From the IMG/VR virus record IMGVR_UViG_3300037054_000044, positions 1 to 64,000 of that record: a DNA stretch of 64,000 nucleotides, one strand, 5' to 3'. Positions within the stretch are counted from its first letter, which is position 1, and the number at the start of each line of letters is the position of its first letter. Positions 1-64,000 of the stretch are shown here, piece after piece. Below the pieces are notes generated by a model, which worked only from the letters and a program-made list of their open reading frames with translations, was not told the DNA's origin and ran no database searches. Origin of the DNA: a virus. A program made the position numbers and the translations under genes.

Positions 1-430
1 ATGGACCTTCTCCTAATGGAGAACTGGTACATCGGTGAGTTGTCTCCTCTGGAACTGTATGATTTCGGCGGCGGCAACGTTGTGGCCCCAGTGCCTGACG
101 TGAACACCACGAACGGTACGTACTTGACCTCGCATAAACTGTGAAAGCGACATGTGCGAGTAAAATTTCTTCTGATTGACTCGAACGCTGAGATGCCAAC
201 GAGGCGGAACCCGAAAGGGACCGTGAGAGACTAAGCGAAGAAACATCCGAAAGGATGATGCAATAGTCCGAACATTACGGGAACACAACCGTAAGAGTGC
301 AACAGAAATGACTGCACCACGCAATGCGTGTAACAAAATGATGTTTGCATACAACACTTGTTTCAATCTTGCAAACGCTGCGCCACGCGCTGGCTTATAT
401 ATCCAAAACGCAGCAGTTCCTACTATCTGA
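1..430 (+). CDS. C-terminal part of probable major capsid protein, split by a group I intron
   Basis: The reading frame enters from the window edge; ATG at 1 may be internal. Exon 1 (1-135) ends in ...NGTYLTSH and exon 2 (296-430) continues SATEMTAPRNA... to ...IQNAAVPTI and a TGA. Both junctions are in phase 0, so splicing gives 89 in-window residues. Unspliced, the frame stops at 142-144. Assignment as capsid is inference: the tail is acidic, then Asn/Ala-rich like many phage coat C-termini, and a co-chaperonin gene follows, as is common beside capsid genes. Another virion protein is possible. Confidence 0.55.
136..295 (+). ncRNA. Compact ORF-less group I intron (160 nt)
   Basis: P1 pairs exon end CTCGCAT (129-135) with GTGCGAG in the intron, placing a U-G wobble at the 5' splice site. 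Core elements follow in order: P3 CGCT/AGCG, a GCC/GGC stem, a CCC-GAAA-GGG hairpin, P7 GACTA/TAGTC, P8 CATCC-GAAA-GGATG between the P7 strands, and a P9 hairpin TTACGG/CCGTAA directly followed by the terminal G at 295. Splicing there restores one reading frame. No endonuclease lies inside; the nearest is at 628-1116. Core pairings were read by eye. Confidence 0.75.
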
Positions 431-506
431 TTGATTCTAAAGCACTTAGATAGTATTAGAAGTTCGATGACTTGGTGTAGAGACCTGTCATCCCTCAGTG
501 TAGTAC

Positions 507-535
507 TTGATGCTCTACACATCTTGTGCTATACT
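507..535 (+). promoter_or_regulatory. Sigma70-type promoter upstream of HEG and groES
   Basis: TTGATG (507-512), 17-nt spacer, TATACT (530-535). It lies about 90 nt before the endonuclease start, upstream of its two-hairpin leader, so transcripts would begin just before the leader. Confidence 0.6.
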
Positions 536-552
536 GTTGTAGTTAAGACATT

Positions 553-627
553 GCTGGATTTATAAACCAGCACTAGCGCGGCGGGTGCCTAGAACACTCG
601 CCGTGCGATCTTTCTAGGAGAATACAA
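553..627 (+). promoter_or_regulatory. Two-hairpin HEG leader A
   Basis: Hairpin 1 is GCTGG/CCAGC (553-571). Hairpin 2 is a GC-rich stem of about 12 bp (576-606). Then come TCTTTCTAGGAGA and the ATG. The distance from first stem base to ATG is 75 nt, as in leaders B and C. The stem sequence is unlike the other leaders, so the shape rather than the sequence is shared. Confidence 0.6.
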
Positions 628-1116
628 ATGCCGTACAAGAGCCAAGAAGACCGAAGGACAAACAGCAGGAAACGCTACGCTGAAGACCCAGAGTTTCGCC
701 GCAAGACACAAGAGGCGACAGCAGCATGGGAAGCAACACTACCAACAGGTAAATGGTACACACCTGAGTATGGGCGTAGGAAGCAACTGGAACGACGCCA
801 CAAGATGACACCTGAGCAATATGACACTCAGTTGAAAGAGCAAGGTGACCACTGTGCTCTTTGCCCAGCAAGGCAGGGAGATGACAAGCGCCGTATGGCG
901 GTGGACCATGATCACGAATGCTGTGACAAAGAATTAACCTGTGGCAATTGCAACCGTGGAATACTCTGTGCAGACTGCAACCGCATGGTGGGATTCTTAG
1001 AACAAGTACTGAAAGACACCAGAGGAGAACTCAAACCTTTGTGGAATACGTGGACAGCCCGTGCAATGGACTACCTAGCGTATTGGCGTAGTTTTAGACT
1101 CGGACCAAACGCTTAG
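628..1116 (+). CDS. Endonuclease VII-like HNH homing endonuclease
   Basis: The 162-residue product has a basic N-terminus and a C-terminal zinc-bound HNH module of the endonuclease VII type: HCALC near residues 72-76, VDHDHECC, then CGNCNRGILCADCN. This family cuts DNA and in phages is usually a homing endonuclease. It sits free-standing about 200 nt after a gene carrying an ORF-less intron, so it could cut that intron's target site (inference). The SD is CTAGGAG. A promoter and structured leader lie upstream and a terminator lies downstream, so this is an independent transcription unit. Confidence 0.85.
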   Translation: MPYKSQEDRRTNSRKRYAEDPEFRRKTQEATAAWEATLPTGKWYTPEYGRRKQLERRHKMTPEQYDTQLKEQGDHCALCPARQGDDKRRMAVDHDHECCDKELTCGNCNRGILCADCNRMVGFLEQVLKDTRGELKPLWNTWTARAMDYLAYWRSFRLGPNA

Positions 1117-1134
1117 ACAACTCGATTTTAACCC

Positions 1135-1173
1135 AAGGCATTGCTCTTAACTGAGCAGTGCCTTTTGTTTTTA
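1135..1173 (+). terminator. Rho-independent terminator after HEG
   Basis: The stem AAGGCAxTGCTC/GAGCAxTGCCTT has a 6-nt loop and runs into TTTTGTTTTT. It ends the endonuclease transcript. The next 125 nt before groES hold a CAGCCC/GGGCTG hairpin but no clear promoter. Confidence 0.75.
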
Positions 1174-1298
1174 CATGATCTTCGTCTCGCCTAGTTTGCG
1201 CTAGAGCGAGCGATTTCCTTGGCCCCCAGCCCTTTCGCGCAAACGGACGGGGCTGTTGAGCCGGGGAGTAACTAAACTAAGACTCAGGAGAACTCAGA

Positions 1299-1910
1299 AT
1301 GACACTCAGAGGTGGAGACCAACTCGCAGCAGGCGCTCGCACGGCCCAATTCTCAGCAGGTGGCAGTGCGGTGAACGATGCAATCGAATTGAAGAACGTA
1401 GCACCAGAAGTAGAGGAACTAGGCAGCGGAATCACGGTGATTGATCGCCGCTCGCGGTTCGACTCAGAACCAGTGAAGAAGGCAGAGCCTAAGTTTCCAG
1501 AGAAGGAATACGGAGCGTTTCAACCCATACTTGACCGTGTGCTAGTCAAACGTGTGGCAGAAGACAAGAACATGGAGCAGTTGGAAGATGGCTCTATGCG
1601 TGACAAACGCACCGGGTTCATCATACCAGCGAAGTACAGACAACATTCAAACGTGGGGGTAGTCCTAGCGGTTGGTGACTTCGTAGTCATGGGTGGAGTC
1701 AAGACTCCCCTATCGGACATCATCAAGCCAGGGGACAGGGTTCTGTTTGGAGAATACAATGCCGAGAAGCTGAAGATTCCTGATGCACAAGTCCAAGCGA
1801 TGTGCGATGCGATTGGCGTAGAGTTCGAAGCCAGCGAAGACTTGGACGTAGTTAGAGTGCAGGACATCCGTGGTGTTTACAAACCAGTGGAGGTCACCAA
1901 TTATGTCTAA
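1299..1910 (+). CDS. GroES-like co-chaperonin with long N-terminal extension
   Basis: Residues about 75-200 follow the GroES/Hsp10 fold: FQPILDRVLVKRV, a mobile-loop region ending TGFIIPAKYRQ, VGVVLAVGD, IIKPGDRVLFGEYN, and a closing DVVRVQDIRGVYK. GroES caps the GroEL folding chamber. Phage versions (T4 gp31) help fold the coat protein, which fits the capsid-like gene just upstream. The protein is 203 residues against about 100 for GroES, with an unrecognised 70-residue N-terminus. The FII in the loop could replace the GroEL-binding IVL tripeptide. Start ATG follows GGAGAACTCAGA. Confidence 0.85.
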   Translation: MTLRGGDQLAAGARTAQFSAGGSAVNDAIELKNVAPEVEELGSGITVIDRRSRFDSEPVKKAEPKFPEKEYGAFQPILDRVLVKRVAEDKNMEQLEDGSMRDKRTGFIIPAKYRQHSNVGVVLAVGDFVVMGGVKTPLSDIIKPGDRVLFGEYNAEKLKIPDAQVQAMCDAIGVEFEASEDLDVVRVQDIRGVYKPVEVTNYV

Positions 1911-2202
1911 CCTAATCATTGACGCAAATGATTCTCCGATCCAGCCAGCGTTCGATCCATACTGGGATAAGCCGATGTCTAGGCGTGAGGCTCATAAGTT
2001 ATTCATGAGACTAGCAGCAAATGACAACGAACTGATGGGTATGGCAGACACTGCAGCCTTATTGCTTAATTTCATCTTGGAGAAGAAGCTAGTTATCGTG
2101 GATCGCAAAGAGGTTGACGATTACGTTGAACTGAAGAAATCACAGATGGCGGCCCAGCGCGAGCAAATGAAGAAGGACTCAGATGTCCAGCCCAACGGAT
2201 AG
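1903..2202 (+). CDS. Hypothetical protein (99 aa)
   Basis: Not recognised. The start at 1903 is preferred because GTGGAGG lies 9 nt upstream and the ATG overlaps the groES stop. The product is acidic and helical, with a middle MADTAALLLNFILEKK and a charged, coiled-coil-like end. The tight overlaps with groES and with the next gene suggest one operon. Confidence 0.7.
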   Translation: MSNLIIDANDSPIQPAFDPYWDKPMSRREAHKLFMRLAANDNELMGMADTAALLLNFILEKKLVIVDRKEVDDYVELKKSQMAAQREQMKKDSDVQPNG

Positions 2203-2917
2203 TTACAAGCAGTATCAATGCCCCGAATGGTTCCAAGAAGAACTCACACGTATTGGCGGGACTAATCGCTATGATACTCCCAACTTTATTGTGCGTTGGG
2301 GAATGGGCGGTGAACCTGAATGCGTGTATCGCGCAGGCGGTGACTGGAGCGTTGAAGGGCAGCCTAACTATCGAGGTTATAGAGACCTTCTGATAGGAGG
2401 TGGCACACCGTCGTGGATGCTGATGCAATGGCAAGACGCCATAGCGTACGGCACACCAGAGTCCTACTACGTAGGGAACTGGGACGAGGATACTTCTTTG
2501 CAGACGTTAGGGGAATATCCGTACTCAGGAAAGTACACGCTGCTGTACAACATGTGCTGGCGTGACATGCAGAATGGCAAGATGCGTATCGAGGCAATGC
2601 CCCTGAACTCCTTTGTTCTGGACACTATAGTACCCATCATAATGCAGTCCAAGGAAATCTCCTATGAGAAAACCATGGCGGCACTGAAGGAACAAAAAGA
2701 CAAGGACGATGCAGCAGACTTGGCTATGATCGAGGACGTGATGCGAGACGCTAAGATGGCTTTCAAAGGTCCAGTGTCGTACGCACGGCAAGGGTGTCGC
2801 ACTAGCATTATCGACCGCAAGGTTGAAGCCATGACTCGGAACTGGAATAAAATGGTAACCAATGCGCGGTCCTTAGGGAGAGGGCTTAGCGCACACTCAG
2901 CAAATCCCACAGTTTAG
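2183..2917 (+). CDS. Hypothetical protein (244 aa)
   Basis: Function not recognised. The N-terminal half is rich in aromatic residues and Gly (for example FIVRWGMGG and YRAGGDWS). The C-terminal half is charged and helical. It overlaps the previous gene by 20 nt. Its place in the head gene region makes a morphogenesis or virion role possible, but no motif supports that. Confidence 0.75.
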   Translation: MSSPTDSYKQYQCPEWFQEELTRIGGTNRYDTPNFIVRWGMGGEPECVYRAGGDWSVEGQPNYRGYRDLLIGGGTPSWMLMQWQDAIAYGTPESYYVGNWDEDTSLQTLGEYPYSGKYTLLYNMCWRDMQNGKMRIEAMPLNSFVLDTIVPIIMQSKEISYEKTMAALKEQKDKDDAADLAMIEDVMRDAKMAFKGPVSYARQGCRTSIIDRKVEAMTRNWNKMVTNARSLGRGLSAHSANPTV

Positions 2918-2961
2918 GCTCAGAAAACTCAGAACGGCGCACAGCGCCAGAAGGACTCAAA

Positions 2962-3795
2962 ATGGACGCAACATGCAGTTCACCCACAACCCGTGGCGAT
3001 CTCAGCGCGGCGATGACTAAGGCAAACAACATCGACTGGAACTTCTCAACAGCAGATTATATGTTGAGCCGACCAGCAGATTTTTTTGTGTACTTATTCA
3101 ACATTGCAAAGCTGGAATACAAAGTTTCTCGTCTGCCCATCATCAAAGAGATGACCATCCCTGCTCGTAAAGAGGGAGAGAAGTATGCTCGCGTTACCAA
3201 GTTGCCATCTCCTTTCAAAATGCCTAAGGGCAATGTAGACTCCAATGACATTGACATCGTTATCCTCGACGGACGGCGCATGGCGATGGACATTGTTAAT
3301 CCAGATAACCTATCCTTAGATCAGGATGCTGTCATCACAGGTTCTTTCTCTGTGGGACAGAACATGGGTAATCTAGGCGTGTTCTGGTCCTTGAATGAGG
3401 AACCAACCGAGGCTGAGTTGGCTGCAGCAACGCGGCGCATGGAAAAGCATTATCGCAGTCTATTGACAGATGCGCGTTCGCTAGAGACATCAAACCCACA
3501 GGCTTTGCCTGCGGTGCTTACACCAACACTGCATGCGGCAGCGGATTACTTCCACGAGACGTTCAACTGGCACAAGAAAGAAGTGCACTTGGAGAACTGC
3601 CCACGTTGCGGTTCACCAGCGCGTGTCGGAGCACCTTTCCATCCGATGGAAGGCGGCGGTCTGTGTATTGGAGATTGGGATGCAGCCATCAAGTCTGGAG
3701 TCCGCAGTCGCGCACAGGCTTACGAAGCAACAGAAGACGAGCGGTATGCACCAAAACAACCAAAGGCAACTAAAAGTTTGCCTATGGAAGAGTAA
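2962..3795 (+). CDS. Hypothetical protein with zinc ribbon (277 aa)
   Basis: Not recognised as a family. A CPRCG knuckle near residue 214 is followed about 18 residues later by a Cys (GGGLCIGDWD), suggesting incomplete or unusual zinc binding. The N-terminus reads NIDWNFSTADYMLSRPADFFVY. The start is supported by AGAAGGACTCAAAATG, a variant of this genome's recurrent ACTCAG ribosome site. Confidence 0.7.
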   Translation: MDATCSSPTTRGDLSAAMTKANNIDWNFSTADYMLSRPADFFVYLFNIAKLEYKVSRLPIIKEMTIPARKEGEKYARVTKLPSPFKMPKGNVDSNDIDIVILDGRRMAMDIVNPDNLSLDQDAVITGSFSVGQNMGNLGVFWSLNEEPTEAELAAATRRMEKHYRSLLTDARSLETSNPQALPAVLTPTLHAAADYFHETFNWHKKEVHLENCPRCGSPARVGAPFHPMEGGGLCIGDWDAAIKSGVRSRAQAYEATEDERYAPKQPKATKSLPMEE

Positions 3796-4066
3796 TGCCA
3801 AAGTCGCGGCCAACAGGTGGATAATAGTGTTGACCATCCCAGACCTGTCTTGGGTTAACACAGCCGCGCACATTTTAGCAACACGATCTTGGCAAACAAA
3901 AGAGCCTACCTTGCGTAGCTGTTCTGAGTCCAGTGAATTTGTGGGCTTTTAAGTTTGCCATGTAATTTCAGCACTTACGACCTTAGGGGGAAGTGTGAAC
4001 TAGTAACGCAGTGATCTGAGTCCACGGCGCAACTTTGTTCCGCTTCCCCCTATGCTTATTTTGTAC
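3796..4066 (+). other. Noncoding region with two large stems
   Basis: No credible gene. One stem, GTGTTGACC/GGTTAACAC (about 3829-3863), has one wobble pair. A much longer one (3983-4053) has TAGGGGGAAG/CTTCCCCCTA extended by TG/CG and GAAC/GTTC across a single bulged base, about 16 bp around a 35-nt loop. TATGCTTATTTTG follows, so it could act as a terminator; it could also be a structured RNA. Confidence 0.5.
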
Positions 4067-4141
4067 CTGCTCGGTTCATTACCAAGCAGCGCGGGATCGA
4101 CTCGTAATCGGTCCCGCAAATCCTTTACGAGGGGAACTACC
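4067..4141 (+). promoter_or_regulatory. Two-hairpin HEG leader B
   Basis: Hairpin 1 is CTGCTxGGT/ACCxAGCAG (4067-4089). Hairpin 2 is GCGGGATCGA/TCGGTCCCGC (4091-4117). Then come TCCTTTACGAGGGGAACTACC and ATG. The span is 75 nt from first stem base to start codon. CCTTT could pair with the GAGGGG ribosome site. Confidence 0.6.
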
Positions 4142-4726
4142 ATGAGACGATTAGATGGAAAACCAGCAAGTTATAAATACAGAAATTTGACTGGAAATAC
4201 TTTTGGAAAACTGACCGCACTTTATACTCTTACTAGAGAGGTAGGAGAGCGTAGGTTTTGGATGTGCCGATGTGAGTGTGGAGTAGAAAAACTAATAAAA
4301 GCGCACAACCTTACCAGTGGAGAAACCAATAGTTGTGGATGTGCAAAGTTAGCATCATCCAGAGCCAATATAGGAATTGCCCACTCAAAGGCTGTGAAGG
4401 AAGGCTCTGCATTTCGTCACTTGTTAGCAATGTACAAGAACAATGCAAAGACTAGAGGTTTTATTTGGGAACTGACAGCAGAAAAGTTCAAAGAGTTGAC
4501 TTCTTCTCCATGCTATTACACAGGAACAGTTCCTAGCAGCATTGTTAAGGCACAATCGGGAGAGGTGTATACGTACAACGGGATAGACCGTTTGGACAAC
4601 ACCAAAGGTTATACCTTAGAGAACTCTGTTGCATGCTGTGGAGAAGTAAACATGATGAAGAAAGCGCTTTCTAAAGAGAACTTCATCGAGTTGTGCAGAA
4701 AGATTACAGAGAGGTTTTCAAAATGA
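4142..4726 (+). CDS. HNH-type homing endonuclease
   Basis: The 194-residue product has an N-terminal zinc-knuckle domain (MCRCECG...TNSCGCAK) typical of phage HEG DNA-binding modules. A C-terminal nuclease-like part has YNGIDRLDNTKGYTLEN followed by CCGEVNMMK, matching the (D)R-N-GY-N-CC-CN pattern of this HEG group. Its relative at 61900-62436 has the same layout. The stop overlaps the ATG of the adaptor-like gene, so that gene can be read by re-initiation. Confidence 0.75.
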   Translation: MRRLDGKPASYKYRNLTGNTFGKLTALYTLTREVGERRFWMCRCECGVEKLIKAHNLTSGETNSCGCAKLASSRANIGIAHSKAVKEGSAFRHLLAMYKNNAKTRGFIWELTAEKFKELTSSPCYYTGTVPSSIVKAQSGEVYTYNGIDRLDNTKGYTLENSVACCGEVNMMKKALSKENFIELCRKITERFSK

Positions 4727-5577
4727 GTTCTCCAACTATTAATTTACCACAAGCGAGTGGTTCTACGTCCCTTGCTACCATTGCAAATTTGGCACGTAGC
4801 CTTGTCAATGACACGCAAGCAGGTTTGACAAACACTCCCGGAGAAGGCCAGATACTCGTGAACAATCCCGCCGTTGCTCCGTTCATGCAGCCTTTTTTGA
4901 ATTCAGCAATTAGAAAACTATACCGAATGCTGAGAAACGTCGGTGAGCCTGTTTTGATAAAAGACAACATTATACTCACTGGACTTCCGATTATCAACAG
5001 CCCGACGCAGGGACTTGGAGCGGTGGACCCTGCTGTGCAAACTGTACTGTCAACGTCTGGGTACTTCGACGGCACGCAGTTGTGGCCCAACTTCCAACTG
5101 CCAGGGGATATGTTGTACCCCACATCCTTGTGGGAGCGCCAAACTGGAAGCAATGATGTTTTCCATAGGATGGATGCACCGTCCGGTGGCTTGCCTAGCG
5201 CTATGCAAGGTCCGTTTCTAAAACAATGGGAATGGCGCAACAACAACCTGAACTTCCGTGGAGCCACGCAGAACGTGGACATTCGCATGAGGTACTATTG
5301 TGCATTGCCACAGTTCTTCAGTCAAACATTGGATTTCGACTCTACGTATGTGCCTGTATTAGATTGTACGGACTTCTTGGCTTTTGAAGTTGCTGTTTTA
5401 TATGCGTCCATGCTTGGCTCTCCGGGCTTGGCAGCACTACAAGCATCAGTTGCTGATCACATGTTCCAACTCAAAAATGCGAACATTAGGAGAATGCAGC
5501 ACGAGGATTTTGCACGCATTCCCTTTGGAAATAGTGACGGAGATTTGAACAACGAGTTTTCGTTCCTGTCGTGGTAA
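4723..5577 (+). CDS. Probable virion adaptor (head-to-tail) protein
   Basis: The 284-residue product contains a helical stretch (PFLNSAIRKLYRMLRNVGEP) followed by beta-rich segments. It sits between head genes and fibres, where a T7 gp11-like adaptor or neck protein is expected. That role is positional inference; no diagnostic motif was recognised. The ATG at 4723 overlaps the endonuclease stop and has AGAGAGG upstream. Confidence 0.5.
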   Translation: MSSPTINLPQASGSTSLATIANLARSLVNDTQAGLTNTPGEGQILVNNPAVAPFMQPFLNSAIRKLYRMLRNVGEPVLIKDNIILTGLPIINSPTQGLGAVDPAVQTVLSTSGYFDGTQLWPNFQLPGDMLYPTSLWERQTGSNDVFHRMDAPSGGLPSAMQGPFLKQWEWRNNNLNFRGATQNVDIRMRYYCALPQFFSQTLDFDSTYVPVLDCTDFLAFEVAVLYASMLGSPGLAALQASVADHMFQLKNANIRRMQHEDFARIPFGNSDGDLNNEFSFLSW

Positions 5578-5586
5578 AGGAGTCCC

Positions 5587-5694
5587 ATGGGTGTACCTAT
5601 GTGGGTTCGCAAATGTCCGGTCTGTGGTAAAGAGTTACGCAAGTCAAGTTTAGCCGAAGCGCTGAAATGTGCGTGTGGCTGGTTATGGGGATAG
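5587..5694 (+). CDS. Small zinc-ribbon protein (35 aa)
   Basis: The product has CPVCG and CACGW, a C-X2-C / C-X-C pair that fits a minimal zinc ribbon. AAAGGAG precedes the ATG, and the gene sits 9 nt after the adaptor-like gene and 3 nt before the fibre gene. Function unknown. Confidence 0.6.
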   Translation: MGVPMWVRKCPVCGKELRKSSLAEALKCACGWLWG

Positions 5695-5697
5695 AAA

Positions 5698-6486
5698 ATG
5701 TCAAACTACTTTAGAACAGACGGGTGGGTCAAGAGTTCGTTAGGACCAGCGATCCCCGGTGCCCAAATCTTTGTATGTACGCAACCAGCGAATATAGCTT
5801 CAGTGCCGCCCTCTCCTCTGGCTATGATTTTCTCCGATCCCAACGGACTTGTGCCGATCACGCAGCCCATCATAACGGATGGCTTCGGTCACTACGACTT
5901 CTACACAACGCCTGGGGTTTATACGGTCGTTGTGGCTCTAGGTGGGATCGTACAGCAGGTGTACCCAGACCAATCCGTAGGCGGATTCGGTAGCGGTGGG
6001 TCACTTATTCTGCAAGCAAACGGAGTCTCCGTTGCAGACCAGCTACTACTGAACTTGGTAGGTGCAGGGTCCGTGTCCGTGGCGGATGCTGGAGCAGGAA
6101 CCGTTGTCATAACGGGCGCTACAACCTCTCGTGTCGCAGCCATATGCTATGTCATCGACGGGGGCGGTTCTCTGCCAAGTACAGGGTTAAAAGGACAACT
6201 CAATATACCCGTAGCCTGCACAATTACAGGTTGGGTCATAACCGCAGATGTCAGTGGTTCTGCAGTGGTGGACGTTCTGCGCTCTACCTACGCTGCGTTC
6301 CCAACTACCGTCTCTATCGCAGGTACGGACAAGCCTACATTGGTGACCGCCCAGAGCAACGAAGATTTGACATTGACAGGCTGGGGTTCCGCAGCAATCC
6401 ACGCAGGGGACCAGATTCAGTTTAATCTGATCTCGGCCACATCAGTTTCAAGGTTGAACATCACCCTAAACGTAACTATTCCGTAA
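5698..6486 (+). CDS. Tail fibre-like protein
   Basis: The 262-residue protein has an N-terminal beta-sandwich-like module (GAQIFVCTQPAN, PLAMIFSDPNGL, ITDGFGHYDFYTTPG) typical of phage fibre attachment domains, then Gly/Ala/Val/Thr-rich beta repeats. It probably forms part of the host-contact structures. The start follows a GGGGATAGAAA stretch. Confidence 0.6.
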   Translation: MSNYFRTDGWVKSSLGPAIPGAQIFVCTQPANIASVPPSPLAMIFSDPNGLVPITQPIITDGFGHYDFYTTPGVYTVVVALGGIVQQVYPDQSVGGFGSGGSLILQANGVSVADQLLLNLVGAGSVSVADAGAGTVVITGATTSRVAAICYVIDGGGSLPSTGLKGQLNIPVACTITGWVITADVSGSAVVDVLRSTYAAFPTTVSIAGTDKPTLVTAQSNEDLTLTGWGSAAIHAGDQIQFNLISATSVSRLNITLNVTIP

Positions 6487-6502
6487 CACTAAGTGAGCAA
6501 CT

Positions 6503-7168
6503 ATGAGCTATCAAGCCCTGTCAAATTTCGGAGTTAGCGCCACGCAGGTGAGTAAAATAATCTCTCCGCAGAACCCTCATGATCTATTGGTGTTCCTGAC
6601 AAATAACTTGCTGGCAGTTGCTCCCGGTGGTTGGAGTGGTTCCGGTGGGTACTTCCAATTCGACAATTCAGGCAATGCTCTTACTTCCGTCACAACTTCT
6701 GGCAACAGTGGGTCTACAACAAACTGGGTCAATGTGTTCGCCAGTTTTACGACCAACGGTTCGCCCGTCGAAGTGCAAAATCAGGGTATTAGTAGCGGTT
6801 CCTGGAGTAGCGGCACTACGCTAAGCGCTCTGTTTAGTTCTAACGTTGCAGCAGGAGACGCTATTTTCGTCACTGTGCAAGCCACTACTGGTGGAAATGA
6901 CACAACGCCTCCAACTATAACAGATTCGAATGGAAACATCTACATCACAGTAGGAATTGCTACGTTTGATTCCATAAGCAACTTCAATTCAGGCGCTTGG
7001 TTATTCATGGCGCAAAACAATGCAACAGGCCCTGTTACGGTCCATGTAACTACCCACGCTTTTATGAGCAGCGGCAATATGCTCATGTCCGATTGGAGTG
7101 GGGTGACTGGCGTAACTGTCCCTTTCAGTGGGGTTGGAGCAGCGGTGCCTCTGCTGTTTGGGTTTTAA
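6503..7168 (+). CDS. Virion surface or adhesin-like protein
   Basis: The 221-residue protein is rich in Ser, Gly, Thr and Asn with few charges, typical of extracellular beta-structure (for example SGSWSSGTTLSALFSSN and TDSNGNIYITVG). It lies between a fibre gene and a membrane protein gene. Family not recognised. Confidence 0.55.
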   Translation: MSYQALSNFGVSATQVSKIISPQNPHDLLVFLTNNLLAVAPGGWSGSGGYFQFDNSGNALTSVTTSGNSGSTTNWVNVFASFTTNGSPVEVQNQGISSGSWSSGTTLSALFSSNVAAGDAIFVTVQATTGGNDTTPPTITDSNGNIYITVGIATFDSISNFNSGAWLFMAQNNATGPVTVHVTTHAFMSSGNMLMSDWSGVTGVTVPFSGVGAAVPLLFGF

Positions 7169-7179
7169 GGAGACTCAGT

Positions 7180-7476
7180 ATGATGGAAAAAGTATGGTCG
7201 TGGCTTGGCCGTGCGTTTAGCGACGAGCACGGACCCAGTTCCTCACGCATCATCAGCGCGTGGCTGAGCGTATCCTCCATGGCATTGATCTGGTGGGTAG
7301 CGCGTCATGCCATGGGTGAACCCGTGGAAAAGTTACAGGTATGGGTTGGAGGTATGCCGCTAATCATAGGAGCATTGGCAACCTTTGCAGTATCCCCGTA
7401 CGGTGTCATGAAATTCACCAGTATGTTCCAGAAGGCTGGCGATAAGGTTGCCGAACACGAGGAGCATAAGGACTAG
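7180..7476 (+). CDS. Small two-helix membrane protein (98 aa)
   Basis: Two hydrophobic segments are visible: ISAWLSVSSMALIWWVA and VGGMPLIIGALATFAVS. A charged C-terminus (DKVAEHEEHKD) follows. The topology fits a class II holin, but the location ahead of glycosyltransferases is unusual for lysis genes, so other membrane roles remain open. The ribosome site is AAGGAGACTCAGT directly before ATG. Confidence 0.55.
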   Translation: MMEKVWSWLGRAFSDEHGPSSSRIISAWLSVSSMALIWWVARHAMGEPVEKLQVWVGGMPLIIGALATFAVSPYGVMKFTSMFQKAGDKVAEHEEHKD

Positions 7477-7478
7477 CA

Positions 7479-8870
7479 ATGAAAGTTCTAATCGCAGTAC
7501 TCAGTTGCGAGTTGTACAGGACTAACGGAAACAACCAAGCGCTCAGGGACACATGGCTTCCTAGCATAAAGGGAGCAGACTACAAAATCTTCATGGGGCA
7601 AGGCAGCACCATAACCCTGCCCGATGAAGTTTACTTAGATGTCCCTGATGACTACAGCAATGTCACCTACAAAACTCGTTCCATATACCAATGGGCTTCG
7701 GAGCATGAATACGACTTCATTTTCAAGTGCTTTTGTGACACCTATGTGTGTCCCGATAGGCTGCTAAGAAGTGGATTTGAACACTACGACTACGTAGGCA
7801 ACTTTGCGTGCAGACCGCAAGGCAGTTTTGCATACTGCACAGGGGGCGCAGGGTATTGGCTCAGCAAGAAGGCTTACAGGCCGCTGGCAACTGCTCATAT
7901 CCCTAAGGGGGACACAGTAGTAGTCATACCGCCAAACAGAAGGCCGCTAAGATCAAGAGCACCACAACGCCCTAACAACACACCAACCACCACAGCGCAA
8001 AACGTCCTAGGGTGGGCAGAGGACAGGTGGACAGGCGGGTTAGTGTATACCCATGAAGACCTAAAAATCTACCACGACACTCGCTACGAGGAGAACGTGT
8101 ATGGGACAGGCCCAACACAAAGCAACAGCACCATAAGCATACACCTGTCTCGTACAAACTACGTAGAAGGCTCACCCGCCAAGTTCGATAAGTCTTGGAT
8201 GTACGACAAGCACAACGAGTGGACACGAGGACTAACTAGCACCGTCTCAGGGTTTCACAATGAAGATATACGTGAGTTTTACGACTGGGAGCACGAGATG
8301 TTTGATTCAACAGGAAGAACAGACGGTGTGAACAAAATAGCAGTGATCACCCCTACCGTTTGCAGTAGAACCTCCTTGTTGGAAGAGTGCAAGCAGTCTG
8401 TGCTGGCGCAGACGTGGAAAGGTGAAATCTTTCACGCAATAGGAGTAGACTCCGAAAAAGAAGGAGCCGCAAAGACTCGCAACAGGATTGTTAGAGGCTT
8501 AGAGCCGTCATACGATTGGTTGGTTTTTTGTGATGACGATGACAACCTCCTGCCAGATCATATTGCCACTCTGGTCTCTGCTAGCAACGGTGCCGACGTA
8601 GTGTATTCCAACTGCCAAGAAGAAGGCTTTACCAAAACGTGGAACACTAGAGAATTCAACTACGATGCCGTAAAGGAAGCCAACTACATACCCGTGACCG
8701 TACTAATGCGGCGCAGCATGTTTGAAAAGGTGGGAGGATTCCAATCCGAACCCTACCCAGGAGAGGATCAGCACCTATGGCTCAGAGCCGCTTTAGCAGG
8801 GGCGAGGTTCGCCTACGTGCCACAAACAACGTGGACGTACCGCCAGCACCCGCAGCACAGAGAGACATAG
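7479..8870 (+). CDS. Two-domain glycosyltransferase, GT31-like plus GT2-like
   Basis: The N-terminal half (about 1-230) resembles beta-1,3-galactosyltransferases: NQALRDTWLP, then FKCFCDTYVCPDRLL in the DxD position, then GGAGYWLSKKA. Its single remaining acid in the DxD region (FCD rather than DDD) may weaken metal binding. The C-terminal half (about 285-463) is GT2-like: VITPTVCSRTSLLEEC, WLVFCDDDDNLLPDH and a late GEDQHLW motif. The enzyme probably adds sugars to virion or cell glycans. It is the first gene of the glycan cassette. Confidence 0.75.
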   Translation: MKVLIAVLSCELYRTNGNNQALRDTWLPSIKGADYKIFMGQGSTITLPDEVYLDVPDDYSNVTYKTRSIYQWASEHEYDFIFKCFCDTYVCPDRLLRSGFEHYDYVGNFACRPQGSFAYCTGGAGYWLSKKAYRPLATAHIPKGDTVVVIPPNRRPLRSRAPQRPNNTPTTTAQNVLGWAEDRWTGGLVYTHEDLKIYHDTRYEENVYGTGPTQSNSTISIHLSRTNYVEGSPAKFDKSWMYDKHNEWTRGLTSTVSGFHNEDIREFYDWEHEMFDSTGRTDGVNKIAVITPTVCSRTSLLEECKQSVLAQTWKGEIFHAIGVDSEKEGAAKTRNRIVRGLEPSYDWLVFCDDDDNLLPDHIATLVSASNGADVVYSNCQEEGFTKTWNTREFNYDAVKEANYIPVTVLMRRSMFEKVGGFQSEPYPGEDQHLWLRAALAGARFAYVPQTTWTYRQHPQHRET

Positions 8871-9550
8871 CCTCGCAAGTGCCTGTGTACATCAACAACC
8901 GCGATAGGTTGGCAAGCACCAAAGCGCTAACAGAATGGCTGCTTCAGTCAGGAACTAAGAATGTCACCATTCTGGACAACGCGAGTACCTACGGACCCCT
9001 CCTAGAATGGTACAGCAAGCCCCCAGAGGGCGTAGAAGTTGTAAAGCAGGGTAATCTAGGCCCGTGGGGCTTCTGGGGCTGTAACAGGCAGGAAACGCAA
9101 GGAACACCCTATGTGGTGACGGATTCGGACCTTGTACCGTCCGAGTGCTGCCCTTTGGACCTTGTAAATAGGCTTTTGAGTCTGCTTGCGGAGAACCCCG
9201 GTTGCGGCAAGGTTGGCCCCGGACTGCGGCTCGACAACATACCAGACCTAAGTAGGGACTTCATCACTAACGGAGACGGAAAAGGCTGGGAAGGTGAAGG
9301 TGTATTCTGGAAGCGTAGGCACTCCTCGGGAGCATTCAATGCGCCGTTGGACACAACCTTTGCAATTTACAACGCATACTCCCCGTGGGTAGGCGCTGGA
9401 TGGCAGAACCTTCGTATGGATATGCCGTACGTTGTGGAGCACACTCCATGGTACTTAGAAAAACCTTTTTCAGAAGAGGAACAGTATTACCGCGACCACG
9501 CGGACAGGGTATGGTCCCATGTAACTTGGCCCAGCCCAATCAACAGTTAG
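8777..9550 (+). CDS. GT2-like glycosyltransferase
   Basis: Core motifs are VPVYINNRDRL, TKNVTILDNAS and YVVTDSDLVP, a GT-A fold with a DSD metal site. The product is 257 residues. The ATG at 8777 has GGAGAGG 10 nt upstream but lies 94 nt inside the previous gene. A GTG at 8879, just before the conserved core, is an alternative start with a weaker ribosome site. Acceptor unknown. Confidence 0.7.
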   Translation: MAQSRFSRGEVRLRATNNVDVPPAPAAQRDIASQVPVYINNRDRLASTKALTEWLLQSGTKNVTILDNASTYGPLLEWYSKPPEGVEVVKQGNLGPWGFWGCNRQETQGTPYVVTDSDLVPSECCPLDLVNRLLSLLAENPGCGKVGPGLRLDNIPDLSRDFITNGDGKGWEGEGVFWKRRHSSGAFNAPLDTTFAIYNAYSPWVGAGWQNLRMDMPYVVEHTPWYLEKPFSEEEQYYRDHADRVWSHVTWPSPINS

Positions 9551-9558
9551 GACTCAGA

Positions 9559-10290
9559 ATGGTTACCGTAAACACATGCGGGGGATTAGGCAATCAACTT
9601 TTCCAGTATGCCTTTGCACGCTCGTTGGTAGGAAGATACCATGTGAACCTTACAGACGCTTGCAATCAGTACGGTTTGCAGATAAACCACTTCAACATTA
9701 CTCTTCCCGTCATTCCACACCCAGGCTGGCGCTGGATTGCAGAGCGATCACTTAGGTTTGATCCAATCCCAGAGATAGAAGAGAACTCAATTCTTGCTGG
9801 GTACTGGCAGTGCGAGAAGTATTTCAACCACATCGCAGATACATTGAAAACAGAGTTGACCCTTAGGGACGCGCCAAGCGCAGCGGCCCAGAAGTTTGCA
9901 GAGCAAATAAGCGCAACTCCGAACAGTGTAATGGTTCACGTACGACGTGGCGATTACCTGACGTGGGCGGCTCAAAGGCATGGCGCTCTGCCTATGGGTT
10001 ACTATGAAAGTGCAGCAGCTAGGTTCAAGGGGCACAACTTTTTCCTGTTCTCAGATGACCCAAGTTGCACACTGCCTGTTCCACATACAAAAGTACAGTG
10101 CACCCCGCACGAAGAAATATGGCTGATGAGCAAATGCAAGGATGCAATCATAGCCAATAGCAGTTTTTCATGGTGGGGCGCGTGGCTAGGGGCCGACAAG
10201 ACAGGGACAGTGATAGCCCCCAAGCAGTGGTTCAGAACAGGAAACGAAGACGCAGCGGATATCGTCCCAGATCGTTGGCTCAGATTATGA
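9559..10290 (+). CDS. Alpha-1,2-fucosyltransferase (GT11)
   Basis: The three GT11 hallmarks are all present: GGLGNQLFQYAFA at the N-terminus, HVRRGDY near residue 125, and SSFSWWGAWLGA near residue 204. The enzyme transfers L-fucose from GDP-fucose in alpha-1,2 linkage. The nearby gmd and GDP-fucose synthase-like genes could supply the donor. At 243 residues it is slightly short for the family. GGACTCAGA precedes the ATG. Confidence 0.9.
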   Translation: MVTVNTCGGLGNQLFQYAFARSLVGRYHVNLTDACNQYGLQINHFNITLPVIPHPGWRWIAERSLRFDPIPEIEENSILAGYWQCEKYFNHIADTLKTELTLRDAPSAAAQKFAEQISATPNSVMVHVRRGDYLTWAAQRHGALPMGYYESAAARFKGHNFFLFSDDPSCTLPVPHTKVQCTPHEEIWLMSKCKDAIIANSSFSWWGAWLGADKTGTVIAPKQWFRTGNEDAADIVPDRWLRL

Positions 10291-10448
10291 AGTGGAAGAA
10301 AATGGCATTAGAGTTGTACTTCCATGTGCACGGAAGACGTTGTGTGCTCTGCTCTAAACCTGTAACAACACCAGAGGCACACATAGAGATTAGAGAAAAA
10401 GAATACCACCTCATGCACAAGTCGTGTGCTACTCGGGAGAAGGTATGA
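10287..10448 (+). CDS. Small Cys/His zinc-binding protein (53 aa)
   Basis: A C-X2-C knuckle (CVLCSK) is followed by a H-X3-C pair (MHKSCAT), a likely treble-clef or zinc-finger-like unit. It overlaps the GT11 stop and the gmd start (both ATGA), so it is translationally coupled to the sugar genes. Role unknown. Confidence 0.6.
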
Positions 10449-11401
10449 AGAAAGCACTTATAACTGGCGTTACGGGCCAAGATGGCTCTTACTTAGCAGA
10501 ACTGCTGCTTAGCAAAGGCTATGAAGTGCACGGCATCGTGCGCCGCTCCTCCTCCCTCAACACGCAGCGTATTGACCACATCTTTGACCAACTGCATCTG
10601 CACTTCGGTGACCTCAGTGATGGCAGTGCACTTGGCTCCCTTCTTTCCAAGGTGAAGCCTGAAGAGGTTTACAACCTTGGTGCGCAGTCGCACGTGCGCG
10701 TGTCATTTGACTGCCCCGAGTATACGGCGGATGTGGACGCCATGGGAACCCTAAGGCTCTTAGAGGCAGTAAAGTCGCATTGCCCAGAGGCGCGGTACTA
10801 CCAAGCCAGTTCTTCGGAACTGTTCGGCAAAGTGTTGGAGACCCCACAGCGAGAGACTACGCCATTCTACCCCAGATCGCCCTATGGAGTAGCTAAGTTA
10901 TTTTCCTACTGGTACACAGTGAACGCTAGGGAGCAGGGCATGTTTGCCTGCAACGGTATCTTGTTCAACCACGAATCCCCACGGCGTGGCGAGACTTTTG
11001 TGACGCATAAAATCACTCTTGCTGCGGCACGTATAAAACTAGGGTTGCAAAATAAGTTGCTTCTTGGTAACCTAGATGCTAGGCGCGATATTGGGTATGC
11101 AGCCGAGTATGTGGAAGGAATGTGGCGCATGCTGCAACAGTCCAAGCCTGACGATTACGTTTTAGCGACCGGAGAGACTCACTCTATAAAAGACATGCTT
11201 GGAGTGGCATTTAATCACGTAGGTTTGGACTGGTCGAAGTACGTAGGTATAGATGAGCGTTACTTTAGACCTACTGAAGTTGATATACTTCAGGGAGATG
11301 CTTCAAAAGCTAAGAGAGAACTTGGGTGGGAACCTAAAGTGAAATGGGATGAGTTGTTAACCATGATGGTCGAAGCCGATTTAAAGGAACTCAGAAAATG
11401 A
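10445..11401 (+). CDS. gmd: GDP-mannose 4,6-dehydratase
   Basis: The product is an extended SDR of 318 residues: [19 protein letters not shown]-binding loop, SSSELFG catalytic segment, [12 protein letters not shown] with the YxxxK pair, and [17 protein letters not shown], which is diagnostic of Gmd. It makes GDP-4-keto-6-deoxy-mannose, the branch point to GDP-fucose and to 3,6-dideoxy sugars. The start at 10445 is chosen for GGGAGAAGG and the ATGA overlap. Confidence 0.93.
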
Positions 11402-11934
11402 ATAAATTTTACACATATATGTGGTTACGGGAAGACGGAACACCATATTATGTAGGAAAAGGTCACGGCAATCGTAGCCATTGGAGAGGTATTAAGTCAA
11501 AATTAAAACCTCCTACTGAAGATAGAATAATAGTGCAAGAATTCGATTCAGAGGAAGATGCGTTTTTTGCAGAACGATTCTTAATTTCTTACTACGGAAG
11601 AAAAGACACAAAACAAGGAATACTAGTAAACCACACGGACGGCGGTGATGGAGTAACAGGCTTACGACACACAGAAGATTCCAAAAAAAGAATAGCAGAA
11701 GGTCTAAAAGGTAGGCACTATGGTATAGGAAGAGTGCCTTGGAACAAAGGGTTAAAGGTATCAAAAACCCTACGTAAACCACTGTCTGAAGAGCACAAGG
11801 AAAGAATAAGGCAAACTTTAAGATCAAAAAATATAAAACCACCAAATCAGACAGGCTACAGACACAGTGAAAGTGCTAAAGTAAAAATAGGAATAGCCGC
11901 TAAGGAAATGTGGAAGAAGGCTGCACATGCTTGA
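11398..11934 (+). CDS. GIY-YIG homing endonuclease
   Basis: The N-terminal GIY-YIG fold ([20 protein letters not shown], family variant YTY..YYVG) is followed by repeated HTES/HSES modular DNA-binding motifs of the NUMOD type ([30 protein letters not shown]). It is inserted between gmd and the reductase gene, overlapping both, so it interrupts the operon without breaking either reading frame. It is closely related to the endonuclease at 32028-32660. Confidence 0.88.
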
Positions 11935-12856
11935 TCTTTCAAATAAACGTGTACTGGTTACTGGTGGGTACGGTTTTTTAGGGTCTTATGTAGTTGATAA
12001 GCTGTGCGAGCGTGAAGCAGAGGTAGTTTCTGTAAGACACTCCCTGTTTGACCTACGCAGACGAGAAGAAGTCTGCGAGATGTACCGAGCGTATCGCCCA
12101 GATGTTGTGATACACGCAGCCGCTATGTGCGGTGGCATACAAGCGTGCTCTGCAAACCCAGCGCGATTCTTGTATGACAATCTAACAATGGGATTGGAAT
12201 TGCTCGAAGGGGCCAGAGAGTATGGCGTGGAAAAGTTCGTGGCGATTAGCAGCGTTTGTGCATACCCACTTAACGTGGCCTTACCAGCAAAAGAAGAAGA
12301 CATTTGGAATGGCTATCCAGAGAGTACCAACGCTCCCTACGGGATTGCTAAGCGTGTCCTTCTGGAACAGTGCAAAGCGTACCGCAAGCAATATGGCATG
12401 AACGCCATAGGTTTGATCCCAGTGAACATGTATGGACCACGAGACAGTTTTGACCCAGAGCGCTCGCACGTCATCCCTTCCCTCATAAGAAAGTGCCTAA
12501 ACGCCAAAGCAAACGAACGCACCCTGGCAGTGTGGGGAACAGGCAGCGCTACTAGGGAGTTCTTGTATGTAGAGGACTGCGCCGAAGCCATTGTTCTGGC
12601 GACCGAGAAGTACGACGGTGAAGAACCCGTCAACATAGCCACGGGGATAGAGACTACTATTAAGTACCTCGTGTACACCATAGCCGACGCAACTGACTTT
12701 CGTGGTGGAATCGTTTGGGATACAACCAGACCAGAGGGGCAGCCACGCAGACTGTTCGACACACGCCGCGCAGAGCAGTTTGGGTTCAAGGCTACAACGT
12801 TCTTACAAGAAGGACTCAGGAAAACAGTGGAGTGGTACAAAAATGTTCAAAGTTAA
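11927..12856 (+). CDS. fcl: GDP-L-fucose synthase-like epimerase/reductase
   Basis: The 309-residue SDR has VTGGYGFLGSYVVDKL, CGGIQACSANPARFLYDN, SSVCAYP, NAPYGIAKR (YxxxK) and SHVIPSLIRK, all as in GDP-fucose synthase. It would convert the Gmd product to GDP-L-fucose. ColC, which makes GDP-colitose, is a homologue, so with the His-type DegT enzyme nearby a dideoxy-sugar substrate is also possible. It overlaps the endonuclease stop by 8 nt. Confidence 0.88.
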   Translation: MLDLSNKRVLVTGGYGFLGSYVVDKLCEREAEVVSVRHSLFDLRRREEVCEMYRAYRPDVVIHAAAMCGGIQACSANPARFLYDNLTMGLELLEGAREYGVEKFVAISSVCAYPLNVALPAKEEDIWNGYPESTNAPYGIAKRVLLEQCKAYRKQYGMNAIGLIPVNMYGPRDSFDPERSHVIPSLIRKCLNAKANERTLAVWGTGSATREFLYVEDCAEAIVLATEKYDGEEPVNIATGIETTIKYLVYTIADATDFRGGIVWDTTRPEGQPRRLFDTRRAEQFGFKATTFLQEGLRKTVEWYKNVQS

Positions 12857-13616
12857 AACCGTAGGCGGAACTCTGCACAACCACTTTGCGGATCAAGTTA
12901 GACCCGTGTCCATAGCCACAGATACTTTCGACTTTTCAGACACCACAGAGTACAAGGTGTTCTTTCAACTGGAGCCACCTGACATCGTGCCTACAGAGCA
13001 GCCGTTACTCGATGGGCATACGTTCTACGACCTAATCTTGGCGTGGAATGAAAGAACCTTAGTAGGGTGCCCAAACAACGCGCATAAGTTCATCTTCGGA
13101 ACGTGCCGATGGGCGGAAGACCCAGCCGATGACTGCGATGTGTCTAAGAAGCAGTTTGCCGCGTCTTACCTGACCAGTTCCAAGACGATGTGCAAGGGAC
13201 ATTACTTTAGGCATGACATCTTCAATGTCCTCTCAGCGCAGGTGGGGCAAGTCCCCATAACAAAGCACATGTCTCCTCCATATGTAGAAGACAAGAAGGA
13301 ATTTCTGTACCCTTTCCAGTACGCAATCGTTATGGAGAACGGAAGGCGCACTAACTGGATTACAGAGAAGTTGATAGATTGTTTGGTGTCACGTACGGTA
13401 CCGATATACTGGGGCTGTCCGAACGTTGGAGAATACTTCAACACCGACAGTATCCTGTCATTCGAAACGCAAGACGAACTCATGGCAATCCTAGGGAGCC
13501 TCTCGTCAAGTTTTTATGCAACAAAACTTGATGCTATTGACGAGAACCTGCACGAAGCCATGAAGTACACCAACCTTCATAAGAGGATTGACGAGGAAAT
13601 AAGAAAACGCCTTTAG
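12843..13616 (+). CDS. GT10 fucosyltransferase (alpha-1,3/1,4 type)
   Basis: The signature GT10 donor-site block is present near residues 160-200: YAIVMENGRRTNWITEKLID then VPIYWGCPNVGEYFN. GT10 enzymes transfer fucose from GDP-fucose. The ATG at 12843 is inside the 3' end of the reductase gene. Together with GT11 it gives the phage two fucosyltransferases of different linkage type. Confidence 0.85.
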   Translation: MFKVKTVGGTLHNHFADQVRPVSIATDTFDFSDTTEYKVFFQLEPPDIVPTEQPLLDGHTFYDLILAWNERTLVGCPNNAHKFIFGTCRWAEDPADDCDVSKKQFAASYLTSSKTMCKGHYFRHDIFNVLSAQVGQVPITKHMSPPYVEDKKEFLYPFQYAIVMENGRRTNWITEKLIDCLVSRTVPIYWGCPNVGEYFNTDSILSFETQDELMAILGSLSSSFYATKLDAIDENLHEAMKYTNLHKRIDEEIRKRL

Positions 13617-13630
13617 TAGGAGACGACTCA

Positions 13631-14806
13631 GTGATAACTTTAGGGCAACTCAATATAAGCGAGCAAGGAAAGAAGTACGTCAACGACTGCCTAGACTCAA
13701 ACAGGCTGTCTAAGGGAAAGTACACGGCAAAGTTTGAGCAGGACTTTGCAAAGTTGCATGGCTGTAGCCACGGAGTGTTCTGCAACAGCGGAACATCCGC
13801 CCTGCAAATCGCGTTGGCAGCACTCAAGGAACGCCACAGGTTTGACTACGAAGACGGGGACGAAGTGTTGGTCCCAGCCATTACGTTCATCGCCACATCG
13901 AATGTGGTGTTGCAGAATAACCTGAAGCCCGTGTTCGTGGATGTTGATCCAGTAACGTTCAACATGGACCCAAACAAGATTGCAGAGAAGATTACCCCTA
14001 GGACCAGAGCCATTATTCCTGTTCATCTCTTCGGCCTTCCAGCCGACATGCCGAGGATTATGAGCATCGCCCATCACTACGGACTGGACGTAATAGAAGA
14101 CTCATGTGAAACAATGTTTGCTGGCATTGACGGCAGATCAGTAGGAACGTTTGGAGACATGGCGTGCTTCAGCACCTACGTGGCGCATCTCATTGTAGGT
14201 GGCGTGGGCGGCTTGGTAACAACCAATAACCCAGCGTACGACGAACTGTGCCGCAGCCTCATGGCGCACGGTCGGGACAGCATCTATACCAGCATTGACG
14301 ATGACGACGACATAACCAAGAACATGATAGAGCGTCGTTACAAATTTGACCGCGTAGGGTATTCGTACCGCTGCACAGAGATAGAGGCGGCAATCGCCCT
14401 GTCTGAACTGGAGCGGTGGGCGTTTAGCATCAACCGCAGACGCTGTAATGCTACTCTTCTAACCGTTCTGCTAAAACCATACGAAGATAAACTGCAGCTA
14501 TCAACCATACCTGAAGGGTATGAGCATTCGTATATGATGTTTCCATTTGTCTGCAAGGCAGGGGTGAATCGAGACGCCTTGCTGCTACACATGGAGCAGA
14601 AGGGAATTGAAACCCGCTTTATGTTCCCGTTGTTGAGCCAGCCCATATACAGGAAGTTGTTCCCAGGGCTTGCTGAGCGGTACCCTGTGGCAAGTCGTCT
14701 GGAGAAGCAAGGGTTCTTTATTGGGATGCACCAAGGTCTAACCCCAGCGGATATGCACTTCGTTGCTCAGACAATTGCGGAGGGACTATGCGCCCAGCGA
14801 CAATAG
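13631..14806 (+). CDS. DegT-family PLP enzyme with His in place of the PLP lysine (ColD/E1-like)
   Basis: The family layout is clear: NSGTSALQIALAA, EVLVPAITFIATSNVV, VHLFGLPADMPRI, VIEDSCE and a C-terminal FPLLSQPIY. Where aminotransferases have FSFHPTK-x6-GG, this protein has FSTYVAHLIVGGVGG, so His replaces the lysine that binds PLP. In ColD and E1, His there turns the enzyme into a sugar 3-dehydratase. ColD uses exactly the Gmd product. The GTG start follows GGAGACGACTCA. Function is inferred from the replacement. Confidence 0.75.
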   Translation: MITLGQLNISEQGKKYVNDCLDSNRLSKGKYTAKFEQDFAKLHGCSHGVFCNSGTSALQIALAALKERHRFDYEDGDEVLVPAITFIATSNVVLQNNLKPVFVDVDPVTFNMDPNKIAEKITPRTRAIIPVHLFGLPADMPRIMSIAHHYGLDVIEDSCETMFAGIDGRSVGTFGDMACFSTYVAHLIVGGVGGLVTTNNPAYDELCRSLMAHGRDSIYTSIDDDDDITKNMIERRYKFDRVGYSYRCTEIEAAIALSELERWAFSINRRRCNATLLTVLLKPYEDKLQLSTIPEGYEHSYMMFPFVCKAGVNRDALLLHMEQKGIETRFMFPLLSQPIYRKLFPGLAERYPVASRLEKQGFFIGMHQGLTPADMHFVAQTIAEGLCAQRQ

Positions 14807-15234
14807 AAGAGAAGATGGCCTCATGCCATCCCGATAGAGAGTACCATTCAAAAGGGCTGTGTGCTCCTTGTTACCTGCATAAATATAATGCAGAGCACAA
14901 AGATAAGAACAATGTGCGTTGTAGGCAACATAGGGAAGAAAACCAAAGAAACCTTATAACTTACTTTGAAAACCACCCATGTGTAGACTGTGGAGAAACT
15001 GATCCAATAGTTCTAGAGTTTGACCACATTGTACCTAGAAGCGAGAGCAACGCTCCTAAGATTTCTACTGTAATTGCAGGGCACACTTGGGAAAACGTAC
15101 TTAAAGAAATAAGTAAGTGTGAAGTACGATGCGCTAATTGCCACACTAGAAAAACATCTGTTCAGTTTGGTTACTTGAGAGTTAGTGTGGTAAATCAAGG
15201 CTCATTCATGCAATACGTAGGGTCGGGGTGCTAA
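14788..15234 (+). CDS. HNH homing endonuclease
   Basis: Compact HNH core: CVDCGETDP, LEFDHIVPRSE, then CEVRCANCHTRK with paired cysteine knuckles. The N-terminus has another Cys cluster (LCAPCYLHK). It overlaps the end of the DegT gene by 19 nt and ends 1 nt before the TTG start of the next glycosyltransferase, so it is embedded in the sugar operon. Confidence 0.82.
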   Translation: MRPATIEEKMASCHPDREYHSKGLCAPCYLHKYNAEHKDKNNVRCRQHREENQRNLITYFENHPCVDCGETDPIVLEFDHIVPRSESNAPKISTVIAGHTWENVLKEISKCEVRCANCHTRKTSVQFGYLRVSVVNQGSFMQYVGSGC

Positions 15235-15235
15235 A

Positions 15236-16015
15236 TTGAAACCAGTGACTATAGCAGTTCTAGGGCGGTTTCCTGATATTTTCGACAGGTTCGTAGAGAG
15301 TGCAAACCAGTACCTTCCTACTATTCCCAAGGTGTTTGTACGGGACGGTGACCTAATCACAATGCCCACTGGTGTAATGTGGACAAGCATACAAGGTGAA
15401 GGTCCATTTTCTAACCCAGCTTTTGCAAACATTGCGTGGCAAGCCGCCGCGCCTGATAGCGACATTCTGTACTGTGGAGACGATGTGCGCTTCCTTCAGC
15501 CCAACACGTGGGAACTGCTGCAGGAGATTGCGTACTCAGACCCAAGCATAGGCGTACTTTCCCCGCGCATCATAGGGGCGGCAGGCAACAACTTGCAACT
15601 ATATCCAATGGCAGAGGGCATCACCTACTCACATCAGCGTCTGGCTTACATCTGTGTGTACATCAAACGAGAAGTCATAGAAAAAGCTGGTTACATGGAT
15701 GAGGAGTTTGGTGGTTCTTACGGATATGATGATGACTCGCACTGTTGGAAAGTACAGCAGTCAGGGTACCAGTTGGCAGTGACCTCAAAAGTGTCCGTAG
15801 AACATAAGAATGCTGGCAGCACCTTTGCTCGCACAGGACCGGGCACAGATTGCCGAACAGGAGCAGAGAAGTTCCAAAATAAATGGGGAATAAAGGCTGT
15901 GTCGCAGATAGCCGCAGACGTGGCTAAGGACATGGTTGTGGTTCGACAAACACTTCCTCCTTTGCAGCCTATCGCAAGGACGGGAAGGTCACCGCAAAGA
16001 CTCAGGAGAGGGTAA
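15236..16015 (+). CDS. GT2-like glycosyltransferase
   Basis: Segments DSDILYCGDDVRFL (DDV metal site), GVLSPRIIGAAGN, REVIEKAGYMDEEF and YGYDDDSHCWK follow the GT2/GT-A pattern. The start is TTG one base after the endonuclease stop. The product is 259 residues, and its C-terminal 40 are Arg/Pro-rich and outside the fold. Confidence 0.75.
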   Translation: MKPVTIAVLGRFPDIFDRFVESANQYLPTIPKVFVRDGDLITMPTGVMWTSIQGEGPFSNPAFANIAWQAAAPDSDILYCGDDVRFLQPNTWELLQEIAYSDPSIGVLSPRIIGAAGNNLQLYPMAEGITYSHQRLAYICVYIKREVIEKAGYMDEEFGGSYGYDDDSHCWKVQQSGYQLAVTSKVSVEHKNAGSTFARTGPGTDCRTGAEKFQNKWGIKAVSQIAADVAKDMVVVRQTLPPLQPIARTGRSPQRLRRG

Positions 16016-16704
16016 TGAAGGTTTTGTTGGCTGTCGTGAATTGCCACACACGCTTGGCGTATCAGCAATGCATACGCGATACGTGGTTGCCACTTGTCAA
16101 CGGAGCGGATGTACGGTTTTTCCTTGGCCCATCCACGCGAGAGCCCCAAGCGGATGAAGTATTTCTAGACTGCGACGATTCCTATCAGGGATTGCCAAGC
16201 AAAGTGAGAGCCATTGTACGATGGGCTCTGGCGCAAGGTTATGATTACGTCCTAAAAATTGACGATGACGTTGTAGTGGTGCCACACAAGTTGCTGGCGT
16301 CAAACTTTCAAAGTTACGACTTTGTGGGCCACAGGAATGACATCAGACCGTACCCTGTACCGTACGGGTTCTGCTACTGGATGTCTAAACGGTCGCTGGC
16401 GCTTGTAGCATCTGCGGAATTGCCCAGAGACAACAATGATGAAGTGTGGGTCACCAGTACGCTGTCCAAAGACGGCATAACACTGCACCATGACAATCGC
16501 TACGTAATCCACACTGGCAGACAAGAAGACTTTGCACCTAAGGTCAGAGGGCTGCGAGCACCTAAGCGTGACAAGGCTTGGGTGGACCCAGTGGATGGTC
16601 CCTTTGCGTGGGTAATGTACATTCCTTGGGTTAACAGCTACGGCAGTCTGCCGCACGACCAAAACATTGCAGAGATGAAGAGGGTATTCAATGTCAATCG
16701 CTGA
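16015..16704 (+). CDS. GT31-like glycosyltransferase
   Basis: It resembles the N-terminal domain of the 7479-8870 product: QQCIRDTWLP, then LKIDDDVVVVPHKLL with an intact DDD metal motif, then YWMSKRSLAL. It probably transfers a hexose in beta-1,3 linkage. At 229 residues it is a single-domain version. The ATG overlaps the previous stop (TAATG) and GGAGAGG lies just upstream. Confidence 0.75.
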   Translation: MKVLLAVVNCHTRLAYQQCIRDTWLPLVNGADVRFFLGPSTREPQADEVFLDCDDSYQGLPSKVRAIVRWALAQGYDYVLKIDDDVVVVPHKLLASNFQSYDFVGHRNDIRPYPVPYGFCYWMSKRSLALVASAELPRDNNDEVWVTSTLSKDGITLHHDNRYVIHTGRQEDFAPKVRGLRAPKRDKAWVDPVDGPFAWVMYIPWVNSYGSLPHDQNIAEMKRVFNVNR

Positions 16705-16921
16705 AGACCAGATGCGTGCGGAAAACGCTGCGCGTAGAGAAGACAACCGCATGGCGGAAATGGACCATCGCATAGAAATGGCTAAGGTTATGCTGACACA
16801 AAACATGCCCAAAGACCCACGTGTGGAAGAGTTCAAAGCAAGACGAGTGTGGAACACTATGCAGGTTCGCAAGTGGATTCCATGCCCACAAGTTTTGTCG
16901 CTGAAGAAGCGGCAATTTTAA
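16691..16921 (+). CDS. Hypothetical protein (76 aa)
   Basis: Not recognised. The product is charged and helical (AEDQMRAENAARREDNRMAE). It overlaps the GT31-like gene by 14 nt and is the last gene of the glycan cassette. Confidence 0.55.
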   Translation: MSIAEDQMRAENAARREDNRMAEMDHRIEMAKVMLTQNMPKDPRVEEFKARRVWNTMQVRKWIPCPQVLSLKKRQF

Positions 16922-16960
16922 CGACGACGTATCCGCCTTAGCGCGGGGAAAGAAAATCAA

Positions 16961-17338
16961 ATGTCTAGCGTAGTTTCAGTAATCACACTCTCGGAAATTT
17001 GCTTCCCAGATATCACAGGAAAAACTTTGCAGGCGTGGGGCCAAGTAATCTTCTCGGCAGGCACCTATGTTGCTGGGGGACTCGTTATGGGTCTTCTGCA
17101 GTATGCCGACACGTGCACCGTTGACTTCAACGGGTTCCTTCGTTGCACCGCATGGGGTGAGGATGTAATCACTGCCACGGTTGGCGGCTATGAATATCAC
17201 TATAGCCCAGTTGGTGACGTTCTTCAGATCACCCTCAATGGGGTTGAGCTAGTAGCTGGCACACCACTCCCAGCGGCAGTCCTCAATGACACTGTGCTGT
17301 TCTTGGCAGTGTGGAACAGAACCACGGTTCTGGGATAA
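16961..17338 (+). CDS. Virion beta-domain protein, paralogue of the adhesin C-terminus
   Basis: The 125-residue product aligns over its length with the C-terminal domain of the next gene: LSEICFPDITGK vs LSELCFPDITGK, YEYHYSP vs IKYHYSP, LNGVEL vs YLGVEL. It therefore looks like a free-standing copy of that domain, probably a surface or capsid-decoration unit. Biological role unknown. Confidence 0.65.
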   Translation: MSSVVSVITLSEICFPDITGKTLQAWGQVIFSAGTYVAGGLVMGLLQYADTCTVDFNGFLRCTAWGEDVITATVGGYEYHYSPVGDVLQITLNGVELVAGTPLPAAVLNDTVLFLAVWNRTTVLG

Positions 17339-17347
17339 GGAGCACAC

Positions 17348-18382
17348 ATGCCTTTAACAATTGATCAACAACTGGCATCGGCAGATGCGTTTGCGATCCT
17401 TGGAGCGTCCACGGTTACCAACTCAGGTGCCACCGTTATCACAGGTGGGAACCTTGGGTTGTCCCCTGGAACTTCGGTGACTGGGTTTCCACCCGGCATC
17501 GTTGTTGCCCCATCGGTACAACACATCACCGACGCAATTGCACTACAAGCACAGACTGATGCTCTGGCAGCTTGGAACGTCTATAAGAACTTGGCTCCAG
17601 GCACGATACTTACTCAACTTGCTGGACAAGTTCTTACCGCTGGAACTTACACAGCGTCTAGCACGTTGGACCTGTCCGTGGGTGGAACCTTAACCCTAAG
17701 TGGACCTGGAAACTTCATTTTCCAAGTAGGATCAGCACTAACCATCAACGTAGGAGCAACGGTGCTTCTGACGAACGGCGCACTCGCCAAGAACGTCTTT
17801 TGGCAAGTAGGCAGTTCGGCCACCATCGGAACATCAGCCGTGATGGTTGGAGATGTCGTTGCACTAGCGTCCGTGTCGTTAGGCACAGGCGCATCCTTGG
17901 CTGGCAGAGCCATCGGATTGACCGGAGCAGTTACATTGCTCGGCAATGCGGTCACTATAGCCGCAGGCGGTGTCATCCCTGTTCCTCCATTCCCAGTAAC
18001 AACTTCCTCAGTAGCGGCTACGGTCTCTACTTTGTCAGAACTTTGCTTTCCTGACATAACGGGAAAAGTTATTAGGGCTTGGGGACTAGTGACACTTACC
18101 CCAGGTGGGTACACTGTAGGCGGCATTCCGTTCGGGTTGTTTCCGTTCTTGGATGTGCGCACTGTGGATGTCAACGCATTCCTGAAGTGCGACGTGTACG
18201 GCGAAGAGCCGCTGACGAGCACCACTGCTGGAATCAAGTACCACTACAGCCCTACGACTGATGCACTCCAGATTCTTTACCTTGGAGTTGAACTTTCAGC
18301 CAGTCAAACACTTCCCGCTGGAGTTTTGGCTGATGTGCTTCTGTTCGAAGCATGGGTTGACCGCACGTCGGTGAGAGGATAA
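17348..18382 (+). CDS. DUF3494 ice-binding-like adhesin fused to a beta-domain
   Basis: Residues about 10-205 match the DUF3494 beta-solenoid of ice-binding proteins: FAILGASTVTNSGATVITG, LGLSPGTSVTGFPPG, TLTLSGPGNFIFQVGSAL, NVFWQVGSSATIGTSAVM, then ...GASLAGRAIGLTGAVTLLGN. The C-terminal 125 residues are the paralogous domain described for the preceding gene. In a phage the solenoid may bind a surface glycan or particle. Ice binding cannot be claimed from family alone. Confidence 0.85.
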   Translation: MPLTIDQQLASADAFAILGASTVTNSGATVITGGNLGLSPGTSVTGFPPGIVVAPSVQHITDAIALQAQTDALAAWNVYKNLAPGTILTQLAGQVLTAGTYTASSTLDLSVGGTLTLSGPGNFIFQVGSALTINVGATVLLTNGALAKNVFWQVGSSATIGTSAVMVGDVVALASVSLGTGASLAGRAIGLTGAVTLLGNAVTIAAGGVIPVPPFPVTTSSVAATVSTLSELCFPDITGKVIRAWGLVTLTPGGYTVGGIPFGLFPFLDVRTVDVNAFLKCDVYGEEPLTSTTAGIKYHYSPTTDALQILYLGVELSASQTLPAGVLADVLLFEAWVDRTSVRG

Positions 18383-18386
18383 TAAT

Positions 18387-18638
18387 ATGGCTTTAACTGA
18401 ACGAGACATCAACGGGAGTCCCTTCTCCGTTGGTGATGAAGTACAAGTACGTGGCAGAGTTACCTCCATCACGGGGGCTTCTGGTGCCACAGATGGCGTT
18501 GGAGGCGCGGCAGACAGTGTGCTAGTCACAGTGGACATGCCAGGAAACATCGGAGACAAAGTAGCTACCGTAACTGTGAGCCCTGTGCAGTGCCGCAGAG
18601 CCGCAGCCAAGGCAGCTACAGGGGTCAACCCTAGTTAA
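18387..18638 (+). CDS. Hypothetical protein, small beta-barrel-like (83 aa)
   Basis: The pattern GDEVQVRGRVTSITGASG followed by SVLVTVDMPG resembles KOW/OB-like small barrels. A similar organisation recurs at 46162-46548 (NDAVSIIGKVVAVSGIGS). Not recognised beyond that. Confidence 0.6.
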   Translation: MALTERDINGSPFSVGDEVQVRGRVTSITGASGATDGVGGAADSVLVTVDMPGNIGDKVATVTVSPVQCRRAAAKAATGVNPS

Positions 18639-18861
18639 CTTGTAGAAGGACTCGACACCAATCGAGCAGGGCGTGAGATACGCCCAAACGTACACAACTA
18701 AAATCTAAAGCAAGCACCCGTGAGAGTCGGGGGACGACGACGAGATCGCTCGTAGAAAACACTTCGCAAGGTCACCGCTCGGATGCGACCTTGTTCTGCT
18801 GTTGTTTTAAGTTCGCGGCCAGCAGCGCGTACGGCGGGGCACTACCGCTATTGGAGCATAC
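18639..18861 (+). other. Structured intergenic region
   Basis: No gene seen. It holds at least four hairpins: CTCG/CGAG, GGGCGT/ACGCCC, CGAGatcgCTCG, and AAGGTC/GACCTT around a 13-nt loop. The first two stand right after a stop codon, as in the HEG leaders, but no endonuclease follows. No group I P7 pair was found. It may be an untranslated regulatory RNA or the remnant of an HEG cassette. Confidence 0.4.
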
Positions 18862-19455
18862 ATGGCATTCTTAACACTAGCACAACTGACCAAAGCGCAG
18901 GCCGAGGCAGAGGGTTTCCAAAACGGACCCCAACCAGCGCTAAACACTGCGAACTTAGAGACGCAGCGCATAGAAGGCAATACGCAAGTTGCGACTACAT
19001 CTCCAACTCCGTATTACCCTTCGCAAGAAACACCAAATTTGCAACTGTCCACACGGGACATGGCATCGGAACTTGCCAACAACTTTGTCATTCTGGACAG
19101 CATCATAGCGAGTGTTCCTGTCATTTCACAGAGACTTCAACTGCTCAACGCCACTACTGCACAATCGGTTTCTTTGACACCTACCTCTACACAGATGGTT
19201 GCCGTGTCTATGTACCTATCATCGGCGGGGCTGTCGGGAGCAGGGCACGAAGTGCTGGCCACCATCAACTACACCTGTGAACTGGGGCCTGAGGTTATCA
19301 CGGTTACTTTACCTCTGGATGCCCGAACTATCATCATGGAAACATATCCATTGTTGGTACTTGGGGGAACAACTGTTACCCTGAGCACCACGTACGCAGG
19401 TGGAGCAACGAATGACCCGTACAACTTGGACGCCAGATTGGTGCAGATGCCATGA
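18862..19455 (+). CDS. Virion-associated hypothetical protein (197 aa)
   Basis: The N-terminal part is Gln/Ala/Asn-rich. The C-terminal half has alternating beta segments (EVLATINYTCELGPEVITVTL as two strands). It lies among fibre genes and overlaps the next one, so a tail role is likely but unproved. Confidence 0.55.
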   Translation: MAFLTLAQLTKAQAEAEGFQNGPQPALNTANLETQRIEGNTQVATTSPTPYYPSQETPNLQLSTRDMASELANNFVILDSIIASVPVISQRLQLLNATTAQSVSLTPTSTQMVAVSMYLSSAGLSGAGHEVLATINYTCELGPEVITVTLPLDARTIIMETYPLLVLGGTTVTLSTTYAGGATNDPYNLDARLVQMP

Positions 19456-20057
19456 GCGATAACAAGAGAATGGGCAGCACAGCAGTAGACACAAGCACAC
19501 TTGGTGTTCGTTTTGCCGATGGTACGTATCAGACAACAGCCGCAGCTTCATTGAGTCAGTTCGGCAACGTAGTCACTTCGGATGCAACAGGCATTACCAT
19601 TACCGATGCGTTCGGAAACCTGTTCCAGATGACAGACGGCTATGCTTTTTTGTCTCTGGCCAGCAGTGGTGGTGGTCTCTCAGTATTCTACGATGGGACT
19701 ACCTACGGCGCTGCAGTGTCCGATGGAAATGGCAACGCTCTGTTGCTTGGCGATGGATTTGGAAACTTCAACCTATCAAACGAGTCGGGGCACGCAGGTA
19801 TCATAAGTGCATCAGGGGACACCTGCTATGTGTATGGCAGTCCTTTGTACGTTGGAGTAGCTGGCGGGTTCGCTGGATTGAACATCACCACAAGTGGTGT
19901 ATCAATCGTTGGCTCAGTGTTCAGTATACCCAGCAATGTACCAGCCACAGCATCTTCCACTGGAATAGCAGGGCAGATCGCATGGGATTCTACGCGGCTT
20001 TACCTATGCGTGGCCCCCAACACTTGGCTTCGTTCAGCGGTAATGACCACGTGGTAA
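19452..20057 (+). CDS. Tail fibre or tip protein
   Basis: The 201-residue beta-rich protein ends in the common phage fibre closing motif: GIAGQIAWDSTRLYLCVA then NTWLRSAVMTTW. The N-terminus has FADGTYQTTAA, also seen in fibre proteins. Probably trimeric and host-contacting (family inference). Confidence 0.65.
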   Translation: MSDNKRMGSTAVDTSTLGVRFADGTYQTTAAASLSQFGNVVTSDATGITITDAFGNLFQMTDGYAFLSLASSGGGLSVFYDGTTYGAAVSDGNGNALLLGDGFGNFNLSNESGHAGIISASGDTCYVYGSPLYVGVAGGFAGLNITTSGVSIVGSVFSIPSNVPATASSTGIAGQIAWDSTRLYLCVAPNTWLRSAVMTTW

Positions 20058-20076
20058 AAACCAAACGAGGAGCACT

Positions 20077-20256
20077 ATGATGTCAGGAGTTTTGCTGAGA
20101 AAAGGGAAGTCAAACGGACTGGTCAATATGTACCTTGCCGTTCCAGCAGATGACAGTACACACGTGAGCACAGACCGTGTGATCTTTGTACCAGTACCAC
20201 TTGATTCAACATTCAAAGAGTGCGTAGATGCACTTACGAAAACATCGCTGGACTAA
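20077..20256 (+). CDS. Hypothetical protein (59 aa)
   Basis: ATGATG follows CGAGGAG. The product begins MMSGVLLRKGKSNGLVNMYL and ends ...DALTKTSLD. Its stop codon lies inside hairpin 1 of HEG leader C. Function not recognised. Confidence 0.55.
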   Translation: MMSGVLLRKGKSNGLVNMYLAVPADDSTHVSTDRVIFVPVPLDSTFKECVDALTKTSLD

Positions 20257-20320
20257 TTACCCAGCGCTAGTGTGGGGGCGTCTCATAGCGCTCCCATGCA
20301 ACCTACTATGAGAGGGAGCA
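20246..20320 (+). promoter_or_regulatory. Two-hairpin HEG leader C
   Basis: Hairpin 1 is CGCTGG/CCAGCG (20246-20266), overlapping the upstream stop codon. Hairpin 2 is TGGGGGCG/CGCTCCCA with one G-U pair (20273-20296). Then come CCTACTATGAGAGGGAGCA and ATG. Distance to ATG is 75 nt. Confidence 0.6.
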
Positions 20321-20896
20321 ATGAACGTGCAACCAAAGAAGACCGCAGAAGAAATGCGGGAGTACAAACTGAACTGGTACCACGAAAACAAAACACTAAG
20401 CGGTACGCACAGTAACCAGAACACAGGTAAGACCCACTGCATGCACGGGCACGAGTTTACAGAAGAAAATACAATCCTCAAAACGCAACGAGGAAAAGAA
20501 CACAGAGTCTGCAAGATATGCAATAGAAGAGATGCGAGAGTAATGTCAGAGTTTTTGAGAAAGAATTTGGACAAACTGGACCCAGTGCGTAGAGAAAAGT
20601 ACTTGAAGAGAAAACGCAAAGGGCAACTCAAACGTATAGGGTGGACCCCTGAGAGATTCGATGCTGTTTTTGCAGAGCAAGATGAAAAGTGTTGTATTTG
20701 TGGAAAAGTTTTGAATAGAGAAAAAGATCACAACCATGCCGTAGCACACGCTGACCATGAACATTCTGATCCGCCAAAGCCACGAGGCATTCTATGTGGA
20801 AACTGTAACCTTGGAATAGGAAATCTCCAAGAGAACGTAGAAATTATGAAAGCCGCGATATCATACGTGGAGAAATGGAGCAACCTTGGGGCATAA
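20321..20896 (+). CDS. Endonuclease VII-like HNH homing endonuclease next to intron
   Basis: The 191-residue product has CMHGHEFTEENT and CKICNRR knuckles, then CCICGKVLN, ADHEHSDPPKPRGILCGNCN and a LGIGNLQ tail, the endonuclease VII-type HNH. It lies outside the downstream group I intron. Its 3' end overlaps the proposed TTG start of the nozzle-like gene by 11 nt, and the intron begins 16 nt after its stop. Confidence 0.85.
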   Translation: MNVQPKKTAEEMREYKLNWYHENKTLSGTHSNQNTGKTHCMHGHEFTEENTILKTQRGKEHRVCKICNRRDARVMSEFLRKNLDKLDPVRREKYLKRKRKGQLKRIGWTPERFDAVFAEQDEKCCICGKVLNREKDHNHAVAHADHEHSDPPKPRGILCGNCNLGIGNLQENVEIMKAAISYVEKWSNLGA

Positions 20897-23800
20897 CCTC
20901 GAACAGCTCGGTTAACTAAGAAGTAAATAGCCGCTCTGTATAGCAATATGCAGATGATTCATCGAGAGAATTCAGGGAATCACCTAGTAATAGGTCAATC
21001 CTGAGCCGAGCCGCGTAAGCGGAAGGTGCAACGACTATCCCTTAGCAGGGAGTAGGGAACAGTGTTCCCGAAGCACTCGACACCCGTCAGGGTGATGATA
21101 TAGTCTGAACTTGTGGGTAACTACAAGAGAGAAAATGGAAACGATTTTCTCGCAACATACTTGACAGCTTCTTTAGATACGATGGGCGGTCTGGTCACCA
21201 ACTGCAACGCTCAAGACCTTCCCGAAGGTGCCTCCCCAAGGTGCTGGGATTGCGACTTCATTATCGGCAGCGTGTTCACTCGCGCTGGCCTGTCCTCAGT
21301 CTATTCCTATGCATCATCTTTGAACATCACGATGCTGCAAGTAGGCAGTGGCAGCGTTGGTACATTTTCGTACTCAGGAAATTCGACTCCCACGGTGAAC
21401 GAAGGGTTCGTGCTTCAGGGATTCTCAGGAAGCGCACAGTCTCTGAACGGGCAAACGATCTTCGTGATCTACGTCAACGCCATCGCTGGTACCTTCACAG
21501 CCGACGTTGCGCTCCCAGCAGGGACGTACATTAACCTTACGGGAACTGCCGTGTCAATCGTTGGGCAGTTCCTTGGGCCTAACATTCCTACCGCAGCCGT
21601 GTCCGTTGCGCTGAGCGGTGGAAACGCATGGCAGACGCCCAACAATGTCATGGGTACCGTAGGTTACGCAACGGTACTGTCGGGGTCCACGGTAGTCACA
21701 TCTCAAGTACCGCTGCTAGCAGGCAGCCTTCCAATAGGCGGCACCGTACTGTGGAACAACCCTAGTTTCCTGAACCACCCCAGCGGAGGCAACACCTTCG
21801 CCAGCATAACCATTGCTGCAGGGCAGGCGCAGAACCCACTCATAGCGTACAACGGTGCACTTGCAGTCCCAGCCGACGCGATTGTTAACGGCGTAACGGT
21901 TGCAGTGTACGCTGGTAGCATGAATGCAGGTGGTTCACTGAGCATTCAACTGGCAGATGGAGACACAGACACAGCCGTAGGCACAGCAGTGAACATTCCC
22001 TTAGCTGTTAACTCAGCTAAAGTGTACTCTGTTGGTTCTGCATTTTACCAATGGGGCACCACGCTGACGCCAGCCATGTTAAATGGCACGCACCTAGGCG
22101 TGATCGTCAAAGCCGCAGTTACCAGTGGATCGACATTCATCTGGGCCAACGGTGTTATAGTCACGGTGTACTACACTTTGGCAGGAAGTTCTCAGGTACT
22201 GAAGACAACTGGGTATGTGTTCTCTGCCCCCTCGACTGCAGGCGTCACAGGCTTCGGGGTCACATTCCAAGCCTTCACCACAGCGACCAACACACTGAGT
22301 GTGCAGTTGCTGAAGAACGGCATTGCAGTAGGTCAGCCAAAGACGCTGGCTCTTACCACGACTCCCACCATATACTCTTTGGGAGCCCCCAGTGATCTAT
22401 GGGGCAGCACGTGGACGTACGCTGACATCAACAACACGAGTTTCGGCGTAGCCATTGTAGCTTCCGATAGCGGCACGGTCTCTATCAATGACCTAGACGT
22501 TCTGGCCTACATTACGCCAGCACAAGTCAATTTCAACTACGTCAAGTCATACATACAAGATGACGGACAGATCGACACCTTGGCACTGGATGCCTCAGGG
22601 CTCATGTGGAAGGAAGACGTAACGAGTGCCCCCGGAGCACTGGCAGTGGTACTGTCAGGCATACTCCCCGGTTCATTTGCTAAAAGTGCCACAGCCGATA
22701 ATAACGAGTACATCATGTTTTCGGACCTAGCAATAGGAACGGACAGACCCCGCGTCTATTTCAGAGGCGAGCAGTTCCTTCCCCTATCGCAAGGTGGTCC
22801 CGGTGCACCTCCTACGGTCGTGGCATCACAAAGCACGGCAGGCGGTACGTTAGCGGTCACGGATTACTCTTCTGATGGAACGGTTATCACTTTCACCTTC
22901 ACTGCTGTTGCTGGCTTCACGCCCGTCATCAACTCCCTGTACACCATTCAAGGGACAGGCGTAGCAGCGCTGGACAACCAGACGTTTGAAGTCGTTGCCC
23001 CAGTATCTGGCACAACCTTCACAGCGTCGTTCGTGCACACGCCTATTTCCGGCAGCGGATTGGTAGGAGCAACGGCTGTCCCGACAACCTCCTATGGAAT
23101 CACGTCCATCGTGCAGGATGGAAACACTTCTAGTACCCCACTTCAAGTTGGTTCTGTTCCATTCAATGGACAGATCACAACGTGGAGTGCTCAAGGACAG
23201 TTTGGAACTGCAGGAACCACGGTACGGTTCTACTACGGCAGTGCAAACTCTCCGCAGAACCAAAGCCTGTTGGACACCATAGCGGCGTATGGCACAGCGT
23301 ACGTGTACATCGTAAGTACTGCAGCATGGCCGACAGCCACCACCATAGGAAGTGGAACATACCAAGTTATTAATACTGGAACTGCTATACCGGGATTCGG
23401 TGAGCACCAACCTGTGCCGTGGTTTGAAATTGCATACGGCTCCTCTAGCGCAGTAGGTGGTCAGCACTGGGGCGATGCTCTAAACACGGGCAACACAGGG
23501 CATTGGCAACAGACGTTGGCAACCGTCACTACTGCAGTGGCTATACCGGGATTAGGTCCGGGTGGCAACCTTACCATACAAGGTGTGAACACATCTTGGG
23601 ATAAAACTTGGACAGTTCTGCAAGCCTTAAAAAGCAATGTGATGAGCATTAGTAGCGTTTCCATGGATGGAAGCGGTGTGGCAACATACGACTACAATGT
23701 GACCAGCGTTCCTGCGGTACTACCTGCGGCTGGTGAAGAAGTCACCATCACAGGCACTACCAATAGTATTGGTGCTCCGGGGATATTCAACACCGTAGGC

Positions 23801-26221
23801 ATCATCTCCAGTGCCAGCGGAACACAGTTTACAGTCGCAGGGTTTACACCCCCTGCAGGAGGTATTCCAAGTACCCCCCAGTCGGGAGCACAAGCCTCAA
23901 CATCTGGCACACAGTTCACGTTTGATCCGGGTCAGACAGTGCCCAATGGAAGCAGCATCAACACCATCTACGGGAACGTAGGGGCTACTGGTTCAGTGTC
24001 CGTTACTAACGGGGCATTTACCCCCATCGGACAGGGCACCAGACAGGCCGTGGTGTTCTTCATCACAACCAGCGGCTACGAGACAACGCCGTCTTACCCC
24101 GTCACCTTCGACACGACGGCTAATTCTAACTTCCTCACTTTTTCAGGTGTTCCAATAGGACCGCCAGACACCGTGGCGAGGGGAATTGCCATCACCGAGG
24201 CTGGACAAAACGGAGTACCGGGAGCAAACTTCTACGTCATCATGCAACCTGTTAAGGACATAGTAAACAGCGTGCCAGTGACGTACAGTTCTACGATCAT
24301 CAACGACAACACAACCACCGACAACATCCAGTTTACTTTCACCGATGCAGTTCTCTTGAATTCCAGAGAGATCGACATTCAAGGTGACAATCTGTTTAAC
24401 TTGATTGAGTTGGGAAGCGCAGCTTGGGTTGTGCCATATGTTGGTCGCAACTTCTACGGCTTGCAACTGAACAAGATTGACAACTGGTGGACAGGTGGTT
24501 CCCTTGCGTTTGACCAAGGATACTTGCCTGCCGCTGGAGGTAACATTCAACCCTTGGGATGGTCTACACTGAACAGCGTAGATCAGACACTGATTGTCAG
24601 TGCCATAACAGGTGATGCTCTGTATATCAAGAACGTGAGTGGAGCAACTGCTCCTATCACAGGAATGGTGTGGCAGACTGCATACCAAGACTACTACGCA
24701 ACGGCGATCCTTAAACCCAACGTCACTTACTCGGTGAGGGTGTCAGCATATATACCCTCGGGCATCACTGTTGGAAACTTAGTGATTGACTTGACGGATT
24801 ACGTCACTGGTATAGGTGCAGGGTTTGCACCTACGTCGTATGGCTCTTTCACCGTGCCGTTCTCAAGCATGTCAACTAACGACCAAGTGTTCACTGGGAC
24901 ACTGCTAACAGTTCCATTCCTGAACCAAGTATCGCCCAACGTACAGATTCGAGTGTATGGGACGAACATGGCAGCGGGAGCGGACCTTGCAGTTGATCGC
25001 ATCGAAGTGTTCGAGACACTGACGCCTTACCTAAAGGCGCAGGTGTACGGCTCCTATGCGAACCAGCCCGAAGCAATCGACGCCTCAGGTACAGGCGGCA
25101 TCATAGACACAACCTCCGAGAATGCACAGCCGTGCATGGGGGCCTTCGTGATGCACAACCTGTTGTACCTGCTGAAGACGCAAAGCTGGTACTCCACTCA
25201 AGACAATCCAAACTCCGAACCCGGAGGTTGGGGGCTTAACGAGGTCTCGAATAAAGTAGGGACAATCGGAATCAACTCCTATGACACAGGAGAAGAGTGG
25301 TGCATCACCGCATGTCGCTCTGGCATCTATGGCTTCGACGGTGGACAACCTACGAAGATATCACAGGAACTGTGGAATCTCTGGGAGTGCATCAACTGGG
25401 ACGCAGGGAACACCATCGTGCTACGCAACGACGTGGTATCCAAGCGTCTCTATGTTGCTATTCCATTACCCACAGGGACTGACCCTGCCACAAGCAAAGC
25501 GCTCCCCTCGGTAAAATGGTTGCCAGCGGCTCCATACAATCCAACTCCAAATTCACCAAACGTTATGCTGATGATGAACTATCAAGGACTAGCTGACATC
25601 AAAGAAATGATGATGTCTCCCGAAGTCCATACTACGATGTTCGGCACTTTGGCAGCAGTTGACATGAAGCGGAAATGGACTATCTGGAACATCGCAACCC
25701 CAGACATGGAATTCATCATGCAGCAGGACGGAGAGTCAACTCCTCTGTACATCTGCAATGGTATCGCATCTTCCAAGATTTATAAGTTGGATCAGAACAA
25801 GTACTCTGATGACGGCCAGCCAATTAACAGCTTGTACACTACGTACGGGTTCGTCAATGCGGCTAAGGCTGCAACGCTGCCGATCTTTGGATTCCATCGT
25901 AAATTATACACTGTTTTCCAAACATCCATCACAGGAGGACAACTGTACAAGAGCACGGCAACCAACGCAAAGATTAGAATGTTGCCAAACACTCTCAATC
26001 CTAAATTCCCGTATACAGTGCCTGTGGGCATACCATTGGTTGATCCTGCTATGGATGACTACTTCCGCCCAATTAACACAGCGGGTAATCGTATGTTTGT
26101 GGAGGTGAGCAGTTTTGCGGTTGGTAGTTGGTTTAATCTTAGTAAGATACTTATTACTGGAAAAGCCGATCCGCACTCTACGCTCAATCCCACGGGCGGT
26201 GGGAACGCAGGTATTGTGTAA
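20886..26221 (+). CDS. Nozzle-like large tail protein, split by a group I intron
   Basis: Proposed exon 1 is only nine codons (20886-20912, MGHNLEQLG from TTG, with GGAG 5 nt upstream). Exon 2 is 21116-26221, starting GNYKRENGND, giving about 1,710 residues. The protein starts with LDTMGGLVTN, AQDLPEGASPR and FTRAGLSSVYSY, as in T7 gp12-like nozzle proteins, then runs through many beta-sandwich-like repeats to a C-terminal part with MDYFRP-type segments. Without splicing the only start is a GTG at 21113 with no ribosome site. Nozzle role is inference. Confidence 0.65.
20913..21115 (+). ncRNA. ORF-less group I intron (203 nt)
   Basis: The core is clear: P3-like GGGAA, hairpin ACCTagtaatAGGT, CAATCCTGAGCCGAGCC, GGTGCAACGACTAT, hairpins GGGAAC/GTTCCC and CACCC/GGGTG, then GATATAGTCTGAAC with P7 GACTAT/ATAGTC (21033-21038 and 21100-21105). 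P1 is proposed as CAGctCGGT with GCCGctCTG, giving U-G at the 5' splice site after T20912. The final G is 21115. The core is certain; exact ends are less so. Confidence 0.8.
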
Positions 26222-26224
26222 GAC

Positions 26225-26253
26225 TTGACTTTATACTAGGAAACTGGTATAAT
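26225..26253 (+). promoter_or_regulatory. Near-consensus sigma70 promoter within HEG leader D
   Basis: TTGACT (26225-26230), 17-nt spacer, TATAAT (26248-26253). It starts 3 nt after the nozzle gene stop. The -10 box is also the 3' arm of leader hairpin 1, so DNA promoter and inverted repeat coincide. Confidence 0.75.
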
Positions 26254-26315
26254 GATTGTAGTGAGGCTCAGCCGTGAACTGCGCCTCACTGCAAATTCCT
26301 TTCACGGAGGAAACT
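26231..26315 (+). promoter_or_regulatory. Two-hairpin HEG leader D
   Basis: Inverted repeat 1 is TTATACxAG/CTxGTATAA (26231-26252). Hairpin 2 is GTAGTGAGGC/GCCTCACTGC (26258-26292). Then come TTCCTTTCACGGAGGAAACT and ATG; TTCCT can pair with AGGAA over the ribosome site. Distance to ATG is 85 nt. If the promoter fires, only hairpin 2 would be in that transcript. Confidence 0.55.
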
Positions 26316-26915
26316 ATGTTAAAGAAGTGCACAGTTTGCAATGAAGAGTTTGAAGCATATCGGAGCGGCAAATTATGTTCCGATAAGTGTAGAGAAGAAA
26401 AAGAACTACAAAGAAATAGAAAAAGAGCTAGAACCAAAAAGTACCAAGAGCAGCAACGAAGGTACAGAGAAGAACACCGTGTTGTAGCAGTTAAAAGACA
26501 AAGAACATACTATGCTACTCACAAAGATCGACTCAATTCTACGCGCAGAAAGAAATATGCTAAAAACCCAGAGCCTGCAAAGCTGCAAGCAAAGACTTGG
26601 GCGCAGAAGAACAAACAGAGAAAAACTGCGACTGACAAGGCGTGGGTGAAATCTAACCCTGACAAGTTTAAAGCTGCGCAGCATAGACATCGCACTGCTA
26701 AGAAGAGCAACGGTGGTTCCTTCACCGCCGCTGAGTGGAACGCTCTGTGTAAGCATTACCACAACCGTTGCCTGTGCTGTGGAAAACGTAGGAAACTCAC
26801 AGCAGACCACGTGATCCCCGTGTCCAAAGGTGGATCGAGCAATATTAGCAACATTCAACCTCTTTGCGGACCTTGCAATTCTAGCAAAGGAATAAAGAGC
26901 ACAGATTTTAGGTAG
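26316..26915 (+). CDS. HNH homing endonuclease
   Basis: The N-terminus has a zinc knuckle (CTVCNEEF...CSDKCREE), a long Lys/Arg helix follows, and the C-terminus is a classical HNH: HNRCLCCGK, LTADHVIPVSKGG, NIQPLCGPCNSSKG. It is the sister of the gene at 35186-35731, with a nearly identical NGGSFTAAEWN core. The start at 26316 is fixed by ACGGAGG. Confidence 0.88.
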   Translation: MLKKCTVCNEEFEAYRSGKLCSDKCREEKELQRNRKRARTKKYQEQQRRYREEHRVVAVKRQRTYYATHKDRLNSTRRKKYAKNPEPAKLQAKTWAQKNKQRKTATDKAWVKSNPDKFKAAQHRHRTAKKSNGGSFTAAEWNALCKHYHNRCLCCGKRRKLTADHVIPVSKGGSSNISNIQPLCGPCNSSKGIKSTDFR

Positions 26916-26927
26916 AGGGAGAACTCA

Positions 26928-27554
26928 ATGGCACAAGGTGAAAATCAGCAGGTACAAGGTGGTCGTGAATTGGCGTACATAAACCAACGCGATGCCTATG
27001 CAGGTTCTCTGTTTGGTAGGCTTATAACTGCGATGAACACCCTTGCCAAGAACGCTGGTGTAGCTGCTGTAGGTAAAGTATCACCTCCTCCTCCGATTGA
27101 TGCAATTAACGTACAAGGAGCCTTGTCCGGGGGCATTATGACAGCTCCTTCAGAGATACTTCACTGGACCCTTCAACACTCTCAGGCCATACAGAAGAAC
27201 ATTCATTACTTCAGTGAGATTGACACCGATCCAAACTTCCCAGCACCACACGTCGTTGCCCATGGCGCATCTCGTAGCGCATTTCTTACGCTACCTAAGA
27301 TGGACAACGCAGGAAATGTGCAAACATATTATCTAAGAAGCTACGCGCAGATGCCTGGGTCAAACCCATGTAAACCCAAGGTTCACGGCAACCTTGGTGG
27401 TGCAATAGGAATTCAGATGACAGGTGCTAGTAAAACATCGCTCCTGCCATCAGCAGGAAGTGGCACAGCAAGTCCCAACGGACAGCAGGGTGGGTCGGGG
27501 CTTGGTGTTGTGTTAGACAGACCAGCACCGGGTCCGAAAAGGAATATAGCATGA
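26928..27554 (+). CDS. Virion-associated hypothetical protein (208 aa)
   Basis: Contains GGRELAYINQRDAYAGSLF, a His-rich middle (HVVAHGASRSAF) and a Gly/Ser/Pro-rich C-terminus. It lies between the nozzle-like gene and internal virion genes. GGGAGAACTCA precedes the ATG. Family not recognised. Confidence 0.6.
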   Translation: MAQGENQQVQGGRELAYINQRDAYAGSLFGRLITAMNTLAKNAGVAAVGKVSPPPPIDAINVQGALSGGIMTAPSEILHWTLQHSQAIQKNIHYFSEIDTDPNFPAPHVVAHGASRSAFLTLPKMDNAGNVQTYYLRSYAQMPGSNPCKPKVHGNLGGAIGIQMTGASKTSLLPSAGSGTASPNGQQGGSGLGVVLDRPAPGPKRNIA

Positions 27555-28057
27555 TTGTTTACTTGGCAACGAACACTGTGAACGGTAAACAATACGTCGG
27601 GCAAACTACGTCAACACTAGAACGACGTTGGCAAAAACATTACCAGTCTGCTCGGGCAAATAATCAACGTCATTACAAGATCAGTAGAGCACTCGTGAAG
27701 TATGGTAAGAATAACTTCACGGTAGAAGTACTTGCTGTCTGTAAGAACAAGACAGATATGGATAAGAAAGAAAAGTACTTCATAAAAACTTTGGAAACCA
27801 GAGAAAAAGGCTACAATATCACCTCTGGTGGAGAAGGCGCGGTAGGGTACAGACATACTTCTGCATCTAAATTAAAAATGCACACCGCACAACTTGGGAA
27901 CACGAAGATGCTAGGCAAGCATACCTCTTTGCTACAAAAGCAGAGAGCAAGTGAGACATGGTTAGGTAGAAAACACACCGCTGAAGCCAAGGCGAAGATG
28001 AGAACCGCAGCCCTGTTACGCCACAGAGAACGCAACAATAAAGGGCAATATTCATAA
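27551..28057 (+). CDS. GIY-YIG homing endonuclease
   Basis: Classic GIY-YIG start (IVYLATNTVNGKQYVGQT, with RRW and a K/E helix), then YNITSGGEGAVGYRHT and C-terminal modular binding repeats (SASKLKMHTAQLG, HTAEAKAKMRTAA). It differs in sequence from the other two GIY-YIG genes here. The ATG overlaps the stop of the preceding gene (ATGA). Confidence 0.88.
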   Translation: MIVYLATNTVNGKQYVGQTTSTLERRWQKHYQSARANNQRHYKISRALVKYGKNNFTVEVLAVCKNKTDMDKKEKYFIKTLETREKGYNITSGGEGAVGYRHTSASKLKMHTAQLGNTKMLGKHTSLLQKQRASETWLGRKHTAEAKAKMRTAALLRHRERNNKGQYS

Positions 28058-28068
28058 AGGAAAATGCA

Positions 28069-28677
28069 ATGATGAAAACAATTTTTGCCCTGATGTTTCA
28101 GGGCGTGTTCCCTTGTTTTATAGGGCTGGGCGGTAGCAAGTTCGCACCTTTAGCAGCGGCCAACACAGCGGCAGCGCAGGGTGCGGTGGGAACGTATGGT
28201 ACTAATGCGGCGACAGAAGGTGCTGCACTAAACCCTTTCTTCACCCAAGAGATGAACGCACAGCATTCCCTAAACCCTAATCAGACAGACGAGATGCTAA
28301 CCGCAGCCGAAAGCGGTGCAGGTGCAGCGACGGGCGCTGAGCAAGGTGCATTGATTAACAACGCCACGCGCACGGGTAATGCTACGGGCGTAACTAAGTC
28401 TCTCGATGAGATGGCTAGGGACAAGGCCAAGGCAGCAGCAGGAGCCAGCGAAGGTATCGCAGCGCAAGACGTAATGGGAGCCAAGGCTCTAAACCAGCAG
28501 GGCGCGGCAGGCATGCAAGGGCTGTACGGCGTCAACACTGGCGCTCAGTTGAACGCTATGAAGCAAGCCAACGCTGATGTACAGACACAACAGGAACTAA
28601 ACCCTGGATGGTTGAAGGGTGTTGAAGGCATTGTAAACACAGCAGCAAACGCGGCTTCGGCTGCAGCCAAATTCTAA
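28069..28677 (+). CDS. Ala-rich probable internal virion protein (202 aa)
   Basis: A short hydrophobic N-terminus (FALMFQGVFPCFIGLGG) is followed by Ala/Gly/Asn-rich helices with few aromatics (AAESGAGAATGAEQGALIN). The composition and position just before two giant internal-type proteins fit an ejected or scaffolding virion component; there is no family assignment. AAAGGAAAATGCA precedes the ATG. Confidence 0.5.
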   Translation: MMKTIFALMFQGVFPCFIGLGGSKFAPLAAANTAAAQGAVGTYGTNAATEGAALNPFFTQEMNAQHSLNPNQTDEMLTAAESGAGAATGAEQGALINNATRTGNATGVTKSLDEMARDKAKAAAGASEGIAAQDVMGAKALNQQGAAGMQGLYGVNTGAQLNAMKQANADVQTQQELNPGWLKGVEGIVNTAANAASAAAKF

Positions 28678-28686
28678 GGAGAGACC

Positions 28687-31600
28687 ATGGCAGACACGTT
28701 AACTAAACTTGGCGATAAAGTCAAGGATTACTGGGGCAAGATCAAGTCTCTCCCGCCTGATGAAGGCGAAGCACAAGCCATCAAGGAGAAGCAGGCCAAC
28801 GTCGATGCAGTGACAGCCAAGCCTACTCCAGAGCCAGAGCACACTGGAAGTGAACCTATGCCGCAGGGCAACTATGGATCACGCCCTGGTGAGAAACGAC
28901 TAGACTGGGCAATGAAGCCAGAGGCACCTGTTTACGACAATGGTGGGGATGTAGCCATGTCAGGCTTTAAAAAGATGGCACCATCTCTTGACGAGGAAGA
29001 CCCACATCTTAAAGAGGAACAGATTCCTCAGTACACGCATGGCAATGACCCTGCAAGAGCCAAACCACAGCCGAAGGACTTCAATGGAGGCTCCGTGGGA
29101 GGTGTGCAAGACACAGCCCTGGCAACTCCTATGTATGCTCCTGGGCAAGCCCCAGCTATGGCTGCACCAATAATGGACAACGGCGGCGACGTGAAGAACA
29201 TCAACGATGGGCAGCATCAGGTGGCGATCCTGCAGACAGGTGAGCGAGTGCTCGACCGCGACGAAGCAGCACGCTATCGTCAGATGCACGGCTCAAAGAT
29301 GCCGACCATGCATGAGTCTATGGACGTGAACACAGGGAAGCCTTCATCGTCTTTGCCTGAGTTGACACCTGCGATTAAGCCGACACCCACAGCACCACTG
29401 TATGACCAAGGTGGCATTGTAGGTGGCAGCAACCTGCGTAAGCTGGGAGCACCTGTCTACGACAACGGTGGGGAAGTGAAGACACAGCCTAGTTATGAGG
29501 AGAGAATTGCACCTTACCAACTTCCTCGGGGATATGAAGATGCAAAACCTGTGCATGACACATTGCAACTTCCTAGGGGCTATGAGGACGCACAGCCTGT
29601 TTCACGTTATGGCGAGGCTCAGGCTGTGGCAAATCGACCTAGAATTGGCATGCCAAAGATTAGCATGGAAGAGGATCACTCTACAGAGAAAAGATCAACA
29701 CTTCCTGTCTATGATGACGGCGGTAGCGTGGACGTGAATGATGGGCAACACCAAGCAGCTATCTTAAAAGACGGAGAGCGCGTGCTCACCCCAGAAGAGA
29801 ATGCACAGTACAAAGCAGAGCACCCAGAGAAGGGTGCGCCTGCAGACTTCGGTGGACGTGTAATACCTAATCCCAAAGGCATAAAGCCTATGGACAGCGA
29901 TGCACCTCATGCACCGACACCCATGACTTACCCAGGCGGGGCAAAGATGAACATCGACAACGCTCCTCTGGATGACAAGGAGAGCGAGAAGACGTTCCCT
30001 ACGGTCATGCCTACGGAAGCCAGTGCCAAAAGTCCAGCACGGCCTTACGCAGAGGTGGAAGCAGAGCAGAAGAAAGCAGCCGAAGCCAAAGTGAATGGAG
30101 ATCAAGGTGCGCAAGTTGCTCCTGCTCCTACACAGGAGTCAGTACCTGAGCAGTTGCCTACCGCAACGCACGAAGAGCGCGTGGCGATTAAGCATGACGA
30201 GCAAGAGGCTATGGGCAAAGGCATCCAAGGGTTGACGCAACTTGGAATGTCAAAGATTCACGCTAAGCAGTTAGGCATCAATGAAGAGCCTAGCACCGAA
30301 GGCGTTACTGCCCCCAAGGAATTCGCACGGCCTGAGCAGGGTGGCTTCCCCAAGATGGGCGAAGCAACCCCCGAGGCAGCCGCACCCGCAGCACCCGCTG
30401 CTGGAGCACCTGCAGCACCTACTACTACCTCTGAGCGTTCCCCAGACTTCAAAGCTAAGCTGGCACAGTTGAACCAAGACCATGCCAATGCATTAGCAGA
30501 GCGTACGCCTGAAGGCAAAGTTCGAGCGGATTATATTCAAGAGCAAATAAACGATCTGCACAAGAACAACCCATGGGGTACCGCTGGAAACAGACCAGGA
30601 GCGCTCGGGCGGCTGGGGCACATCGCTTCTAAGTTCGGTAACTTGGCGGGAGATGTTTTTGCTCCAGCCACGATGGAACTAATCCCTGGCACTGACCTGA
30701 ACAAACGAGTTCAGGAAGCTGGTCTGCAGAAGCAGACGCAAGCCGACGTTCAAGAAGCCACAGCACGTGAGGCTGAAGAGAATAAAGCAGGAAAAGTAGC
30801 GCCACAAGACACCTACAAGGAAGCCACACAGGGAGGCATAACTGACCCTGCGCATCCTGAACTAGGACCGCAACAGGCGTATGTAGATGAGAAAGACCCA
30901 AGCAAGATTCACTTCGCAGGGCCTATGCCTCCCAAGGCAGGGGCAGAGAAGGACCAACCTGCCAACGTGGATCAGCAGAAGGATTACCAACAGCGCATTG
31001 CTAACTCTGGGTTGACTGGACAAGCATTGCAAACTTATGGTACAGTACCTAAGGGAGCTACTACAGCCGAACTGGATAAGCGCTTCGATGAGGCTACTAA
31101 ACTGCGTGGCATGAACCAGAAGGACCAAGAAACCGCAATCCAGAACCAAGCACGTAAGGACGCTGCCGATGAGAAGCAGTTTGAGCACGAACAGGCACGT
31201 GCTGACAAGTTGGAGAACCAACACTTCAGTTACGTAGATGAAAAGGGACAGACACAAATCACCACTGGCGATAAAGTAAAAGAGTTGCCAGAAGGTACAC
31301 AAACTATCCCAATAAAAGACGTAGCCAATCTCGTTGGAGAAGCACGCTCTATGAACGCTGTGCAGGAGAACATGAATGTTCTGCACAAAGACATAGAAGA
31401 GCACCCAGAAGTGTTCGACAACGCAGCAGCACGCACTATTGTTCAAACTACTACTAAGGAAATGAACCGAGCATCTATAGGTCTGTTAGTTGCTGGCACA
31501 GGCATGAATTTGCCTATTCCAGAAGGTTTTAACAACATGATAGATACAGCCCTGCAGAACAATGCACTGGACGCAAAAACAGCCAAGTCCGTAAAGAACT

Positions 31601-31944
31601 ACATCGCAGACTACAAAGCCTTAAAAGACAAGGCAATGGTCATCCAGATGATGATGCAGAACGGCAAGATGGGTAGAGGTGGAATGCAGGCATTTGATTC
31701 CATCGTTAACCAACTGCCTGGAGGTTCAACTCCAGACAGCGCCACAGCCGCTCGTCAAATGGGAGCACTGCAGAACACAGTCAAGGGACTGATGGGTAAA
31801 TACCCAGAAAAGTACGCTGACTACACCAAGGCTAAGCCGTATGAAGCCAAGGAGCAGGGTGCTGCCCCCAAGCAGGGTGACAAGCATCAATACGCTGGTG
31901 CCAACTATACGTTTGACGGTAAACAGTGGGTGCAGCAAAAGTAG
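28687..31944 (+). CDS. Large internal virion protein with repeated Y-D-x-GG motifs
   Basis: The 1,085-residue protein is Ala/Gln/Lys/Pro-rich. The N-terminal third carries at least five copies of a short motif (APVYDNGGDV, APIMDNGGDV, APLYDQGGIV, APVYDNGGEV, LPVYDDGGSV). Two are followed by NDGQHQ(V/A)AIL..GERVL. The middle is disordered, and the last 350 residues are charged helices (LDKRFDEATKLRGMNQKDQE). An ejected internal protein or tail scaffold is likely from composition and place. Confidence 0.55.
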   Translation: MADTLTKLGDKVKDYWGKIKSLPPDEGEAQAIKEKQANVDAVTAKPTPEPEHTGSEPMPQGNYGSRPGEKRLDWAMKPEAPVYDNGGDVAMSGFKKMAPSLDEEDPHLKEEQIPQYTHGNDPARAKPQPKDFNGGSVGGVQDTALATPMYAPGQAPAMAAPIMDNGGDVKNINDGQHQVAILQTGERVLDRDEAARYRQMHGSKMPTMHESMDVNTGKPSSSLPELTPAIKPTPTAPLYDQGGIVGGSNLRKLGAPVYDNGGEVKTQPSYEERIAPYQLPRGYEDAKPVHDTLQLPRGYEDAQPVSRYGEAQAVANRPRIGMPKISMEEDHSTEKRSTLPVYDDGGSVDVNDGQHQAAILKDGERVLTPEENAQYKAEHPEKGAPADFGGRVIPNPKGIKPMDSDAPHAPTPMTYPGGAKMNIDNAPLDDKESEKTFPTVMPTEASAKSPARPYAEVEAEQKKAAEAKVNGDQGAQVAPAPTQESVPEQLPTATHEERVAIKHDEQEAMGKGIQGLTQLGMSKIHAKQLGINEEPSTEGVTAPKEFARPEQGGFPKMGEATPEAAAPAAPAAGAPAAPTTTSERSPDFKAKLAQLNQDHANALAERTPEGKVRADYIQEQINDLHKNNPWGTAGNRPGALGRLGHIASKFGNLAGDVFAPATMELIPGTDLNKRVQEAGLQKQTQADVQEATAREAEENKAGKVAPQDTYKEATQGGITDPAHPELGPQQAYVDEKDPSKIHFAGPMPPKAGAEKDQPANVDQQKDYQQRIANSGLTGQALQTYGTVPKGATTAELDKRFDEATKLRGMNQKDQETAIQNQARKDAADEKQFEHEQARADKLENQHFSYVDEKGQTQITTGDKVKELPEGTQTIPIKDVANLVGEARSMNAVQENMNVLHKDIEEHPEVFDNAAARTIVQTTTKEMNRASIGLLVAGTGMNLPIPEGFNNMIDTALQNNALDAKTAKSVKNYIADYKALKDKAMVIQMMMQNGKMGRGGMQAFDSIVNQLPGGSTPDSATAARQMGALQNTVKGLMGKYPEKYADYTKAKPYEAKEQGAAPKQGDKHQYAGANYTFDGKQWVQQK

Positions 31945-31951
31945 AAGAAAT

Positions 31952-32027
31952 CTCAGGGCCTCGAACCCTGGGCTAGAGTCGGGAGGTGCCAGTTACACCT
32001 CCCTTCTCGACCTTAACTGGAGGAGCA
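31952..32027 (+). promoter_or_regulatory. Two-hairpin HEG leader E
   Basis: Hairpin 1 is CTCAGGG/CCCTGGG (31952-31972), 7 nt after the upstream stop. Hairpin 2 is GGGAGGTG/CACCTCCC with flanking GAGTC/CTCGAC (31976-32011). Then come CCTTAACTGGAGGAGCA and ATG. Distance to ATG is 76 nt. Confidence 0.65.
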
Positions 32028-32660
32028 ATGTATTACACGTATTTGTGGTTAAGAGAAGACAGCACTCCGTACTATGTTGGAAAAGGTTCAAAGAATAGAG
32101 CCTACATTAGTTTTTCGCATGGTGTTCATAAGCCTACAGATAAAAGTAGAATCATCATCTATCCAGCAGAGTCTGAAACCAATGCGTTTGAAACAGAGAT
32201 AGCGCTAATTTGGTATTATGGAAGAAAAGATTTAGGGTTAGGCTGCTTAAGAAACCTAACAGATGGTGGAGAAAATCCTCCTAAGATGTATGGCAAAAGG
32301 TCCAAAGAAACTTGCAGAAGGATCAGTGAAGCCCTTAAGGGCGGAGTAAGAACAGAAGAGCATCGTAAAAAGATAAGTGATACTCTTAAAGCCTATACCA
32401 TACCAGAGTCGGTGCGCATTAAAATGGTTACTGCACTTAGGCTAAAACTGGTAGGCAAAAAGCACCCCATATCTGAAGAAACTAGAAAAAAGATAAGTAT
32501 GTCCCTTACAGGAAAACCAGGGCACAAGTCAACAGAAGAAACAAATCAAAAGATACGTTTAAAAGCTACAGGAAGAAAGCATTCGGCTGAGACTCGCTTA
32601 AAAATGAGTATATCAGCAAAGAACAGAGGAAAAAATGGCAGACACACAGGTAGCACCTGA
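32028..32660 (+). CDS. GIY-YIG homing endonuclease
   Basis: Begins [20 protein letters not shown], closely matching the endonuclease inserted after gmd. It continues with the same YYGRKD segment and several modular DNA-binding repeats (SKETCRRISEALKGG, TEEHRKKISDTLKA, SEETRKKISMSLTG, SAETRLKMSISAK). The last 26 nt overlap the next virion gene. ATG 32028 is fixed by CTGGAGG. Confidence 0.88.
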   Translation: MYYTYLWLREDSTPYYVGKGSKNRAYISFSHGVHKPTDKSRIIIYPAESETNAFETEIALIWYYGRKDLGLGCLRNLTDGGENPPKMYGKRSKETCRRISEALKGGVRTEEHRKKISDTLKAYTIPESVRIKMVTALRLKLVGKKHPISEETRKKISMSLTGKPGHKSTEETNQKIRLKATGRKHSAETRLKMSISAKNRGKNGRHTGST

Positions 32661-35103
32661 TCAGCAACAGGCACCCGACACATTACCTGCTGACTTTTTC
32701 CAAACCAAAGGTACAGCCACAAGTGCGCCTGATACGCTCCCAGCAGATTTCAAGTTCAAAGAAACTCCTGAGGAAAAACCCCAGCCATCTGTTATGCACA
32801 ATGTTGGGGAGTATGGAAAAGGCTTAGCACACTCCGTGGGACTTCCTGAGTCTATGCAAGAGGCAGAAGAAGGAACCAAAGCGGCTACTGAAGTAACTCC
32901 CATGAACGCTATCCGCGCAGTAGGCGGCCCTGCCGTGAGCGCAGGAGAGCAAGTTTACAATGCTGGCAAGGGATACCTGAAAGGTTTGTGGAACACAGGA
33001 AAAGAAGCCTACGAAGCAGGGCAGAATATTGCCAAGGGTGGTCCTGTACTTCAGAACATAGCAAAACCAGCTTCTGAGTATCTGAATACCAATGTAGGAG
33101 CAGTTCCGTTCATCGGACAACCTACCGTAGAAGCAGGCAAGGATATCGCCGCAGGAACCAAAGATATTGTAGGAATGACACCACGAGCCGCAGGTGAACT
33201 GACTGGAGCAATTGGTCAGGTTGCGTTGCCTGAAGTGCTAGACAGAGTGCATCCTGAGCAAACCATGGACTTCCACAATAAAGCCGTGGAAACTGCACAG
33301 AAGAAACTAGACACCGCCAAAAAGGCGGCTCTACCGTATGCGGACTCTGTGGATAAAGGTGTGCAGCCTCCCGCTAAAATTCAGAAGCCAATTGACAAGG
33401 CACAGACCGAGTTGAATGAGGCCATTTACCACCGTGATACGCATAGGGATGCGATGGATGCACGGCGTACACACGTCACCAATCCCAAAGCCCCTGCTGC
33501 TGCCCCTGAGGTGCCTACAGAGCAGATTGAAGCAATGCCGCGCCCTGGTGCTCCTAAGCCAGCCGCTGCACCCGAGAACGTCAAAGTCCCAGGACAGGTT
33601 CAGCCAGAGGTAGTGCCACAGCCTCTGCTTGAACAGCCGCGCACTCCTATAGGACGCATGCAGCTTCCCGATGAGCAAGGCACAATGGGCAAGCCACGGC
33701 AACTCACCGCAGGTGCCAATCCTCCCACAGGCTCATCGAACCTAGAGGATGTAGTAAAGGCTACGGAAGAGAAAGAAAAGCCGGGAATGCCACAGATGAG
33801 GTTGCCTGAAGAGGCACCGAAGTCGGGAATGCCACAGATGACGGATGAGGCCGCGCTGCGAGCATTGGAAGCTAAAGAAGGAAAGGTTGTAACGAATCCT
33901 AAGAAGTTAGTAGGCGAGCAACTGAAGGAAGCGTTGAAGCCGGGAGAAGCAGCTAAGCCTGTTGCCGAGAAGGCACCAGCAGTTGCTGAGAAGCCTGCTG
34001 AGCCGCCCGTTGCCAAGGCCGAGGAAAAGCCTGTTCTTCCCAAGGAAGAGCCCACTGGCTATACTCCCAAAGCAGAAGAAGTTGTAAAAGCTGGAGAAGA
34101 AGGCCGCACACCTGCAAAGAGTGCAGCAGAGTATCACCCTGCCGTGCAGCAGAAGGTCAACGAACTGTCCGATGAGAAACTTCGTACGCTCGCAAAGGCG
34201 CACGGCTTGAATCCTGACGAGTATGATTTCAATGCACGTGACGAAGGCCGTCATCGCACTGAGCGTGACCGATTAGCGCGGGAAGTTACCGAACAGATGG
34301 GCGATGACGAAAAGATCAACCTAGGCCGTGCAGCAGAGAAGGCGGATAAGGAAGGTCTATTCCAAGGCGCAGATACGTCTTCCAAAGGGCGTGCAGCACG
34401 TGCGGAGAAGATGTTCCCACGTCTACGCGGTCCCGTTGATGAGCACGGTAATCCTAAGATTGGCGGTGGGTCACAAGCTGCCACAGCTACTGCCAAGGAA
34501 AAGTACGCAGGAGAAGAACGGCGTACTGCTGAACGTAAGGCACCGCTTAATTCTAAGGAAACGGAAGAGGCTATAAAAAGCCGTAAACCATTCACCAACC
34601 CATTCGACGAAACCGAGGGTGCTTCCAAAACTATAGCCAAGGACAAGAACATGCCCGTCCACCCGGCTGAGGAAGCCAAGGCAGTAACTAAGGCTGATAA
34701 CTACCATGGTGAGCCCATGTCCTATGAGCACCACCCCATGGGAGAAGAAGGTAGCAATCAGCAACATCACGTCACAACCAAGGATACAAACGGTCGTAAG
34801 ATTGGAGAACTAGTAGCACAGGACACAAAGTCCGGTGTAGCTACTGTGCGCTCCAACCAAATTTACGATAAAGAGTTGCAAGGCAAAGGCCGGGGTGTTG
34901 ACCAAATTACTCACTTCCTGAACAACGTAGGGAAAGACATCCACACTGTGCATAGCGACATCAGCACATCTGACCAAGCGAGGGGAGCATGGGATAAACT
35001 TGAGAAAGCATATCCTGAGTCCGTGACTAAGAAGACGTACAAAGATGGCCAAACTCGCTACACCGTGGATATGGAAAAGTACCAAGAAGAACTAAAGAAA
35101 TAA
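32635..35103 (+). CDS. Large internal virion protein with GNAT-like C-terminus
   Basis: The 822-residue protein begins with duplicated APDTLPADF motifs. A helical Gly/Ala part follows (SAGEQVYNAGKGYLKGLWNT), then a long Pro/Ala/Glu/Lys disordered stretch. The final 110 residues resemble an acetyltransferase-like fold: KIGELVAQDTKSGVATV, YDKELQGKGRGVDQITHFL, VHSDISTSDQARGAWDKLEK. This suggests an ejected protein that carries an enzyme-like domain into the cell. The GNAT link is inference from pattern. Confidence 0.55.
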   Translation: MADTQVAPDQQQAPDTLPADFFQTKGTATSAPDTLPADFKFKETPEEKPQPSVMHNVGEYGKGLAHSVGLPESMQEAEEGTKAATEVTPMNAIRAVGGPAVSAGEQVYNAGKGYLKGLWNTGKEAYEAGQNIAKGGPVLQNIAKPASEYLNTNVGAVPFIGQPTVEAGKDIAAGTKDIVGMTPRAAGELTGAIGQVALPEVLDRVHPEQTMDFHNKAVETAQKKLDTAKKAALPYADSVDKGVQPPAKIQKPIDKAQTELNEAIYHRDTHRDAMDARRTHVTNPKAPAAAPEVPTEQIEAMPRPGAPKPAAAPENVKVPGQVQPEVVPQPLLEQPRTPIGRMQLPDEQGTMGKPRQLTAGANPPTGSSNLEDVVKATEEKEKPGMPQMRLPEEAPKSGMPQMTDEAALRALEAKEGKVVTNPKKLVGEQLKEALKPGEAAKPVAEKAPAVAEKPAEPPVAKAEEKPVLPKEEPTGYTPKAEEVVKAGEEGRTPAKSAAEYHPAVQQKVNELSDEKLRTLAKAHGLNPDEYDFNARDEGRHRTERDRLAREVTEQMGDDEKINLGRAAEKADKEGLFQGADTSSKGRAARAEKMFPRLRGPVDEHGNPKIGGGSQAATATAKEKYAGEERRTAERKAPLNSKETEEAIKSRKPFTNPFDETEGASKTIAKDKNMPVHPAEEAKAVTKADNYHGEPMSYEHHPMGEEGSNQQHHVTTKDTNGRKIGELVAQDTKSGVATVRSNQIYDKELQGKGRGVDQITHFLNNVGKDIHTVHSDISTSDQARGAWDKLEKAYPESVTKKTYKDGQTRYTVDMEKYQEELKK

Positions 35104-35109
35104 CAGAAT

Positions 35110-35185
35110 CTCAGGGGTTGCTCCCTGAGCCAGTGCTGGGCGGTGCTCGTTACACCGCTCAGTGCAACCTTAACGAGGGGGAATT
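35110..35185 (+). promoter_or_regulatory. Two-hairpin HEG leader F
   Basis: Hairpin 1 is a perfect CTCAGGG/CCCTGAG (35110-35129), 6 nt after the upstream stop. Hairpin 2 is a 13-bp stem with three G-U pairs (35133-35165) and the same loop-side GGTG...TTACACC pattern as leader E. Then come CCTTAACGAGGGGGAATT and ATG at 76 nt. Confidence 0.65.
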
Positions 35186-35731
35186 ATGTACAAGAACCCA
35201 GAAGATAGTAAAGCTAACAACGCAAAGTGGAGAAAGTCTCACAGGGAAGAGGACTTGGCTAGGAAGAGAAAATGGTACCTAAAGAACCGTATTTACTTAT
35301 TACAGCAAGCGCACCTTTGGAGAATCAACAATAGAGAAACTTCCCGTGAAAGCAATAGAAAATGGAAGAAGAACAACCCAGAGATAGTACTAAGAGAAGG
35401 ACGGGAGTGGAGAAAAAACAATCCAGACAAGGTAAAAGTGAACGACCACAGGCGCTTGGCTCTTAAAGCAGGCAACGGAGGTTCTTTTACCGCTGCTGAG
35501 TGGAACTCTTTGTGTAAGCACTATAGGCATCACTGTCTGTGCTGCAACAAGAAAAGAAAACTGACAGCAGATCATGTTGTCCCTTTGTCCAAGGGAGGCA
35601 CAAGTAATATAGAAAATATTCAACCCTTATGCGGCCCTTGTAATTCAAGGAAGGGAACAAAAACAATAGACTACCGCAAACAAAATCCTGAAAGTCCTGC
35701 CATTACGCAGGGGAATGCGAGTACATTTTGA
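35186..35731 (+). CDS. HNH homing endonuclease
   Basis: Lys/Arg/Asn-rich N-terminal helix with repeated WRKNNP-type units, then HNH: HHCLCCNKKRK, LTADHVVPLSKGG, NIQPLCGPCNSRKG. It is a close paralogue of 26316-26915, differing in having no N-terminal zinc knuckle. The stop overlaps the TTG start of the next gene. Confidence 0.88.
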   Translation: MYKNPEDSKANNAKWRKSHREEDLARKRKWYLKNRIYLLQQAHLWRINNRETSRESNRKWKKNNPEIVLREGREWRKNNPDKVKVNDHRRLALKAGNGGSFTAAEWNSLCKHYRHHCLCCNKKRKLTADHVVPLSKGGTSNIENIQPLCGPCNSRKGTKTIDYRKQNPESPAITQGNASTF

Positions 35732-36483
35732 GCCTATACACTAAGTCACCGTTTAAACCGTCACCAACTCTGCTCGTGCAGGGCAGACCAGAATACACAT
35801 TCGGAAGCTGGCTCGACAAGACAGGCCCAACTTTGGGCTATGTAATTTCAGACTCAGCGGTAACAACCACTGGAACTTTAACGTTTCGCATAGCCTCAGG
35901 AAATGTCCCAGTCGTGGGTAGCCTGATTACTGTGATTGGCACTGTCAATGGCAGTGGAAACCTGAATGTGACCAACGCACAGATTTTGTCTGCAACGACT
36001 ACGAACGCCGGAATTTCCACGGTGACTTTCACCATCACCTCCTCGACCGTAGCAGCGGGAACGCCTGACGGTGGCCAAGTATCTATACCGCAGCCTGAAC
36101 TTGGGGATGTCCTATCGTCATTCCCAGCGTCATCCATTGCAGTTGCTTGCCCATCATCCCCTGGCAATCAGTCAGGCAAATCCCTTAGCGCCACTGTTAA
36201 GCTGCCAGCGCAGCAACTCGGTGTTGCGAGTACCTTGTCAGCAGTTACGGTTCTTATTCAAGGCGCGAACTTCGATGAAGATGCGCAGTATAACACCATA
36301 GGAACTATCACTGCAGCAGGCACAGCATCGGGTGGGCCAAACGTTTATGACTGGCAATCAGGACAAGGTAACTCCGGTACACTAGCCTCAGGCGATGTTG
36401 ATTTGATCAACTTCAGGTTTTACAGACTACAAGTATCTGCGGCGACGGGCTCTGGACCTGTTGTCGGAACCATAATGTTCTAG
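35728..36483 (+). CDS. Tail or virion beta-rich protein (251 aa)
   Basis: TTG start overlapping the endonuclease stop. Ser/Thr/Gly/Val-rich beta-structure (TTTGTLTFRIASGNVPVVG, VTVLIQGANFDEDAQ). No family recognised; it is probably a structural component. Confidence 0.55.
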   Translation: MSLYTKSPFKPSPTLLVQGRPEYTFGSWLDKTGPTLGYVISDSAVTTTGTLTFRIASGNVPVVGSLITVIGTVNGSGNLNVTNAQILSATTTNAGISTVTFTITSSTVAAGTPDGGQVSIPQPELGDVLSSFPASSIAVACPSSPGNQSGKSLSATVKLPAQQLGVASTLSAVTVLIQGANFDEDAQYNTIGTITAAGTASGGPNVYDWQSGQGNSGTLASGDVDLINFRFYRLQVSAATGSGPVVGTIMF

Positions 36484-36555
36484 TATCGGTAATATGCGCA
36501 ATTCATAGCAAGCGGGGTAAAAGCCCTCGCAGACATTTGAACTCAGGAGACTCAT

Positions 36556-37002
36556 ATGGAACTCAAAGAAATTGCGTTGCAGTTAGCAGAGCAATCTGCA
36601 CAGTTGGAACAAGAGGGACAGGCCGCTCAGCGGACTGCTATGGAAGAAACTGCTAAGGCTCTAAAGTTAGAAGAAGAGCGAAGAGCCGCAGAGAAGAAAG
36701 CAGCGGACGTAGCCAATGCACGCGCCGAGAAGAAAGCAGCGGACAAGCGCGAGGCCGAGGCTGAGCAATTGCGTACGGAATCCGAAGCACGCCGCCGCAT
36801 AGAGCAGGCAGCGGATAAGCAACGAGAAGACATTGAAAAGGCCATGTATATCAAGGAAGGCATTGCTAGGCAGATGGCTGAGATAGAGCACGCGGCGGAT
36901 GTCGCTGTGCGTCAGATTGAAGATGCAAAAAATCGCATCGTAGTAGCAGAGGTCACACCAGAGCATCCGCTCAAGCGTTTCTTACAACACGCACCAGAAT
37001 AA
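36556..37002 (+). CDS. Coiled-coil protein (148 aa)
   Basis: Almost the whole protein is a charged Ala/Glu/Lys/Arg coiled coil (EEERRAAEKKAADVANARAE). ACTCAGGAGACTCAT precedes the ATG, the genome's recurrent ribosome-site motif. It may be a scaffold or chaperone for the neighbouring fibre; no family evidence. Confidence 0.65.
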   Translation: MELKEIALQLAEQSAQLEQEGQAAQRTAMEETAKALKLEEERRAAEKKAADVANARAEKKAADKREAEAEQLRTESEARRRIEQAADKQREDIEKAMYIKEGIARQMAEIEHAADVAVRQIEDAKNRIVVAEVTPEHPLKRFLQHAPE

Positions 37003-37011
37003 GGAGTACGC

Positions 37012-37191
37012 ATGGCAACGTTTAGCCCAGATGGAAATGAACGAAACCGTATGGTAACGCTCTGGAACCAAGGCAAAACCTTGGCGCAGATTGCTACCAC
37101 GTTTGGTTGCTCTACTGCTATAGTAGATGCAACTATTAAGGCACTTTCTACAGAAGGGTGTTTTTCAGCTATAGACTACACAGGTTTGTAA
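37012..37191 (+). CDS. Small helix-turn-helix-like protein (59 aa)
   Basis: AAGGAG lies 6 nt before the ATG. The segment KTLAQIATTFGCSTAIVDAT looks like a helix-turn-helix of the Sin/Hin-like type. It may bind DNA or be a small terminase-like module; unresolved. Confidence 0.6.
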   Translation: MATFSPDGNERNRMVTLWNQGKTLAQIATTFGCSTAIVDATIKALSTEGCFSAIDYTGL

Positions 37192-37196
37192 ACATC

Positions 37197-37276
37197 CCAA
37201 GGCTTAGCGGCTTTGGAGCAGAGCAGGGGAGTGTCCTCAAAGCCTCCCCGCTCGACCTACTTTGAGGAGGAACAAT
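37197..37276 (+). promoter_or_regulatory. Two-hairpin HEG leader G
   Basis: Hairpin 1 is CCAAGGC/GCTTTGG with one G-U pair (37197-37216), 6 nt after a stop codon. Hairpin 2 is GAGC(A)GGGGAG/CTCCCC-GCTC (37221-37253) with one bulged A. Then come ACCTACTTTGAGGAGGAACAAT and ATG at 80 nt. Confidence 0.65.
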
Positions 37277-37999
37277 ATGCCAGCAAAAGGTTTTAGGAAA
37301 GAAAAGTGTATAAGAGGCCATCTCAGGACACCAGACAACGTACGATTAAACGGAAACTGTGTACAGTGCCAATTGCCGTTGCAGTCTCGGACTAAGAAAA
37401 CCCACTGTTTGCGTGGGCATGAAAAAACAAGCGACAACACAACTAAAAGTGGAAATTGCAGAACGTGTTCATTGGAGCACAGCAGAAGTTACTACCAAGA
37501 AAACTTAGAGTCCGAAAAAGAAAAAGCACGATTGCGACAGGCATCGCATCCAGAAGAACGCAGGGAAAGTGTTAAGAGGTTTCTTTCAACGCATCCTGGC
37601 TATGCTTTGGAATACCACAGAGCGTGGGCTAAGGCGAACCCAGATAGAAAAGCTGAGCATGCCCGTAGGACGCGCAAAAAGCACCCTGAAACAAAAAAGG
37701 CAGCCCATCACCGACGTAAAGCATGGAAGTTAGGCAACGGCGGTTCTTGGACGCCCAGAGAGTGGCTAGAACTTAAAGTGGTATATGGGCTTAAGTGCCT
37801 ATGCTGTCTTCACAGCGAAGAAGCCTTGTTTGAGGTAGGTTTAAAACTGGTACCAGACCATATACAGCCTTTAGCAAAAGGCGGAAGAAATAGCATTGAA
37901 AATTTGCAACCACTTTGCCACGGCAAGGGTGGATGTAACAACAGTAAGTCTATCAGATGGATAGACTATCGTCCCGGTTTCCCGTTAGAAATTGTGTAA
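37277..37999 (+). CDS. HNH homing endonuclease
   Basis: The 240-residue product has two N-terminal zinc-like units (KCIRGHLRTPDN...CVQCQ and HCLRGHEKTSDN...CRTCS), a basic helix, and a divergent HNH (CLCCLHSEE, LVPDHIQPLAKGG, NLQPLCHGKGGCNNSKS). It is related to the HNH pair at 26316 and 35186 (NGGSWTPREW). Start 37277 is set by GAGGAGG. Confidence 0.87.
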   Translation: MPAKGFRKEKCIRGHLRTPDNVRLNGNCVQCQLPLQSRTKKTHCLRGHEKTSDNTTKSGNCRTCSLEHSRSYYQENLESEKEKARLRQASHPEERRESVKRFLSTHPGYALEYHRAWAKANPDRKAEHARRTRKKHPETKKAAHHRRKAWKLGNGGSWTPREWLELKVVYGLKCLCCLHSEEALFEVGLKLVPDHIQPLAKGGRNSIENLQPLCHGKGGCNNSKSIRWIDYRPGFPLEIV

Positions 38000-38024
38000 A
38001 ATACAAGTTCGTTGAGGTAGCCCC

Positions 38025-39725
38025 ATGTCACTATTTGCATATCCAAACCAGAGATACACCAGTCAACTGGGCTTAGCCCTCTTCGGACAAGAAGAGATAA
38101 TTGCGGAGAACTTCCTACTGATCGACGCAGCTTACGCGGCTGGTTCTTCAATTTCAGTTAACGGCACATTGGTGCCTTCCCCAAACCTGTCCTCCACCCT
38201 GCCCCTTGCGCCGTTGGGCGAGCAGCTAGTTACGTTCCAGTTTGACATCAATGGGAACATCTCAGCGTACGTTCCGATACCTGCCGCAGGAGGAGTGACT
38301 TCGTTCTCAGGGGACTCCGTTGTGTATAACAACGCACTGTCCGCTGGAGCGGTCACATTGTCTCTCATTGCGCAGGCAGCAAACTTTGTACTTGCAGGGC
38401 CAGCATCTGCTGGACCAACAGCACCTACCTTCCGCGCACTAGTTGCAGCGGACATCCCTTCACTATCGGGTACGTATTTGCCCTTGGCAGGTGGAACCCT
38501 TACAGGGAACCTGCTATTCAGTTTAGACAATGCACACACCATAGGAGCGGTGGGCGCAACGCGGCCTAGCATCATCTACGCAGGTACCTCTGTAATCGCT
38601 CCGCTCTTCAACGCAGCTACAGGCTTTCAAATCGCAGGTGCAGCACCCTCTGGACACTTCCTAGTCGGCAATGGCACAAACTACGTGGACGCCACGGCTC
38701 TGCCTTCCGGTACTGTTACATGGAACCAAATTGGCAACGCCGCCGCCGCCCTGTCCCTGTCCAATGCGAATTACGCTACGACATTCAACCAGACATCTGC
38801 AGTGGCGTGGACGTGGGCAAACACCACGGTCGGGACTGTAGGGTCCACCAACGCATCCCCATTGCTTGAACTCGCAGCTAACTACTGGGCAACTGGTGGC
38901 GCTACTGGCGTGGATTTGTGGACAATCGGTACTGCTGCGATAGTGGCAGGTTTGAACGGCAGAAGCAACCTGACTTTCACCCATACGGGTAGCACAGGAC
39001 AAGCCGCCGTTCAGGTACCATTGCTTGACATCGGTGGAACCGATGCAGGCATCTCTCGCCTCGGTGCAGCATCCTTAGCAATCGGCAATGGGACTGCTGG
39101 GGATTACTCTGGCAACTTGACTCTAGGAACCTTAGTCACAACAAGGTCAACTACTTTTATCAACGGAGCATCCTTCGGCGGCAATGGCTCTAGTGCAGGA
39201 ACCTTTATTCAACTCTATGCAGCAGCCAGTGATGGTAGCGCGGCCACAATCCTAGCAAACTTCTACGGATCAACACAGGGCATTCTGTACATCGGTAACT
39301 ACGCCCACCAAAACGCAATCGGAATCAACACAGATGGGACGTTCATCTTTGGTGCTGCACATGACTCGGGCATCTCCCGCCTCGGTGCAGCATCCTTAGC
39401 AATCGGCAATGGGACTGCTGGGGATTACTCTGGCAACTTGAGTTTCAACAGAGTTAGCCTTGCAGGTGCGGACTATGCTGGACAAGCAACTGTTACTGCT
39501 GCGGCAACGACCAAAGCAGTTACCTTTGCAGCTAACTATACTGGTACAGCACAGCCCGTGATTGTGCTGACGCCAACGTCTGACCCACTCGCTCTGGGGG
39601 TGCCGGTCGGATACTGGGTTACGTACAGTGGAGGCGCAGGCGCGTGGACTGGATTCACAGTGAACATACAAACAGCACTAGCAGGAAATGTGACGTTCAA
39701 TTACATTGTTATTGGCAAAGCATAA
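38025..39725 (+). CDS. Tail fibre protein with internal duplication
   Basis: The 566-residue protein has an N-terminal attachment-like part, then the typical fibre segment YLPLAGGTLTGNLLF, then beta repeats with few charges. A 24-residue block (GISRLGAASLAIGNG...) occurs twice, near residues 343 and 450. It ends in a jelly-roll-like tip (VPVGYWVTYSGGAGAWTGF). Likely a receptor-binding fibre. GAGGTAGCCCC precedes the ATG. Confidence 0.75.
   Translation: MSLFAYPNQRYTSQLGLALFGQEEIIAENFLLIDAAYAAGSSISVNGTLVPSPNLSSTLPLAPLGEQLVTFQFDINGNISAYVPIPAAGGVTSFSGDSVVYNNALSAGAVTLSLIAQAANFVLAGPASAGPTAPTFRALVAADIPSLSGTYLPLAGGTLTGNLLFSLDNAHTIGAVGATRPSIIYAGTSVIAPLFNAATGFQIAGAAPSGHFLVGNGTNYVDATALPSGTVTWNQIGNAAAALSLSNANYATTFNQTSAVAWTWANTTVGTVGSTNASPLLELAANYWATGGATGVDLWTIGTAAIVAGLNGRSNLTFTHTGSTGQAAVQVPLLDIGGTDAGISRLGAASLAIGNGTAGDYSGNLTLGTLVTTRSTTFINGASFGGNGSSAGTFIQLYAAASDGSAATILANFYGSTQGILYIGNYAHQNAIGINTDGTFIFGAAHDSGISRLGAASLAIGNGTAGDYSGNLSFNRVSLAGADYAGQATVTAAATTKAVTFAANYTGTAQPVIVLTPTSDPLALGVPVGYWVTYSGGAGAWTGFTVNIQTALAGNVTFNYIVIGKA
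39048..39120 (+). repeat. 73-bp direct repeat, copy 1
   Basis: Starts GGCATCTCTCGCCTCGGTGC and differs from copy 2 by one base as read. Lies in frame within the fibre gene, so it repeats 24 residues of protein. Confidence 0.9.
39369..39441 (+). repeat. 73-bp direct repeat, copy 2
   Basis: Starts GGCATCTCCCGCCTCGGTGC, 321 bp after copy 1 (a multiple of three, so the frame is kept). Near-identity at the DNA level points to recent duplication or gene conversion. Confidence 0.9.
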
Positions 39726-39734
39726 GGATAAAAC

Positions 39735-40076
39735 ATGATCACACTTTCACCAGCATCTATCACCACCACCACAGCCGTGTTCAACGGCACCACACTGGTT
39801 ACGACTACGGATACCCTGCGCGTGTCCTATGTGGAGCTAAACCTCCCCGCAGGTTCCGTCGTGGCAATGCTCGACCGTGGTACAATGGTTGACGGTGTAT
39901 TCACGCCTAACCAGCCTCGGCTCCGCGTCGATGTTGCAGCGGACGGTACGTTCCGTTCTAACGACGGCGTATGGTCAGGCACACTGCCTAACTGGTCCAC
40001 GGCACTCACAGCACTTGCCTCGTCATTAGACGGGCTACTGCTAAGCGCTGGCCTAGTATCTGGCACAGCGGTGTAA
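39735..40076 (+). CDS. Virion-associated hypothetical protein (113 aa)
   Basis: Ser/Thr/Val-rich with ASITTTTAVFNGTTLVTTTD and VDVAADGTFRSNDGVWSG. It is placed directly after the fibre and could be a fibre accessory protein. Not recognised. Confidence 0.55.
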   Translation: MITLSPASITTTTAVFNGTTLVTTTDTLRVSYVELNLPAGSVVAMLDRGTMVDGVFTPNQPRLRVDVAADGTFRSNDGVWSGTLPNWSTALTALASSLDGLLLSAGLVSGTAV

Positions 40077-40079
40077 GCT

Positions 40080-40376
40080 GTGCAACCAGACCAAATCAAC
40101 GTAGCACAGCAGGAAGCCCAAGCAGCGGCAGAGGGATACCCCCACCGCTGCTTAGTGGCAATCGACGTATGTGCCAATGTAATTTTGCTACGCGGTAGAC
40201 AGGGAGAAACTATATCTGCCCATGCGTACCGCGCAGCATTGCAGAACAAACTGTGGGGCCGTATACTAAACGGTGCCCTCAACCTCATTCAAAGCAATCA
40301 CGGCGCGAAGGCTGCGGCGGGAGACCTAGAACGGGCGACTTCAATCGCAGATACCGAAGAGAAAATCTTGAAGTAG
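40080..40376 (+). CDS. Conserved-type phage protein near lysis genes (98 aa)
   Basis: GTG start. Segments CLVAIDVCANVILLRGRQG, ETISAHAYRAALQNKLWG and LNLIQSNHG resemble small proteins often found beside phage holins, whose function I do not know. It is followed by two membrane-anchored proteins. Confidence 0.55.
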   Translation: MQPDQINVAQQEAQAAAEGYPHRCLVAIDVCANVILLRGRQGETISAHAYRAALQNKLWGRILNGALNLIQSNHGAKAAAGDLERATSIADTEEKILK

Positions 40377-40385
40377 GAGCATGCT

Positions 40386-40712
40386 GTGTTTAGTCCAGAG
40401 CTAGCAGCATTCGGATACAAGTTGGCTGCAAGTGCAGCCGTAGGAGCAATCATGGCCATTATCCTTTGGCCGTTCCGTAAGATAAAAAAAGAATGGGCTG
40501 TGTTGAAAACGGAGCAAGCATCCATTCACACTGAACTGGTAAAGCAACGAGAAAATCACCTTACTCATATTGAAGAGTATGGCAAGCGGCAGATTGAACT
40601 GCTAGGGGAAGTTTCGAAGACCCTGACAAGTATGGCCCTGTCCCAAGCAGAACAGACTGGCTTCCTCCGTGCATCCGCTATGCCCATGCGCCGCAGGACC
40701 GCTAAGAAATGA
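40386..40712 (+). CDS. Membrane-anchored coiled-coil protein, holin or lysis accessory candidate
   Basis: The 108-residue product has an N-terminal membrane segment (LAASAAVGAIMAIILWPF), then a coiled coil (KTEQASIHTELVKQRENHL) and a basic tail. GTG start; the end overlaps the next gene by 4 nt. Topology resembles hemolysin XhlA-type or Rz-like accessory proteins, so a lysis role is plausible. Confidence 0.5.
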   Translation: MFSPELAAFGYKLAASAAVGAIMAIILWPFRKIKKEWAVLKTEQASIHTELVKQRENHLTHIEEYGKRQIELLGEVSKTLTSMALSQAEQTGFLRASAMPMRRRTAKK

Positions 40713-41125
40713 AGGAAACACCTATGGTAAACGGTAACAGTACATTAGTAGAGGTATTAGCAGAGCGCATCTCCAACCTTTCGAGACGAGTCGATGAGCA
40801 GGTAGTAATCTCGAAAACATCAGTTGACGCCGCACTCACGGCTATCAGCGTAGCCAAGCTGGATCAAGAACGCACGGTTTCCGTAGCCTTCTCCGCTGCC
40901 GAAAAGGCCAACGCTAAGACTGAAGAGTCACAGAAGGAAAGCAATCGGGCTATCGGCGTCCTACAGAACGATGTGGTCAGTTTGAAGGAAAGCCGCTCAC
41001 AGAACGTGGGTGATAGAACCGCCAAAACAGAGGATAAGCAGCAATTCAACCTCAATACCGGCCTACTGGTCACCATCGGCCTTGCGTTGATTGCGCTGGT
41101 CTTCAAGATGTTCCTAATGAAATAA
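40709..41125 (+). CDS. Tail-anchored coiled-coil protein, holin-like
   Basis: The coiled-coil body has SVAFSAAEKANAKTEES and VVSLKESRSQ. A C-terminal membrane helix (TGLLVTIGLALIALVFKMF) follows. Proteins with this layout are common in phage lysis regions. It pairs with the N-anchored protein just upstream. Confidence 0.5.
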   Translation: MKETPMVNGNSTLVEVLAERISNLSRRVDEQVVISKTSVDAALTAISVAKLDQERTVSVAFSAAEKANAKTEESQKESNRAIGVLQNDVVSLKESRSQNVGDRTAKTEDKQQFNLNTGLLVTIGLALIALVFKMFLMK

Positions 41126-41129
41126 AGCA

Positions 41130-41159
41130 TTGACAACTCCACATACCGTGTGGTAGACT
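41130..41159 (+). promoter_or_regulatory. Sigma70-type promoter before A1-like gene
   Basis: TTGACA (41130-41135), 18-nt spacer, TAGACT (41154-41159). The -35 is perfect; the -10 matches four of six bases. It would start transcripts about 25 nt before the A1-like start codon. Confidence 0.5.
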
Positions 41160-41192
41160 TTAACTGTGGTACAACTCCAATTTGAGGAATCA

Positions 41193-42818
41193 ATGAAAGA
41201 GAAGAGTAAACAGCAGCAGCACGGCGAAGAGCAACGCAAGCGGATTGCCGAACTTTATGCAAAACATGCAGGCAAAGTTCCAGACATTGCGAGAGCAATG
41301 GGACTGGCGCGGAGCACTGTGTGGGAGCATCTTCAAAAGTTAGGCATTAAAAAGCCGCTTGCAGGTGGTAAGCAACGTGCAGCAGAAATTAAGGAACCTC
41401 TACCTATCTCTGGGAGCGTCAAACGCTACATCCTGACATCTGCCCAGAACAACACGTTCGTCCATGAAGACTTTTGGGAGAACGTCGAAGCAATGGCAAA
41501 GTATTACAAGGCACAGATTCTTGTCGGCACCTTCAGCTACAACCAGAACAACTTTGGTAAGCTGGCCGTCAAGAACGGCACCAAGAAAGCGTACGAAGAT
41601 GACTTGTGGTATGACCCCAAGGTCACGCCGTACATCAGCGATGCTCCTAGGGAGCTAGCGCCGGGGCTCAAATGGTGTGGCAATCTCAATGTGCTACCCA
41701 CGGAAGACAACCCGATATCTGGGTTGGAAACCTACGGCGGTTCGGCAAGCATCATCTTCCCACACACGAAGATAGAGATGCGGTCTATTGCTACAATGCC
41801 GGATATGCCTGTCAAGATGGTTTATACCACGGGTGCTTGCACCCTTATGAACTATCTGCAGAAGAAACTGGGCATCAAAGCGGAGCATCACCATCGCTAC
41901 GCCTTCCTCCTCGTAGAGGTAGACGGTGAAGGCAACTGGTGGGTCAGACAAGTCGCGGCTAGGAAGAACGGGCGCAGCATTCAAGACTTGAATGTTGTTG
42001 TCGAAGACGGAGTGGTTTATACGGATGGAACAGCCGAAGCAATTACATGGGGTGATCTACACTCAACGATAGCACAGCCTGAGGTTGTAGAGTCTTCTCT
42101 GAACATGCTGGACACTTTACGTCCAAAGTACCAGTTTTTGCATGACATCATGGAGGGCGCATCCACCAACAGACACTTGCAAGGTAAGGTAGAACCCTAC
42201 AAACGCTTCCACACATGGCTTAGGGGTCTGCACAGAGTAGATGAGGAATTGCGACAGACGAGAGTTATGGTTGAAAAGTACCTCCGTCCATGGTGCAAGA
42301 CTATTGTGCCGGATTCAAATCACGACAGGGCATGGTTGAGGTCATGGTTGGAGAACTACGACTATCGGTTCGATCCTGCAAACTCAGAGTTGTTCTTGCG
42401 TCTTCAGAACTTTGCATACGCTGAAATTCGCGGCGGAAAACTTCCGAAGAACATCAACTTTTCAGAGCATGCCTTTGAGGTAGAAGCTGGCATGAAACAT
42501 GGAGCAGTAAAGTTCCTGTTGCCAGACGAATCCTTCGAGGTCAAGGAAGTAGAATGTGGCTGCCACGGGCATTTGGGTCCGAACGGGGCGTTCGGGAGTC
42601 CATCTAACCTTTCCAAAATTGGCAAGAAAGCCACCACAGCACACACTCACTCTTGCGGAATCTTTCACGGACTTTACGTGGCAGGAACCTCAACTAAGTT
42701 AACAAAGGACTGGACGTACACGAGCGGACCTAGCTCGTGGAGTCACAGTCACGTAGCACTCTACCCAAATGGGCAGAGAACTATAATTACTGTGAAGAAC
42801 GGGAAGTGGAGAGCCTAA
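41193..42818 (+). CDS. A1-like / metallophosphoesterase-like protein with N-terminal HTH
   Basis: Residues about 25-50 form a helix-turn-helix (VPDIARAMGLARSTVWEHLQ). The large remainder has phosphoesterase-type metal motifs: TWGDLHSTI, FLHDIMEGAS, VPDSNHDRAWL and late THSC/HSH histidines. This layout recalls phage proteins named after T5 A1 (second-step DNA transfer, host DNA breakdown). At 541 residues its size is right for A1. Start 41193 has TTGAGGA 5 nt upstream. Enzyme activity is inferred. Confidence 0.6.
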   Translation: MKEKSKQQQHGEEQRKRIAELYAKHAGKVPDIARAMGLARSTVWEHLQKLGIKKPLAGGKQRAAEIKEPLPISGSVKRYILTSAQNNTFVHEDFWENVEAMAKYYKAQILVGTFSYNQNNFGKLAVKNGTKKAYEDDLWYDPKVTPYISDAPRELAPGLKWCGNLNVLPTEDNPISGLETYGGSASIIFPHTKIEMRSIATMPDMPVKMVYTTGACTLMNYLQKKLGIKAEHHHRYAFLLVEVDGEGNWWVRQVAARKNGRSIQDLNVVVEDGVVYTDGTAEAITWGDLHSTIAQPEVVESSLNMLDTLRPKYQFLHDIMEGASTNRHLQGKVEPYKRFHTWLRGLHRVDEELRQTRVMVEKYLRPWCKTIVPDSNHDRAWLRSWLENYDYRFDPANSELFLRLQNFAYAEIRGGKLPKNINFSEHAFEVEAGMKHGAVKFLLPDESFEVKEVECGCHGHLGPNGAFGSPSNLSKIGKKATTAHTHSCGIFHGLYVAGTSTKLTKDWTYTSGPSSWSHSHVALYPNGQRTIITVKNGKWRA

Positions 42819-43354
42819 TGCGATGCGCATGTGGTTGCGGTACAGATGCAGGCGTATACAAACGCACCCACAAGTCCTCGGGACACGTAGAGGGTGAACC
42901 TAAGAGATTCGTGCAAGGACACAACTCCATGCATGGAACGCATATTAAAGTATGCAAGAGAGGTCACCCTAGGGTCGAAGGGGAGTTAAAGTGCAGGGTT
43001 TGCAGAGCAGCGGCTTGTAGAAATTGGGGAAAGAACAACCCAGAGAAACTAAGAGCATTGAATCTGAAGTTCAAATTCAAAATAACACCTGAAGTAATTG
43101 ATGAGAAACTTACGAAGCAGAACAATAGGTGTGCTTTATGTGACTCTTTATTTTGCTCTGAAAATCTTCCTTGCGTAGACCACAGCCATAAGTGTTGCTC
43201 AGGCGACCGCAGTTGCGGCAAATGCGTACGTGGCTTGCTTTGCAGTACCTGCAATTCTGGGCTAGGTTATCTGCATGATGATGTAACGTTGTTGGAAAAA
43301 GGCATTCAGTACCTCAAGAAATGGGAGACTCAGTGGAACAACAGGAATACATAA
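42818..43354 (+). CDS. Endonuclease VII-like HNH homing endonuclease
   Basis: Begins with a CACGCGTDAG-type zinc unit shared with the HEG at 59206, then CKRGHP...CRVCRAA, and the nuclease: RCALCDSLF, VDHSHKCCSGD, CVRGLLCSTCNSGLGYL. It starts by TAATG overlap with the A1-like stop and overlaps the next small gene, so no control region of its own is seen. Confidence 0.87.
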   Translation: MRCACGCGTDAGVYKRTHKSSGHVEGEPKRFVQGHNSMHGTHIKVCKRGHPRVEGELKCRVCRAAACRNWGKNNPEKLRALNLKFKFKITPEVIDEKLTKQNNRCALCDSLFCSENLPCVDHSHKCCSGDRSCGKCVRGLLCSTCNSGLGYLHDDVTLLEKGIQYLKKWETQWNNRNT

Positions 43355-43503
43355 TTCGCACCGAATCTGCAAGGTCGTACACCTACGGACTCGGCAAGGT
43401 CGTGAGCCCCGGCGTTGCGTACTTCGAACGGGGAACATACGGCTTAACCAAGGAAGAACTCAACGCTGCATTGAAGAAGGTCGGAAAGGTGACTCTACGA
43501 TGA
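43333..43503 (+). CDS. Hypothetical protein (56 aa)
   Basis: GTG at 43333 is preferred because GGGAGACTCA, the recurrent ribosome-site motif, lies immediately upstream inside the endonuclease gene; ATG 43321 is the alternative. Contains GVAYFERGTYGLTKEELNAA. Not recognised. Confidence 0.5.
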   Translation: MEQQEYIIRTESARSYTYGLGKVVSPGVAYFERGTYGLTKEELNAALKKVGKVTLR

Positions 43504-43625
43504 GATACGAAGAGAAGGACTTGTTCACAGGCATTGAGGGCATGGACCCAGTAATGATTGACGGCTGGGATGGCATCACCGATTGCGACATTACCGTGGG
43601 CCTCATTGGTGGAGTCATCATCTAA
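43500..43625 (+). CDS. Hypothetical acidic protein (41 aa)
   Basis: ATGA overlap with the previous gene. Product MRYEEKDLFTGIEGMDPVMI..., ending GLIGGVII. Small and acidic; function unknown. Confidence 0.45.
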   Translation: MRYEEKDLFTGIEGMDPVMIDGWDGITDCDITVGLIGGVII

Positions 43626-43626
43626 C

Positions 43627-44349
43627 ATGGCAATTGACTCAGTGATATTTGGATTCGGCTATCGGGCTCGCTCTGGTAAAGACACAGCCGTTGCCGAGAT
43701 AATTAAACAGCGCGGATTGCTGCCAGTTGGACCCCAAGAAGACGGGTATACAATTGGAGCAAACGTAAACAACGACCGCTACGACATCCGCAAGTACTCC
43801 TTTGCAGACGCATTGCGTAGCGAAGTGGATGCCGAGTACCGCAAGGCAGGTAGTGTGGAGAAAGTTTTTAGTCCTGACTACTGCTTCGCAAAGAAGGGGT
43901 ACGTTGTGACTCTGCCTGAATGGGTTCAGTATGACCCCAATGGGGAAGTCAACGAACAGTACCCACGCGGTAAGCAGCGCTCCTTCCTGCAATGGTGGGG
44001 CACAGAGTATCGCCGCTCAGATGACGACAACTATTGGGTCAAGCGATTGGCCGAACAGATCGAACTGGAGAAACCCCAGATCGCGCTGATCACGGACATG
44101 AGATTCCCGAACGAGATGTCGTTTGTACTGCAGTATGGCGAGACAGTTCGCGTGGATCGTGCAGGGCTTCCGCCTAGCACCCACGCATCGGAAACGGCTC
44201 TACAAGATGTGTCGGACGAGGACTGGTCAATAATTTTGGAGAACAATGGGACTTTAGAGGAGTTTCTGGAAGGTGCGGTCACGGCCTTCGATGAACTCTT
44301 GCTGAACTTTCCACAACAACGAAATGTAAGACAGGCGCTTGGAGTCTAG
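43627..44349 (+). CDS. Deoxynucleoside monophosphate kinase (T4 gene 1-like)
   Basis: The P-loop is FGYRARSGKDTAVAE near residue 9. Downstream are YSFADALR, FLQWWGTEYRR (substrate lid region) and ITDMRFPNEM. T4 gp1-type kinases phosphorylate dNMPs to feed phage DNA synthesis. ATG 43627 comes 1 nt after the previous stop. Length 240 matches the family. Confidence 0.8.
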   Translation: MAIDSVIFGFGYRARSGKDTAVAEIIKQRGLLPVGPQEDGYTIGANVNNDRYDIRKYSFADALRSEVDAEYRKAGSVEKVFSPDYCFAKKGYVVTLPEWVQYDPNGEVNEQYPRGKQRSFLQWWGTEYRRSDDDNYWVKRLAEQIELEKPQIALITDMRFPNEMSFVLQYGETVRVDRAGLPPSTHASETALQDVSDEDWSIILENNGTLEEFLEGAVTAFDELLLNFPQQRNVRQALGV

Positions 44350-44359
44350 AACCGCCTAT

Positions 44360-44400
44360 GCCCTGCCACAGTTCCAAGAACTGGCAGGGCTTTGATTTTT
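44360..44400 (+). terminator. Rho-independent terminator after dNMP kinase
   Basis: Perfect stem GCCCTGCCA/TGGCAGGGC with a 13-nt loop followed by TTTGATTTTT. It separates the kinase transcript from the protease gene. Confidence 0.8.
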
Positions 44401-44468
44401 GCTAAGGAGTCGAACAGAGGGCCACATAAAGTGGGCGACTATAAATTGTGCTCTTGGGTGAGAACATT

Positions 44469-45173
44469 ATGCGTAAGATTTTCAGAAGTCTAGCCAGCCT
44501 AGTGATCATTGCGACACTGGCAATCAGCCCTGCTTTCGGCATCCACAAGAAGCAGCTAACCAAATTACAAGAGAACCAGCACAAGTCCATGCACGAGATT
44601 GTCATGGTCAACCGCGACGAGAACGGCAAGGTCATTGGTGGAGGACTCTGCACAGCATATGCAGTCGGACCCCATACCCTGCTCACCGCAGAGCATTGCA
44701 ACGATGAGTATGCCACAGGCGTCTACATTGATGCCCCGCTGCAACTCATCCGCCCACAGCAGGTGATGTCCTACAAGATCATCAGCCGCACGTTCGACAA
44801 GCAGGATCATATGCTGCTAGATGTCTCTGGCATCTACTTCAAGAACACCATCGAACTGACTGACCACGTACGAGTACCGCGCCAGGGCGAGCACACTTAC
44901 CAATGGGGCAACCCTGGTGGGATACGTGACCAGTACCGCGAAGGCGTAGTCATGGGAAACATGCCTAGTTCCGGTGACGATGAAATTGACGCCACAGGAG
45001 TTGTGTACCTCATCCAAGAGACAGTCATTGGTGGCGACTCCGGTAGCTCAGTCTTCTCCGCAGAGGATGGACAACTCATCGGCATCATCACGTACGGAAT
45101 TGACGATGGAAAACTAGCAGGTGTGTACGCCATCGCCTTCACGCAGGCACAGATCACAGCATCAATGAAGTAA
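44469..45173 (+). CDS. Exported trypsin-like serine protease
   Basis: ATG 44469 gives a signal peptide (MRKIFRSLASLVIIATLAI, then SPAFG). The catalytic triad is visible: His in LLTAEHC, Asp in HMLLDVSG, Ser in GGDSGSSVF. It would be secreted and cut proteins in the envelope or medium. Exported chymotrypsin-fold proteases are unusual in phage genomes. It sits between a terminator and a spanin-like gene, so a role in release or in modifying the envelope is possible. Confidence 0.8.
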   Translation: MRKIFRSLASLVIIATLAISPAFGIHKKQLTKLQENQHKSMHEIVMVNRDENGKVIGGGLCTAYAVGPHTLLTAEHCNDEYATGVYIDAPLQLIRPQQVMSYKIISRTFDKQDHMLLDVSGIYFKNTIELTDHVRVPRQGEHTYQWGNPGGIRDQYREGVVMGNMPSSGDDEIDATGVVYLIQETVIGGDSGSSVFSAEDGQLIGIITYGIDDGKLAGVYAIAFTQAQITASMK

Positions 45174-45189
45174 TCCAAAGGAGACTCAG

Positions 45190-45906
45190 ATGACCATTGC
45201 AACAATCAGTACATACGTAAAGGCGCACGAGCGGCTAGTCCTAGCAGGGATCGCCGCCGTGCTCCTGTGGTTCGCTGTAGGGCATGTGGAAAGCATTATC
45301 GCCGCACATGACAACGCAAATCTCACACAGGCGAAGGTCGTAGCGCAAAGCCAAGCGGACAAGACCGCTGCGCTCGCCGCACAGGTGGAACAACAATCGG
45401 CGCAGTATCAGGCACTGGCCACTAAGCTAGACGCACAGAATGCGGCATTGGTAGCAGCCAACACACAGCTTGCCACAGCGCTCGCGCAGCAGCAACGCAC
45501 GGACGCTGGTTTACCGCCTAGCGAACTCGCCCAGCGGTGGAACACCCTTGTCCCTTCAGCGAATGTCACTGTTTCAACAAACGGTGAAACCCTCCCAACG
45601 AGTGGCGCTATAGCGACCGTGCAGAGCCTCGAACAGGTACCCGTGCTGCAGAAGCAACTAGGCAACACACAGGATGAGCTAAAGAGCGCCCAGCAGCTTC
45701 TAGGTTTGTCTCAGAATGAGAATACAACGCTCAATTCCGAGGTTTCTAGCCTAAACGTTCAGCTAAAAGACAATCAAACCGTATGTAATCAACAGATTGC
45801 AGTTATTAAGGCCGAGGGACGGCGCAGCAAAAGGCGCTGGTTCGCCATTGGCTTCGTCTCGGGCTTCATTACAAGGCAGTGGATCAAGACCAGCACAGGG
45901 CTATAA
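45190..45906 (+). CDS. Membrane-anchored coiled-coil protein, spanin-like
   Basis: N-terminal membrane segment (LVLAGIAAVLLWFAVGHV), a long Ala/Gln coiled coil, and a hydrophobic C-terminus (RRWFAIGFVSGFITRQW). The layout recalls an Rz-type inner-membrane spanin, though 238 residues is long and no o-spanin lipoprotein was found. GGAGACTCAG lies directly before the ATG. Confidence 0.45.
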   Translation: MTIATISTYVKAHERLVLAGIAAVLLWFAVGHVESIIAAHDNANLTQAKVVAQSQADKTAALAAQVEQQSAQYQALATKLDAQNAALVAANTQLATALAQQQRTDAGLPPSELAQRWNTLVPSANVTVSTNGETLPTSGAIATVQSLEQVPVLQKQLGNTQDELKSAQQLLGLSQNENTTLNSEVSSLNVQLKDNQTVCNQQIAVIKAEGRRSKRRWFAIGFVSGFITRQWIKTSTGL

Positions 45907-46056
45907 AGTGCCCAAAGGAGCCCGTACAGCGATGTTTAGGGAGCGGCCACAGCAGAGTGGCTTAGCATGCCTCGCGCTCGCGTAGCGGTCTGCAATGCGA
46001 AATACAGAGTTTGCCACCTGAGCAGGTCGGACCATTACCTCAGAACGGCTCCAAAT

Positions 46057-46132
46057 AGGGGGATAAGATAACTGACTAATCGGCTCGTTTCCAAAACCTG
46101 CAATCTGGGTTCAAATCCCAGTCGCCCTACCA
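46057..46132 (+). tRNA. tRNA-Trp-like element, anticodon CCA, imperfect stems
   Basis: The 76 nt fold as a tRNA with encoded CCA: acceptor AGGGGGA/TCGCCCT (one G-G mismatch), T arm CTGGG-TTCAAAT-CCCAG perfect, loop TTCCAAA with U33 and CCA anticodon. The anticodon stem has two mismatches and the D stem only three pairs. It could be a degenerate tRNA or a suppressed-structure phage tRNA. No integrase nearby supports an attachment-site reading. Confidence 0.5.
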
Positions 46133-46161
46133 AAGTTTAGAATCAAGAAAAGGAATAACAC

Positions 46162-46548
46162 ATGTCCACCGGAATCAATAAAAATGGAAAAGCAGTAAAC
46201 ATCAACGATGCAGTCAGCATCATAGGCAAGGTAGTGGCTGTGAGTGGCATTGGATCACTCGCTTCGGTTACTGTGCAATCCCCTCTCGATGCCGGAACCT
46301 ATGTTATCACCTCGTATGATGCGTACGCAGTGCAGCAAGAGTATAACTCCACTAACCCCGACGCTCTATACCCAGCGGTTTCCATTGACGGAAAGCACTA
46401 CGGCCAAGCTGGGGACGACCTTACAGCGCTTGGTGTTTGCACAGCGATTAGTGGTTCTGGTCTCAATGCAATCCTCACGGTACTGTTGAAGACTAGCCAG
46501 ACATCCATCAACACTGCTGCAGGTAATTGCTCGTCTGACAACGTCTAA
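46162..46548 (+). CDS. Hypothetical small beta-barrel-like protein (128 aa)
   Basis: Contains NINDAVSIIGKVVAVSGIGS and VTVQSPLDAGTYVITSYDA, similar in design to the 83-residue protein at 18387. Function unknown; it is one of the last + strand genes. Confidence 0.6.
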   Translation: MSTGINKNGKAVNINDAVSIIGKVVAVSGIGSLASVTVQSPLDAGTYVITSYDAYAVQQEYNSTNPDALYPAVSIDGKHYGQAGDDLTALGVCTAISGSGLNAILTVLLKTSQTSINTAAGNCSSDNV

Positions 46549-46563
46549 ACTGAGGTGACCCCC

Positions 46564-46728
46564 ATGCCTTCTGTCGGGCAGCTAATAGCGGCACGCGCAC
46601 AGCGTGACGTTGTGTTCCGCAAAGAAGTACTAAGGGCTCTGTACAAGAGATTAGCCGAGGCAGAACCCAAGACGCCGCTGTGGAGGAACCTAGACAAAGC
46701 CATCACAGCGTTCGAGAGAATGAAATAG
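46564..46728 (+). CDS. Hypothetical basic protein (54 aa)
   Basis: GAGGTG lies about 7 nt before the ATG. The product MPSVGQLIAARAQRDVVFRK... is helical and basic. It is the last + strand gene before the convergent terminator. Confidence 0.55.
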   Translation: MPSVGQLIAARAQRDVVFRKEVLRALYKRLAEAEPKTPLWRNLDKAITAFERMK

Positions 46729-46737
46729 AAACGACAA

Positions 46738-46779
46738 ATGCCCCACAAACCCTTTCGGGAATGTGGGGCATTTTTTTTG
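46738..46779. terminator. Convergent terminator between the two gene blocks
   Basis: Stem ATGCCCCACA/TGTGGGGCAT around a CCCTTTCGGG-type inner hairpin, followed on + by TTTTTTTTG. On the - strand the stem is followed by TTTGTCGTTT, a weaker tract. It sits exactly where + and - strand transcription meet. Confidence 0.85.
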
Positions 46780-46780
46780 T

Positions 46781-47008
46781 CTATGCTAGGTTTTCTTTGT
46801 AGTTGCGAAGGGCCTTCTTGGCGTAGAACGAAGCCTCCTCCAGTTTAGTACGGATGATGGATACTTCCCGTGAGCCACCGGGGAGAAGTTCTTCCAGTTC
46901 ATATAAGAAAGCTGTGAACTTCTCGGCAACGGCAACAGCCTTTTCTCGGCCTACTGTACTGTAGGGTGCGAAGCTAAAGAGAGGGTCAACGCTCATAGCA
47001 AAGCCCAT
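46781..47008 (-). CDS. Acb2-like cyclic-nucleotide sponge (anti-CBASS/Thoeris)
   Basis: The 75-residue helical hairpin protein has ELEELLPGGSREVSIIRTKL followed by EEASFYAKKALRNY. This matches the second half of the Acb2 (T4 Vs.4) family, whose signature is P-G-x-E plus TKLEEAMxWANxAI. Acb2 binds cyclic oligonucleotides and blocks CBASS and Thoeris signalling. It is the last gene of the - strand block. Assignment is from motif memory and not an alignment. Confidence 0.65.
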   Translation of the reverse strand: MGFAMSVDPLFSFAPYSTVGREKAVAVAEKFTAFLYELEELLPGGSREVSIIRTKLEEASFYAKKALRNYKENLA

Positions 47009-47304
47009 GGTGTCGGCACCATCTTCTTTGCCACGATGAGTAGGTCTTTCTTGTTGTTCTCGGTTTCGAGGATGATCTGTTCTCCTGTGCCTTCGCTCAG
47101 GTTGACAAGCATGACCAACTCAGGGATCGTCAGACCGTTAATCAAGCCCTTTTCATTAGCAGGAGCAATGGACATCAACCTGCGTCTGTTGGAACTGCTG
47201 CCGACCGCTATAGTGTACGCACGGACCTTTGCACGGTATTCCTCGTAGTTCAGTTGCAAACCTTCGTACAGTTTCTTTGCGGATGGTGCCTTGCACTTCT
47301 TCAT
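46993..47304 (-). CDS. Hypothetical basic protein (103 aa)
   Basis: AAAGGAGAACT precedes ATG 47304. The frame stays open to GTG 47370, which would add a Cys cluster (CDCEEKSCTDC); that region overlaps a small membrane-protein gene, so the shorter start is preferred. Contains TIPELVMLVNLSEGTGEQI. It overlaps the Acb2-like gene by 16 nt. Not recognised. Confidence 0.55.
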   Translation of the reverse strand: MKKCKAPSAKKLYEGLQLNYEEYRAKVRAYTIAVGSSSNRRRLMSIAPANEKGLINGLTIPELVMLVNLSEGTGEQIILETENNKKDLLIVAKKMVPTPWALL

Positions 47305-47353
47305 AGTTCTCCTTTGAGTTGGAAAGCAATCGGTACAACTTTTTTCTTCACAA

Positions 47354-47464
47354 TCACATCTCATAGCCACCTCTACCTGTTGGCGTTTCAGGGGTGAAAA
47401 TAATTATCACTAGCACCACCAGTACTGCCCATCCCCACCAAGGAACACTGCTTAGAGTACTCAT
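47354..47464 (-). CDS. Tiny single-pass membrane protein (36 aa)
   Basis: AAAGGGGA lies 7 nt before the ATG. The product MSTLSSVPWWGWAVLVVLVI then IIFTPETPTGRGGYEM has one hydrophobic helix. Function unknown. It is one of several small membrane proteins in the - strand block. Confidence 0.5.
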   Translation of the reverse strand: MSTLSSVPWWGWAVLVVLVIIIFTPETPTGRGGYEM

Positions 47465-47476
47465 AGAATGTCCCCT

Positions 47477-47765
47477 TTACTCGTTCACTACTTTTACAAC
47501 GTTCCAAACGCCATTGTACTTTGGGGAAAACTCTTTGGCGTATTTAAGGTACGCTGTGCCTTTCCATGGAACACTGAATGCCATGCGTTTAACGATGCCT
47601 TCTGGAGTGATCACAAGAAACTTCTGTGGACCGTTACCAGTAGACTCGTTGTCAATGAAAATTCCAATTGACCCGTCAGAGTGCTGCTTCATTGAAAAAA
47701 CAACTTCAACTTGTCTCTCGTGTCTGTTCTGAGTTACTGCCTTTAACACTTACATTGAACTTCAT
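47477..47765 (-). pseudogene. Hypothetical protein with apparent frameshift near its start
   Basis: ATG 47765 has GGAGAATATACT upstream and overlaps the AAA+ gene stop (ATGA), but reads only MKFNVSVKGSNS... to an early stop. The long frame (47477-47749) lacks a ribosome site and reads ...KAVTQNRHERQVEVVFSMKQ. Removing one G in GTTAAAGGCAG joins them as MKFNVSVKAVTQN..., about 95 residues. It may be a sequencing error, a mutation or a +1 frameshift site. Function unknown. Confidence 0.5.
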
Positions 47766-48826
47766 AGTATATTCTCCACGTCTGTGAATTTTACATCTGT
47801 GCTGCTCAACTTCTGAATCGAAAACTCGAACTGTGTGTCCTTGGGGCTTGCTTGGTCAATGACCACGGTGTTACCCGGAAGGATTTGCCCAGATGATACT
47901 AGGCCAGCCAACGGCAGCCGCACACGGCGTTCGATGGCACGTTTCAGGTTACGTGCACCGTACTCGATGCTGTAGCCTTCCTCCATTAGCGTGAACTTCG
48001 CCGCAGGAGTTAGCTGGTACAGGAACCTTGCCTTGGTGTAGAACATCTGCTGGACAATGCCCAGTTCGATGTGCATGACTTCCGCCGCCTGTAGCTTTGT
48101 CAGAGTCTTGAAGACCTCCACGTGGTCAAGGCGGTTCATGAACTCAGGTGTGAAGTGCTTCTTGGCAGCCTCCATTGCTACTGCTTTGTTCTTCTCGTCG
48201 TCTAGTACCTCAACTTCATTGCCCTGTTTGAACCCATACTTCTGTGCGTGCATCTGCTTCGCACCGAGGTTCGAGGTCATAATGATGAGCACCTGCTCGA
48301 AGTTCACCTTGCGGTTGTCGCCTAGCGTGAGCGTAGCCTTATCCAGCACGCCCAGCAGCAATTGCCACAGGGAGTCCGAAGCCTTCTCTATCTCATCGAA
48401 CAGGAGCACGCTCAGGGGCATGCCTTCCTTGTGCCACTGGTTTAACGCTTCCTGAGTGAGCAGAGGATGCGTCTCGCGGTGCCCCAGGTAGCCGGGAGGC
48501 GAGCCGATTAGCTTGGCAATCTCATGGCTGTGCTGGAACTCCGCACAGTCAATCTTGATGCAGGCGCGAGCATCCCCTACCAAGCCCTCGCATAGCACCT
48601 CCACGGCGTGCGTCTTGCCTGACCCTGTAGGGCCTAGCAACAGCGCATTGCCTGCTGGCCTGCCAGGGGCACTGAAACCTGATAGATGGGTTGACACCAT
48701 GTCCACCAGAACCTGCGCAGCGCCGTCCTGCCCTACCAGACGCTCGTGCATCTTCTTCAGCAGTGGATCGAGAATGGGATTGCGCTTGGTTAGGTCTAGC
48801 ACTTTCTTTGCTGTCCCGGTGGTCAT
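47762..48826 (-). CDS. ClpB/ClpA D2-like AAA+ ATPase
   Basis: The 354-residue product is one complete AAA+ module: Walker A LLLGPTGSGKTHAVE (about residue 62), pore-like GSPPGYLGH, Walker B LLFDEIEKA, sensor 1 MTSN, arginine finger FTPEFMNRLD, and sensor 2 GARNLKRAIER. It lacks the N-domain and first ring of ClpA/ClpB, and no ClpP-binding loop is obvious. Probably an unfoldase or remodeller for phage or host proteins. AGGAGG precedes the ATG. Confidence 0.85.
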   Translation of the reverse strand: MTTGTAKKVLDLTKRNPILDPLLKKMHERLVGQDGAAQVLVDMVSTHLSGFSAPGRPAGNALLLGPTGSGKTHAVEVLCEGLVGDARACIKIDCAEFQHSHEIAKLIGSPPGYLGHRETHPLLTQEALNQWHKEGMPLSVLLFDEIEKASDSLWQLLLGVLDKATLTLGDNRKVNFEQVLIIMTSNLGAKQMHAQKYGFKQGNEVEVLDDEKNKAVAMEAAKKHFTPEFMNRLDHVEVFKTLTKLQAAEVMHIELGIVQQMFYTKARFLYQLTPAAKFTLMEEGYSIEYGARNLKRAIERRVRLPLAGLVSSGQILPGNTVVIDQASPKDTQFEFSIQKLSSTDVKFTDVENIL

Positions 48827-48841
48827 GGAGCCTCCTATTTG

Positions 48842-49447
48842 TTATACGCCCAGATACGCCCAGTTATAGTACACGTCGCTCATGCCGCAGTCGTTGCACA
48901 CGCTGTAACCCTTGCCTGTTCCTACGAACAAGTGGCAGTGCTCAGCACACTGTGGTGGTATAGGTGTCACTTTGGGATGATAGAACTCCCAGTTGGTGTC
49001 ATTGCATGTGTGCGTATGCTTCGAGCGATTTGGATGCTCACTTAGTCCACAGATACACTTGAAATTGCCCTTGTCCACCTGTGTTACGGTTGTGCCGTCG
49101 CTGGGGAAGCGCCCACCTACTGACCCGCCTACAGTACTACCGATGCGAGATATGCCCACTGTAGAGCCCGTAGCCGTGCGCATAGGGGCATTAGTGATAA
49201 GCCCTCCGAACATCGCTGGGGTTATGTCCTTTGCTTCATCTATGAACACTTCCATGCCTTGCCATGGTCGGGGCTTGGCAATGTACAAGGGCTTGATACA
49301 TCGGTCTGCGTGCATGGTAGCCGCTAGTATGGCTGCCTGCCGCAGTTCCGCTGGTGTGATCTCGTACTCACTCAGGTAAGCGCACATCAGGTTCACCACG
49401 CGGCGGAAGGTTGAATCGTACTGGTACGCTTCATTTGGTGTTAGCAT
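48842..49447 (-). CDS. Hypothetical protein with Cys/His clusters (201 aa)
   Basis: Helical N-terminal half (EYEITPAELRQAAILAATM), then a Gly/Thr-rich linker and a C-terminal part with several Cys/His pairs (CICGLSEHPNRSKHTHTC, PPQCAEHCHLF, CNDCG) suggesting zinc binding. Overlaps the next gene by one base. Not recognised. Confidence 0.65.
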   Translation of the reverse strand: MLTPNEAYQYDSTFRRVVNLMCAYLSEYEITPAELRQAAILAATMHADRCIKPLYIAKPRPWQGMEVFIDEAKDITPAMFGGLITNAPMRTATGSTVGISRIGSTVGGSVGGRFPSDGTTVTQVDKGNFKCICGLSEHPNRSKHTHTCNDTNWEFYHPKVTPIPPQCAEHCHLFVGTGKGYSVCNDCGMSDVYYNWAYLGV

Positions 49448-49875
49448 TATTGAAAGTCCTCCACGCTATTGTATAGCATACAGCGAAGCAGCGTATACAG
49501 TGCTGCCTTGTCTGGCACATGAATCCTAGACTCAAAGCGGTCGAACAGGCTTTGATTACCACCTACGACAATGATGGTTTTTCCCAAAGCATACGCCATG
49601 CCTGTCTCTTCGAAACGCGAGGCAGTTCCCCAGCGCGAGGGTATGGTAGCGGTAGTCAAATCATCGCTAAAGCGGACTAGGATGTCGCAGGCGTACACGT
49701 CATTCCTGTCCAGCGTTGCCCTGTCTCGCAGCACAGTCTCCGAAGGGTTTGCACCTTCTTCCTGCACAATCCAGTGCGATACATCGTCATAGCCTAGCGC
49801 CTGCACTGCAGTTGATACGTCTTTCATCTCTTCTCTGCGGTCAAAGCGAGATGAAATGTAAACTCTTTGTTTCAT
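49447..49875 (-). CDS. Nucleoside 2-deoxyribosyltransferase-like protein
   Basis: N-terminal YISSRFDRREEM, middle ACDILVRFSDD and the key GTASRFEETGMAYALGK segment, where the Glu would be the nucleophile. The 142-residue size fits the family, which moves deoxyribose between bases or cuts nucleotides. In phages such proteins may act in nucleotide salvage or against nucleotide-signal defences; the choice is open. Confidence 0.7.
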   Translation of the reverse strand: MKQRVYISSRFDRREEMKDVSTAVQALGYDDVSHWIVQEEGANPSETVLRDRATLDRNDVYACDILVRFSDDLTTATIPSRWGTASRFEETGMAYALGKTIIVVGGNQSLFDRFESRIHVPDKAALYTLLRCMLYNSVEDFQ

Positions 49876-49878
49876 AGG

Positions 49879-50247
49879 TTAGCTCCCCAGCAATGGCTGG
49901 ATGACAACGAAGTCTACACCATGGCTCTTGAGTCCCAAGGTTGTAGCGGCGTGCTCCGACAAATCTAGAACTCTTCCCTTCACCCACGGCCCACGGTCAT
50001 TCACGCGGACCACAACGAAGGTACCCATGCGAGGGTACTTTACCATGAGCCACGTCCCTAATGGGTAGGTGTGGCTCGCGCAGGTGAATCTATGGCGGTC
50101 GAAGCGCTCGCCACTGGCAGTCTTTTTGCCTTGTTCTCTGCGCCCATAAAACGACGCCAATCCTTCAGTTTTAGGAAGAGCAATATTCAAACCGTTCTTA
50201 GCCTGACACAGCACCGTTAGTACCAGAAGCGCCACTATTAATCTCAT
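49879..50247 (-). CDS. RlpA-like double-psi beta-barrel, exported
   Basis: Signal peptide MRLIVALLVLTVLCQA, then the RlpA core: GLASFYGRREQGKKTASGE, TCASHTYPLGTWLMV, VRVNDRGPWVKGR, DLSEHAATTLGL. RlpA proteins bind or cleave naked glycan strands of peptidoglycan. With the GH24 lysozyme nearby this may form an early cell-wall attack pair, or act in entry. No SPOR domain is present. Confidence 0.8.
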   Translation of the reverse strand: MRLIVALLVLTVLCQAKNGLNIALPKTEGLASFYGRREQGKKTASGERFDRHRFTCASHTYPLGTWLMVKYPRMGTFVVVRVNDRGPWVKGRVLDLSEHAATTLGLKSHGVDFVVIQPLLGS

Positions 50248-50329
50248 TGATTTTCCTTTCTGATCTTAGAGTTTTTAGAAGTGCTCCTATCCTTTCCATC
50301 TCCTGTACAGTAAACCTGTTGGCTCGCAC
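50198..50329 (-). CDS. Possible small protein overlapping the RlpA start (43 aa)
   Basis: GTG 50327-50329 with TAGGGAG about 8 nt upstream. The product MRANRFTVQEMERIGALLKT then LRSERKINEINSG... is helical. It covers the gap before the RlpA-like gene in another frame. Length and site are suggestive only. Confidence 0.35.
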   Translation of the reverse strand: MRANRFTVQEMERIGALLKTLRSERKINEINSGASGTNGAVSG

Positions 50330-50361
50330 CCAATTTCTCCCTACTTACAGCTTACCAAAGT

Positions 50362-50622
50362 TCAGGACTTCTTGTCAACCCCTTCGTTTATGACCACAGC
50401 GTAACGTGTCTCATCGAACTCGGCAGTTATGTGGTTCTGTAGCAGGCTCAGTGCGATTTCTAGTTGCAAGGCACGTGCTTGCTCCAATTCCGTGTGGAAC
50501 AGATTAGGGCGCGTCAGTATGCCGTAGACATCGGACCAGAGCATCTGAAGGTCCATCATATGCTGCAAACGAGTTCCAACGTCGTCACCATGGAGCACTT
50601 TGCGGTACGTCGGTTCTCCCAT
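50362..50622 (-). CDS. Hypothetical protein (86 aa)
   Basis: ATG overlaps the lysozyme stop (TGATG), with CAGGAG upstream. Helical (LQHMMDLQMLWSDVYGILT, LEQARALQLEIALSLLQ). Coupled to the lysozyme gene; a regulator or partner is possible but not shown. Confidence 0.55.
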   Translation of the reverse strand: MGEPTYRKVLHGDDVGTRLQHMMDLQMLWSDVYGILTRPNLFHTELEQARALQLEIALSLLQNHITAEFDETRYAVVINEGVDKKS

Positions 50623-51050
50623 CACGAGTTGAACTCCTGTTCCTCTGCTATGCGTCTGCGGAGCAGTCCCGCTACGACTTTACCCGAAGCATGGTCCCAC
50701 TTCTCAAACTCATTGGCAGCCCCAGCAAAGTCCCCTTGATTGAGCAGGACAAGCATAGTAGAGCCTCTGAATGCCCCTACGCCACAGTTGTAGCAAAAGT
50801 CTACTAATCCATCGTATTGACCTTGAGATAGAGGAACAGTTACCAATGTATTTACAGCGTGCTCTGCTTTGGTAAGGTCGAGTATGAGTTGACTATCGGC
50901 TGAATTCTGATCCCACGTTAGTCCCTCTACGACTTCAGGTCCAACGTGCCCAAAACCAATCGTCCATATGCCCTTAATGTCTTGGTAAGCCGTGAGACGA
51001 CAAGATTCAAAACTCTTGGTTAACGCTATCCCTTCTTTTGAGTACTGCAT
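50622..51050 (-). CDS. GH24 lysozyme (T4-type endolysin)
   Basis: The catalytic triad keeps T4 lysozyme spacing: Glu15 in FESCRLTAY, Asp24 in YQDIKG, Thr30 in WTIGFGH. Later DFCYNCGVGAFRGSTML and a C-terminal GLLRRRIAEEQEF box are typical of GH24. The enzyme cleaves peptidoglycan for host lysis. No signal peptide is present. ATG 51050 (AAAGGG upstream) is preferred to GTG 51059. It overlaps the endonuclease upstream. Confidence 0.9.
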   Translation of the reverse strand: MQYSKEGIALTKSFESCRLTAYQDIKGIWTIGFGHVGPEVVEGLTWDQNSADSQLILDLTKAEHAVNTLVTVPLSQGQYDGLVDFCYNCGVGAFRGSTMLVLLNQGDFAGAANEFEKWDHASGKVVAGLLRRRIAEEQEFNS

Positions 51051-51439
51051 AGTTTGCACCCTTTCTTTATGATGCCTCTTGATGTGTGCCAGCGATTGTG
51101 TGCGAGTGCTCCTGCTTGTCCAGTTCTACGGGCTAGTTGCCCTGCTGCTTTGGCAGCTTTCCTGTTGTGCTGTAACTTTGCCTCGGTCATTCTCTGGTTC
51201 TTCTTTGAATCCCCTGCGCTTGCCCATCGCACGTTTCCCGGTTCGTAGTTTCCATCGTTGTCTTTGCGGTCTAACAAGAATGAAGGGTCTGGTTTCTTTC
51301 CAACACACTTCAAGAACTGTTCAAAACTTTTGAACAGGAATTTTATGCCACGTCCGGCGTAGTCTTCATAATCTGGTTCCCCCGGCTTGCGAGAGCACCT
51401 AGACTTTGCGTTTAGGAAAGCAGAGTATTCCACTGTCAT
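51026..51439 (-). CDS. HNH-type homing endonuclease (GRGIKFLF/DRxDN family)
   Basis: The 137-residue product has YAGRGIKFLFKSFEQF, LLDRKDNDGNYEPGNVRWA and KKNQRMT, the family core also seen at 54451 and 59206. The C-terminus is basic with a late CKLC. The end overlaps the lysozyme start by 25 nt. A -35/-10 pair stands upstream at 51520-51548. Confidence 0.75.
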   Translation of the reverse strand: MTVEYSAFLNAKSRCSRKPGEPDYEDYAGRGIKFLFKSFEQFLKCVGKKPDPSFLLDRKDNDGNYEPGNVRWASAGDSKKNQRMTEAKLQHNRKAAKAAGQLARRTGQAGALAHNRWHTSRGIIKKGCKLCSTQKKG

Positions 51440-51465
51440 CCTACGACGTGGCCGCGAGTGGTACC

Positions 51466-51498
51466 TTATAGTGTTTTCGGTTTTGGTCCCGGTTTCAT
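51466..51498 (-). other. Ten-codon ORF between promoter and HEG
   Basis: ATG with AGGAGG upstream encodes MKPGPKPKTL and stops. The peptide resembles the N-terminus of some phage HNH proteins, so it may be a leader peptide or the leftover start of an older endonuclease. Confidence 0.35.
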
Positions 51499-51519
51499 AG
51501 ACACACTCCTCCTAGTTTT

Positions 51520-51548
51520 AGGATACCAAGTTTTGGCACCTTTGTCAA
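51520..51548 (-). promoter_or_regulatory. Sigma70-type promoter for HEG and lysozyme
   Basis: On the - strand TTGACA (51548-51543), 17-nt spacer, TATCCT (51525-51520). It would drive the endonuclease and the lysozyme behind it. Confidence 0.6.
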
Positions 51549-51549
51549 C

Positions 51550-51693
51550 TTATCTCGGGTGCGTCATGATGTAGTGCAATCCGAAGATTTGCACCCCAAG
51601 CGTGACCAGTTGCAGCACAACACTAACGATGGAGTCCAGCGTACGAATGAACTCCTCTCGGTTATGGTCTCCTAATAACTTTTTTACCCACAT
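51550..51693 (-). CDS. Small membrane protein (47 aa)
   Basis: TGATG overlap with the preceding gene. The product starts MWVKKLLGDHNREEF and has one hydrophobic helix (LDSIVSVVLQLVTLGVQIFG). It could be holin-like given the nearby lysozyme; unproved. Confidence 0.5.
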   Translation of the reverse strand: MWVKKLLGDHNREEFIRTLDSIVSVVLQLVTLGVQIFGLHYIMTHPR

Positions 51694-52094
51694 CAGTTTC
51701 TGCCCTCCTTCATCTCATCGACGCGCACAAGGTCATGGCAACCTATGCCCTGCACCATGTGTGACGCTTTCGTTTTGTAGGTCAGCAGCAAAGGGTTGTG
51801 CTTGCCCTCGAACATCTCCGCAAGTTTCTTCTTGTCACACAGTAGAATATCCTCAGTGAACAAGTTGTAGGTCGCCAGCGGCTGGATGCGGACTACAACC
51901 GCGTCGTCCACGATGCCAGAAACCGATATCTCTCCCGCCTTGTACGTGTACGGATTCAGCGTGTACTGCGTGACGCAGCCCTCGGGAAGCCAGCACGTTG
52001 TGTCACTCTTCTTTGAGTTGGTTGAGCAGCGTGACATCTCTGAGAGTCCCAACAGGAGCACTAAGAGCATGGCTATAACGATTAGAGATTTCAT
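51693..52094 (-). CDS. Exported hypothetical protein (133 aa)
   Basis: Signal peptide (MKSLIVIAMLLVLLLGLSEM) followed by a Cys-containing domain (CWLPEGCVTQY, DILLCDKK, GIGCHDLV). Probably secreted or periplasmic. Family not recognised. Confidence 0.65.
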   Translation of the reverse strand: MKSLIVIAMLLVLLLGLSEMSRCSTNSKKSDTTCWLPEGCVTQYTLNPYTYKAGEISVSGIVDDAVVVRIQPLATYNLFTEDILLCDKKKLAEMFEGKHNPLLLTYKTKASHMVQGIGCHDLVRVDEMKEGRN

Positions 52095-52249
52095 AGCAAG
52101 TCACCTAGGATGCCGCCCAGCATGGCTATGCCAGCCCCCGCTGCCGCCAGCAATGCTGACGGCCAGAAGCCTGTGTACTTGTACAAGCCAAGGTTGATGA
52201 TGGCTAGGATGACCCAGCCGATTGCAACGAGTAGTCTATGCGGTAGCAA
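52091..52249 (-). CDS. Small two-helix membrane protein (52 aa)
   Basis: TTG 52249 with GGAGG 6 nt upstream, inside the 3' end of the previous gene. Helices are LVAIGWVILAIINLGLY and ALLAAAGAGIAMLGGILG. Holin-like topology. It overlaps the next gene by ATGA. Confidence 0.55.
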   Translation of the reverse strand: MLPHRLLVAIGWVILAIINLGLYKYTGFWPSALLAAAGAGIAMLGGILGDLL

Positions 52250-52760
52250 CGGGCACCTCCATAAGTTGCTGTGTAAGTCCCTGTGGAAGGCCAGCGCCTC
52301 CTTCAAACACAACATTCACCTTAGGTGCTTCCTTCGGCTCAGGCTTCTGTGGCGTGACCTTGGCAACCTTGCCACATGCTGTGCAGCGCCAGTGACCCAA
52401 GCCCTTCGGCTTGTCTTTCGTTTTGCCGGTCTCAGGGTCTTTCACCGACTCCTTCATACCAGCGCGAGGCTTGCGTGAAGGTGCGGAGCAGCATGCCGAG
52501 ATGTACTCATGCACGGGACCGCGCTGTACGATGGGCTTTGCTACGGGCTTTGCTTTTTTGGCCCAGCGTGCTCTCTTCTGGTTCCGTGACGGTTCGTTGG
52601 GTCTCTGTGCGCTGCCCGAGGACTTCTGCACGGTAGGCTTTGCGGTCTGTTTTCCGGCTGAAGACTTGTTCTGTTGTTTCATCTTGAGCCACTTCGGCAC
52701 TGGCTTGGTGGCACTCGTTGAAGAGGTCGGTACGGTCGTTGAATTGGGTGCTGCGCACAT
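52236..52760 (-). CDS. Basic zinc-finger-like protein (174 aa)
   Basis: Lys/Ala/Pro/Ser-rich basic N-terminal half (WAKKAKPVAKPIVQRG), then a four-Cys unit: SACCSAPSR and WRCTACGKV. Probably binds nucleic acid. AAAGGAG precedes the ATG. Not recognised further. Confidence 0.6.
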   Translation of the reverse strand: MCAAPNSTTVPTSSTSATKPVPKWLKMKQQNKSSAGKQTAKPTVQKSSGSAQRPNEPSRNQKRARWAKKAKPVAKPIVQRGPVHEYISACCSAPSRKPRAGMKESVKDPETGKTKDKPKGLGHWRCTACGKVAKVTPQKPEPKEAPKVNVVFEGGAGLPQGLTQQLMEVPVATA

Positions 52761-52780
52761 TATTAGCTCCTTTTAGGTTT

Positions 52781-53356
52781 TTAGTCTAACAGTCTGAATT
52801 TTGGAAGTTGTGATCTATATTGTCGAAACCTATGCATGAACTCCATAGGTACTCGACCGCTCGCTTCAAGCATGTCCTCGTAGGTGTATTCTTTCACATA
52901 TTTAAAGATCAGTTCCTCAGCCTCACCGCAGGGTGGATAGAACTCTTGCAATGCCACGTTTCCTGTTGTGTAAATCTCTCCGCGAAACGCCTTGCGGTCT
53001 GCTTCTTTCACTTCCTTGCAGGCGTGTTCGTCAGGAAAAGTGATTCCATGGTACTCGTAAATGGAATGCAACAGTTCCTTCTCGAATGCCTCTATTTCTT
53101 CTGTTTTGGCGGGTTTTGGCGTGTCTCCGGTAATTGTCTCCGGTGAATCATGAAGTAGCCCATCGAACTGTAGAGATGTAGGCAGCAGGTCACACACCAC
53201 GAAAGTGTGTAGTGCTACCGAAAAGAATCTGCGCCCAGCCCCAGCAAACCTTCCCTCCCTAGACAACGAAATTGCTGTATCAAGGAGGGAAGGTGCTCCA
53301 CCGGGGAACGCTATCTTGCCGGAGTAGGTGTATAGTGTACCACGATGTTCAGACAA
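52781..53356 (-). CDS. HD-domain hydrolase (YfbR-like)
   Basis: HD residues are visible as R-F-A-G-A-G-R, SVALHTFVV, LLHDSPETITGD with the HD pair near residues 68-69, and a late acidic helix. YfbR-type enzymes remove phosphate from dNMPs; others cut signalling nucleotides. The 191-residue product starts at TTG within the recA end, with AGGAG upstream. Confidence 0.75.
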   Translation of the reverse strand: MSEHRGTLYTYSGKIAFPGGAPSLLDTAISLSREGRFAGAGRRFFSVALHTFVVCDLLPTSLQFDGLLHDSPETITGDTPKPAKTEEIEAFEKELLHSIYEYHGITFPDEHACKEVKEADRKAFRGEIYTTGNVALQEFYPPCGEAEELIFKYVKEYTYEDMLEASGRVPMEFMHRFRQYRSQLPKFRLLD

Positions 53357-54467
53357 TAGGTGCTCCTGAGACGGGTTGCGTCTCTTCCTTCTTGATCAGC
53401 GCGGCCACATCATTTCGTAGACGCTCTACCACTTCGAAGTGACTTGCCAAGTACAGTTTCAGGTTATCCATTCCGTTAGCAATTTTTTCTGGCCCTATAG
53501 GCACGGGCTTTCCTTTTACTTCAGTTGTGCTGCCTACATCATACCAGAACCAGCTTCCCTTCTGCTCAAACAACTTACGACCAACTGCAAACTCTATAAG
53601 GTTGTCTGTTTTGTCAAAGCCGGGTGTCCTTCCCTTACCGGGGTAAATGAGGTTGATCTGTGTGCGCCGGAAGGGTATGCCCCCACCGTTCTTCACACAC
53701 CTTAGGTCAATGCTGTGGCCTATGATGTTTTCCTTGGTGCCTTCCCAAATTGCCTCTTTACGGCTAATGCTTAGGCGCACACTGGAGTAGAACTTCAAGG
53801 CGCGTCCACCGGGAGTCGTTTCGGGATTACCATAGACAATGCCAATCTTGTCCCTCACTTGATTCAGCCACAGTATGGTAGTTTGGCTACGCGAGCACTT
53901 TCCTGTCAGGATGCGCATAGCCTGACTGAACATCCTAGCCTGCAGACCCATGTGTTGGTCTCCGATGTCACCAGCAAGTTCGGCTTCAGGAACTAAAGCA
54001 GCGGCAGAATCAATCACGATCAAGGTGACCGCCCCTGACTCTACTAACTTGTCTACAGTGTCAAGTGCTTCTTCTCCACTGTTAGGCTGATTGAATAGCA
54101 GGTTGTCGATGTTTACACCTAGCACCTGTGCGTAGGTTGGCTCCAGTTTATGCTCTGCGTCTACATAGGCTACGATGCCTCCTGCGTTCTGTTCTTGTGC
54201 TGTGATATGTAGCGCCGTTGTAGTTTTCCCAGAGGCTTCCGCCCCGAAGATTTCTACGATACGGCCACGTGGTACGCCTCCGTATTGGAGGACATCGTAG
54301 TCAAACGTAGGAAGGTTGGTCTTGATGCAGGGCACACGCAGTACAGGCTTGTCCCCTAGGCGCACTATGGAATTCTTAACCTCTCTTCCAATCTTTGTAA
54401 TCGTGTGCGCCTCGTCTAGTTGTTTGCTGAGTGCTGCGATTTGTCGAAACTTATCTGCGTTGCTCAT
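53349..54467 (-). CDS. RecA-like recombinase
   Basis: 372 residues: Walker A GAEASGKTTTALH, AYVDAEHKLEPTYAQ, Walker B LIVIDSAAALVPEAEL, DQHMGLQARMFSQAMR and the LNQVRDKIG / TTPGGRALKFYSS DNA-binding loops, all RecA hallmarks. It catalyses strand exchange in phage replication and repair, and in intron/HEG homing. ATG 54467 has GGGAAAGGG upstream and overlaps the endonuclease end by 17 nt. Confidence 0.92.
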   Translation of the reverse strand: MSNADKFRQIAALSKQLDEAHTITKIGREVKNSIVRLGDKPVLRVPCIKTNLPTFDYDVLQYGGVPRGRIVEIFGAEASGKTTTALHITAQEQNAGGIVAYVDAEHKLEPTYAQVLGVNIDNLLFNQPNSGEEALDTVDKLVESGAVTLIVIDSAAALVPEAELAGDIGDQHMGLQARMFSQAMRILTGKCSRSQTTILWLNQVRDKIGIVYGNPETTPGGRALKFYSSVRLSISRKEAIWEGTKENIIGHSIDLRCVKNGGGIPFRRTQINLIYPGKGRTPGFDKTDNLIEFAVGRKLFEQKGSWFWYDVGSTTEVKGKPVPIGPEKIANGMDNLKLYLASHFEVVERLRNDVAALIKKEETQPVSGAPIV

Positions 54468-54876
54468 CCAGTGCCCTTTCCCGTGCTTCCTTGGCTTCCT
54501 TCTTCGTGTCAAAAGTACCTAGCCAAGTTTCCTTGTCGTTCCTGTGTATCCTTGCGTACCACTTACCAGAGGCTTCGTGCCACCCGTACCCTTTGCCGTA
54601 GGCTCTCTTGTTCTTCTGTTGCTGGCTTCGTGTTGCCCAGCGTACATTCCCCGGTTCGTAGTTGCCGTCGTTATCGGGGTAGCGGTCTAGCGAGTGCTCG
54701 GGGGTAGGGCGCGGTCCTATTTCCGCAATGAGTTCCAAGATGTGTTTGAACAGGAACTTTATGCCGCGCCCTCCGTGTGAGTGCCAGCGTTGACTGTTTG
54801 GGTTGGTGCAGCGGTCCTTAGCCGTCTGGTAGACTTGGTATTCCGGTGTGCCCGATATTCCTTTGTTTTTTGACAT
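54451..54876 (-). CDS. HNH/AP2-type homing endonuclease
   Basis: HGGRGIKFLFKHILELI and SLDRYPDNDGNYEPGNVRWA form the nuclease part, followed by an AP2-like DNA-binding domain (WYARIHRNDKETWLGTFDTK). ATG 54876 has AAAAGG upstream; a longer start at 54912 would lie within its promoter. Inserted directly before recA. Confidence 0.82.
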   Translation of the reverse strand: MSKNKGISGTPEYQVYQTAKDRCTNPNSQRWHSHGGRGIKFLFKHILELIAEIGPRPTPEHSLDRYPDNDGNYEPGNVRWATRSQQQKNKRAYGKGYGWHEASGKWYARIHRNDKETWLGTFDTKKEAKEARERALDEQRR

Positions 54877-54902
54877 TTTTAACCTTTTCTCTAACTGATT
54901 AA

Positions 54903-54931
54903 AGTATAACACACTTTGAGAGGAAAGTCAA
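54903..54931 (-). promoter_or_regulatory. Sigma70-type promoter for HEG and recA
   Basis: On the - strand TTGACT (54931-54926), 17-nt spacer, TATACT (54908-54903). It closely resembles the promoter before the HEG at 26316 (TTGACT-17-TATAAT). Confidence 0.7.
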
Positions 54932-54933
54932 GT

Positions 54934-55197
54934 CTAATCTGGCAGTCCACGCGGGTCTACTCCAATGTATGACCTTCCTTCGTAGGAATGGTCGTTATCT
55001 TCACTGTTGCCTTGGTATGCCGTCCATGACACAGGCAGAGACTTGTGTTTCTCCTGATAATCTTCTAATGCTTTTCTTGTCTCTGCTATGCGTTTACTAG
55101 CATAGGTTTTAGCCTCTTCTGTAGTGGCTCTACCCATCAACAGTAGAGCACCTTCACAGTCGCTCTGCAATATTCTTTCATCCCAGTTACTCGCCAA
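54934..55197 (-). CDS. Hypothetical protein (87 aa)
   Basis: TTG start with GGAGG upstream, inside the end of the next gene's frame. Helical N-terminus (EEAKTYASKRIAETRKALED), acidic C-terminus. Not recognised. Confidence 0.55.
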   Translation of the reverse strand: MASNWDERILQSDCEGALLLMGRATTEEAKTYASKRIAETRKALEDYQEKHKSLPVSWTAYQGNSEDNDHSYEGRSYIGVDPRGLPD

Positions 55198-55618
55198 ACG
55201 TGCCTCCTACGATAGTTGCTGGGGCCTCGTCCTGAGGCTTGACGGTGATCTCCGCTGCGAGCGCAGGGAGTAATTGAGAACTGATAAAACCATGGAACAT
55301 GCGAACGAACTTCGTGCCCTTCATGGCGACCAGTGCCTTGACACCTTTCGTGGTCAGCACGGCGTGGATGAAGTCCAGATCGACGCTGGTAGCAAAGTAT
55401 GCAGACCAGCAGTCAACGCAGTTGCTCTTAGGATCATGATCCTTGCTGAACCGCGCTTTGTGTTCGCAGGCTTTGACGGTGCCGTGTGTAATGGTCAGGT
55501 ACTGACGGCGCAACTGTCCAAGCTGCTTCCGCGTTAGCTTTTCAGGAGGTGCAGCAGGAAGCGTAGGTTCTTCAGTCGAACTGGTTAGGCTCTGTTCCAT
55601 CTGCTCTAAAGATTCCAT
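55187..55618 (-). CDS. Hypothetical protein with Cys/His motif (143 aa)
   Basis: Contains CEHKARFSKDHDPKSNCVDC, a likely zinc site, and helices around TTKGVKALVAMKGTKFVRMF. Overlaps both neighbours. Not recognised. Confidence 0.6.
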   Translation of the reverse strand: MESLEQMEQSLTSSTEEPTLPAAPPEKLTRKQLGQLRRQYLTITHGTVKACEHKARFSKDHDPKSNCVDCWSAYFATSVDLDFIHAVLTTKGVKALVAMKGTKFVRMFHGFISSQLLPALAAEITVKPQDEAPATIVGGTFGE

Positions 55619-56003
55619 TGGCTGACCCTTTCATGTAACTGCGGATTTGGTCGTTTTTAATCTTGTAATAGAGCCTTGCGTACGTGCCATCCGGCCCCAG
55701 GCCATACTCAGCGAACGTTCTACCGAGTGCTTCGCGTAGCGTCTCTGAGAGAATGTCAATGTTCTCATTGTAGACGGCTCGAAGGAATATATCGTAGAAC
55801 CTTTGGCCAACCGCTCGCTTCACTTTCACTTCCACGTCGATGATGAAGTCAATAGGCTCGGCGGCTACTTCGTCCTGCTTGTACACCGCCTGCTTCACTC
55901 GCAGGGACATGCTGTTGGTTTTCAACACAGAATACAACGCCACAACGCTATTAAACTCTTCGAGATAATCGCGCTTCTGCGTTACTTCATTGATCGTTGT
56001 CAT
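55572..56003 (-). CDS. Hypothetical protein (143 aa)
   Basis: Mixed alpha/beta (DFIIDVEVKVKRAVGQRFYD, YNENIDILSETLREALG). AAAGTGAGAA precedes the ATG. It lies in the replication block; function unknown. Confidence 0.6.
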   Translation of the reverse strand: MTTINEVTQKRDYLEEFNSVVALYSVLKTNSMSLRVKQAVYKQDEVAAEPIDFIIDVEVKVKRAVGQRFYDIFLRAVYNENIDILSETLREALGRTFAEYGLGPDGTYARLYYKIKNDQIRSYMKGSANGIFRADGTEPNQFD

Positions 56004-56006
56004 TTC

Positions 56007-56648
56007 TCACTTTCTTTTGTTAATCTCTAACACCTTAAACAGCGTTTGTGCAGGGGGATTTTCTAGGTATGCCACTGCGTTCTTGAGCCATTCCACATTG
56101 TCTACGCGTCCTAACTTTGCATTACACCCTGCATAACGACCACCGCACAACAGTCCTCTTACCGTAGACTTCTTGTCAGGCTGTGGTTTTGTTTTCTTTG
56201 TAACGTGTCTGTGGTCTACTTCAGCACGTGTTGGATCGCCCTCTGTAGGAGGAACCACTGAAAATGCCCCATTTATCAGCAACGCCCTGCCACAAATTGC
56301 GCAGTTCCCACTTTGGTAGGTAAACAAAGCAAGGTACTCATCGAGAGACATCCCGTAAGCACGACGGATGTGGCCTTCTACTGTGCAGAGTTTGCATTTA
56401 TAGTCCTCTGCTCTTCCACAGAATTCAGTGTCGTGTCCTTTTTTGCAGATTCTCCTTTTTATGCAGCTTTTGCATCCTGTAGAAAAACCACCCTTCAAGT
56501 GATAATAGTCCACTTTGCAAATTGCCCCACACATACATTTGCACCAGTAGTGTATGTGTTTTCCGTTTGCTTCGGGAAGCAACTCTTCCCCTACAGTCCA
56601 GTTCCCAAACTGCTTACCAGTTAGACTGGGAACAGTGCGTTTCTTCAT
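56007..56648 (-). CDS. Endonuclease VII-like HNH homing endonuclease
   Basis: An N-terminal zinc domain (WCKCMCGAICKV, TGCKSCIKRR) is followed by CKKGHDTEFC...CKLCTVEG and the nuclease: NCAICGRALL, EVDHRHVTKK, VRGLLCGGRYAGCNAKLG. ATG 56648 has AGGAAGG upstream. It begins inside the 3' end of a truncated RNA ligase frame. Confidence 0.85.
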   Translation of the reverse strand: MKKRTVPSLTGKQFGNWTVGEELLPEANGKHIHYWCKCMCGAICKVDYYHLKGGFSTGCKSCIKRRICKKGHDTEFCGRAEDYKCKLCTVEGHIRRAYGMSLDEYLALFTYQSGNCAICGRALLINGAFSVVPPTEGDPTRAEVDHRHVTKKTKPQPDKKSTVRGLLCGGRYAGCNAKLGRVDNVEWLKNAVAYLENPPAQTLFKVLEINKRK

Positions 56649-56811
56649 TGCTTGCCTTCCTGTACAGCGCCAAGTCTCCAACCTTGTAGGCGTCCTTCTT
56701 GATGACACACTGGTATCCGCCGATGAACACGATGCCTAGGGTATCGGCATTGCTGTGCGGCAGAATCTCTTCGATGCGAACTACGTTGACTCTGTGTGTG
56801 CTGTTGCTCAT
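56614..56811 (-). pseudogene. N-terminal stub of an RNA ligase (DRB0094-type) cut by an HEG
   Basis: The 65-residue frame has VVRIEEILPHSNADTLGIVF, GGYQCVIKKD and YKVGDLALY, the N-terminal domain of DRB0094-type RNA ligases. The ligase core should follow but the frame runs into the endonuclease instead, and no catalytic KxDG segment is found nearby. It probably reflects endonuclease insertion followed by loss of the rest. It might still make a small domain protein. Confidence 0.6.
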
Positions 56812-56829
56812 GTTCCCTCCAAACTAAAA

Positions 56830-56856
56830 TGGTGCCCCGGAATTTTCACCGGGGCG
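56830..56856 (-). terminator. Terminator-like hairpin
   Basis: Perfect stem GCCCCGG/CCGGGGC with an 8-nt loop after the 66-residue gene; followed on the - strand by ACCATTTTAGTTT, only a weak T tract. May attenuate rather than stop transcription. Confidence 0.5.
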
Positions 56857-56862
56857 ATTTGT

Positions 56863-57063
56863 CTAGCGTGTGTAATGCGATTTGCTGAACCGAAGCCCAA
56901 TCCACTCAGGGGTAGGTGCGTCGATCAGTGCTTGTAAAGACTCAATGGCTGCACGGTAGTATGCATAACCTTTGCGTTGCTTTGCAGTGAACACCTGCGT
57001 AACGGAAACTTTGTGCAGTATGTTTTGTGCGTGGTCTTTGTACTGCTCAAGAACTCTCTTCAT
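56863..57063 (-). CDS. Hypothetical protein (66 aa)
   Basis: Basic, helical (KDHAQNILHKVSVTQVFTAK). AAGGAGACCCC precedes the ATG. Not recognised. Confidence 0.55.
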   Translation of the reverse strand: MKRVLEQYKDHAQNILHKVSVTQVFTAKQRKGYAYYRAAIESLQALIDAPTPEWIGLRFSKSHYTR

Positions 57064-57072
57064 GGGGTCTCC

Positions 57073-57258
57073 TTAGTGTTTGAATGGACTGCCATAGCGG
57101 ATGAGGTAGTAAACTACGTAAATCCACCCGCCGAACAAAGCCTGTCCCAGCGCTAACCAGAACGAGGCCCACTTTGCGTACGAGAAGGCAAAGGCTAGAA
57201 TGAACCCCACTGATGCAACCCAGTCTCTTGCATAACTTACCTTTGTTGATGTACTCAT
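57073..57258 (-). CDS. Small two-helix membrane protein (61 aa)
   Basis: ATG 57258 with AAAGGAG upstream. Hydrophobic stretches are WVASVGFILAFAFSYAKWAS and LGQALFGGWIYVVYYLI. Role unknown. Confidence 0.6.
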   Translation of the reverse strand: MSTSTKVSYARDWVASVGFILAFAFSYAKWASFWLALGQALFGGWIYVVYYLIRYGSPFKH

Positions 57259-57268
57259 GCGATCTCCT

Positions 57269-59236
57269 TTAGATTGGAATGTTGGCCGTAGCCACGGGAA
57301 CTGCATTGCCGTTCTCCATGGGAATCACATTGTTGAACGTCTGGAGGTTGGCGTTGAGTTTGCCCTTCTCTTCTGCTGAGTAAGAACGGAACTGGCTACG
57401 CGCACCATCGCAGAATACATAGCAACTACCCCCAGCAGAATACCGGGACAGGCCGACTGTGAGTTTCGTTTTGGGATCAAAGGACTGAGAAGTCTCAGCG
57501 AAGCCAACGGACTGCTCGTCGTATTCTGACTTTTTCATCTCTCCGAGTACGCTACGCCACATTAAAATCATCGAGTCGCAATCCTTGGCGACCTGACTGC
57601 TACCGTCAATATCATTGCTAGATATAATCAGTCCTTTCTCGATGCGTTTTGGCTGCAGGATACGAATCAACTTGATGCGATAATCTTTGGCGATTTTCGC
57701 AAACTGTTTACTGATTTGAGACAGGTGAACTGTGCGGTGCCCTTGGTTGCGCAGAGTATCATCCGCCAACCTCTGCACATTGTCAAACACAACCCATTGA
57801 ACGCCGTATCTCCTGATGCAGTCCCTAATCAACTTGAATACATCCTCAGGCTCCTTGACTAATGCCGGATAGGCGAAGTACAAGTCAGCACTACGGGATT
57901 GCTGTATCTCCCTAGCTTTTACCACAGCAGTCTTCAGTTCTGCCAGTTTAGTTTTAGACTCCTCTGTTCCCGGTGCAGTGATTGTGTCTTCAAAGCCTGT
58001 AACAAGGGAAACCCATTTTCGTGCGAGTCGAGCCGAAGTCATCTCCAGACAAACGAACAATCCGTCTTCTCCATAGGTTTTCACCATATGATCTAGGATG
58101 TTGAGTCCTAAAGTTGTCTTACCTACCTTCTCCGGGGCCACTATGTCTATGACATCCCCCGCTTCGAACCCCACTAGCTTATTCAGTTCAGGCCACGGGG
58201 AAATATAGGTTGGAGCCAAATCGGCTTTGCCATTCAATTCGTCCTCAAGTTGTTGTAAGGCATCTTTGGAGGAAGTGACCCCTGTTACATCAAAGAATAC
58301 CGCACGTCTCTTCAACTCTTCGAACCCTTCTACTGTGCCTCCACTTTGAAAATAAGCGTTGATGTCTTTGGTTCCCTTCGGCAATACAATTTTCAAGCAC
58401 TTCTCAATGCCAATACGGCTGGCGAGTTCCTGCGCTCCTTTGGTACCTGCTTGGTCGCTGTCATAGAGTATGTACACTTTAGGAGCCACACGATCAAGTA
58501 TTTCGATCCATGCTGCCTTGCGTACATTGGCTCCCGGCACTCCCACTACGTTATCCACACCATGGGACATTAAAGCCAGAGCATCTGCTTCTCCTTCTAC
58601 CATGATGATTTCTTTGCACTCTTCATCTAAGGCAGGGGCATTGTACAAACCTGCTTCATGACCGCTGGGGCAAGTGAAATCTTTTTCTGCAGGGGGAAGG
58701 GTTCGCATCTTAGCGAAAGTTACGTTGCCTTCGACTGACAAGTAGGGAATAACCAGTGCGCGTGTCTCCCCCGCTTTGTGGAAGTATACTTTCTCTTTTA
58801 AGCCCAACTTCTGCCGTTCGATAATCTCCTTGGTGAAACCGCGCACGTTAAGTAGATAGTCCATAGCCGAGGCATCCCCTAGAAGGGTAGCGTGGCAAAT
58901 GTCGGCATCTGGCAAAGCATCCTGCTTCTCTTTTTTCCCAGACCATTCGGCGCGGGAGTCCACATTTGCTATGCGATCTCCACAGTGTTCTTGCAGAGTC
59001 CTCAGGTTTCCTGTTTTTCCGCAACTGCCGTGATAGCAGAAAAATAACCCATCACGTGTGCTTTCCTCGGGATCATTGCAAGCCACGTAGAACTTGAACC
59101 CGCCTTTTTTGCAGAACGGGCAAGTCTCCACCTGCACCTGTCCACCTGCAGGTCCTTGCCAGTTCCACCCTTTTTTGGTTATATACTGGATTGTGGGGCT
59201 GTTCCTTAATTCTGCTGGGATTGCTTGACTTGGCAT
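57269..59236 (-). CDS. Bifunctional primase-helicase (T7 gp4-like)
   Basis: Primase part: zinc site CPFC...C-x4-C (CYHGSC), then TOPRIM MVEGEADALAL and YDSDQAG. Helicase part: Walker A APEKVGKTTLGLN, VCLEMTSARLARKW, Walker B WVVFDNVQRL, ILQPKRIE, and a DnaB-like SSQVAKDCD. It primes and unwinds DNA at the phage fork. Start at ATG 59236 is chosen; GTG 59242 is possible. It overlaps the upstream endonuclease by 31 nt. Confidence 0.9.
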   Translation of the reverse strand: MPSQAIPAELRNSPTIQYITKKGWNWQGPAGGQVQVETCPFCKKGGFKFYVACNDPEESTRDGLFFCYHGSCGKTGNLRTLQEHCGDRIANVDSRAEWSGKKEKQDALPDADICHATLLGDASAMDYLLNVRGFTKEIIERQKLGLKEKVYFHKAGETRALVIPYLSVEGNVTFAKMRTLPPAEKDFTCPSGHEAGLYNAPALDEECKEIIMVEGEADALALMSHGVDNVVGVPGANVRKAAWIEILDRVAPKVYILYDSDQAGTKGAQELASRIGIEKCLKIVLPKGTKDINAYFQSGGTVEGFEELKRRAVFFDVTGVTSSKDALQQLEDELNGKADLAPTYISPWPELNKLVGFEAGDVIDIVAPEKVGKTTLGLNILDHMVKTYGEDGLFVCLEMTSARLARKWVSLVTGFEDTITAPGTEESKTKLAELKTAVVKAREIQQSRSADLYFAYPALVKEPEDVFKLIRDCIRRYGVQWVVFDNVQRLADDTLRNQGHRTVHLSQISKQFAKIAKDYRIKLIRILQPKRIEKGLIISSNDIDGSSQVAKDCDSMILMWRSVLGEMKKSEYDEQSVGFAETSQSFDPKTKLTVGLSRYSAGGSCYVFCDGARSQFRSYSAEEKGKLNANLQTFNNVIPMENGNAVPVATANIPI

Positions 59237-59796
59237 TTCCACCTTCTCCTATTACGGTTGCTTTCTTTTCTGGTTACCCAGCGTACATTACCCGGTTCAT
59301 AGTGTCCGTCATTGTTCCTTCTGTCGAGTATGTAACCCTGAGGTTTGACACCAATTTCTTCAAAGAATTGCTCGAAACTGGTGAATAGAAACCTTATTCC
59401 GCGACCTCCATAGTTCTTCCAATCCTTACGCCTTGGATTAGTGCAGCGAGTTTGCGCATTCGTGTACGCTCTGTATTCTGGTGTGATTTTACCTCTACGA
59501 GTCTGTCCGTGTTTAAGCGGAGAGTGTCCTAAGATGAAAAACTTAGGCTGTCCCTTAGTGTAGCCGTTTGCGGTTTTTAATCCTGTAGCAATCTCTGTTT
59601 TACCACCGCATCCACACTGGCATAGACCTATGGGGATGTCAGGATTCAGGTTTTGTTTTGGAGGAGCAGCTTCCCAGCGGTAGGGTTTATGTCCAGACAG
59701 GAATACCTTAGGCGCTCCCTCTACTTGTCCCCGTTCCTTCCTTGTTTTTGCATAAACTCCCGTTTCTTTGCCGCATCCGCACTGGCATTGTGTCAT
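59206..59796 (-). CDS. HNH-type homing endonuclease with double zinc unit
   Basis: Two N-terminal C-x-C-GCG(K/G) units (CQCGCGKETG, CQCGCGGKTE) are followed by the GRGIRFLFTSFEQFF and LDRRNNDGHYEPGNVRWVTR nuclease core. It combines the zinc unit of the endonuclease VII-like gene at 42818 with the nuclease type of 51026 and 54451, which suggests module shuffling. GGAGGAACCC precedes the ATG. Confidence 0.82.
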   Translation of the reverse strand: MTQCQCGCGKETGVYAKTRKERGQVEGAPKVFLSGHKPYRWEAAPPKQNLNPDIPIGLCQCGCGGKTEIATGLKTANGYTKGQPKFFILGHSPLKHGQTRRGKITPEYRAYTNAQTRCTNPRRKDWKNYGGRGIRFLFTSFEQFFEEIGVKPQGYILDRRNNDGHYEPGNVRWVTRKESNRNRRRWKCQVKQSQQN

Positions 59797-59805
59797 GGGT
59801 TCCTC

Positions 59806-60120
59806 CTATTGAACCTTGCGTTCATTTGCTTGGCTGAACATCTTGCGCCCGATCTCGGTTAACTCGTAGACTCGGAACAGGCGGTTAGTCATAGCAAATA
59901 TGGTTGCTAGTTTGTCCTTGGTTGCTGGCTCCTCTGTGATCTCTTTGATGAGACCAAGTATCACCAGCTGCTCATTGTCCATCATAGTTCGCATGGCCTC
60001 GTGGTAATCGTTCACCGTGTCCAGTTTAGGGTCAGGCACGGCCTGAGAGAATGCTCCCAAGCCGTTTACCATGCTTTCCAGCAATGCCACTTGCTCTGCG
60101 TTTAGTTGCGGAATACTCAC
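59806..60120 (-). CDS. Hypothetical helical protein (104 aa)
   Basis: GTG 60120 overlaps the helicase stop and has GAGG 8 nt upstream. Entirely helical (QLVILGLIKEITEEP, IFAMTNRLFRVYELTEIGRK). Coupled to the SF2 helicase; a partner role is possible. Confidence 0.6.
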   Translation of the reverse strand: MSIPQLNAEQVALLESMVNGLGAFSQAVPDPKLDTVNDYHEAMRTMMDNEQLVILGLIKEITEEPATKDKLATIFAMTNRLFRVYELTEIGRKMFSQANERKVQ

Positions 60121-61886
60121 TTCTTTCGCCTCGCTTTCATCGTGTTGATGGCTACGCTTGCTTGTCCTGCAGTAATGCCCGTTTCCAAGTGGCACGTTGG
60201 ACACATCTTAGCAGACTGCTGACCGGGACACAAGCACTTTAGCAATGGACGGTTCCTGCTCAGTGACCTTAGTAGTTTCTTAGCAGGCTCACTGGCAGGG
60301 TACGTATGCCACTCTGCTTCGCGTGTAACCAGCTTCATTCGGTCGGGACGGCACCGCTGCATCACTTCATCTGCCGAGGCAAACGCCTCTTGAAGTGAGT
60401 TGTAGATGCCTAGTTGCTTGTCCACGTTCACTGCTGAGATTGATAGAACGTATTCGCCTAGCTCATTCTCAGCAATTGCCAAGCGTTCGTGCTTATGAGC
60501 GTAGAACATACCTTTGAGTTCCTGCTTCTCGGGGATTTGCAGAGTATAGCCCCCTGCGCTATCTGCCATCCATGCTAACTTGGAGAATTCTAAGACTTCT
60601 TCTCCGTAGGGCTTGGCAAACAAATCTACACTCTCTACGTATGCGTTTATTTTGGAGATATCAGTGAGTTGTGTGAAATCTATGCCGGGGAACTTTTCCT
60701 GCATAGCTTCCAACTTCTCTGCTGCATCAGTGAGTGATCCTCCTTGTAGATTTAACTCAGGACTCATCCCTAACAGCGATGGCAAAGTTACTAAACTGCA
60801 GCGTTTGTAGTTGTCCACCACGTCAATCACGGAGCAGTCCGTTTTGCCGTCCATAATACGTGTTCCACGTCCAACCATCTGCGTGTACAAAGAACCACTT
60901 TTAGTAGGCCGCGCAAGTACGATGCAAGCCACAGAAGGACTATCGAACCCTTCAGTGAGCAGCGCACAGTTGCACAGCACCTGTACCTTTCCAGATTCAA
61001 ACCAGTTCAACTTATCAGCGCGTTGGGGATCGTCCCCGTAGATGGGCTGCGCCATCACTCCGTTGCGTAGAAACATCTCCGCAAGGTCTTTGCCGTGCTG
61101 CACGTCCACAGTAAAGCACAGAGTCGGTCTGTTATTGGTATTCTCCTTCCATGCCTTGACTACCTGTAGATTACGTTCCGGTGTATTAACAGCCTCTGAA
61201 AGCTGCTCCGTGGCAAAGTCACCGGCAACAGTCTTTACTGCATCGAGGTTAGTCTGCGTGCCTACCCTAAAGCCTTTCAGTGGGCACAGGAAGCCTTCTT
61301 TTATGCCGCGCCGGATTGGGAAGCTGTAGACGATTTTGCTGAACACACTTTTCAGCGTCAGCAGATCGTCGTCGTCTAGTGTGTTGATTTGCTTTCCGCG
61401 TGCTTTGTTGCGCCTGCGCGGTGTGGCGGTGAACCCAACCAGCAATTTATCGCTAGCTGGCAGGAGAACACCTGAGTCCTCAAGAATGTTGAGGTAGCTC
61501 CCGCCTAAAACGTGGTGGCACTCATCTATTACGATTGTGCCGATGTCGTCCCAGAAGTGCTCTAAACGCTTGGAACCTGCGCGACCTACCGAGGCGTTGC
61601 ACGCGACTATTACGTCGCAGTCGGCCTCGGCATGGTGCCCTGCTTTCTCAAGTCCTACTTTGAGCGTGGGGTTCCAGTGTTGAATCTTGTCTACCGCTTG
61701 ATCCAGCAACTCACTGCGATGAGCAATGACCAGCATCTTCCCCTTGTTCAATCGCGCAGGAAGGTTGCTGAATACCACGGTCTTGCCCAGCCCTGTTGCC
61801 ATAACCACTAATTGATGGCGTACGCCTGCTTGCATGTTCTCTACGATAGCATCCAAACAGTCTTCTTGATATTTTCGTAGCTGCAC
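60117..61886 (-). CDS. SF2 DEAD/DEAH-type helicase
   Basis: 589 residues: QLRKYQEDCLDAI, Walker A VMATGLGKTVVF, DECHHV, GFTATPRR, then domain 2 YGDDPQRADKLNWFESG, NCALLTEGFDSP and QMVGRGTRIMDG. A C-terminal Cys cluster (CLCPGQQSAKMCPTCHLE) may bind zinc. It could be a replication or recombination helicase. Its N-terminus has a second, broken relative just upstream. Confidence 0.9.
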   Translation of the reverse strand: MQLRKYQEDCLDAIVENMQAGVRHQLVVMATGLGKTVVFSNLPARLNKGKMLVIAHRSELLDQAVDKIQHWNPTLKVGLEKAGHHAEADCDVIVACNASVGRAGSKRLEHFWDDIGTIVIDECHHVLGGSYLNILEDSGVLLPASDKLLVGFTATPRRRNKARGKQINTLDDDDLLTLKSVFSKIVYSFPIRRGIKEGFLCPLKGFRVGTQTNLDAVKTVAGDFATEQLSEAVNTPERNLQVVKAWKENTNNRPTLCFTVDVQHGKDLAEMFLRNGVMAQPIYGDDPQRADKLNWFESGKVQVLCNCALLTEGFDSPSVACIVLARPTKSGSLYTQMVGRGTRIMDGKTDCSVIDVVDNYKRCSLVTLPSLLGMSPELNLQGGSLTDAAEKLEAMQEKFPGIDFTQLTDISKINAYVESVDLFAKPYGEEVLEFSKLAWMADSAGGYTLQIPEKQELKGMFYAHKHERLAIAENELGEYVLSISAVNVDKQLGIYNSLQEAFASADEVMQRCRPDRMKLVTREAEWHTYPASEPAKKLLRSLSRNRPLLKCLCPGQQSAKMCPTCHLETGITAGQASVAINTMKARRKK

Positions 61887-61899
61887 AGGCGTCCTCCTT

Positions 61900-62436
61900 T
61901 CAGTTTGTTCTCATTTTGTTTAGCAGTTTTCCTATTTCCACAAACTGCTCGTATGTAAAGCGGTTTCCTCGGGTAAGGTTGCACACCGTGCAGCACACTA
62001 CACAATTCTCCGTGGAGTATCCCTTGGAATTGTCTTTGCGGTCTAGGTTGTAGTTGCCGCGTTTTCTTGTCCCTATGTTATGCTGCGCCCATGTTACAGT
62101 GGCGTTGCAGTAGTGACATGTTGATACCTTGGTGTATTCCAAGAACTGCTTGAAAGTTAGGGCACATGCATGTCCTTGTGTCGCGGACGACTTCCTCAGT
62201 TTGTGGTACAAGGATGCGTACGGCACTCCGCGTACTGCCTCCAAATTTAAACACTTGCAACTTCTTACAGGTTTGGTTTTGTTCCGCAGGCTATTTGCTC
62301 TTACTCCCTTATAATTACCGCAGTCACATAAGCATAACCACCATCTCCCTGCCCCTAAAGACTGTAACTCTGCGGTTACTAGTAGCCTGCCGAAACGTTC
62401 GCCCAGCAAGTCATTTCCTTTACGGCCAACTTTCAT
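61900..62436 (-). CDS. HNH-type homing endonuclease in helicase gene
   Basis: N-terminal GERFGRLLV and CLCDCGNYKG...SCKCLN zinc knuckles, then CHYCNATV, YNLDRKDNSKGYSTENC and CCTVCNLTRGN. Same family as 4142-4726. ATG 62436 overlaps the stop of a 40-residue helicase stub, and the gene ends 13 nt before the full helicase start. Confidence 0.8.
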   Translation of the reverse strand: MKVGRKGNDLLGERFGRLLVTAELQSLGAGRWWLCLCDCGNYKGVRANSLRNKTKPVRSCKCLNLEAVRGVPYASLYHKLRKSSATQGHACALTFKQFLEYTKVSTCHYCNATVTWAQHNIGTRKRGNYNLDRKDNSKGYSTENCVVCCTVCNLTRGNRFTYEQFVEIGKLLNKMRTN

Positions 62437-62555
62437 AGTTTCGCCTTGCCAATTCCCGTGGCGGCTACGACGAGTTGCTGGTAGCAACCTGCCAAGTATT
62501 CGTTGCGGATTGATTCCAAGCATTCTACTTGGCGTGGGCGTAGCGATAGAGCCAT
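62433..62555 (-). pseudogene. N-terminal helicase stub ending at Walker A
   Basis: AAAGGAGG precedes the ATG. The 40-residue product has LRPRQVECLESIRNEYLAG and QLVVAATGIGKAKL, then a stop. It parallels the start of the full helicase downstream (QLVVMATGLGKT) and breaks exactly at the Walker A Lys/Thr. It is best explained as a homing endonuclease insertion into a helicase gene. Confidence 0.75.
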
Positions 62556-62567
62556 GGTAACCTCCTT

Positions 62568-63038
62568 TCAGTTTTTAATCCACCCAACACCTTTGCATTG
62601 TGGGCATTGCTTTCCTGTTACTTTTTCTGGGCGCTCCCAGACTCCTTCAGTCTCATCACTTTCCCACTCTTGATAATCGGAAAACTCTAAAGGTGTCCTT
62701 GGAGGGAACCCTTTAACCCAGCCCTTTACTGGTTTGAAGTTTGGGTCTGTGTTGTCGTACTCTTTTGGGTATGCAGGGGTGTACTCTTTGGTTATAGGCG
62801 AAACTGTTTCGCCTCTGCTGTGATTACCTCCATCGAGCATATACTGCACTGCACGTATAGAGCGTCCTAAATGTTTTTCACAAAACTCAGTTTTGGTTTT
62901 GCATCCTCGTATTGTTTCTTGTGGTTGAAGTTTTTCAAACTCTTTCCACAGGTTTTTGATGTCTGTTTTGTGTGCTGCAAGTTTAGCGAACGCTGCTACC
63001 ACTTTCTCTGCTAAGGCTTCTCTTTTTTTCTGGTCCAC
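62568..63038 (-). CDS. Hypothetical protein with C-terminal zinc knuckle (156 aa)
   Basis: GTG 63038 within the end of the Mom-like gene, with CGAGG upstream. Helical N-terminus (KREALAEKVVAAFAKLAAHK), LGRSIRAVQYML like a DNA-binding helix, and a final CPQCKGVGWI. Not recognised. Confidence 0.55.
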   Translation of the reverse strand: MDQKKREALAEKVVAAFAKLAAHKTDIKNLWKEFEKLQPQETIRGCKTKTEFCEKHLGRSIRAVQYMLDGGNHSRGETVSPITKEYTPAYPKEYDNTDPNFKPVKGWVKGFPPRTPLEFSDYQEWESDETEGVWERPEKVTGKQCPQCKGVGWIKN

Positions 63039-63891
63039 CTTCACCTCGTGGTATCTCGTAGTACTCCATACCCTCGAACAAATCTTTAATATGGAGAATT
63101 TTTCCTTCTTCCTTTTCAAGTGTAGCTGCTCCGCTGGCAATAGCCGCTCGCAATCTAACTGACAAAGAAGTTAAATACTCAGGAGTTTTAATAACGTACA
63201 CCAATCGCCCCGTTGCTCGTTCTGTCCAGCATATAGCCCTAGGTTTTTCAAGGGAGACTGCTGTTTTCCAATCATGCAGTACTTTAGGGTCTAATTCACT
63301 TTCAGAGCGTACTCGGAAGTTTTGGTACTGATCCAAGTTGCGTATAGGAAGACGCCTGCCCTTCTTAAAAGTTTTACCATCTACGGTGAAGTCTTTTTGC
63401 ATGATAGCGGCTCTAGTGCTTCCAGCCTCTTTGACCAGATGAAAACCGCTAGCACAGTAGATTAGCCCTGTATGTTTACCGTCTGGGTGCTCAGGTCGTT
63501 TTTGATTGGGGTCAGCATAGGATATTACTCTTTCTACTCCCAAAGTAGCTAGTTTTTGAAGCATTCTCCCTAAGAGGAAACTTTCGCTGTTCTTTGGTAA
63601 CTCATCCAGTAGCACTAGCCGTCGCAACTCAACTGCAATAACACCCGGACGAGTCTCTTGTTTGGAAGCAGAGTATTCTCCGTATTTTCTTTCTGTTTGA
63701 GTCTGTCCGGGCATTCCAAAAATGGCTGCTCCCACTTGTTTTTGAAAGTCATCTTTTAGAACCACCTCAAAAGACATGAAAGGCGTTATGCCTTTTACAG
63801 AGTGGGAGTAATGGTGCTCCTCTACAAACTTCCTGATGTCTCCCATGGAAGTGCAAGGGCGTATCCATAGGTTTTCTAGTTCAACAGTCAC
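62983..63891 (-). CDS. Mom-like DNA modification protein
   Basis: Residues 1-170 match the GNAT-like Mom fold: EEHHYSHSVKGITPFMSFEV, GAAIFGMPGQT, AVELRRLVLLDELPKNSESF, ISYADPNQK, HTGLIYCASGFHLVKE. Phage Mu Mom modifies adenine in DNA and protects it from restriction. The C-terminal 130 residues are extra. It is the first coding gene of the - strand block here. Assignment is by motif pattern; other GNAT functions are possible. Confidence 0.65.
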   Translation of the reverse strand: MTVELENLWIRPCTSMGDIRKFVEEHHYSHSVKGITPFMSFEVVLKDDFQKQVGAAIFGMPGQTQTERKYGEYSASKQETRPGVIAVELRRLVLLDELPKNSESFLLGRMLQKLATLGVERVISYADPNQKRPEHPDGKHTGLIYCASGFHLVKEAGSTRAAIMQKDFTVDGKTFKKGRRLPIRNLDQYQNFRVRSESELDPKVLHDWKTAVSLEKPRAICWTERATGRLVYVIKTPEYLTSLSVRLRAAIASGAATLEKEEGKILHIKDLFEGMEYYEIPRGEGGPEKKRSLSRESGSSVR

Positions 63892-63911
63892 GTTTTTCCT
63901 TTCTTTGAAAA

Positions 63912-63983
63912 TGGAGCGGGGTGGTCGGTTCGATACGCCATCTCCTGACGGGTAGTCAGGTGTCCTGCTTAGACGAACCCCGC
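63912..63983 (-). tRNA. tRNA-Gly-like element, imperfect T stem
   Basis: The 72 nt with encoded CCA: acceptor GCGGGGT/ACCCCGC, discriminator T as in bacterial tRNA-Gly, D arm GTC/GAC, and a perfect anticodon stem CCTGA/TCAGG with loop CTACCCG. U33 gives anticodon ACC, rare for Gly in bacteria. The T stem keeps only two pairs although the loop holds TCGA. Probably a degenerate or non-standard tRNA. Confidence 0.45.
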
Positions 63984-63989
63984 ATATTG

Positions 63990-63995
63990 ATTATA
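63990..63995 (-). promoter_or_regulatory. Consensus -10 box upstream of tRNA-like element
   Basis: TATAAT on the - strand, 6 nt before the tRNA-like 5' end. The -35 would lie outside the window. It may start the whole - strand block. Confidence 0.45.
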
Positions 63996-64000
63996 CAGCC

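Follow-up and report, generated by a model that had tools for sequence, protein, structure and literature searches.

A viral DegT-family protein with histidine at the Schiff-base lysine position as a probable GDP-4-keto-6-deoxymannose 3-dehydratase

Results

A DegT-family gene in a viral sugar cassette

The window, that is, the whole stretch of DNA analysed here, comes from a viral record of 85,205 bases, of which it makes up the first 64,000. At positions 13631-14806 of its plus strand lies an open reading frame of 391 amino acids that begins with a GTG codon and whose product matches the Pfam family PF01041 (DegT/DnrJ/EryC1/StrS) over its full length (E=4.9e-96). The gene sits in a run of tightly packed genes on the same strand, with the following features (L numbers designate the loci compared):

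7479..8870, plus strand: glycosyltransferase with a GT2-like C-terminal part; it also heads the cassette in the viral relatives L002 and L003
8777..9550, plus strand: uncharacterised protein, kept in the cassette of L002, L003 and L018
9559..10290, plus strand: GT11 (alpha-1,2-fucosyltransferase-like) glycosyltransferase (PF01531), 31% identical to the GT11 protein of the E. coli O55 colitose cluster
10445..11401, plus strand: gmd, GDP-mannose 4,6-dehydratase (TIGR01472, 495 bits against a cut-off of 415; PF16363)
11398-11934, plus strand: GIY-YIG/endonuclease-like ORF, recognised by eye, with no Pfam match
11927..12856, plus strand: Fcl/ColC-type SDR, assigned from its NF047922 score (289 bits), its residues and a tree
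12843..13616, plus strand: GT10-type (fucosyltransferase-like) glycosyltransferase, a weak match to PF00852 (E=4.7e-6)
13618..13622, plus strand: Shine-Dalgarno-like AGGAG, read from the sequence, 8 nt upstream of the DegT GTG start
13631..14806, plus strand: PLP/PMP enzyme of the DegT fold, with histidine replacing the Schiff-base lysine; the proposed GDP-4-keto-6-deoxymannose 3-dehydratase
14186..14188, plus strand: codon of His186, the counterpart of GDP-perosamine synthase K186 and ColD H188
14788-15234, plus strand: HNH-like ORF, recognised by eye, with no Pfam match
15236..16015, plus strand: glycosyltransferase-like protein (PHROG 2456), which follows DegT in L002 and L003 too
16015..16704, plus strand: Galactosyl_T-like glycosyltransferase (PF01762), kept in L002 and L003

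The original prediction had placed the DegT gene next to gmd. There is a gmd gene in the cassette, but the two are not adjacent, with the GIY-YIG/endonuclease-like ORF, the SDR gene and the GT10-type gene lying between them. The two endonuclease-like ORFs are insertions in the sugar cassette; L002 and L003, with the genes in matching order, lack them. Further GIY-YIG/HNH-like ORFs are scattered across the window.

Histidine at the lysine position and the cofactor site

The stretch FSTYVAHLIVGGVGG is found in the window DegT protein, as had been stated, and its H186 occupies the column of the Schiff-base lysine, K186, of the Caulobacter GDP-perosamine synthase. The same column holds the catalytic H188 of ColD (the reference was taken from the E. 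coli O55 O-antigen cluster and is identical in sequence to PDB 2gms) and matches the histidine of the PAHH motif of RfbH/E1, in agreement with the predicted likeness to both types of dehydratase. Specifically, the window protein has A-H at this point, like E1, where ColD has S-H. Among the 110 best-matching loci, 109 cover the column (80 bacterial or archaeal genomes, 28 viral records and the window), and 108 of these have histidine, which indicates that H186 is not a chance substitution; the sole lysine is in L030, a protein just 30% identical. H186 is likewise invariant across a 58-row family alignment. A lysine elsewhere in the active site was also looked for, and none is conserved in that alignment. 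The only lysine well conserved there is K66, which lies off the known catalytic positions; the phosphate loop leads into a helix, and K66 stands at its distal end.

The rest of the cofactor site resembles that of ColD, with D157, S181, H213 and R329 corresponding to ColD D159, S183, H215 and R331. Two features count against a ColD-like reading. The residue equivalent to ColD N248 at the subunit interface, an asparagine in E1 and most aminotransferases as well, is serine, Ser245 in the window protein, in every member of the window clade in the tree alignment, and the motifs "SWFGF" and "GN" of ColD and E1 are absent from the window protein. Because the four-cysteine [2Fe-2S] motif of E1 is missing from all 58 rows of the family alignment, glutamate-driven chemistry of the ColD kind would be expected, rather than electron transfer of the E1 kind.

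Fold and phylogenetic position

The AlphaFold model of the DegT protein is confident (pLDDT 93). In a Foldseek comparison GDP-perosamine synthase ranks first (PDB 3bn1, 3dr4, 3dr7; 33% identity, TM 0.89-0.95), with E1 and ColD close behind; the structural comparison with ColD that had been proposed thus places it among the nearest solved folds, at about 27% identity. That the best solved match by both sequence and fold is an aminotransferase, not ColD (178 versus 148 bits), counts against a dehydratase. The ranking nonetheless matters in another respect, since the substrate of the top-ranked enzyme is the sugar that Gmd makes.

In a tree computed without the His columns, a branch with 99/94 support has every His-type enzyme on one side, and the clade of the window protein (100/99) is sister to ColD plus E1/RfbH (100/98). 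On this tree the window protein falls outside the ColD clade: it belongs to a third clade of His-type enzymes, as yet without a name, and is not a ColD orthologue. Members of this clade occur in many uncultured bacteria and archaea spanning many phyla. The clade has no NCBIfam name; the best NCBIfam model for the window protein is RfbH, at 231 bits far under the cut-off of 423, and the family libraries searched return the generic "DegT aminotransferase", a label of clade proteins that the assignment of the histidine corrects. It is less likely that the histidine arose independently from a perosamine synthase, apart from ColD and E1. Such an origin would fit the best solved match of the window protein and its C-terminal motifs, which resemble those of aminotransferases, and a grouping of the clade with perosamine-synthase-like enzymes is still compatible with the data (AU test, p=0.096), but the tree unites all His-type enzymes.

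In two DPANN archaea, Lys-type DegT genes lie directly before the His-type gene (L066, 4821-5963; L088, 4758-5882), and no Lys-type protein on the tree lies closer to the His-type enzymes as a whole than their products do; such a pair could make a sugar resembling GDP-3-deoxyperosamine. Nine His-type DegT proteins (L045, L068, L074, L081, L086, L091, L094, L103 and L106) carry a C-terminal extension of about 240 residues that by eye is like a degenerate DPM1-like GT2 domain, with no Pfam match.

Linkage to gmd in cellular genomes

With a neighbour counted as gmd at 300 bits or more, gmd lies near the His-type gene in 18 of the 47 cellular loci with full flanks, whereas among the Lys-type DegT paralogues of these genomes it does so for 1 of 20 (p=0.007); in that single case gmd adjoins a His-type gene. 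The two genes are immediately adjacent in 22 of the 80 cellular loci and are fused into a Gmd-DegT(His) protein in L070. GDP-mannose dehydratase/epimerase families dominate the flanking genes, at 24/56 directly before and 26/59 directly after, counts that take in Fcl-like genes since the SDR families overlap. Many cellular loci nevertheless have no gmd nearby, which counts against 3-dehydration of the Gmd product. Of 28 genomes without gmd near the gene, 18 have one elsewhere above the curated cut-off, and 24 have a match of more than 350 bits, with two more carrying an intein-split gmd; a gmd above the cut-off was found in 6 of 14 control genomes, although this comparison is rough.

The archaeal gmd genes in question (L267, 248-2362, minus strand, and L268, 132-2351, minus strand; Nanoarchaeota and Woesearchaeota) contain in-frame inserts of about 350 residues. 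These sit at NHE^SPRRG, begin with Ser or Cys and end with His-Asn or Ala-Asn before Ser, and are intein-like.

The SDR and the interchange of finishing modules

The SDR of the window scores below the curated cut-off of the GDP-fucose synthase model NF047922 (289 versus 500 bits); it shares 35% identity with WcaG and 33% with ColC. Being slightly closer to GDP-fucose synthase than to ColC, it might yield fucose, which counts against colitose. It keeps the equivalents of Ser107, Cys109, Tyr136, Lys140 and His179, a set common to ColC and Fcl that fits C5 epimerisation and C4 reduction; the suggestion that the reductase acts like ColC thus finds support in a complete set of predicted epimerase/reductase residues. 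In the SDR tree ColC forms one long branch and is not separated from Fcl. When viruses were scanned with the SDR, a single distant relative came up, since the search peptides were too specific.

The set of GT11, gmd, His-type DegT and GT10 genes recurs, in varying order, in viral relatives of 61% identity or more, although GT10 or GT11 was not seen in some of them. What varies is the module that would finish the sugar. The Fcl/ColC-type SDR is found in the window, L002, L003, L007/L013, L008/L009, L012 and L018, and an RmlC-like epimerase (PF00908) with a different SDR in L004, L005 and its near-copies, L010/L011 and L029; the two modules never occur together in any related viral cassette. In Campylobacter 3,6-dideoxyheptose pathways, the product of a C3-dehydratase is proven to be handled by a C5-epimerase and a C4-reductase (PMC10440746). 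Because Campylobacter uses such a pair, the swap of modules is a better argument that the SDR finishes the product of the dehydratase.

Some His-type DegT cassettes also contain a split thiamine-diphosphate (ThDP) enzyme (PF00676 E1_dh plus PF02779 Transket_pyr; L004, 3827-4417; L010, 3298-4466; also L081), which could add a two-carbon branch to a 4-keto-3,6-dideoxy sugar. A scan with GT11 revealed viruses in which a true ColD-type protein lies directly beside an Fcl/ColC-like gene (L203, L205, L221, L256, L260 and L264), in most of them with gmd nearby; this is the same cassette with the other dehydratase. A search of 14 virus records related to the window, several being fragments, revealed no nucleotidyltransferase (PF00483), so GDP-mannose is probably supplied by the host. 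Separately, DegT proteins of cyanophage type that have PAHH and Fe-S-like cysteines (L112, 5842-7137; L220; L229; L265) are E1-like 3-dehydratases in phages, encoded beside glycosyltransferases.

Discussion

The data establish directly the histidine, the conservation of the cofactor site, the grouping into a clade, the linkage of the genes and the swapping of finishing modules. It is informative to consider them in light of what is known of ColD, in which the Schiff base between PMP and the 4-keto sugar loses a proton to the histidine as the C3 hydroxyl leaves, hydrolysis yields a 4-keto-3,6-dideoxy sugar and glutamate regenerates PMP; replacement of the lysine by histidine is the mark of such dehydratases (PMC8987622). 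By analogy, the phage Gmd would convert host GDP-mannose to GDP-4-keto-6-deoxymannose. With its cofactor brought to the PMP form by glutamate, the DegT protein would form a ketimine at C4 of this sugar, and H186, standing where the lysine would be, would take the C4′ proton with expulsion of the C3 hydroxyl, so that hydrolysis would release GDP-4-keto-3,6-dideoxymannose. The Fcl/ColC-like SDR would then epimerise C5 and reduce C4 to give a GDP-3,6-dideoxyhexose, most likely GDP-L-colitose, which GT11 and/or GT10 would transfer to a glycan of the phage or of the host.

We hold these steps with differing confidence. That the DegT protein 3-dehydrates the Gmd product is quite likely, although we infer both catalysis and substrate. 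That the gene as a whole encodes a PMP-dependent GDP-4-keto-6-deoxymannose 3-dehydratase working like ColD and feeding a colitose-type pathway is a little less secure but still probable. Colitose itself as the product has about an even chance, its C4 and C5 configuration and its acceptor being matters of prediction. The proposed branch towards a 3,6-dideoxy sugar such as colitose nonetheless gains support from the histidine, the ColD-like cofactor residues and the linkage to gmd.

The most serious competing account, which we consider unlikely, keeps the 3-dehydratase on the Gmd product and has the SDR or host enzymes yield a 3,6-dideoxyhexose other than colitose, with a different C4 or C5 configuration. 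Viral relatives finish the sugar with the RmlC-like epimerase and SDR (L005, L010, L029), or with a split ThDP enzyme added (L004, L010), and several C4/C5 outcomes follow the same dehydratase in Campylobacter (PMC10440746), but the window SDR keeps all five epimerase/reductase residues of GDP-fucose synthase and ColC. Moreover, GT11 and GT10 enzymes typically use L-fuco-configured donors, and this preference likewise argues against a different configuration. We regard as improbable a plain GDP-L-fucose cassette of gmd, fcl and fucosyltransferases in which the DegT protein is an unrelated passenger, a lysine-less aminotransferase or a dead enzyme. The marginally greater identity of the SDR to WcaG than to ColC, the fucosyltransferase family names of GT10 and GT11 and the aminotransferase as best solved match all suit it. 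However, a histidine and cofactor site invariant over a clade of many phyla are unexpected for a dead enzyme, the DegT gene is retained while the viral cassette reshuffles, the exchange of histidine for lysine signals a dehydratase (PMC8987622) and a GT11 gene is present in the colitose cluster of E. coli O55 too. Least probable by far is a 3-dehydratase like E1 or SpnQ, needing a reductase and iron-sulphur electron transfer; it shares the fold and the histidine, and RfbH is the top NCBIfam model, but that score falls well short of its cut-off and the three to four cysteines of RfbH-type and cyanophage E1-like proteins appear in 0/58 rows, and on this missing motif we rejected it.

Returning to the ColD-like 3-dehydratase, its relation to known systems is one of partial likeness. 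It shares with ColD (PDB 2gms, 3gr9) the position of the catalytic histidine, the PLP-site Asp and Ser, the equivalents of His215 and Arg331, the lack of Fe-S cysteines, partnership with gmd and an Fcl/ColC-type SDR, and a GT11 gene in the cluster, and differs in its separate clade, low identity, serine for N248 and missing motifs. GDP-perosamine synthase uses GDP-4-keto-6-deoxymannose, also the proposed substrate of the window protein, but is an aminotransferase with a Schiff-base lysine. E1 (RfbH, CDP-4-keto-6-deoxyglucose 3-dehydrase) resembles it in fold, in A-H at the lysine position and in the 3-dehydration proposed here, and differs in its iron-sulphur motif, its CDP-linked sugar and its partner E3. 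In Campylobacter jejuni HS:5/HS:11, a Gmd-type 4,6-dehydratase, a PLP C3-dehydratase, a C5-epimerase and a C4-reductase (PMC10440746) make up the same set of modules as in the viral relatives L005, L010 and L029, but there the sugar is a heptose, and where Campylobacter has epimerase and reductase the window has a single Fcl/ColC-like SDR. Cyanophage S-SCSM1 also carries gmd, GDP-fucose synthase and fucosyltransferases, whereas no DegT 3-dehydratase is mentioned in the available part of that report (PMC9602691).

The 3,6-dideoxyhexoses have been described chiefly as components of the O-antigens that some Gram-negative bacteria carry, and two characterised types of 3-dehydratase, ColD and E1, make them, with SpnQ acting in an antibiotic pathway. 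We found no report of a phage colitose pathway in the open literature searched, coverage of which was incomplete. If our reading is correct, a separate gmd-linked clade extends 3,6-dideoxy-sugar chemistry to organisms in which it has never been sought, and phages themselves build such sugars, either for glycans of the virion or to give the surface of the host a new coat. We hesitate to go much further; as a tentative proposal that we do not favour outright, this third PLP 3-dehydratase clade of candidate-phylum bacteria, DPANN archaea and environmental phages might drive a modular viral 3,6-dideoxy-sugar pathway, in which a core of Gmd and dehydratase is finished interchangeably by a ColC-like SDR, by an RmlC-like epimerase plus SDR, or by these together with the split ThDP enzyme and a possible two-carbon branch at C4.

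Other genes of the window may also be of interest. A protein with an ice-binding-like domain (17348-18382; PF11999, E=7.6e-42) is encoded just after the glycosyltransferases, a trypsin-like serine protease (PF00089) with an N-terminal signal-like stretch lies at 44448-45173, and a Mom-family protein (PF25680) at 62983-63891 on the minus strand is a possible DNA base-modification gene.

Follow-up and report, generated by a model that had tools for sequence, protein, structure and literature searches.

A PacI-like HNH endonuclease gene between a helicase stub and a chimeric helicase gene in a virus genome: a homing endonuclease that probably brings along a replacement for the gene end it cuts off

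Accounts of free-standing homing endonucleases usually place them between genes, since they cannot splice themselves out. In phages, free-standing homing endonuclease genes (HEGs) have so far been reported from between genes or as inserts that split a gene, mobE in Aeh1 nrdA and mobA in T4 gene 60 being examples of the latter (PMC2988022). F-CphI, next to psbA, works together with an intron in collaborative homing (PMC6083498). In fungal mitochondria, mobile ORFs (mORFs) carry a foreign gene end with them, at atp6 in Allomyces and at atp6, atp9, cox2 and nad3 in Glomus (PMC3630166). No report of a phage HEG accompanied by a duplicated end of its target gene was found in open-access papers.

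The locus described here lies in the window, the whole stretch of 64,000 nucleotides analysed, which covers positions 1-64000 of a virus record 85,205 bases long. Its features are as follows:

62561..62573 (-): copy 1 of a 13-nt repeat, AACTGAAAGGAGG, forming the Shine-Dalgarno sequence of the stub
62433..62555 (-): helicase stub, comprising the first 37-38 codons of a putatively resident helicase of L002/L086 type, through the Walker A GKA, plus KL and a stop codon
61900..62436 (-): predicted PacI-like HNH endonuclease gene, 178 aa, assigned by PHROG, profile, fold and motifs
61893..61905 (-): copy 2 of the repeat, AACTGAAAGGAGG, containing the HEG stop codon and the Shine-Dalgarno sequence of the full helicase
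60117..61886 (-): complete chimeric SF2 helicase, 589 aa, assigned by Pfam, segment identity, trees and max-chi
60906..61886 (-): putatively foreign front half of that helicase (the patch), residues about 1-327, of the L085/L084 lineage
60720..60905 (-): zone of lineage change, residues about 328-389, delimited by max-chi breakpoints
60117..60719 (-): putatively resident rear half of the helicase, of the L002/L086 lineage

The stub starts with ATG at 62555, is translated as MALSLRPRQVECLESIRNEYLAGCYQQLVVAATGIGKAKL and ends in the codons GGC AAG GCG AAA CTA TGA. The preliminary description gave it 40 residues ending at ATGIGK; the length and location stand, but the stub extends three residues (AKL) beyond that motif. 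The ATG of the HEG at 62436 lies inside CTATGA and overlaps the stub TGA (an ATGA overlap), confirming that the endonuclease starts on the stop codon of the stub. The HEG stops at 61900, its stop codon falling within the second AACTGAAAGGAGG copy, and the full helicase begins 13 nt further on, as had been stated, with a GTG at 61886; it includes QLVVMATGLGKT and has ResIII and Helicase_C domains (Pfam). Exact matches to AACTGAAAGGAGG in the window are limited to these two, and the repeat is longer at the two helicase starts than a Shine-Dalgarno match requires.

The stub was aligned with the intact, HEG-less helicases of two other IMG/VR viruses (L002 and L086), which start LELRPRQ(I/N)ECLDSIRNEYLAG(T/V)YQQLVVAATGIGKAVI. 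It is 86% identical to both of these N-termini and 47% identical to the adjacent full helicase, and its homology with the intact helicases stops at the GCG (Ala) codon after the Walker A lysine. The HEG-less relatives thus bear out the proposed position of the endonuclease at the Walker A coding site of a resident helicase; in them the stub sequence is the front of an SF2 helicase gene and was not found as a separate intact gene. By BLOSUM62 the stub scores 164 against the front of the L002 helicase and 77 against its own downstream helicase; the 99% point of control cross-locus pairings is 46, so the likeness is not due to chance. Codon differences between stub and L002 (13 synonymous, 3 nonsynonymous) resemble those between L002 and L086 (10 synonymous, 2 nonsynonymous), which argues that until recently the stub evolved as a piece of a functional gene. 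The stub and the starts of L002:4998-6845 and L086:4998-6845 have in common an invariant 20-nt run, TACCAGCAACTCGTCGTAGC, while most adjoining codons differ synonymously.

The full helicase is of mixed descent. Residues 1-36 are about 50% identical to L002 and 47% to the stub; residues 37-345 are 72% identical to L084, 65% to L085 and 52% to L002; and residues 355-589 are 72% identical to L084, 70% to L002, 69% to L086 and 51% to L085, so that the closeness of L085 and L002 to the window helicase flips between the front and rear halves. L002 and L086 are 94% identical to each other in the stub region, 87% in the rear half and 81% in the front half; the divergence of the window sequence from this pair is compatible with theirs for the stub (86%) and the rear half (70%), and not for the front half (52% vs 81%). 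Among informative sites, at which the window helicase matches either L085 or L002 but not both, the L085:L002 ratio is 84:44 in the left part and 11:54 in the right part (max-chi 40.9, 0/1000 permutations), whereas a control triple gave no signal (680/1000). Breakpoints were placed at residue 389 with the L085/L002 pair and at residue 328 with L085/L086 (0/1000 permutations). In the front-half tree the window helicase forms a fully supported group with L084 and L085; in the rear-half tree L002, L086 and L084 lie near one another with L085 farther off, the fork being unresolved. Together, identities, max-chi and trees place the stub and rear half in one lineage (B, that of L002 and L086) and the HEG-side front in another (A, that of L085 and L084), joined in phase within a single 589-codon frame that changes lineage at about residues 328-389. 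On sequence comparison, the resident gene is read as having retained the stub and the rear half, the foreign front half having come in beside the nuclease. The view that recombination restored a full gene after the endonuclease holds as far as the gene is full, but what was imported appears to be a foreign front half on a resident rear half, and the N-terminus is not the stub's own rebuilt, as had been supposed. The L084 helicase is a similar chimera with an A-type front and a B-type rear; it has no stub, and a different, Endo VII-like HEG overlaps its start.

The HEG product was assigned to the HNH endonucleases of PHROG 374 (E 3e-17). A profile built with 26 homologues matched the HNH restriction enzyme PacI (3ldy, E 1.5e-10), and with an AlphaFold2 model (pLDDT 89.6) PacI was the sole significant structural match in the PDB (E 8e-7). 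Profile and structure thus agree on an HNH/beta-beta-alpha-Me fold with zinc CxxC motifs; CxxC, YNLDRKDNxxGY and CCxxCN are conserved among the 26 homologues. In the Pfam search the HEG was not recognised and no Hint match was found. The gene is optional at the helicase 5' end, being absent in L002, L086 and L085 and present in the window, L091 and L380. The product, 178 aa long, is best read as a presumably mobile, free-standing homing endonuclease of the HNH class with a PacI-like fold.

The same helicase end is a hot spot for HEGs in many phages. Next to the 5' end of these helicase genes, Endo VII-like HEGs occur in L084, L087, L092, L093 and L381, and other HNH proteins, judged by eye from sequence, in L111, L376/L377 and L379. 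At L095:3840-6641 a helicase of the same family carries an in-frame Hint-LAGLIDADG intein at Walker A GK|T, at most 3 bp from the insertion point of the window HEG; splicing elements, too, thus use the helicase Walker A as a homing site. From the insertion point and this neighbouring intein, the nuclease would be expected to cut at a P-loop codon, the presumed cut region being near GGCAAGGCG in the Walker A of an L002/L086-type helicase.

Recurrence of the arrangement was assessed in 253 non-redundant HNH-type HEG loci from IMG/VR by scoring protein-level similarity between stretches touching both ends of the HEG. A score of at least 60 was reached by 9/253 loci, against about 0.025 expected from 10,000 cross-locus pairings. 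The match at L298 is of low complexity and was judged spurious, so 8/9 loci were taken as real; L240 and L349, both among them, concern the same gene. Curation yielded about ten cases with a replaced 5' or 3' gene end. In the N-type the order is stub, HEG, complete gene: this applies to the window helicase, NinB/DUF1367 (L064), a calcineurin-like phosphoesterase (L191, with an ATGA overlap as in the window), the terminase large subunit (L265) and a RecB/Cas4-like gene (L059, by eye), where stub and HEG share one fused reading frame. In the C-type a complete gene is followed by the HEG and a C-terminal remnant: L217, L222 (SbcC-like, by eye), L240/L349, L290 (ATP-dependent DNA ligase), L185 (MazG-like, by eye, with the remnant fused to the HEG C-terminus) and L359. 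The complete gene begins -17 to +13 nt from the HEG stop in the N-type (5/5), and the remnant begins -42 to +13 nt from it in the C-type (6/6). With scores of 44-49, around or under the 99% control point, the short cases L059, L185, L191 and L359 are weaker, resting on exact abutment and frame. Candidates L280, L245, L288, L298, L326, L264, L306, L042 and L033 were dropped as GC-rich, low-complexity matches, and L228 in the duplication scan was a tandem HEG. Cultured phages gave no call of resident or foreign copy in the other cases because the relatives were too distant (<52% identity). A DNA-level search of cultured phages with the window region gave no match, and a scan of bacterial genomes found no member of the close helicase group.

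Among the known systems the fungal mORFs are the nearest. In both, the HEG is inserted close to one end of a gene, the resident gene has a foreign version of that end joined to it in phase, and the native end is left as a remnant; in the window, too, the remnant (the stub) is nearer to relatives than the active copy is. The mORFs replace a C-terminus and encode a LAGLIDADG or GIY-YIG nuclease, whereas in the window the N-terminal half is replaced, the nuclease is HNH/PacI-like and the genome is that of a phage. The C-type phage loci match the mORFs except in nuclease family, and the N-type is their mirror image. The window element works like an mORF and is not filed as one, because of the replaced N-terminus and the HNH nuclease. 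With the T4 seg/mob genes (PMC2988022) and F-CphI (PMC6083498) the locus shares an HEG beside its presumed target gene and a presumed site that coincides with one occupied by a splicing element in relatives (the L095 intein in this case). The known free-standing HEGs differ in cutting at a distance and in leaving the neighbouring coding sequence whole, with no stub. The F-CphI type differs further in that the window locus is without intron or intein: no group I intron was found (no Rfam match in 60000-64000), and the helicase frame aligns without a splicing insertion. Like mobE and mobA, the HEG sits within a functionally critical coding region; their targets, however, stay as two working pieces, whereas here a front piece lies upstream and a full-length gene follows the HEG. 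P-loop inteins such as that of L095 share the insertion at Walker A GK|T, but the window HEG has no splicing domain or Hint match and lies in another frame, the stub has its own stop, and the frame would have been rescued by replacement and not by removal.

The account judged probable is that the HEG can persist inside coding sequence because a patch for the severed gene end comes with it. It is based on the origin of the stub, the insertion point, the chimera, the HNH fold and the recurrence at other genes, from which we infer P-loop cleavage, the order and direction of events, immunity and a role of the stub as a homology arm. Briefly, the HEG would at the outset lie directly against the 5' end of a lineage A helicase gene, and would cut the Walker A coding sequence of an HEG-less lineage B helicase in another phage. 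Right of the break, repair would proceed through helicase-body homology, copying the HEG and the lineage A front into place so that this front continues in frame into the resident rear half; left of the break, the resident first 37 codons would be joined to the HEG leader and remain as a stub, the outcome being stub, HEG and intact hybrid helicase. The simplest form would be one-sided homologous repair, with gene-body homology on one side and non-homologous joining at the break, so that the HEG arrives along with the foreign gene end, with a remnant staying behind. One-sided events that involve illegitimate joining at microhomologies have been recorded in T4 intron homing (PMC2988022). The patch has GLGKT in place of GIGKA, and this sequence difference would probably make it immune to cutting. 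In later transfers the stub could act as a left homology arm; with homology restored on both sides, HEG and patch could then move by ordinary homing.

The window HEG family adjoins the helicase 5' end in L091 and L380 with the stub absent, the donor state expected by the patch model. No lineage A donor adjoining this exact HEG was found, which counts against that model. The L084 chimera, with its different HEG and no stub, means that the hybrid helicase could predate the HEG insertion and have been captured whole. It also lends weight to an unlikely alternative in two steps, in which the HEG killed the resident helicase and a later mosaic exchange by chance placed a complete helicase behind it: mosaicism is common in phages, and the 13-nt repeat at both helicase starts could be an exchange junction. 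Repeated accident, however, would hardly give joins as tight as those of the N-type and C-type loci, and in the window the foreign part is the front half only.

The stub and full copy, lying head to tail behind the same Shine-Dalgarno sequence, could also suggest a tandem helicase duplication in a single phage, the upstream copy then receiving the HEG and decaying. This was rejected as very improbable, because the stub is nearer to the helicases of other phages than to its neighbour (86% vs 47%) and, with 3 nonsynonymous codon differences to L002, is undecayed. Only slightly less improbable is that the stub is translated as a short leader and that its stop codon provides translational coupling to the HEG, the helicase history being incidental. 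The ATGA overlaps in the window and L191 and the in-frame fusion in L059 fit such coupling, which is compatible with the patch model but no substitute for it, as a helicase N-terminus ending at Walker A and the full genes after the HEG would be left unexplained. The window and most of its relatives are metagenome viral contigs, so an assembly artefact or chance similarity was considered; recurrence on independent contigs and at other genes, far above the cross-locus expectation and with tight joins, led to its rejection as the least probable explanation of all.

Under the patch model, the helicase would remain whole despite the HEG because a foreign replacement for the severed part follows it, and carrying that patch would allow an HEG to occupy a critical coding site with neither intron nor intein. 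The chances seem about even that patch-carrying is a third general way, beside introns and inteins, for free-standing phage HEGs of several HNH types to reside in essential coding sequence, that the remnant as homology arm makes HEG and patch a self-contained mobile unit, and that hybrid replication and packaging proteins arise repeatedly in this manner. Patch-carrying HEGs would explain how such genes reach critical coding sites, the short orphan ORFs resembling gene ends beside phage nucleases, and the origin of hybrid helicases, terminases and ligases; the architecture would also directly predict cleavage sites for many uncharacterised HNH nucleases.

Further HEGs and a possible modification gene were noted in these genomes. 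A second PHROG 374 HEG lies at 59206-59796 (-) in the window, between a conserved small gene and a primase/helicase; a different HNH gene occupies the matching place in L084 (L084:3525-4022), making this another HEG hot spot. A further relative of the helicase-associated HEG (35% identity) is found at 4175-4702 (+) of the window, and another (50% identity) at a different gene boundary in L002 (L002:2078-2605), the helicase of which is without an HEG. Two genes upstream of the stub, at 62983-63891 (-), is a gene for a Mom-family protein (PF25680, E 9e-16), possibly a DNA modification gene.
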